In this document: positions 1-20,065 of the stretch, one piece after another
Layout of the letters: each line of letters begins with the position of its first letter
Position numbering within the stretch: the stretch's first letter is position 1
IMG/VR virus record: IMGVR_UViG_3300030331_000245
Span: 1,523-21,587 of that record
Length of the DNA: 20,065 nt
Strand: one strand, 5' to 3'
From: a virus
The notes under the pieces: model-generated
What the model was told of the DNA's origin: nothing
Database searches by the model: none
The model's input: the letters and a program-made list of their open reading frames with translations, nothing else
Translations under genes and position numbers: made by a program

Positions 1-214
1 CCATATTTAATATTGATTCATAAACTTCAGGTTCAGTTAATTCTACAAATAATGCATCTGTAGCAGATTGTAAATTTGTAAATTCTGGAGGACTTTCCCA
101 AGGATAAGGATTATCTGGGTCGTTTGTTAATGATTGTCCGGGAATAGGTCTTCCTCGATTTGCTAAAAAATCTAGACCTTCTTTATCATAATCTGCAAAT
201 TTTAATTTTTCCAT
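1..214 (-). CDS. Partial hypothetical protein, 3' end cut by window edge
   Basis: An open frame starts at ATG 214-212 and runs for 71 codons to the left edge without a stop, so only the N-terminal part is present. A good ribosome binding site (AAGGAGAT) lies a few bases upstream, and the start is 11 bases past the stop of the preceding gene, as expected for the next gene of the same operon. The visible part begins MEKLKFADYDKEGLDFLAN and is mildly acidic and rich in Pro, Asp and Glu, with no signal peptide or membrane segment. I do not recognise the family. Its place after the inferred ejection-protein genes suggests another virion protein, but that is only context. Confidence 0.7.
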   Translation of the reverse strand, partial: MEKLKFADYDKEGLDFLANRGRPIPGQSLTNDPDNPYPWESPPEFTNLQSATDALFVELTEPEVYESILNM

Positions 215-225
215 TTTTAATCTCC

Positions 226-1110
226 TTACAATGCATCAGAGGCTGTACCTCTATCAAACCATTTACTATATTCATCTTGACCAAACCCACTTGTTTGAAC
301 ATTATATTGATAAGATGGTCCACCATAATTATATCCATTTGATTGTAGAGCAAAATCTACACTATTTATTAATGAGCTATTTAACTCAGGGTCCATAAAG
401 TCAGCTATGTAACCACCATAACTACCACCTTCTCCTTCATCTCCAGCAATAGCATCGAATACAAAACTTTTAGCACCTTTTTCTATTCCTGATACAGCAC
501 CAGTTGTTGCTGCACCTATCAATCTTTGACCAAAAGTTTGTTCTGTAGCAACTTTTGTAGCAACTTTAGTTGCAGTATCTACACCAACATTTTCTAAATT
601 GTCTTGTATAATTTCTTGTGTTGTTTTTGGTCTGAGAATATTATCGAACTCTTTTAAATAATCTTTATCAAATTCAGGAGCATTTATTACAGAATCTTCT
701 ATTAAGTTTGAAGCATCAGCACCTTGTCCAAATAAATTTTTTGCTTTATCAGTCATAGTTTCAATGCCTTGAGATATTTTATCAGATATAAAATTGTAAG
801 CATTTTTAATTTTAGTTGCTCCCCAATGAATACCTTTAAAAGTATATCCAGCTGCTTTAGCAAAAATATTAGAACTCTGAGTTAATCCTTGAGCAAAAGT
901 TCCAAATGCAGTAGATGTTAAACCACCAAACACACTACCTATAGCCCAAGGCATAATAAATCCTAAAGCTATTTGACCAACTAGACCAAATTTTTGAAAA
1001 GGTTTAGCAATTTTTCCCATAACTTTGCCAACACCTTTTACTACTTTTTTTATACCTTTACCAACTTTTTTAAATACTTTTTTAATACCTTTAAATAATT
1101 TTTTAAACAC
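226..1110 (-). CDS. Putative internal virion/ejection protein with cationic N-terminus
   Basis: A 294-residue protein. I choose the GTG start at 1110-1108 because a near-perfect Shine-Dalgarno (GGAGGAG, 1123-1117) sits six bases upstream. An in-frame TTG at 1125 lies inside that Shine-Dalgarno and is unlikely. Residues 1-40 are a run of Lys, Phe, Val and Gly in an amphipathic pattern (FKKLFKGIKKVFKKVGKGIK). A hydrophobic Gly-rich stretch at about 42-66 (containing IALGFIMPWAIG) could insert into a membrane. The rest is helical and mixed in charge, with a Gly/Tyr-rich C-terminus. The gene follows the 805-residue Gln/Asn-rich protein by one base. In podoviruses, proteins ejected with the genome lie in this area of the late operon and can form a membrane channel. 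Function is inferred from composition and position only. Confidence 0.55.
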   Translation of the reverse strand: MFKKLFKGIKKVFKKVGKGIKKVVKGVGKVMGKIAKPFQKFGLVGQIALGFIMPWAIGSVFGGLTSTAFGTFAQGLTQSSNIFAKAAGYTFKGIHWGATKIKNAYNFISDKISQGIETMTDKAKNLFGQGADASNLIEDSVINAPEFDKDYLKEFDNILRPKTTQEIIQDNLENVGVDTATKVATKVATEQTFGQRLIGAATTGAVSGIEKGAKSFVFDAIAGDEGEGGSYGGYIADFMDPELNSSLINSVDFALQSNGYNYGGPSYQYNVQTSGFGQDEYSKWFDRGTASDAL

Positions 1111-1111
1111 T

Positions 1112-3529
1112 TTAATCTCCTCCAAATAAATTTTTAATTAATGCTGCAACTTGACCTGTCATATTATTCCAATCAGAGGCTCCATTTGCTTCATTTGCGA
1201 TAGCAGTAGCATATAGTTGAGCTTCTCTATTCTTAGCATTTTCAGCTTCTCTAAAATCAAAATCAGCTTGGTCTCTTAACTCTTGCCATAAAAATGATAA
1301 TGATTGTGATGTCATAGCAAATGCATTTTGAGCATTTTGTTGATTAACTGCATTTTGTGCAGCTGTGTTAATTGTATTAGCTTGTCTTCTCCATGCCATA
1401 TTAGATTGAGCTACAGCTTGTTTATTTGCTGTATTAAATTTATCTCTATTAAATTCCATTTGTGAATTAAATTGATTTATCTGATTTACCATTGCTGCAT
1501 TTGCTTTATCTATATCAACATCTCTCTGAACTCTTCTAGCTTCAGCTGCGTTTTCAGCTTGAGCATTAAACTGACTAGCAAAGTTTTGTTGTTGAACATT
1601 AAATCTTTCTATTTGAGCAAATAACTCCTTATTAAATAATTCTACTTGTTGTTGTGATTTTGCATTAAATTGTCTTCTAGCATTTTCAGATGCTTGATTA
1701 GATAATATTCTTTGTTGTTCTTGCTGAGCTTTTATCATAAAACTTTGTTGCTCATTATTTAAATTTGCCATATCCATTGTTAAAAAGTTTTTAGCATTAT
1801 TAATTTGAGATTGTTGTGCAAAATTAGCCTCTGCAAGATTTGCCTGTGACATTAATACAGCATTTTGTACAGCTGACTTTTGTGTGTTATCAGCATTTGC
1901 TAATGAAATAGTTTGAAAAAATTTACTATTTGATAATTCTCTTTGCTGGTCAGCATTAAACTGAGCCATATTTAATCCAAAAACATTCTGAGCATTTTGT
2001 AATGATGCCTGTTGTTCTCTTTGTGCATTTGCCTCTAGTGCCTGTGCTTCAATACCTCTTTGTTGAGATACTGCTTGTTGTATAGCTTGAGCATTAGATT
2101 GTGCTAAAGGTAAAGCTGATTGAATAATAGTATTTAATAAAGCATCTCTACCTACTGTAGAAGCTGATAATCCTCTTTGAGCTAATATAGCTTCAACACT
2201 ATCAACAGCTGGTTTTGCCCATATAGGTATTTCTCCCTCTTCTATACCTTGTAATAAACTATCTAATTGATTAGATACTAAAGCTTCTTCAGGTAATCCT
2301 TCAATTACTCCTCTTTGTTCTTCTGTAAAATCTGTTAATCTGTCTTCTAAAGCTTCTGGGTCAGAACCTAATTCTGATATATCATCTTCAGATAATCCAG
2401 CATTTCTTAATTGTTTTTTAGCTCTTGTAACTCTTGCTAAAGTTGTACCTGCATTTTTAGCTGCTTGAGCTTTTGATTCTGGAGTTAATATACCTGTAAT
2501 TCTTTTAGATACTGCACCTTCTTTTATTTGTACTTCAGCAGCTTCAATAGCTTTAACTCTTTCAACTTCTGCAGCATCTGATAAACTTTCAGGTTTTACT
2601 TCTCCTCTAGCTATTTGTATTGCTACATTTTCTGGAACACGATATATTTCTTTTATTTGATTAACTTTTGCTTCTTCAGGAATATCAGCAGTTACAACAT
2701 TTGTAATTTTACTTACCTGTTCATTAGTAGGAGCTGTAATTTTTGCTATGTCTTCATCGTCTATTACTCTAGCAGTATCTATAGTTTCAGCTGTAACATC
2801 CTTACCAACATCTACTTTTACAGCATCAGGTGCTTTAATTGATTCTGGAACAATTCCTTTTGCAGCATCTTCAATTTGTTTTCTTAAAGCATCAGGGTCT
2901 GTTGGTGTTTGTTCACCGGCTCCACCACCTGCACCACCTGCACCACCTGCATCTCCATCATCATCATCACCATCATCACCATCGTCACCTTCGTCACCAG
3001 CACTACCTTCATCACCATCGTCACCTTCATCAACTGTTCTGCCAGTATCAACAAAAGTAGTTCCATTCCAGACAAAAATACGATTTCCAAATATTCTTTC
3101 TTCTCCTATTTGAAATGGTCCATCAATATCTATATCATCACTAGCTCTGTCAGCAGCTTCTTGAGCAGCTTTTTTTGCTGCTTCTTCTATTGCTTTCTGT
3201 CTAGCTTCTTCAGCTCTTTTTCTATCTTGTTCAGCTTTTCTTTTTTCTGCTTCTCTCTGTTGACTTTCAGTTTGTTGTTGTTGTTTTTGAGGAGCATCAG
3301 GAGTATCTTGCACTTCTACATCTGGAGGTAAATTAACAGTAGGTTTAGGTGTAGGCATAGGTGTAGCTGTAGGAGGTAGTTCTCTTGGAACACCTGCATC
3401 TTCAAACTCTTTAGGAGGTAATTCTCTACCTCTACCACCTAGAGGTCCAGTACCACCAATTTGTTTTTTAAGTCTTTTTTTAACTTCTTTTAATGTTTTT
3501 TTATTATTTTTTGCTCTTTGTCTTGCCAT
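1112..3529 (-). CDS. Large Gln/Asn-rich putative internal virion (ejection) protein
   Basis: An 805-residue protein starting at ATG 3529 with AGAAG just upstream. Layout: a basic N-terminus (1-25), a Pro-rich linker (38-80), a Gln/Glu/Lys/Ala coiled-coil-like stretch (82-130), a short segment containing IFVWNGTTFVDTG (151-163), an acidic Asp/Gly run (167-194) passing into Gly/Ala (194-205), a mixed-charge helical middle (210-440), and a very long Gln/Asn/Ala-rich helical region (about 473-735) ending in a conserved-looking FLWQELRDQADF (747-758). Proteins with the last two parts are familiar to me from marine podovirus-like phages, next to the tail genes, and fit the internal core/ejection proteins (T7 gp14-gp16 type role). 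No lysozyme or peptidase motif was seen. The role is inferred; a structural tail protein is the alternative. Confidence 0.6.
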   Translation of the reverse strand: MARQRAKNNKKTLKEVKKRLKKQIGGTGPLGGRGRELPPKEFEDAGVPRELPPTATPMPTPKPTVNLPPDVEVQDTPDAPQKQQQQTESQQREAEKRKAEQDRKRAEEARQKAIEEAAKKAAQEAADRASDDIDIDGPFQIGEERIFGNRIFVWNGTTFVDTGRTVDEGDDGDEGSAGDEGDDGDDGDDDDGDAGGAGGAGGGAGEQTPTDPDALRKQIEDAAKGIVPESIKAPDAVKVDVGKDVTAETIDTARVIDDEDIAKITAPTNEQVSKITNVVTADIPEEAKVNQIKEIYRVPENVAIQIARGEVKPESLSDAAEVERVKAIEAAEVQIKEGAVSKRITGILTPESKAQAAKNAGTTLARVTRAKKQLRNAGLSEDDISELGSDPEALEDRLTDFTEEQRGVIEGLPEEALVSNQLDSLLQGIEEGEIPIWAKPAVDSVEAILAQRGLSASTVGRDALLNTIIQSALPLAQSNAQAIQQAVSQQRGIEAQALEANAQREQQASLQNAQNVFGLNMAQFNADQQRELSNSKFFQTISLANADNTQKSAVQNAVLMSQANLAEANFAQQSQINNAKNFLTMDMANLNNEQQSFMIKAQQEQQRILSNQASENARRQFNAKSQQQVELFNKELFAQIERFNVQQQNFASQFNAQAENAAEARRVQRDVDIDKANAAMVNQINQFNSQMEFNRDKFNTANKQAVAQSNMAWRRQANTINTAAQNAVNQQNAQNAFAMTSQSLSFLWQELRDQADFDFREAENAKNREAQLYATAIANEANGASDWNNMTGQVAALIKNLFGGD
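2915..3031 (-). repeat. Acidic Asp/Gly low-complexity tract inside the ejection-type gene
   Basis: On the plus strand this stretch is made of CAT, CAC and CGT-type triplets and GCACCACCT units. On the coding strand it gives an Asp/Gly/Glu run (residues 167-194) followed by Gly/Ala (194-205). The triplet repetition suggests growth by replication slippage. It probably acts as a flexible linker between the N-terminal basic region and the helical body. Confidence 0.7.
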
Positions 3530-3614
3530 TTTTTCTTCTCATTAATTGTTGCAATAGTTTACCTTTAGGCATACCAATAGCCAAAAATATTGCTACTCCT
3601 TTGCTTTTGTGCAT
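3504..3614 (-). CDS. Small basic protein with hydrophobic stretch (36 aa)
   Basis: This short frame starts at ATG 3614-3612 and ends at TAA 3506-3504. Its start overlaps the stop of the upstream gene as TAATG, and its end overlaps the start of the 805-residue gene by 26 bases, so it fills the only gap between the two. The product is 36 residues: MHKSKG, a hydrophobic stretch VAIFLAIGM (residues 7-15), then a basic tail ending in Lys. No independent ribosome binding site is obvious, so translation probably depends on coupling through TAATG. The family is unknown to me. The hydrophobic patch is too short for a confident membrane helix. Its fit into the tiling is the main support. Confidence 0.55.
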   Translation of the reverse strand: MHKSKGVAIFLAIGMPKGKLLQQLMRRKNGKTKSKK

Positions 3615-3946
3615 TAAACTGATTCGTTATCGTTTAAATATATGTTACCACTGTTAGGTACTTTTGGATTTTCAGGATTAACTACATCATTTGCACCACC
3701 CATAGGGTTGCTCATGCTTACATTACCACCGAATCCAGCACCAACATCATTAGCACCACCAGATAATCTTTGATTTTCAGGATTAACTACATCATTAACA
3801 CCCCCAACAGGGTTGCTCATGCTGACATTACCACCAAAACCTACTTGACTTCCAGAATTTACATCTCCTGAAAGCATTGGTCCATTAGGTGCATAATGGT
3901 CTAGTTGCTCTGGTTGAGCTTTTCTATTATACTTTCTTGGTTTCAT
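3614..3946 (-). CDS. Small repeat protein, Gly/Asn-rich
   Basis: A 110-residue protein with a strong ribosome binding site (AGGAGAAG) before ATG 3946. The first 10 residues are basic; the rest is poor in charge and rich in Gly, Asn, Val and Pro. It holds two copies of a unit of about 22 residues (FGGNVSMSNP, then a Gly/Asn/Asp/Val segment, then VNPEN) with a 35-residue period, and a partial GGANDV between them. There is no signal peptide or membrane helix. It lies between the possible holin gene and the ejection-type genes. I do not recognise the family; an extended virion component or a decoration-like protein is possible, but only by context. Confidence 0.7.
   Translation of the reverse strand: MKPRKYNRKAQPEQLDHYAPNGPMLSGDVNSGSQVGFGGNVSMSNPVGGVNDVVNPENQRLSGGANDVGAGFGGNVSMSNPMGGANDVVNPENPKVPNSGNIYLNDNESV
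3667..3838 (-). repeat. Two-copy in-frame direct repeat, about 67 bp, period 105 bp
   Basis: The plus-strand blocks 3667-3733 and 3772-3838 both begin GATTTTCAGGATTAACTACA and stay closely similar to the end. The 105-base offset is exactly 35 codons, so the duplication keeps the reading frame of the small repeat protein. The copies differ at scattered positions, so the duplication is not brand new. Confidence 0.85.
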
Positions 3947-3960
3947 TTTCTTCTCCTATT

Positions 3961-4206
3961 TTATTTAATTTCAAATAATCTATCCATCTTCTCATCGAGC
4001 CTATCAAATCTGTCGATAAGATTCTGCATATCTTCCTTGACTTCTATTTTAGTCACATATTCTTTTGCGACCTCTTCTCTTGTTTTGTTAATTAATATAT
4101 CTTGTCTTTTTAGTTCTGAAGCATTTTGCCTAATACTATACATTAGTGGAGCAAGTACCAAAGTTATGAATATATTCCAGATAATGTATGGCGTTAGTAA
4201 ATCCAT
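3961..4206 (-). CDS. Membrane-anchored coiled-coil protein, possible holin-like
   Basis: An 81-residue protein: a short N-terminus, one hydrophobic segment at about residues 5-24 (containing IIWNIFITLVLAPLM), then a charged helical region rich in Lys, Glu, Asp and Arg up to the C-terminus (for example LIDRFDRLDEKMDRLFEI), which should form a coiled coil. One N-terminal membrane helix followed by a charged coiled coil is the topology of small BhlA/UviB-type holin-like proteins and of some phage spanin or anchoring proteins. The start overlaps the previous stop as TAATG at 4206. No endolysin gene is seen in the window to support a lysis cassette, so the holin call is tentative; other membrane roles during infection are possible. 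Confidence 0.5.
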   Translation of the reverse strand: MDLLTPYIIWNIFITLVLAPLMYSIRQNASELKRQDILINKTREEVAKEYVTKIEVKEDMQNLIDRFDRLDEKMDRLFEIK

Positions 4207-4550
4207 TATCCTAACACCTTATTTATAGAGCTTGGATTTATTTTATCATTTATTTTAGCTTCTACTTGATTTTTAAGTTCTAAAACATTTTCAGAACCCA
4301 TATTATTTTCTACCCAACCTTGTACAATTTCTGGTGTTAAATCAGACCAAGGTATAAAATTTGATAAATCAGATGTATCTAAATATACTCTACCTATAAC
4401 TGTTGCAAAATAATTATTATCATTATCATCTTGATTAGAGCTATCAATTCCTTTTAGTGTATAATTTACTTTATGAACTACATCTGACAATCCATCTTTA
4501 TTTGGATAAACTTCACAATCTGATACATCCCATTCAAAATTTATTGCCAT
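4206..4550 (-). CDS. Conserved phage protein next to tail fibre (114 aa)
   Basis: A 114-residue protein beginning MAINFEWDVSDCEVYPNKDG. It starts at ATG 4550, which overlaps the fibre stop (TAATG), and has AGGAGAAG about seven bases upstream. Residues 1-35 look like beta strands (FEWDV, HKVNYTLKG), the middle includes YFATVIGRVYLDTSDLSNF, and the C-terminal half is helical (TPEIVQGWVENNMG). Small proteins with this opening and a DTSDLS motif are familiar to me beside tail fibre genes in marine and cyanobacterial phages. I cannot confirm a family name. Being directly behind and coupled to the fibre, a role in fibre assembly or attachment is the best guess. Confidence 0.7.
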   Translation of the reverse strand: MAINFEWDVSDCEVYPNKDGLSDVVHKVNYTLKGIDSSNQDDNDNNYFATVIGRVYLDTSDLSNFIPWSDLTPEIVQGWVENNMGSENVLELKNQVEAKINDKINPSSINKVLG

Positions 4551-7500
4551 TATTCTTCTCCTTTAAGTTGCTGTATTTCATTTTGTAATACTTCTATTTG
4601 TTCTTGTTGTTCTTGTATAGCCTTCACTAAGTTTGGTACTAAGGGTGCATAATCTAATTCCCACTTAACTGTATCTGAACCAACTGTTACACCTCTTGCA
4701 TATTCTCCAATATCATCAAATGCTTGTTTATATGCTTGTGCAGAAAAACCACATCCATCAGTTACTCCTGTTTCTTCTCTTGTATATTTTATTGGCTCTA
4801 GTCTAGAAATTAAATCTAAACCAACTGCTGGTCCTGTAATCTCTTTGTATCTTTCATCAGACTCTACTGCTAATGAAATAGAATCTCCTGAAAGGTCATA
4901 ATCAAGTTTAGCTAAACTAGAGTTAGAATTTTTTCTATAAAATCTTATAAATCTATAGAAAGAAGCATCACCAGTATCGCTGTCTAAGGCTAAAACTGCA
5001 TCATCATTATTACCTGTTTTCTTAATGTTACAAGCCTCATTTTCAAATGTGCTACCACTACCAATACGAACTGATTCACTTGTATTAATTACACCATCTG
5101 ATTCAATAGCAAGTCTTAAATTTTGACCATTTGTGTAAAAGTCTATAGAGCCAGTATCTGTTCTAAATGAAAAGTCATTAGCACTACCACCAGACTTTAA
5201 AGCATTACCACCACCGATAAAACCATAGTTTGTGGAACCATCAGTAAGAGATATACCAGTATTTCCTGCTCCTGCTGTTAGAGCTAAAGTATTTCCATTC
5301 CATGTGGCATTAGCTTCTCCCTCAAGGGTATCTGCTGTGCCACTACCAGTTATTAATCTATTGTCTGCATTATTATTAATTGTTGTGCCACCACCAGAAA
5401 CTGAAAAGTCTAATGTTCCATCACCATCTTGATAAGTTACAGATATACCTGATTCTGTATTAGATGATACCATAGCACCTACAGTATCTTGAATAAACTC
5501 ATCAAGAGCTGTGCCATTAACAGTAATCGCATCGGCTTCTAAAGTACCATCAATATCTGCATCACCAGAAATATCTAATGAAGCACCATCTACTTCGCCT
5601 GTTACTGTAATACTATCTACATAAGCATCTTTAAAACGAACACCTGTTGTACCTAAATCGACATCGCTATCTGTCTGTGGTCCAAAAACACCATCTGATA
5701 CAAATACTTGTTCAGCATTAGCAGCATAAAAATGTATTTCATCTGCTGTTTCAAAGTCTATCTTTGTTTCATCATCTTCACCTATTTTAATATCTGTAGC
5801 TAGTAAAGAGGTAATACCTGTCTGAGCTGCATCTATTGTTAAGGTTAAATCAAATGGGTCTGCATCTGAACCATCACTTGTATCTGTAAAGTTTGTAGTA
5901 ATACCAGAACCAATAATTTTTAGTTCTTTACCATTGTCTATTGTAACTTCTGTGCCATCATCATCTTCCACTACAAAAGAAGTTGCAGCATCTGCTACTA
6001 AGTCTATAGTACCATCAGCATCTTGATAGGTAGCTGTAATGTTTGTTTCTGTGTTAGAACTAAACATAGCTCCAACTGTGTCTTGTATAACTTCTGTTAA
6101 GTCTATGTTTCCAGTACCATCAAAACTTACACCATGAATATTTCTAGCAGTTTCTAAAGCTGTAGCTGTTGCTGCATTACCTGTGGTATCTTGGTTAAGT
6201 GTACCAATTACAAAATCTAAAGTATTATCAGAATCATCATAACTAACTGTAATATTAGTTTCGGTATTTGAAGATACCATTGCTCCAACAGTATCAGAAA
6301 TAGTTTCTGCTAAAGTTACACCATCAATAGTTATAGCATCTGCTTCAAGAGTTCCATCAATATCAACATTACCTGAAACATCTAAACTAACAGCATCAAC
6401 TTCACCGGCTACAGTAAGCACCCCATCAGCTAATGTTATTAGGTCTGTATCATCAGTATGTCCAATGGTTGTGCCATTTATAATAACATTATCAACAGTT
6501 AAGGTTGTAAGTGTGCCTAGACTTGTAATATTGGATTGAGCTGCACCTGTTACTGTTGCTGCTGTTCCAGAAACATTACCTGTAACATTACCTGTCAATG
6601 GACCGGCAAAAGCATCGGCTGTAACTGTGCCATCAAAAAATGCATCTTTAAACTCTAAGCTAGATGTACCTAAGTCAATATCATTATTAGTTACTGGAAC
6701 TAAAGCACCATCTTGTAATTTTATCTGGTCTGCACCAGCTGCTCTAAATATAATATTATTATCTGTGGCAAAATCTATATCGTTATCTGCATCTCTACCA
6801 ATAACTAAACTTGTATTTAGTAAAGATGATATTGTTGTTTGTGATGAGCCAAGTACAAAATCAAGTGTATTATCACCATCTTCAAAAGTAACAGAAATAC
6901 CTGTTTCAGTATTAGAGCTTACCATGCCTCCGACAGCATCAGTAATAACTTCATTTAAAGTTGCACCATTTACTGTAATAGCATCTGCCTCTAATGTGCC
7001 ATCTATATCAGCATCTCCAGATATATCTAAAGAACCAGCATCTAGTTCTCCTGTTAATGTTACATTTCTAAAACTTGCAATATCTTTATTGCTATCTACT
7101 ACTACTGCTTTAGAAGCTGCAACAGTTCCTGCTGTAACTCCATCAATAGTTTCTAGTTCTGCTTCATTAATATCTGCTGAACCAATAACAAAACTTGTAC
7201 CTGTGATAGTTGTACCTGTAATAGCTGCTGCACTTGAGCCACCTATTATTGCTCCATCAACAGTACCACCATTTATGTCTGCAGTATCAGCCACTAGGCT
7301 ATCAATATTGGCAGTACCATCAATGAATAAATCTTTAAATTCTAAACTAGATGTTCCTAAATCAATGTCGTTGTCTGTTATAGGAACTATGGCTCCATCT
7401 TGTATTCTTAATTGTTGTACTGAAGAAGATGATACCTCTACATAAAATTCTATATGATTGTTTGATGTATCTATTAATACTTTATTGTTTGGGGAAGTTT

Positions 7501-7672
7501 CTCCAGCATCTCCTATAAGACCTATGACTGGTCCTTCTGCTGTTGTACCATCGTGTTTGTGTCCTGTTGAATTATTAAATGCAGCTAATAATTGATTAAA
7601 CTCATTATTAAATAATGCTGCTGTGATGGTATCACCATCGTTGATTGTACTTTGTCGTGTATAACTTGCCAT
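4550..7672 (-). CDS. Long tail fibre with C-terminal S74-type self-cleaving chaperone
   Basis: A 1040-residue host-attachment protein. AGGAGA precedes ATG 7672. Residues 1-50 (ending HKHDGTTAEGPVIG) look like the virion-binding head typical of marine phage fibres. Residues 86-760 are beta-rich and repetitive: DxDLGTSSLEFKD-type units at about 102, 331 and 670; DGTLEADAITVNG-type units at 224, 439 and 708; SSNTETGISV-type units at about 252, 467, 538 and 736. The C-terminal ~103 residues carry SDERYK at 938-943, GFSAQ near 975, and a final coiled coil rich in Gln/Glu. This fits the peptidase S74 intramolecular chaperone, which trimerises the fibre and cuts itself between the Ser and Asp of the SD motif (here Ser938-Asp939). 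The mature shaft would be about 938 residues. Confidence 0.87.
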   Translation of the reverse strand: MASYTRQSTINDGDTITAALFNNEFNQLLAAFNNSTGHKHDGTTAEGPVIGLIGDAGETSPNNKVLIDTSNNHIEFYVEVSSSSVQQLRIQDGAIVPITDNDIDLGTSSLEFKDLFIDGTANIDSLVADTADINGGTVDGAIIGGSSAAAITGTTITGTSFVIGSADINEAELETIDGVTAGTVAASKAVVVDSNKDIASFRNVTLTGELDAGSLDISGDADIDGTLEADAITVNGATLNEVITDAVGGMVSSNTETGISVTFEDGDNTLDFVLGSSQTTISSLLNTSLVIGRDADNDIDFATDNNIIFRAAGADQIKLQDGALVPVTNNDIDLGTSSLEFKDAFFDGTVTADAFAGPLTGNVTGNVSGTAATVTGAAQSNITSLGTLTTLTVDNVIINGTTIGHTDDTDLITLADGVLTVAGEVDAVSLDVSGNVDIDGTLEADAITIDGVTLAETISDTVGAMVSSNTETNITVSYDDSDNTLDFVIGTLNQDTTGNAATATALETARNIHGVSFDGTGNIDLTEVIQDTVGAMFSSNTETNITATYQDADGTIDLVADAATSFVVEDDDGTEVTIDNGKELKIIGSGITTNFTDTSDGSDADPFDLTLTIDAAQTGITSLLATDIKIGEDDETKIDFETADEIHFYAANAEQVFVSDGVFGPQTDSDVDLGTTGVRFKDAYVDSITVTGEVDGASLDISGDADIDGTLEADAITVNGTALDEFIQDTVGAMVSSNTESGISVTYQDGDGTLDFSVSGGGTTINNNADNRLITGSGTADTLEGEANATWNGNTLALTAGAGNTGISLTDGSTNYGFIGGGNALKSGGSANDFSFRTDTGSIDFYTNGQNLRLAIESDGVINTSESVRIGSGSTFENEACNIKKTGNNDDAVLALDSDTGDASFYRFIRFYRKNSNSSLAKLDYDLSGDSISLAVESDERYKEITGPAVGLDLISRLEPIKYTREETGVTDGCGFSAQAYKQAFDDIGEYARGVTVGSDTVKWELDYAPLVPNLVKAIQEQQEQIEVLQNEIQQLKGEE

Positions 7673-7675
7673 ATT

Positions 7676-9280
7676 TTATCTCCTGCCTGATGGTATGTAA
7701 TCAACATAAAAGCCATTTACAATATATGAAGCTTTTGTATCATTACTTTGTATTCTAAAATTATTACTACTTCCACTACCTACTAAAGGTATTCTTACTA
7801 AAGGTTGTTCTGATGCTCCAAATTTATTAGTACCAAATACTGCTGTACCGAATACTGAAGGAGCTGGAACTGAGTCTAAAGTTATATCAGCTGGTTGAGG
7901 AATATCCAAACTATCATAATCAAATCTTACTCGTAAGTCTGGTTGTATCTCATCCTCTGGACCAAAAGATATTTTTATATAATGTAAAGTTTTTAATGTA
8001 CCGAAATCACCATAATCATAATTAGGTGTTTGGTATCTTGCATCTATTGCTGAACCATTAAAGTTATTACCTGTATCATGTAAATATACAAAACCATTTG
8101 TATCACCATGATAATAAACCTCTATTCCATTGTTATCAAAGTTAGAACCTATCGCTGTAACTTCAATACCTAAAGTTTCTGACCATTGAAATCCATTAGG
8201 TCTTAATGTACCTATAATTCCTCTTTGTGAAGAATCAGAAGCACTTGTTTTTGTGTAATATAATCTGTATTGTGATTTTTCTCTAATTACTAGACTATTA
8301 ATTACAAAATCATTTATTGTTTCTGCTAAATCGCTTATAAGTGGTTGTATCTGTTTACTAATAGTTCCCAACTCCACATCGCCAATCCTTACAGTACCGG
8401 CAACTGTTCTAAGACCATCTGGTGCTAAAAATATTAAGTCACCACCAATCTCTTGAATACTATAACCACTTAAACATCCCACATTCTTTGTAACTGGAAC
8501 TACTGCTATGTTACTTGAGTCATTTATATTTATTAATTTAAAAATACTATTCCTACAAAATATAAATAATTCGTTTCGGAAACTTTTAATACCTTCTACT
8601 TGGTCTTCTAATACTATGCTTCCTGAACCTGTAGATGTAAAATCATCTGGGTCTAAAGTTCCACTAAAAAATATAGTATTTAAATTATCTTCAACTCCAG
8701 CAGCTACTAAATGTTTATCATGCACTGCTAAAAATTTAACACCTTTTGTTCCTGTTACAGTAACTTCTGAAGAAAAGAAAGTTCTAGAAGTTAAGATACC
8801 AGTTCCTTCCATTCTAAAACTGTAAACTTTGTTAGCTCCATCTGCTATAAATACTGTGCCATAATCAGATGTAGCTGTGTCAAATAGAGCAAACTGTATT
8901 TGTCCTTGACTTGTTCTATTTAAAACACTTCTGCCAGTAAAAGTACTATGATTATCACCACTTCCTGATACTGAGCTTCTATTTATTTGTAACCAACTAG
9001 TTCCTGTATTACTAAAATAAATATCATCATCTACACAAGCTATAACTCCATCTGCGTAAGGAAATACTCCTAAGATAGTATCTGTAGAACCTGAAGGTTG
9101 AACAGCACTATCGCCACCAAACTTAGCAAAACCACTTACTCTTCTGTAGCCTCCTTTTACAGAAACTTCAAAATTTTGTAACTTCGTTGCTACTCCGGGA
9201 GTTCTTACTAAATCTAAAGCATTAGAAGCAGTAACCAATCCTCCATCACAAGCAACTGCGTAAGGTTGTGAACGAGCCAT
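7676..9280 (-). CDS. Tail nozzle/stabilisation-like protein
   Basis: A 534-residue protein starting at ATG 9280, two bases after the stop of the adaptor-like gene and without a clear Shine-Dalgarno, so probably coupled. It opens with CDGGLVTASNALDLVRTPGVATKLQNFEVS in essence (residues 10-39), a pattern I associate with podovirus tail stabilisation or tail tubular B-type proteins: residues TPG, LQNFEV and GGYRRVSG lead into repeated beta segments such as IFFSGTLDPDDF, ELFIFCRNSIFKL, and DLIFLAPDGLRTV, consistent with a beta-propeller body. Such proteins form the distal tail (nozzle) below the adaptor ring. The order adaptor, nozzle, fibre is the usual podovirus order. The exact relation to T7 gp12 or P22 gp10 cannot be settled by eye. 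Confidence 0.68.
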   Translation of the reverse strand: MARSQPYAVACDGGLVTASNALDLVRTPGVATKLQNFEVSVKGGYRRVSGFAKFGGDSAVQPSGSTDTILGVFPYADGVIACVDDDIYFSNTGTSWLQINRSSVSGSGDNHSTFTGRSVLNRTSQGQIQFALFDTATSDYGTVFIADGANKVYSFRMEGTGILTSRTFFSSEVTVTGTKGVKFLAVHDKHLVAAGVEDNLNTIFFSGTLDPDDFTSTGSGSIVLEDQVEGIKSFRNELFIFCRNSIFKLININDSSNIAVVPVTKNVGCLSGYSIQEIGGDLIFLAPDGLRTVAGTVRIGDVELGTISKQIQPLISDLAETINDFVINSLVIREKSQYRLYYTKTSASDSSQRGIIGTLRPNGFQWSETLGIEVTAIGSNFDNNGIEVYYHGDTNGFVYLHDTGNNFNGSAIDARYQTPNYDYGDFGTLKTLHYIKISFGPEDEIQPDLRVRFDYDSLDIPQPADITLDSVPAPSVFGTAVFGTNKFGASEQPLVRIPLVGSGSSNNFRIQSNDTKASYIVNGFYVDYIPSGRR

Positions 9281-9282
9281 AA

Positions 9283-10050
9283 TTAAAAATAAGTTCTATC
9301 GTCTGTCATAAACTTAGGAGCAGGATTTATTAAATTTGACTTCATATGTTTCATTGATTTTTTAAAATCCTCTAAAGCAAATGCTGCTTGTTGAGGAGAT
9401 TCTTTAAATTGCCAAATGTAATATCTTGCTCTTGAAGTTATAACATTACTATATTGTTCTGGTAATACTATAGTGTCATCATGTGCTGATAAAGCTGTGG
9501 GTTTTGTAAAGGCATAAAAATGCACATTATAAACTTTATCAGGTATAGGACTTAATCCAAATTTTCTATTATCTGGAGATTTAATTACAAATCTAGGTTC
9601 TCCAAATTGTTGATTACCAGCATCATCTTCGTTTTCGCTATCTCTGTAGTATCTTCGCCACTCATTAAGATTTACAAATCGTAAACCTTTTGATACATGA
9701 GGAGCTGATTCTCCAGAAACATTTATTGTTGTTAAGTAAAAATCATCCCAATCTACTGAAGCAAAGTCTGTTGTTAAACTTGAACTACTAGCATTTAATA
9801 AATACCATCTAGTTCCTGCTACAGTAGCAACTGTAGTATTACCATAAAAAGGGTCTGTACTACCACTAACTCCAGCTGAAAAAAAAGGTAACTGTGGTTC
9901 TTGATTAGCAATATCAAATATAGCTTTATTTACTGCATCTTTAACAAATGCTTGAAATCCTACTGCTCCTGCAAAACTAGAAGAAGTTAAAGGAACTTCA
10001 TTGAGTTCTCTTAGTAATTCATTTGTTAAATCAAGATATGTTGTTGCCAT
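9283..10050 (-). CDS. Head-tail adaptor-like protein (tail tubular A type)
   Basis: A 255-residue protein from ATG 10050, which overlaps the preceding stop as TAATG. The N-terminus (TYLDLTNELLRELNEVPL) and the following helix (FQAFVKDAVNKAIFDIANQE) match the helical opening of podovirus adaptor proteins that dock under the portal. The middle is beta-rich with a GTRWYLL segment, and the C-terminal part (VLPEQYSNVITSRARYYIWQ) ends in helices, also typical. It lies between the capsid block and the nozzle-like gene, which is the expected place. The assignment rests on this pattern and order; the protein could instead be called a generic tail protein. Confidence 0.65.
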   Translation of the reverse strand: MATTYLDLTNELLRELNEVPLTSSSFAGAVGFQAFVKDAVNKAIFDIANQEPQLPFFSAGVSGSTDPFYGNTTVATVAGTRWYLLNASSSSLTTDFASVDWDDFYLTTINVSGESAPHVSKGLRFVNLNEWRRYYRDSENEDDAGNQQFGEPRFVIKSPDNRKFGLSPIPDKVYNVHFYAFTKPTALSAHDDTIVLPEQYSNVITSRARYYIWQFKESPQQAAFALEDFKKSMKHMKSNLINPAPKFMTDDRTYF

Positions 10051-10172
10051 TATTTTTTCTTTTTCTTATTAGCTTTTAAAGATTTTTCTAAAATTTTAGC
10101 TTGTCCAGCATGACTTTTAGAAGCTTTCTTCAAGGCAGCTATTAATTTTTTAGTTTGTGCTTCACTAAGCAT
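10050..10172 (-). CDS. Very small Lys-rich protein (40 aa)
   Basis: A short frame from ATG 10172-10170 to TAA 10052-10050. It lies exactly between its neighbours: the start is one base after the upstream stop, and its stop overlaps the adaptor start as TAATG. The product begins MLSEAQTKKLIAALKKASK, is one amphipathic helix by pattern, and ends with a run of Lys. Exact tiling, and a composition like the gene just upstream, support it as real. It has no recognisable domain. Charge suggests binding to DNA or to an acidic protein surface, perhaps in the virion, but this is inference. Confidence 0.65.
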   Translation of the reverse strand: MLSEAQTKKLIAALKKASKSHAGQAKILEKSLKANKKKKK

Positions 10173-10173
10173 T

Positions 10174-10371
10174 TTATCTACCTACTTTTTTCTGAGCTGC
10201 TTTATGTGCCTGTGTAAAAGTTTTACCTCTTTTCATCATATTAGCCATCATTTTCATATGTTTGCCTGTATGATGAACAGCATGTTTTTTCATAGTGTCT
10301 TGTTGTCTTTTTGTTAAAGAAGACAAATCAGCACCTTTTACAGTAACTTTCTTTTTAGGTTTCATTGGCAT
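10174..10371 (-). CDS. Small basic Met/His/Lys-rich protein (65 aa)
   Basis: I place the start at ATG 10371-10369, two bases past the stop of the upstream gene, because GGGGAAG lies just in front. An ATG-less upstream extension in the same frame would run into the preceding gene. The 65-residue product begins MPMKPKKKV and carries LTKRQQDTMKKHAVHH, then KHMKMMANMM and GKTFTQAHKAAQKKVG. This helical, Lys/His/Met-rich arrangement (an L-x-x-RQ helix followed by a TFTQAHKAA helix) recurs in small proteins of marine phages as I remember them, always near structural genes. The function is unknown to me; nucleic acid binding is plausible from charge. Confidence 0.7.
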   Translation of the reverse strand: MPMKPKKKVTVKGADLSSLTKRQQDTMKKHAVHHTGKHMKMMANMMKRGKTFTQAHKAAQKKVGR

Positions 10372-10372
10372 T

Positions 10373-10612
10373 TTACTTCCCCTTATTTCTTTCTTGGTAT
10401 GCAAATTTCATAGTATTCATACCAGCTTTTTCTTGACAATGTTGAACAAATTCATCAACAGAAGAATAATCTTTCATTCCTTTCATGTCTTTGCTAACTT
10501 TTTTACCTTCTTGATATGACATTCTACTACCACCCATCATAGGTTTTCTTCCATAGCTCATAGGTTTTCTTTTTTTCTTTATTGATTCTTCCATCATTTT
10601 TTTGTAATCCAT
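10373..10612 (-). CDS. Small basic Lys/Met-rich protein (79 aa)
   Basis: A 79-residue protein from ATG 10612 with AAGGAATT upstream. It is the first gene after the intrinsic terminator. The N-terminal half is basic with Lys, Met, Gly and Arg (MDYKKMMEESIKKKRKPMSY), the middle has GGSRMSYQEG, and the C-terminal part (SVDEFVQHCQEKAG, then a basic end) looks helical. Two short GRKPMMGG / KRKPMSYG segments resemble each other. There is one Cys and no membrane segment. I recognise no family. It begins a run of three basic small proteins between capsid and tail genes. Confidence 0.7.
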   Translation of the reverse strand: MDYKKMMEESIKKKRKPMSYGRKPMMGGSRMSYQEGKKVSKDMKGMKDYSSVDEFVQHCQEKAGMNTMKFAYQERNKGK

Positions 10613-10623
10613 AATAATTCCTT

Positions 10624-10652
10624 AAAAAATGGAAGGGTCCGAAGACCCCTCC
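10624..10652 (-). terminator. Intrinsic terminator with UUCG tetraloop after the capsid gene
   Basis: On the minus strand GGAGGGGTC (10652-10644), TTCG, then GACCCTTCC (10639-10631) form a nine-pair stem with one G-U pair, closed by the very stable C(UUCG)G loop. It is followed by ATTTTTT (10630-10624). The stem starts 10 bases after the major capsid stop. This is the only strong terminator I see in the late operon, so it should partly end transcription after capsid, leaving readthrough for the tail genes. Confidence 0.88.
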
Positions 10653-10661
10653 TAACTATTA

Positions 10662-11645
10662 CTAGTCTATTGCATAAAATGCTGAAACTAATGCTTCAGG
10701 TCTTAGGACTTTTGCTCCATAAACATGCAATCCTCTAACAATATCACCAAATGAATCTGGGTCTCTTAGGACCTCAGTTGAGATAATTGTTTGAGCAGTT
10801 GCAACTGAAGAAATATGTCCAGCTAACACTTTACCACTTGCTGTAGAAGCAGCAGCAATATTGTTAGATTTGTACATATTAAATCCTCTCAACATTCCAC
10901 TAGAAACTAAACCATTTCTAATAGAACCTTGACCTGCGTTAAAGTCAACACTTAATAACTTAGAACCAGATTGACCAAGCTGTTCATAAAAACTTGGTGG
11001 TGCAACGAACCATCTACCTTCTTCAGGTACATTTTGCTCGTCAAGCAATCTAGCCATGAAAGCCATAACATCTAATGGGTCTGTTCCTGTTCCGTCAGAA
11101 CCTGTAAGGTCTACAGAGTTAGAACCACCTTGATGTTGAGCCATAGTTTGTGTAGCTGCTGCTGCATCTGCACCTATAATATGGTCTGGGCTTGAAGATG
11201 AAACACCACTAAACATTGTAGCTAATACTGCTGAGTCAAAAGAGTCTCTTAGAGCATAAGCTGCTGATGATGTTGCCACCTCTTTAAAGTTAACATGTGA
11301 CATTTTGCTTTCAATATCATCTACGATGAATTTAAAAGCTTTTGCTGAATCAACAACCAAAGATGTTTCTTGGTCTGTTAATTTTGTTGCAGTAGTATCA
11401 CTTCCTCTGGTGTAATCTGATACACTAATTTCAGGTTCTTTGATAATTAGTACAGAGTCACCAAAGTTTGAGATTTCTCCGGAGTAATCGGTATTTGTAA
11501 TAGCTTCTACCACACTTGCTTTTCTGAAAAAGTTTAATACTTTAGCAGAATAAATTTGAGGTAAAAAGAAACTATTAGCTTGACCACTCACAGAGTTTCC
11601 GAAGTTTGCATTTGTATCTGGACTAGGTTCAAAATACTGTGCCAT
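10662..11645 (-). CDS. Major capsid protein
   Basis: A 327-residue protein starting at ATG 11645. It has one of the strongest ribosome binding sites here (AAAGGAGGGACG), in keeping with the most abundant virion protein. The N-terminus contains SFFLPQIYSAKVLNFFRKASVVEAITNTDY followed by IKEPEISVSDYTRG (quoted in essence, residues about 26-80), the pattern of P22-coat-like HK97-fold capsid proteins in marine podoviruses: an N-arm, then a GDSV-type strand, then a helix with FIVDDIESK. The C-terminal part (GDIVRGLHVYGAKVLRPEAL) fits the closing beta-strand of the A domain. No prohead protease gene is nearby, so maturation probably relies on the scaffold alone. An intrinsic terminator follows the gene, which may stabilise this part of the transcript. 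Confidence 0.9.
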   Translation of the reverse strand: MAQYFEPSPDTNANFGNSVSGQANSFFLPQIYSAKVLNFFRKASVVEAITNTDYSGEISNFGDSVLIIKEPEISVSDYTRGSDTTATKLTDQETSLVVDSAKAFKFIVDDIESKMSHVNFKEVATSSAAYALRDSFDSAVLATMFSGVSSSSPDHIIGADAAAATQTMAQHQGGSNSVDLTGSDGTGTDPLDVMAFMARLLDEQNVPEEGRWFVAPPSFYEQLGQSGSKLLSVDFNAGQGSIRNGLVSSGMLRGFNMYKSNNIAAASTASGKVLAGHISSVATAQTIISTEVLRDPDSFGDIVRGLHVYGAKVLRPEALVSAFYAID

Positions 11646-11682
11646 TTTTTCGTCCCTCCTTTGGGTTAAAAATTAAGTTAAT

Positions 11683-12540
11683 TTAATTAATTCTTCCTTC
11701 TTCCCAAGCTTTGTCGATTTCTTTTTCAAGTCTATCAAATTCAGCTGGAGATAAAGAAAGAATCTCCTTTTGTGTCCAAATCTTTGCTTCTTTTGGCTCG
11801 ACATTGGTTGTCTTAGTAGACACCATATCGGCAGCCGAAGACTTAGATTCAGAGCCTCTTGATAGCTGTTTCTGTTTGCTAGTTATTCCCACATCTGATT
11901 TAAATAAATCTATAGCTCGACTTGCTGCTTCTGGGTCATTAGAATTTTTATAAATCCAATTCTGTATAGACTCAGGTTGAGATTTTGCCCAATCGTGAAA
12001 ATCATCACTGTTTCTAATATCATCAAAATCAGGATGCTTTGCTTTGAGTTCTTTCTCAGCATCTAATCTAACAAGTTGCTGTTCTCTTTCTTGTAAAAGT
12101 TTTACCTTTTCTTCAAGTTGTTTTGCTCTGCTTTCGCTTTGCATAGTAGCAACTGTTTCTACCACATCATAAACATCAGGATATTTTTGTTTAAACTCAG
12201 CAAGTTCTTCTTCAGATTTAGGTGGGGTATATTTTACCTGACCTTCTTTTGCTTGTTCTATAAGTTCAAGCTCTTTCTGTTTAAACTCATTAAGTTTACT
12301 ATCATAATGTTTTTTCAAATCATCATATCTTTTTTTGTAGTCGGGTCGCTTATAGTTACCTTTTTGTTCTACCTGAACTTCTGATTCCTGTTCAACAGAC
12401 TCTTCAGTATTTTCTACTACAGTATTACTTTCAGGGTCTGGAAAGTACACATTTTCAGATGAAACAAATTGTTTATCTTCTACATCGTGCCAACTCTTTT
12501 TTAAGTTATATGGGTTAGCTTTTTCTTCTTTTTTAGCCAT
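11683..12540 (-). CDS. Capsid scaffolding protein
   Basis: A 285-residue protein from ATG 12540 with AGGAGA seven or so bases upstream. It is highly charged and helical: an acidic low-complexity region at about 35-65 rich in Glu/Val/Gln, a basic stretch (YKRPDYKKRYDDLKKHY), a long Lys/Glu/Gln coiled coil to about residue 165, then the conserved-looking KAKHPDFDDIRNSDDFHDWAK, and a charged helical C-terminus. Position just before the major capsid gene, charge, and coiled-coil content are classic for podovirus scaffolds, which guide procapsid assembly and leave before DNA packaging. The HPDFDDIRNSDDF segment is familiar to me from marine phage scaffold genes. Confidence 0.83.
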   Translation of the reverse strand: MAKKEEKANPYNLKKSWHDVEDKQFVSSENVYFPDPESNTVVENTEESVEQESEVQVEQKGNYKRPDYKKRYDDLKKHYDSKLNEFKQKELELIEQAKEGQVKYTPPKSEEELAEFKQKYPDVYDVVETVATMQSESRAKQLEEKVKLLQEREQQLVRLDAEKELKAKHPDFDDIRNSDDFHDWAKSQPESIQNWIYKNSNDPEAASRAIDLFKSDVGITSKQKQLSRGSESKSSAADMVSTKTTNVEPKEAKIWTQKEILSLSPAEFDRLEKEIDKAWEEGRIN

Positions 12541-12630
12541 CTTATTCTCCTATTAAGTGCTTTAACAATCTTTCAAGGTAGCTGCTGTACATGCAGGGCT
12601 TGTCTTGTAAAGGTCGCCTTTCGGTTAAAT
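12541..12630 (-). other. 90-bp intergenic stretch before the scaffold gene
   Basis: This is the longest gap within the late operon. It starts beside a perfect 12-base palindrome (GTTAAATTTAAC, 12624-12635) that covers the stop of the upstream gene. There is a weak AAAGG-TCG-CCTTT hairpin (12609-12621) with no T tract, and a CTGC-N7-GCAG hairpin near 12583-12597. The scaffold ribosome binding site is at its end. Reading past two in-frame stops, the upstream frame continues as a plausible peptide (PKGDLYKTSPACTAATLKDC), which may be an eroded coding tail. No convincing promoter. Confidence 0.5.
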
Positions 12631-13410
12631 TTAACTACGGATATTTGGAGGTCCTAACATACTTTCTGTTATGAGGTTTTCTTCCTCTTCTCTTGCTAAC
12701 AGTGGATTCACTGTAGAAACAGTTTCTGGTCGATTAATATTAAAAGTCATTTCAACTTCTTTTTTTCTCATATCAGACATGTTATCATCATCCATTTCTG
12801 AATGAGGACCACCATGTACCATAGCTTTTCTATCTTCCCCAGCATCATAAGCAGCTTCAGCATCCTTCATCATTTTGAGAAGGTTGTCTGAACCAATCTG
12901 CTCTACTGATTTTGCTGTAAAGACAAATTCTCCATCCGATAACCTTGCAGGTATCGAATCAGAGGTCCCAGTGCCGGGTCCTTCGACTTCTCCGGCTCCA
13001 GTAAACTCCGAAGCTTTTTCCACTACTTTGTCGAATATCATACTCAACTCAGGATTAGCTTCTAGTTGTTCCATTAACATAGACTCTTCTTTGTCGGATA
13101 GAGCTTCATCTATCACAAAGTCTACAAATTGTTGTTCCATTTGTTCATCAGGTATCATCTTATCTTCTTCAGACATCATCTTATCTTCTTCACCATCAGC
13201 ATACATAGCTCTCATTTTATCTTCTTCTTCTTTCATCAACTTTACCATGTCACCATCTGCTTTAGGTTCTCTCATTTCTTTTTTATCTTTAGCAGCTTCT
13301 TTCATAGGTTCTTCTTTATCACCATCACCATCTAAATCTAAAAAGTCTGGTTTTGAAACTTCATCACCATCTTTATATGAATATCTATCTTTATCTTTTT
13401 TTAGTATCAT
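12631..13410 (-). CDS. Conserved acidic virion-associated hypothetical protein
   Basis: A 259-residue protein whose ATG (13410) overlaps the stop of the embedded small gene as ATGA, with AGAAAGGAAG upstream. The first 90 residues are acidic and rich in Lys, Glu, Asp and Met, with a DLDGDGDKEE loop (25-34) like an EF-hand or dockerin calcium loop. Residues 90-140 are helical. Residues 144-162 hold GPGTGTSDSIPARLSDGEF, a motif I know from many phage structural proteins, including the ends of some tape measure proteins, and from proteins between portal and scaffold in marine podoviruses. The remainder is acidic. The motif and position support a head-assembly or virion role, but the exact function is unknown. 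Confidence 0.75.
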   Translation of the reverse strand: MILKKDKDRYSYKDGDEVSKPDFLDLDGDGDKEEPMKEAAKDKKEMREPKADGDMVKLMKEEEDKMRAMYADGEEDKMMSEEDKMIPDEQMEQQFVDFVIDEALSDKEESMLMEQLEANPELSMIFDKVVEKASEFTGAGEVEGPGTGTSDSIPARLSDGEFVFTAKSVEQIGSDNLLKMMKDAEAAYDAGEDRKAMVHGGPHSEMDDDNMSDMRKKEVEMTFNINRPETVSTVNPLLAREEEENLITESMLGPPNIRS

Positions 13411-13640
13411 TTTTCTTCCTTTCTATTCAGGGCTTCCTGTATCTGTCCCTTGAGCTGCTCCAACTGTACCACTAAACGCATCTTCCCCTGCAACCGGTAC
13501 ATTTCCGATTCCGATGTTGCCACCACCAGTGCCTGTAGGTCCAAGCTCTTGAGGTTGTTGAGGTGTTCCAGTAATGCCTCCCATAGGTCCTTGTTGTTCA
13601 CCAGTGGGTTCAATTTCTTCGCCAATTTCTTGTCTAGCAT
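13407..13640 (-). CDS. Small helical protein encoded out of frame within the portal 3' end
   Basis: A 77-residue product read from ATG 13640-13638, in the +1 frame relative to portal. Its first 218 bases lie inside the last 72 codons of portal. AGGA lies seven bases before the ATG, and the stop (TGA) overlaps the next start as ATGA, which is how real neighbours in this operon are joined. The product is a balanced helical protein (MLDKKLAKKLNPLVNN, then LWEALLEHLNNLKSLDL, then SEMYRLQGKMRLVVQLEQLK), whereas the portal frame here is low-complexity Gly/Pro/Thr/Gln. Small proteins with the RLQGK-x-x-x-L helix between portal and scaffold are familiar to me from other phages. I judge both frames to be translated. 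Confidence 0.75.
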   Translation of the reverse strand: MLDKKLAKKLNPLVNNKDLWEALLEHLNNLKSLDLQALVVATSESEMYRLQGKMRLVVQLEQLKGQIQEALNRKEEK

Positions 13641-15657
13641 TTTGCATTCCTATTATTTGTGCCATTATAGCTGCTTCTTCAGGGTCATTTAAAATCTCAT
13701 CAGGGTCTAAATCTAAGCTATAAGCAAGTTCACTGACCAATTTAGAAATCTTAACAAATGGTGCAATAGTTGGATTTTGTGCAGTTTGTAAGAACATTGT
13801 CAGTCTTTGACTTCTAACTTCTTTCTGCATCAAGCTATTGGTTCCTGTTGCCTTAACTTCTAAATCACCTTGTATATCTAAGCTACCTTCAAAGAACTGC
13901 ATATTCCATGCGAAATATGATTCTCCTAAAGGTTTTAACAAAAAGTCGTCAAGATTCTTAACAACTGTTTTGATATTTAAACTTGCTGCTCCAAGTAACA
14001 TTGACATACCAGAGGCAGTTCTTGTCATACTTTGAACTCCTGTGTGTCCATGTGAGTAACTTGGTATGCCAGTTTGTTCGTCAGCAAGTTGTCTAAACCT
14101 ATCAAACATCATCATGTTTTCAGGTGCAGTGTTAGGAAACTTTAATCCATATATAGATTGTCCCGGCATTCCAGCTTGTCTTCTAAAAATTTTACCCGGA
14201 AATATTTCCATTGATTGTCCACCTACTAATGCTGATTCATCAACATCAAATACCAAAGAACCTGATAATGCTAAGTTATCAATAGCCATTCTAGCATGAC
14301 CATTCATAATTTGTTGAGAATCGTTCATATTCTCAGCAACTCCTATACCAAAGAAATTATATGGATTTCTTTCGTAAGGAAAAGCATGATAAGGTATTCT
14401 ATATGGTGTAAACGGATTTATTACTGCTCTTAGTAACTTATCACCACAAATCCATGCGTTAATTTGCACTTCATCAAGCTCATCAATTTCGTCTGCTAAT
14501 TCTATACCTACTTCTTCGGCATACTTAGCATCCATAATCCCCCAATATTCTAAGACTTCAAAAGCATTACCATAAGCATCTTCAGTATCATAATCTTCTT
14601 TTAACTGACTTTCAAAGTCTTTTTCAATATAGTTAGGTCCATTTTGAATTGCTTCTCTAATAGCTTCTTTATCAAAATAAGGCATATTTTTTAATGCTCT
14701 AAGTTGTGAAGTATTTAGTTTGTGTCTATGTATTACATACTCACATTCTTCGATATTTGTTGCTCCGGGTTCTGGGTAAAAATCCCAACAGCTTACAAAT
14801 TCAATTCTTGGAACTCTAACTTGCACAGGTGAATATTGTCTTTCACCCATTTCATTCATTTGCCAATTATTAAGAGTTTTGTTAAAATTAAAAGGACCCT
14901 TAATAATTCCTGTTCCTAATAGTGCTGCCTCAAGTAACGCACTTCTCATTTCTGAAGAACCATTTGATTCTTCTATTTGGTCATGGATTAATTTTTCCAT
15001 TCTTCTTGCAGCTTTTTGAGCTGGAGACATTTCAGGTGTTTGTGGATTTGGAACTAAACCTTCTTGTAGTATTCCTATGTTTTCAGCTTTTTCTTCTAAA
15101 GATTGTTCATCTTCATCAAATATCCCATCACCAAAAGTAGCTCCGGGTTTTAAAACTTTACCATCACCTTCAAAACCAACATCAAAAGGTCCACCTATTT
15201 GATTACCAATATCATCTGGTAACATTTGTGGTTGAGACATCTCAAGACCCGGTTGAGGATTTTGAGAATCTAGATATACATTATCAAACTCACCTTCAGA
15301 TATTTTAGTTTCACTAATACCTATTGGAAACTTACCAGTGCCAAATAAAACATCTACTAACTGACCAAATGCAGCTAATACTTTTGTCTTTGTAACTTTT
15401 ACAAAAACTCTAGATTTTTCTGACTCTCTAAATTTAACTCTTTTACCATAAAGACCTCTATAGTTTTCGTAAGCCTCAAGCCATCTTGTTTCATCAGAAT
15501 CTCTTGCATCTTCTGCTAAACCAAAACGACTTTGTACTAAACCAACTAAATTAATTTTTTGGTCTGGTATAAGATTTAAATTTTTTCCAGCTTCACCTTC
15601 AACATTTTCGTATATGTTGTCTGCGTTTAAAAAAGAATTTTCTGTTTCGTCTGCCAT
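13423..15657 (-). CDS. Portal protein (head-tail connector)
   Basis: A 744-residue protein, the length expected for a podovirus portal of the P22/T7-like kind. It starts at ATG 15657, three bases after the terminase stop, with only a weak ribosome binding site (GGAT), so coupling is likely. The N-terminal region has ETRWLEAYENYRGLYG (about 39-54), followed by a conserved-looking VKVTKTKVLAAFGQLVDVLF. The middle carries ARRMEKLIHDQIEESNG, ALLEAALLGTGIIKGPF and WDFYPEPGA, which are typical of this portal group, then GIGVAENMNDSQQIMNG. The last 72 residues are a flexible Gly/Pro/Thr/Gln tail that overlaps another gene. The protein forms the dodecameric ring for DNA entry and exit, docking with terminase and adaptor. 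Confidence 0.9.
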   Translation of the reverse strand: MADETENSFLNADNIYENVEGEAGKNLNLIPDQKINLVGLVQSRFGLAEDARDSDETRWLEAYENYRGLYGKRVKFRESEKSRVFVKVTKTKVLAAFGQLVDVLFGTGKFPIGISETKISEGEFDNVYLDSQNPQPGLEMSQPQMLPDDIGNQIGGPFDVGFEGDGKVLKPGATFGDGIFDEDEQSLEEKAENIGILQEGLVPNPQTPEMSPAQKAARRMEKLIHDQIEESNGSSEMRSALLEAALLGTGIIKGPFNFNKTLNNWQMNEMGERQYSPVQVRVPRIEFVSCWDFYPEPGATNIEECEYVIHRHKLNTSQLRALKNMPYFDKEAIREAIQNGPNYIEKDFESQLKEDYDTEDAYGNAFEVLEYWGIMDAKYAEEVGIELADEIDELDEVQINAWICGDKLLRAVINPFTPYRIPYHAFPYERNPYNFFGIGVAENMNDSQQIMNGHARMAIDNLALSGSLVFDVDESALVGGQSMEIFPGKIFRRQAGMPGQSIYGLKFPNTAPENMMMFDRFRQLADEQTGIPSYSHGHTGVQSMTRTASGMSMLLGAASLNIKTVVKNLDDFLLKPLGESYFAWNMQFFEGSLDIQGDLEVKATGTNSLMQKEVRSQRLTMFLQTAQNPTIAPFVKISKLVSELAYSLDLDPDEILNDPEEAAIMAQIIGMQNARQEIGEEIEPTGEQQGPMGGITGTPQQPQELGPTGTGGGNIGIGNVPVAGEDAFSGTVGAAQGTDTGSPE

Positions 15658-15660
15658 ATA

Positions 15661-17256
15661 TTAATATCCAAAAGTCGAATCTGCTGGATTAAAATACGAT
15701 TGTTCTTTTAATCTTTTTAATTCATCGTAAGTAGACTGCACTCTTGGTCTGCTCATTATCATGTATCGTAATGCATCATAAGCATGGTCTGAGGCATGGG
15801 TATCTACATCTTCAGAATTATTTTTAGACAATGGAATACTTTGCAATTCTCTAATTAAATTCTTACAAGTATTAAAAATTTGTAATCTAGGTCTGCCACT
15901 AGGTTGCACTTTTAAATACTCATGTATTTGTATTTTTCCTTGTACTCTATTTTTATCTGCTCTTCTGAGTTTATGACCCATTTTTTGCAGAGTTTCTCCA
16001 ACAGTAGGACCGGTTGTTCCTGTTCTTGCCCAAGCTGCAGTATCAAGTACCCCTGAAACTGAAACTGGGTCTTCTAGTTCCATACTAGATATTATACTAC
16101 CTAATTCTTCTCCTGTCAAGCCTTTTTGATATAATTCTCGATAAATTATCAAAGTTCCATCATTTATATCAACTGCACCCCATAAACAACAGCTCTCTGA
16201 AGCATAACCATAGTCTATTCCTTTTACTCTTTGCCAATGCACAGGTATCTCAAAAGGAGCCACTACATGATTTTCTACTTCAAATTCTGCAAATGCTGCA
16301 CCTTCTGCAATATCCCAATTACCTTCAAGTAATTGTCTTCTTTGTGTTGGAGGCAAAGATTGTAACATTTTTTCATATACACCATCTTCAGCAAGATATG
16401 GGTTATCAACTAATTTAGCAGGAATAAATTTTCTTGATAGACCATCTGCTCCCACAAAAGATGTATTATTTTCAGAAGGGTCTACATATCTTTTTTTAAC
16501 CCAACTAGCACCTACACCTCCGGGATTAGCTGTGCATCTTAAATATGTTTTAATACTTTTATCTGTTGTTCTTAAACGAGATGCTAAATAATTCCAACCG
16601 AACTCTGTAGGTAAATGTGTTATCTCATCAAAACCTATCCAAGAATATGCTTGTCCTTGGTATCTATAAACATCTGCATCTTTTTCTAAGAAACCAAATT
16701 CAATTTTAGCTCCTGATGGAAAGTTCCAAACTTTCTCAACTTCTCTAAATTTAGCACCGGGAAATGCTTGTGGATATAATTCTCTAGACTTATCAATAAG
16801 TTCTCTAAGTTCAGGCATAGACCTTCTAAGAATTAAAGCTCTATGTGCTTTCTTATGGCAGTATCTTAGAGGGTCTACTAACATAGCATAGGATTTACCA
16901 CCACCAGCAGCACCACCATATAAAACATCTTTTTCATCTGCAGCTAAAAAATCAGTTTGTGGTCCTTCGTTGGGTTGAAACAATACTGTATCTGAACTTA
17001 TGGCATCAGCTACTGATTGTGGCAAATCTTTTAATTTATCTTCTGATATAACTTGATTATCTGAAGTATTGTCAAGTTTAGACAAAACTTCTTTAGATTT
17101 TTTTAAGGAATTTTTTTTGTTGTTTAAAGTTGTTTCCAACTTTTTAATTTGAGCTTCTTTGGTTTTTAAAGTTCGTTTAACTTTAGTTTTTTGAGCTTTT
17201 GCTTTTTTTACATCACTAAGAACTTCATCTAGTGTTGGTCTGCCTCTCTTTGCCAT
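15661..17256 (-). CDS. terL: Terminase large subunit
   Basis: A 531-residue DNA-packaging motor. Walker A GGAAGGGKS is at 114-122, Walker B IGFDE at 207-211, and the coupling motif TANPGG at 242-247. The C-terminal RNase H-like nuclease shows its acidic residues in GIDYG (Asp348), VLDTAAW (Asp405) and DHAYDALRY (Asp490/Asp494). The protein cuts concatemeric DNA and drives it into the procapsid by ATP hydrolysis. Unusually, about 95 residues precede the ATPase: an AT-hook-like KRGRPTL (residues 3-9), then a Lys-rich coiled coil (16-62). The start overlaps the preceding gene by 32 bases; no other Met occurs before the Walker A motif, so the extension is probably translated. Confidence 0.95.
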   Translation of the reverse strand: MAKRGRPTLDEVLSDVKKAKAQKTKVKRTLKTKEAQIKKLETTLNNKKNSLKKSKEVLSKLDNTSDNQVISEDKLKDLPQSVADAISSDTVLFQPNEGPQTDFLAADEKDVLYGGAAGGGKSYAMLVDPLRYCHKKAHRALILRRSMPELRELIDKSRELYPQAFPGAKFREVEKVWNFPSGAKIEFGFLEKDADVYRYQGQAYSWIGFDEITHLPTEFGWNYLASRLRTTDKSIKTYLRCTANPGGVGASWVKKRYVDPSENNTSFVGADGLSRKFIPAKLVDNPYLAEDGVYEKMLQSLPPTQRRQLLEGNWDIAEGAAFAEFEVENHVVAPFEIPVHWQRVKGIDYGYASESCCLWGAVDINDGTLIIYRELYQKGLTGEELGSIISSMELEDPVSVSGVLDTAAWARTGTTGPTVGETLQKMGHKLRRADKNRVQGKIQIHEYLKVQPSGRPRLQIFNTCKNLIRELQSIPLSKNNSEDVDTHASDHAYDALRYMIMSRPRVQSTYDELKRLKEQSYFNPADSTFGY

Positions 17257-17494
17257 ATTTTTTATCCATGTGTTTTTTAAGTCCGGCTTTTGATAATGTT
17301 CGACCTACTTTGTAGTCTAGCCAATCTGATGCTGTTTGTAAACTTATCTCTTGTTTGTTTAACATGTCTTCAATAACTTCTAATGCTTCTAGTTGTTCTG
17401 GTACAGGTTTTAAATGTCCAACTACATTTGACTCCTCATAACCAAAAGGTATAGTTGATGAGGTTCTTCTTATATAACCATCAGGCAATAACAT
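17225..17494 (-). CDS. Small protein resembling a serine-recombinase 'recombinase' domain
   Basis: An 89-residue protein whose ATG (17494) overlaps the previous stop as TAATG, with AGGA upstream. Residues 15-75 follow the pattern of the middle DNA-binding domain of large serine recombinases: PFGYE, then a Pro-Glu-Gln segment (PVPEQLEALEVIEDML), then a helix-turn-helix-like ISLQTASDWLDYKVGRTLSKAGLKKHM. No catalytic resolvase domain is present, so it cannot recombine DNA alone. It overlaps terL by 32 bases. A DNA-binding role, perhaps helping terminase choose or hold DNA, fits the position. The domain match is by eye and moderate in strength. Confidence 0.65.
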   Translation of the reverse strand: MLLPDGYIRRTSSTIPFGYEESNVVGHLKPVPEQLEALEVIEDMLNKQEISLQTASDWLDYKVGRTLSKAGLKKHMDKKYGKERQTNTR

Positions 17495-17757
17495 TATTTT
17501 GTCCTACGATACTTTCTTACTTTTTTAGCTATTTTTTTAGGTTGTTTAGAAAACTGTTTACCTTTTTTAGTATCTTTTCTTTTTTTACGACTTGTTGCAG
17601 CATATTCAGCTGCTGTTAAAGACTTAATAGCTTTTTCAGGTAAATATCTTTCTCCAGTTTTAGCAGAAGGTTTGCCTGACTTAGTTCGCCATTTTTGATT
17701 ACCCCATTCTACTAAACTCTTTTGAGACTTTTTTAAATTTCTAGTTTTTCTTGCCAT
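17494..17757 (-). CDS. Small basic protein, DUF5872-like
   Basis: An 87-residue, strongly basic protein. It contains VEWGNQKWRTKSGKPS, then TGERYLPEKAIKSL, TAAEYAATSRKKRKDTKKGKQ and a basic end (QPKKIAKKVRKYR). The series KWRTKSGKP / GERYLP / EYAAT-KK / KQ-KQPKKIAKK matches my memory of DUF5872, a family of unknown function found in large viruses, phages and some bacteria. The length is right for one domain. The start at ATG 17757 is one base after the upstream stop, with a weak GGAA, so coupled translation is likely. Nucleic-acid binding is likely from the charge, but no function is established. Confidence 0.75.
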   Translation of the reverse strand: MARKTRNLKKSQKSLVEWGNQKWRTKSGKPSAKTGERYLPEKAIKSLTAAEYAATSRKKRKDTKKGKQFSKQPKKIAKKVRKYRRTK

Positions 17758-17758
17758 A

Positions 17759-17950
17759 TTAAATTTTCCAAAAAAATGAAGACATTACAAACAACCATGA
17801 TACAACTTGCATAATAGTTGCTAACAAAATTACCTTAAACTGTATATCTGCTTGAGGTTTAAGCTCTTGTTCAAACCACTCTTGACACTCTTCAGGAGTT
17901 GCATCTCTTGTAACTTGTAAGTGTAATTCAAGTTGTTGTTCATACTTCAC
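17759..17950 (-). CDS. Small C-terminally anchored membrane protein (63 aa)
   Basis: The frame starts at GTG 17950, overlapping the preceding stop as GTGA. The first 38 residues are acidic and helical (ATPEECQEWFEQELKPQ), and residues 40-60 form a clear membrane helix (VILLATIMQVVSWLFVMSSFF) ending WKI. It is the only acidic, membrane-type product in a cluster of basic ones. No Shine-Dalgarno is evident, so coupling is likely. A shorter frame from an ATG at 17943 exists, but its product looks random. A membrane role such as holin, pinholin or superinfection control is possible; the family is unknown to me. Confidence 0.6.
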   Translation of the reverse strand: MKYEQQLELHLQVTRDATPEECQEWFEQELKPQADIQFKVILLATIMQVVSWLFVMSSFFWKI

Positions 17951-18231
17951 TTTGTTTTTTTATGTTTTTTTCTAATAGCTTCTTTGCCTTTCTTAGCTAT
18001 TCTTGCTTGTTCGTTTTTACCTGCAACCTTGGCTCGTTGTTCTAAGACAGTAAGTATTTGTATTTTACGAGCATAAGGCTTTCTTATTCTCTTAACTTTA
18101 GCAACAGTTGCTCTAGCATCTGCTGGGGTTGCAAACTTTATACTAACTGTATCTTTTGGATTTTCGTCAGTATATAATCTACGACCACTACCTTTTGGTT
18201 TTTTTCCTGTTCCTTTTTTTGGGTCTGGCAT
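17947..18231 (-). CDS. Small basic conserved phage protein (94 aa)
   Basis: A 94-residue protein from ATG 18231 with AAAGGACA upstream. It starts with a basic Gly/Pro-rich arm (MPDPKKGTGKKPKGSGRR), then LYTDENPKDTVSIKF, a short strand-helix part, and a helical basic C-terminus (ILTVLEQRAKVAGKNEQARI, then a run of Lys and Arg). The opening DPKKGTGKKPKGSGRRLYTDENPKDTVS is a pattern I recall from several marine phages, always as a stand-alone small gene near terminase. Function is not known. Its first 44 bases overlap the 3' end of a 44-residue basic gene in another frame. Confidence 0.72.
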   Translation of the reverse strand: MPDPKKGTGKKPKGSGRRLYTDENPKDTVSIKFATPADARATVAKVKRIRKPYARKIQILTVLEQRAKVAGKNEQARIAKKGKEAIRKKHKKTK

Positions 18232-18322
18232 ATGGTGCTGTCCTTTTTCCTGCTTTGTTATACTTTCCTGATTTCTTTTTTGCTATCGCAATAGCTGCTC
18301 TTTGAGCTGCACTACGAGACAT
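18188..18322 (-). CDS. Very small Lys/Arg-rich protein (44 aa)
   Basis: This frame starts at ATG 18322-18320, overlapping the preceding stop as TAATG, with GGTGGAGG about ten bases upstream. It ends at TAG 18190-18188 inside the next gene. The product is 44 residues with 18 Lys/Arg: MSRSAAQRAAIAIAKKKSG, then a basic tail. The SAAQRAAIAIAKKKSGKY segment is one I remember from small phage proteins, so the frame is very likely real. It fills a gap between two genes of similar character. Function unknown; nucleic-acid contact is likely from charge. Confidence 0.72.
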   Translation of the reverse strand: MSRSAAQRAAIAIAKKKSGKYNKAGKRTAPYARPKKRNRKKTKR

Positions 18323-18516
18323 TATTTATAGCCTCCACCTTTAGCTTTATATTCTTTGGCTAAAAGCTGGGCTTTTCGAGCTGACCACTGACCGGGTTTA
18401 CCACCTTTAGAACCGGCTTTAATCCTCTGGAAAAGCCTCTTACGCATAGTCGGCTTGGTATAATTACCAGCTTCATTAACACGAGACTTACTTTTTTTCT
18501 TTGCTTTTCTGGGCAT
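18322..18516 (-). CDS. Small basic protein with KSRVNEAGNYTKP motif (64 aa)
   Basis: A 64-residue protein with 21 Lys/Arg, from ATG 18516, with TTTGGAG seven bases upstream. The motif series SRVNEAGNYTKPTMRKRLF, IKAGSKGGKPGQWSARKAQ and LAKEYKAKGGGYK is well known to me from many marine phages and large viruses, either alone or beside DUF5872-type proteins. The conserved Asn, Gly, Trp and Tyr positions suggest a folded small domain rather than a random basic tail. The function is unknown; binding to DNA or RNA during packaging is reasonable speculation. The 5' end overlaps the upstream gene by 29 bases. Confidence 0.78.
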   Translation of the reverse strand: MPRKAKKKSKSRVNEAGNYTKPTMRKRLFQRIKAGSKGGKPGQWSARKAQLLAKEYKAKGGGYK

Positions 18517-18652
18517 TGTTTACTCCAAATATTTTATCAAAATTATTTCTATATTCTTTTGTGTATACTCCGGGTCTAGCTTTAGAACCTTTACCAGCTA
18601 TAGTACCTGTTTTAAATTTTATTGGGTGTTCTTTACTATTTATTTGAGGCAT
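18488..18652 (-). CDS. Small basic hypothetical protein (54 aa)
   Basis: I choose ATG 18652-18650, which overlaps the stop of the 42-residue gene upstream as TAATG. A TTG seven codons earlier in the same frame lies inside that gene and is unlikely. The 54-residue product reads MPQINSKEHPIKFKTGT, then a Gly/Lys segment, then PGVYTKEYRNNFDKIFG and a basic end. The central YTKEYRNNFDKIFG looks like a helix with aromatic faces. I know no family. It shares 29 bases with the next gene in another frame. Confidence 0.62.
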   Translation of the reverse strand: MPQINSKEHPIKFKTGTIAGKGSKARPGVYTKEYRNNFDKIFGVNNAQKSKEKK

Positions 18653-18780
18653 TATTTTCTTTTTAGTGTCCAAGCCTCGTTTCTAAACTTAGTTTTCTTT
18701 TTATCTGGAACATAGCGACCTTTTGAATCTCTATTTCTAACCCAGATAAAACCCAACCATTGTAATATTTTATCTAACAT
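18652..18780 (-). CDS. Very small hypothetical protein (42 aa)
   Basis: The frame runs from ATG 18780-18778, five bases after the upstream stop, to TAA 18654-18652, which overlaps the next start as TAATG. It exactly fills the space between two genes. The product begins MLDKILQWLGFIWV, an amphipathic or membrane-contacting helix, followed by a basic part (RNRDSKGRYVPD, then Lys-rich) ending NEAWTLKRK. The RDSKGRYVPD and NEAWT pieces look like a conserved module rather than random translation, though I cannot name it. The Shine-Dalgarno is weak. Confidence 0.65.
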   Translation of the reverse strand: MLDKILQWLGFIWVRNRDSKGRYVPDKKKTKFRNEAWTLKRK

Positions 18781-18785
18781 AGTAT

Positions 18786-19100
18786 TTACCATTTAACTTT
18801 ATCTGCCCACCATGCTGCTGACATCTTGCCTTTGGCAATATTCTTAGCATGTCGAGCTTTAAAAGATTTTCTTTTTGCTTTCATACGAGCCGACTCACCT
18901 GCTTTAGGCTTACCAGCTGTACCTTCTAAAGTACCAACCTTTTTACCTTGTTGACCAAATCTTATAAGTTTTATCTTATGACCTTCTTGAGCTAAAACCA
19001 TATGCGATTTAGTAGGATGTTTAGGAGTTCGTTTAGCTTTATTAACTCCTTTCAATCCATATTTTTTTAGCATTGCTGCTTTTCTATCGGCATGTGGCAT
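18786..19100 (-). CDS. Small basic conserved phage protein (104 aa)
   Basis: A 104-residue basic protein whose ATG (19100) overlaps the previous stop as TAATG. It has KAAMLKKYGLKGVNKAKRTP, then the core THMV-like segment KSHMVLAQEGHKIKLIRFGQQG, and a C-terminus SFKARHAKNIAKGKMSAAWW followed by ADKVKW. This core and the SFKARHxxNIAKGKMSAxxWADKVKW ending are familiar from many marine and cyanobacterial phages, so this is a conserved family even though its function is, to my knowledge, unknown. The conserved His, Lys and Trp residues suggest nucleic-acid binding. It is the second gene after TerS. Confidence 0.78.
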   Translation of the reverse strand: MPHADRKAAMLKKYGLKGVNKAKRTPKHPTKSHMVLAQEGHKIKLIRFGQQGKKVGTLEGTAGKPKAGESARMKAKRKSFKARHAKNIAKGKMSAAWWADKVKW

Positions 19101-19282
19101 TAGTGTATAACTTTTTTAGGTTCCTCTTCTTCTACTCTTAATTCGTGTAATTCACCAACCAAAATTAATTCATACTCATAAGCAATCTTTTCAGCTTCTG
19201 CTAACGATTCTGCTCTTATATATGGACCAATAAACTTTTTATTGTCTAGTGGGTCTGTTATTTCAGTTAGGAATATCCTCAT
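19100..19282 (-). CDS. Small conserved phage protein (60 aa)
   Basis: A 60-residue acidic protein starting at ATG 19282, overlapping the TerS 3' end by 20 bases, with AGGA eight bases upstream. The pattern is strand-helix-strand: MRIFLTEITDPL, then GPYIRAESLAEAEKIAYEYE, then LILVGELHEL, ending in an acidic stretch. Small proteins of this kind (a short strand, a helix with AEKIA, then a VGEL strand) are common in marine phages. The function is unknown to me. It may be a small single-domain accessory protein; it is not basic, unlike its neighbours. Confidence 0.72.
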   Translation of the reverse strand: MRIFLTEITDPLDNKKFIGPYIRAESLAEAEKIAYEYELILVGELHELRVEEEEPKKVIH

Positions 19283-19688
19283 TATTTAAATCCTCATAAT
19301 CAACATTTATTACTTCTTGTTTTTCAGGCAGAATAAAAATACCCCCTGACGAAGTATGATTAACATTAAGTCGTTCTGTTTTAGTAACACCGACTCTATC
19401 TAATATATTTTGAGCTGCTTGTAGTTTATTATTAGCTTGTGGCACCGGTCTATTCGATTCCATAACTTCAATTAACTTAAAAGCTGCCCTAGGTGCAGAC
19501 CTTGCAAGTACCTCCGAGGCTAAATCTATCACTTCATCTTTAAGACTTTTTAATACTTGTTGATGATTGCCTGAGTAACCTGCTAATTCGGCTGCTAGTT
19601 TAGGGTCGCCTTGTGTTTCCACAAGACAATCTAAGAACTTTTGTTGTTTCTCAGTAAGAGTTTTCTTACGAGGTTCTAAATAACTCAT
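19263..19688 (-). CDS. Terminase small subunit-like protein
   Basis: A 141-residue protein that recognises phage DNA for packaging. The helix-turn-helix region is in LTEKQQKFLDCLVETQG and KLAAELAGYS (residues about 10-40), the pattern of the Terminase_2/homeodomain-like family. The middle is helical, and the end has LDRVGVTKTERLNV, typical of TerS. I start at ATG 19688-19686 because a perfect sigma70 promoter predicts transcription from that A, so the mRNA would be leaderless. Two other in-frame ATGs (19703 and 19694) and a TTG at 19736 lie inside the promoter. A start further upstream is possible only on transcripts from the promoter near 20000. Confidence 0.78.
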   Translation of the reverse strand: MSYLEPRKKTLTEKQQKFLDCLVETQGDPKLAAELAGYSGNHQQVLKSLKDEVIDLASEVLARSAPRAAFKLIEVMESNRPVPQANNKLQAAQNILDRVGVTKTERLNVNHTSSGGIFILPEKQEVINVDYEDLNNEDIPN

Positions 19689-19694
19689 AAACAT

Positions 19695-19723
19695 ATTATA
19701 CATTTTATTTACCAGTTTGTCAA
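19695..19723 (-). promoter_or_regulatory. Consensus sigma70-type promoter for late genes
   Basis: The minus strand has TTGACA (19723-19718), 17 bases, then TATAAT (19700-19695): a perfect consensus with ideal spacing. With the -10 element at -12 to -7, +1 falls on 19688, the A of the TerS ATG. It would drive the whole structural operon with host RNA polymerase. Confidence 0.88.
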
Positions 19724-19746
19724 TAGTATTAAGCAAATTGTGTAAA

Positions 19747-19807
19747 GTTTGCCAAACCCCTTGACAAATAACAAATAAAAGTGTATAATAAAACTGTAAG
19801 TTTGGCA
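19747..19807. promoter_or_regulatory. Inverted GTTTGGCA sites flanking the rightward promoter
   Basis: TGCCAAAC (19750-19757) and GTTTGGCA (19800-19807) form an 8-base inverted pair, one just before the -35 and one just after the predicted +1. The left site lies within an 11-base palindrome, GTTTGCCAAAC (19747-19757). Placement on both sides of a strong promoter is what a repressor operator pair would look like. Confidence 0.45.
19761..19789 (+). promoter_or_regulatory. Consensus sigma70-type promoter reading out of the window
   Basis: The plus strand has TTGACA (19761-19766), 17 bases, then TATAAT (19784-19789). Spacer ends (AATAAAAGTG here, AATAAAATG in the minus promoter) are also alike, so the two are mirror images. 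It fires right, presumably to early or replication genes beyond the window. The start would be near 19796. Confidence 0.87.
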
Positions 19808-19808
19808 G

Positions 19809-19835
19809 GGTTGCATATACACCTAATATACAACC
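19809..19835 (+). other. Possible hairpin in the 5' leader of the rightward transcript
   Basis: GGTTG (19809-19813) pairs with CAACC (19831-19835), and ATAT (19815-19818) with ATAT (19826-19829), with one C-A mismatch and a seven-base loop. It sits about 15 bases into the predicted plus transcript. It could stabilise the mRNA or be chance in AT-rich sequence. Confidence 0.35.
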
Positions 19836-19988
19836 GAGTCAAACAAGTCTTATATATTCCCTTGCAAAACCTTGTTAAAAATTACATTAAAACTACAGGC
19901 GATTTTATCTGGTTAACACCATAAATCTTTGTGAAATGTATGTCCATTATATATATACCAGTACACCCCCCATGGCACTCTGCCCACC

Positions 19989-20017
19989 CCTATAACATAT
20001 TTTACAAAGGTTGTCAA
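19989..20017 (-). promoter_or_regulatory. Second leftward promoter candidate
   Basis: The minus strand has TTGACA (20017-20012), 17 bases, then TATAGG (19994-19989): a perfect -35 and a 4 of 6 match at -10. It reads toward TerS and would give a leader of nearly 300 bases. A similar TTTGTAAAAT-N-ATAAGG block lies upstream at the window edge (about 20044-20063), perhaps part of a further copy. Confidence 0.5.
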
Positions 20018-20018
20018 T

Positions 20019-20036
20019 ACTGTCTATTTATACAGT
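20019..20036. repeat. ACTGT-N8-ACAGT inverted repeat
   Basis: ACTGT (20019-20023) and ACAGT (20032-20036) are an inverted repeat with eight bases between, immediately upstream of the -35 of the second leftward promoter. The spacing suits a dimeric regulator, but five-base arms are short. Confidence 0.35.
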
Positions 20037-20065
20037 GCCTAGCCCTTATCACATTTTACAAAATT

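Follow-up and report, generated by a model that had tools for sequence, protein, structure and literature searches.

The small basic genes between the two terminase genes of this marine phage, together with three more past the capsid gene, belong to a genuine linkage group, which is likely to be involved in the phage head. The window (the whole stretch of DNA that was analysed, 20,065 nucleotides) contains three core members, b104, b64 and b87. Our preferred reading, to which we give a nearly even chance, is that the core proteins are small folded head-assembly modules, which enter the procapsid and stay near the DNA.

Organization and charge of the gene cluster

The interval between the genes of the terminase small subunit (TerS; 19263..19736, minus strand) and the terminase large subunit (TerL; 15661..17256, minus strand) holds 10 small ORFs of 60, 104, 46, 61, 64, 44, 94, 63, 87 and 89 aa. 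It turned out that 7 of the 10 are basic, with a pI of 10.2-12.0 and a length of 44-104 aa: b104 (18786..19100; net charge +24), b46 (18652..18792; mildly basic, +9), s61 (18488..18652; 54 aa and +9 from ATG, 61 aa and +11 from TTG at 18673), b64 (18322..18516; +19), b44 (18188..18322; +18), b94 (17947..18231; +22) and b87 (17494..17757; +27). The charge of s61 varies and is not kept among relatives. Two ORFs are non-basic, s60 (19100..19282; net -6) and s63 (17759..17950; net -4, with a hydrophobic C-terminus), while s89 (17225..17494) is about neutral. The last one overlaps the start of TerL, and it precedes TerL in all of the 64 relatives having both TerS and TerL.

Three further basic ORFs lie past the gene of the major capsid protein (MCP; 10662..11645, minus strand), namely b79 (10373..10612; 79 aa, +10), b76 (10174..10371; 65 aa and +16 from ATG, 76 aa and +19 from TTG at 10404) and b40 (10050..10172; 40 aa, +11). 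These three and all ORFs of the cluster share the minus strand with TerS and TerL. Inside the cluster the intergenic gaps range from -44 to +1 base, and the layout is that of a single translationally coupled operon. The initial annotation had counted seven basic genes in the interval, three past the capsid gene, and 21 and 18 Lys/Arg residues in the 64 residues of b64 and the 44 of b44, all of which is correct; its total of nine small genes has to be raised to 10.

For the chance expectation, 10 length-matched random segments were drawn from the large proteins of this phage, which are overall acidic, and the equally basic ones were counted. In 20,000 draws the mean was 0.18 per 10 segments and the maximum was 4, against 7 observed. 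As judged from substitution ratios, the small basic genes with enough relatives are under purifying selection. Compared with their relatives, b44 (only two relatives), b46, b64, b87, b94 and b104 have median dN/dS values of 0.03-0.22, near those of TerL (0.13) and MCP (0.12), and s61 is looser (0.43). For b76 and b40 there were three relatives and one relative respectively, and b79, with few relatives, gave no value.

Families, linkage and fusions of the core proteins

The three core proteins have significant and full-length matches to PHROG profiles: b104 to 7595 (E 3.2e-35), b64 to 17747 (E 7.1e-37) and b87 to 14910 (E 6.9e-37), none of which has a function attached. Their family alignments contain invariant residues, and structure predictions built solely from window and IMG/VR sequences reach AF2 pLDDT values of 85.8 and 86.7, so that b104, b64 and b87 are conserved domains with folds that are predicted confidently. 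A mixed alignment of b64 and b87 was set aside, as its b64-only rows were out of register. No solved structure was found for b104 by sequence or fold search, nor for b87 by sequence search.

In the profile search, b104 resembles DUF5754 (Tlr6F, PF19058) at a distance. The window protein itself has no match at the Pfam cut-off of 27.4 bits, and its relatives score 10.9-13.3 bits, all below this cut-off, with a best E of 0.033. By predicted fold, Foldseek relates b104 to Tunisvirus V9SE36 and to F2Y0K8 (probability 0.99, E 0.013), which may be members of the Pfam family. Similarly, b64 is like the first half of DUF5872 (PF19197) and b87 like the second half; neither window protein matches the profile at its cut-off of 27.5 bits, and a natural b64-b87 fusion aligns to positions 2-109 of 116 with 19.7 bits (E 0.0014), also below the cut-off. 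The match of b104 to PHROG 220, "minor head protein and DNA pilot", is weak and covers only positions ~535-608 of 1338, and it is therefore a hint and not used to annotate b104 directly. An assignment of b94 to DUF6321 was not confirmed.

Of 64 TerL relatives, 57 have b104, b64 and b87 in the TerS-TerL interval. In unrelated phages beyond this clade the core genes tend to travel jointly to other sites, always on the same strand, and few of the loci examined there (10 of 58 and 6 of 43) are within 1.5 kb of TerL. The position next to the terminase noted in the initial annotation is thus not specific. The order of b64 and b87 is constant (159 of 159), and near-versus-far clustering of the set members recurs in independent scans. 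Besides, b94, b76 and b40 group with the core genes in other phages; for instance, b76 lies past the capsid gene here and is clustered with b104, b64 and b87 elsewhere. The core domains are strongly conserved in phages infecting unrelated hosts. The gene content of the TerS-TerL interval and around the set differs among relatives, and b44, b46, b79 and s63 are confined to the closer ones.

Fusions join the same genes in various pairings. Those of b87 and b104 are frequent, b64 and b87 are occasionally a single protein, and relatives of b40 are fused to b64. What is more, a b104-like domain is fused to the XkdF-type capsid protease in ICP1 gp125 (PHROG 9979), which is also backed by a fold match, and in Aeromonas phages (phiA019_0104) the two parts occur in reversed order. 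ICP1 gp122-gp126 are predicted capsid genes with late transcription (PMC7567579). In large phages, the b104-like domain stands at the C-terminal end of longer proteins; it is basic (+0.24 per residue), while the remainder of these proteins is acidic (-0.10). Some of them also carry DUF5872, with 53.9 and 31.0 bits (L330 and L268), above the cut-off. T4-CTS-like N-termini occur on 6 of 71 large-phage b104-like proteins against 3 of 653, a signal from a minority of distant proteins and from a pattern composed after viewing them. None of the basic proteins of the window has a T4-like capsid-targeting N-terminus, and none of the window's genes was recognised as coding for a capsid protease.

Proposed role and alternatives

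The basic set probably acts inside the head, because the core travels together in many ocean phages, is in some cases fused to a capsid protease and resembles enigmatic proteins of giant viruses. From the observed genes, their conservation, linkage, fusions, predicted folds and link to a capsid protease, we infer a possible course in which b104, b64 and b87, together with b94, b76 and b40, would serve as small folded modules for head assembly. They would be produced late together with the terminase and capsid proteins and would enter the procapsid by binding an acidic scaffold or core, or the incoming DNA. A possible acidic partner is the scaffold candidate at 11683..12540 (minus strand; PHROG 13678, function unknown, net -14). 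In the mature head the modules would be retained beside the packaged DNA, where they could reduce local charge repulsion, and they may leave with the genome at ejection. The best reading by analogy is that they play a role like that of the basic internal head proteins of T4, with other domains. The "phage chromatin" suggested in the initial annotation is thus partly supported: the linkage group and the links to the head (protease fusions and T4-CTS-like starts) speak for it, but the conserved domains and predicted folds indicate that the core proteins are not condensers by charge only.

Several other explanations were weighed against this role. The core might consist of packaging accessories staying out of the virion, small DNA-binding factors which aid TerS and TerL in loading or processing concatemers; the position between TerS and TerL in this clade agrees with this, as do b104-like or b64 genes directly upstream of TerL in HTVC111P and Methylophilales phage MEP401. 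We consider it unlikely, since the fusions to the capsid protease are left unexplained and the set is rarely near TerL in other phages; the latter weakens any terminase-specific reading. It is distinctly unlikely that the proteins are late cytoplasmic nucleic-acid binders with no role in the head, which would bind RNA, handle the genome ahead of packaging or serve takeover. Their basic charge would fit, and some b104 relatives adjoin genes of lysozyme, peptidase (M15A), cytidylyltransferase or ribonucleotide reductase rather than head genes, but the protease fusions and the CTS-like N-termini argue against it.

T4 ejects its internal proteins, one of which, IPI, blocks a restriction enzyme (PMC9026906), and the set could also be carried in the head as effectors for anti-defence or takeover in the next host, like T4 IPI and Alt. 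The variable gene content around the set would suit such effectors, whereas core domains conserved over phages of unrelated hosts are unlike typical arms-race genes, and we regard this explanation as quite improbable. Lastly, small basic genes without a shared function may have accumulated fortuitously in a permissive part of the late operon, in line with the changing content of the interval and the four genes limited to closer relatives. This is very improbable in view of the invariable b64-b87 order, the fusions among b40, b64, b87 and b104, and the clustering in independent scans.

Wider meaning and comparison with known systems

The literature describes Tlr6F as a conserved protein without an assigned function, which occurs in some phages as well as in polinton-like viruses, virophages and giant viruses (PMC4642659). 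The phage contexts of the Tlr6F-like domain, namely the terminase cluster, the protease fusions in both orders, the CTS-like N-termini and the joint fusions with DUF5872-like domains, lead to the specific proposal of procapsid entry and DNA contact for the head-assembly modules. A more speculative idea, which we consider rather unlikely, is that Tlr6F/DUF5754 and DUF5872 make up one toolkit for handling DNA in the head interior, which tailed phages would have in common with polinton-like viruses, virophages and giant viruses. Tailed phages would encode it in stand-alone genes, in fused ones, or as the part by which capsid proteases are targeted to the head. If so, phages would be the first to hint at the function of a protein widespread among large DNA viruses. 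This phage is related to the HMO-2011-type group, described as a widespread and dominant group of ocean phages (PMC9038755), and if the proposed role is true, many marine phages would have a protein component around the packaged DNA that current annotation misses. A literature search for HMO-2011, S-EIV1 and S-CRES1 relatives turned up no virion proteomics on these genes.

Like the window proteins, T4 IPI, IPII and IPIII are small, basic and encoded by a tailed phage. The T4 proteins are proven in virions; they occur in large amounts, bind DNA when the salt concentration is low and are directed to the core of the prohead (PMC9026906). The window proteins have no detected sequence relationship to them and are proposed to lie with the DNA in the head. 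Core proteins of eukaryotic viruses and protamine-like condensers are alike in size and charge, but b104, b64 and b87 have conserved cores with invariant residues and confidently predicted folds, and for this reason the reading as protamine-like low-complexity condensers was rejected for these three. The XkdF-type protease of ICP1 shares the b104-like domain, which stands in the window without the protease part. Tlr6F/DUF5754 is a small standalone protein, as is b104, while in phages the domain is frequently linked to, or fused with, DUF5872-like domains or a capsid protease. The natural b64-b87 fusion spans the whole DUF5872 profile, while the window encodes its two halves in two distinct genes, with further ones between them.

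Small basic genes around the terminase

All predicted genes of the window lie on the minus strand, in the order TerS (terminase small subunit), ten small genes, TerL (large subunit), portal, an acidic 259-aa protein, a scaffold candidate, capsid, three small basic genes 3' of it, and tail genes. The IMG/VR record is 21.6 kb. The window TerL shares 69% identity with that of Pelagibacter phage HTVC115P and ~49% with those of Puniceispirillum phage HMO-2011 and Roseobacter phage CRP-1, so the source is assigned, by sequence, to the marine podoviruses related to HMO-2011.

The cluster of small basic proteins near terminase and capsid genes described in the initial annotation was confirmed with its counts of basic genes and residues, while the number of small genes between TerS and TerL had to be corrected from nine to ten. 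The products of seven of the ten are basic (net +9 to +27). In 20,000 draws of random segments from the large proteins of this phage, equally basic pieces averaged 0.18 per ten and never exceeded four. Adjacent small genes overlap or abut (gaps of -44 to +1), a layout resembling one coupled operon. Naming the basic proteins by length in amino acids, median dN/dS is 0.18 for b104, 0.12 for b64, 0.22 for b87, 0.07 for both b94 and b46, and 0.03 for b44, measured on just two relatives, with reference medians of 0.13 for TerL and 0.12 for capsid; these genes are real and under selection. Relatives of s61, another small ORF of the interval, are often almost neutral, so the basic charge of s61 itself is not conserved.

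Linkage and fusion of the set members

We selected 80 IMG/VR relatives by TerL alone, 64 of which have both TerS and TerL. b104, b64 and b87 each lie inside the TerS-TerL interval in 57 of the 64. HTVC115P is an exception, in which only two small genes separate TerS and TerL, and b64 and b87 are located ~25 kb from the terminase, a few genes past the homologue of the window's 805-aa protein. A gene annotated as toxin-activating lysine-acyltransferase (L085:4294-4743) is found among virion-type genes near these copies.

Scans seeded with b104, b87, b94 and b76 reached many other phages. Their lists hold the best 80 matches with a bias to close relatives, and many loci are fragmentary, so the counts apply among the matches listed and are not population frequencies. 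Among these matches, b64 is upstream of b87 in all 159 same-strand pairs no more than 3 kb apart and within 1.5 kb in 41 of 43 loci with room (b87 scan), b87 lies within 1.5 kb of b104 in 26 of 58 loci (b104 scan), and no opposite-strand neighbours were seen. Only 10 of 58 (b104) and 6 of 43 (b87) listed loci have TerL within 1.5 kb, so the set is bound to itself more than to the terminase. For the b94 and b76 scans, made with no selection for b104, b64 or b87, 24 of 41 and 23 of 43 listed loci had another set member within 1.5 kb, and the matches split into 28 near vs 0 far and 14 near vs 2 far, respectively. This clustering groups b76 and b40, both 3' of the capsid gene, with the TerS-TerL genes, as the initial annotation had guessed.

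Set members are also fused: at least 29 ORFs join b87 and b104, at least five b64 and b87, and at least three b40 and b64. In two relatives (L020:3523-5108 and L026), extra domains of ~120-160 aa sit at KGG-type linkers and enlarge b64 as well as the b87+b104 fusion, which suggests that these linkers may be modular insertion points. In HMO-2011 gp63 and relatives (L083:6258-6614, L199:6270-6629, L205:1464-1940, L185:4245-4703), b64 is preceded in the same ORF by another small domain, MPLTxKG...KKGxQVFxATANxG.

Domain identity and capsid-protease connections

b104, b64 and b87 belong to the phage protein families PHROG 7595, 17747 and 14910, none with a function. One naturally occurring fusion of b64 with b87 matches Pfam DUF5872 along its length (positions 2-109 of 116; E 0.0014, a score below the cut-off), and in cyanophage S-CRES1 the sole DUF5872 place is the fused gp97, adjoining the b104 gene gp98. 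AlphaFold2 predicted confident small folds for b104 (pLDDT 85.8) and a b64+b87 fusion (86.7). Searches by sequence and fold found no similar solved structure for b104; in the viral library its fold matched ICP1 ORF125 and an XkdF protein (probability 1.00), and F2Y0K8 and Tunisvirus V9SE36 (0.99). Relatives of b104 weakly match DUF5754, the protein named Tlr6F (PMC12220804). Tlr6F is reported to be a conserved protein of nearly all polinton-like viruses, of several virophages and numerous giant viruses, and of some phages, with no known function (PMC4642659). The modelled fold together with these weak profile matches makes homology to Tlr6F likely, with b104 itself falling outside Pfam membership.

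A divergent b104 query matched Vibrio phage ICP1 gp125, an annotated capsid protease encoded between portal and scaffold, which carries the domain in its C-terminal part (Peptidase_S78_2 at residues 37-160, PHROG 7595 at 184-261). ICP1 gp122-gp126 are predicted late-transcribed capsid morphogenesis genes (PMC7567579). Aeromonas phage phiA019 has the opposite arrangement, the b104-like domain preceding the protease. In the large phages reached with the divergent domain, it usually forms the C-terminal end of a longer protein (among the matches listed, 73 of 80 ORFs are longer than 125 aa) with an acidic upstream part, the median charge per residue being -0.10 there vs +0.24 in the domain. Motifs from each of the two DUF5872 halves are also present in three such proteins, and DUF5872 is above the cut-off in L330 and L268.

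PHROG 1530 is labelled DNA methyltransferase, which looks wrong judging from its matches here, XkdF-type capsid proteases with a b104-like domain (L248:3482-4315, L254:3824-4711). In L255:2345-4294, from a T4-like Methylophilales phage, a cytidylyltransferase and a DUF5824 domain are joined to a b104-like C-terminus.

Possible role and neighbouring proteins

A co-inherited basic core set linked to head assembly is well supported. The proposed "phage chromatin" is thereby partly supported, its condensing role being conjectural. The families themselves had been catalogued before, with no function assigned; their organisation as one linked, fused set with capsid-protease connections appears to be new. 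In the most likely mechanism, which we infer, the modules would be made late in infection, enter the assembling head together with scaffold or DNA, end up next to the packaged DNA, where they would contact it and be retained, and finally be ejected. The internal proteins of T4 are basic and bind DNA at low salt; each is present at ~300 copies, and their N-termini direct them to the prohead core (PMC9026906). A start resembling that of T4 internal proteins is found in 6 of 71 large-phage b104-like ORFs vs 3 of 653 other ORFs at the same loci (13 vs 12 with a looser pattern), with p-values that are optimistic since the patterns were written after inspecting the proteins; the majority of large-phage b104-like ORFs lack it. 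The summed charge of the ten basic proteins is ~+165, and ~67 copies of each would be needed to neutralise 10% of the phosphates in a genome of 55 kb (length taken from relatives), within the copy numbers of T4 internal proteins, a comparison of scale rather than evidence of neutralisation.

The main rivals to this mechanism are that the proteins assist packaging from outside the virion, that they are carried in the head as effectors for the next host, or that they are late cytoplasmic nucleic-acid binders. The last is kept alive by the lysozyme, cytidylyltransferase and ribonucleotide reductase genes that adjoin set members in some phages.

The near-neutral 89-aa s89 (17225-17494, minus strand), overlapping the TerL start, is present in all 64 relatives with both TerS and TerL on the contig, is more constant than the basic genes, and is possibly the true packaging partner. 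The acidic 259-aa protein (12631-13410, minus strand; net -35), between portal and scaffold candidate, has a C-terminal stretch matching many tape-measure PHROGs despite the podovirus type; this may be a motif that virion proteins share, or the protein may be a partner of the core or scaffold. The very acidic 1040-aa protein (4550-7672, minus strand; net -132) has a C-terminus that reads as a candidate self-cleaving tail-spike chaperone.
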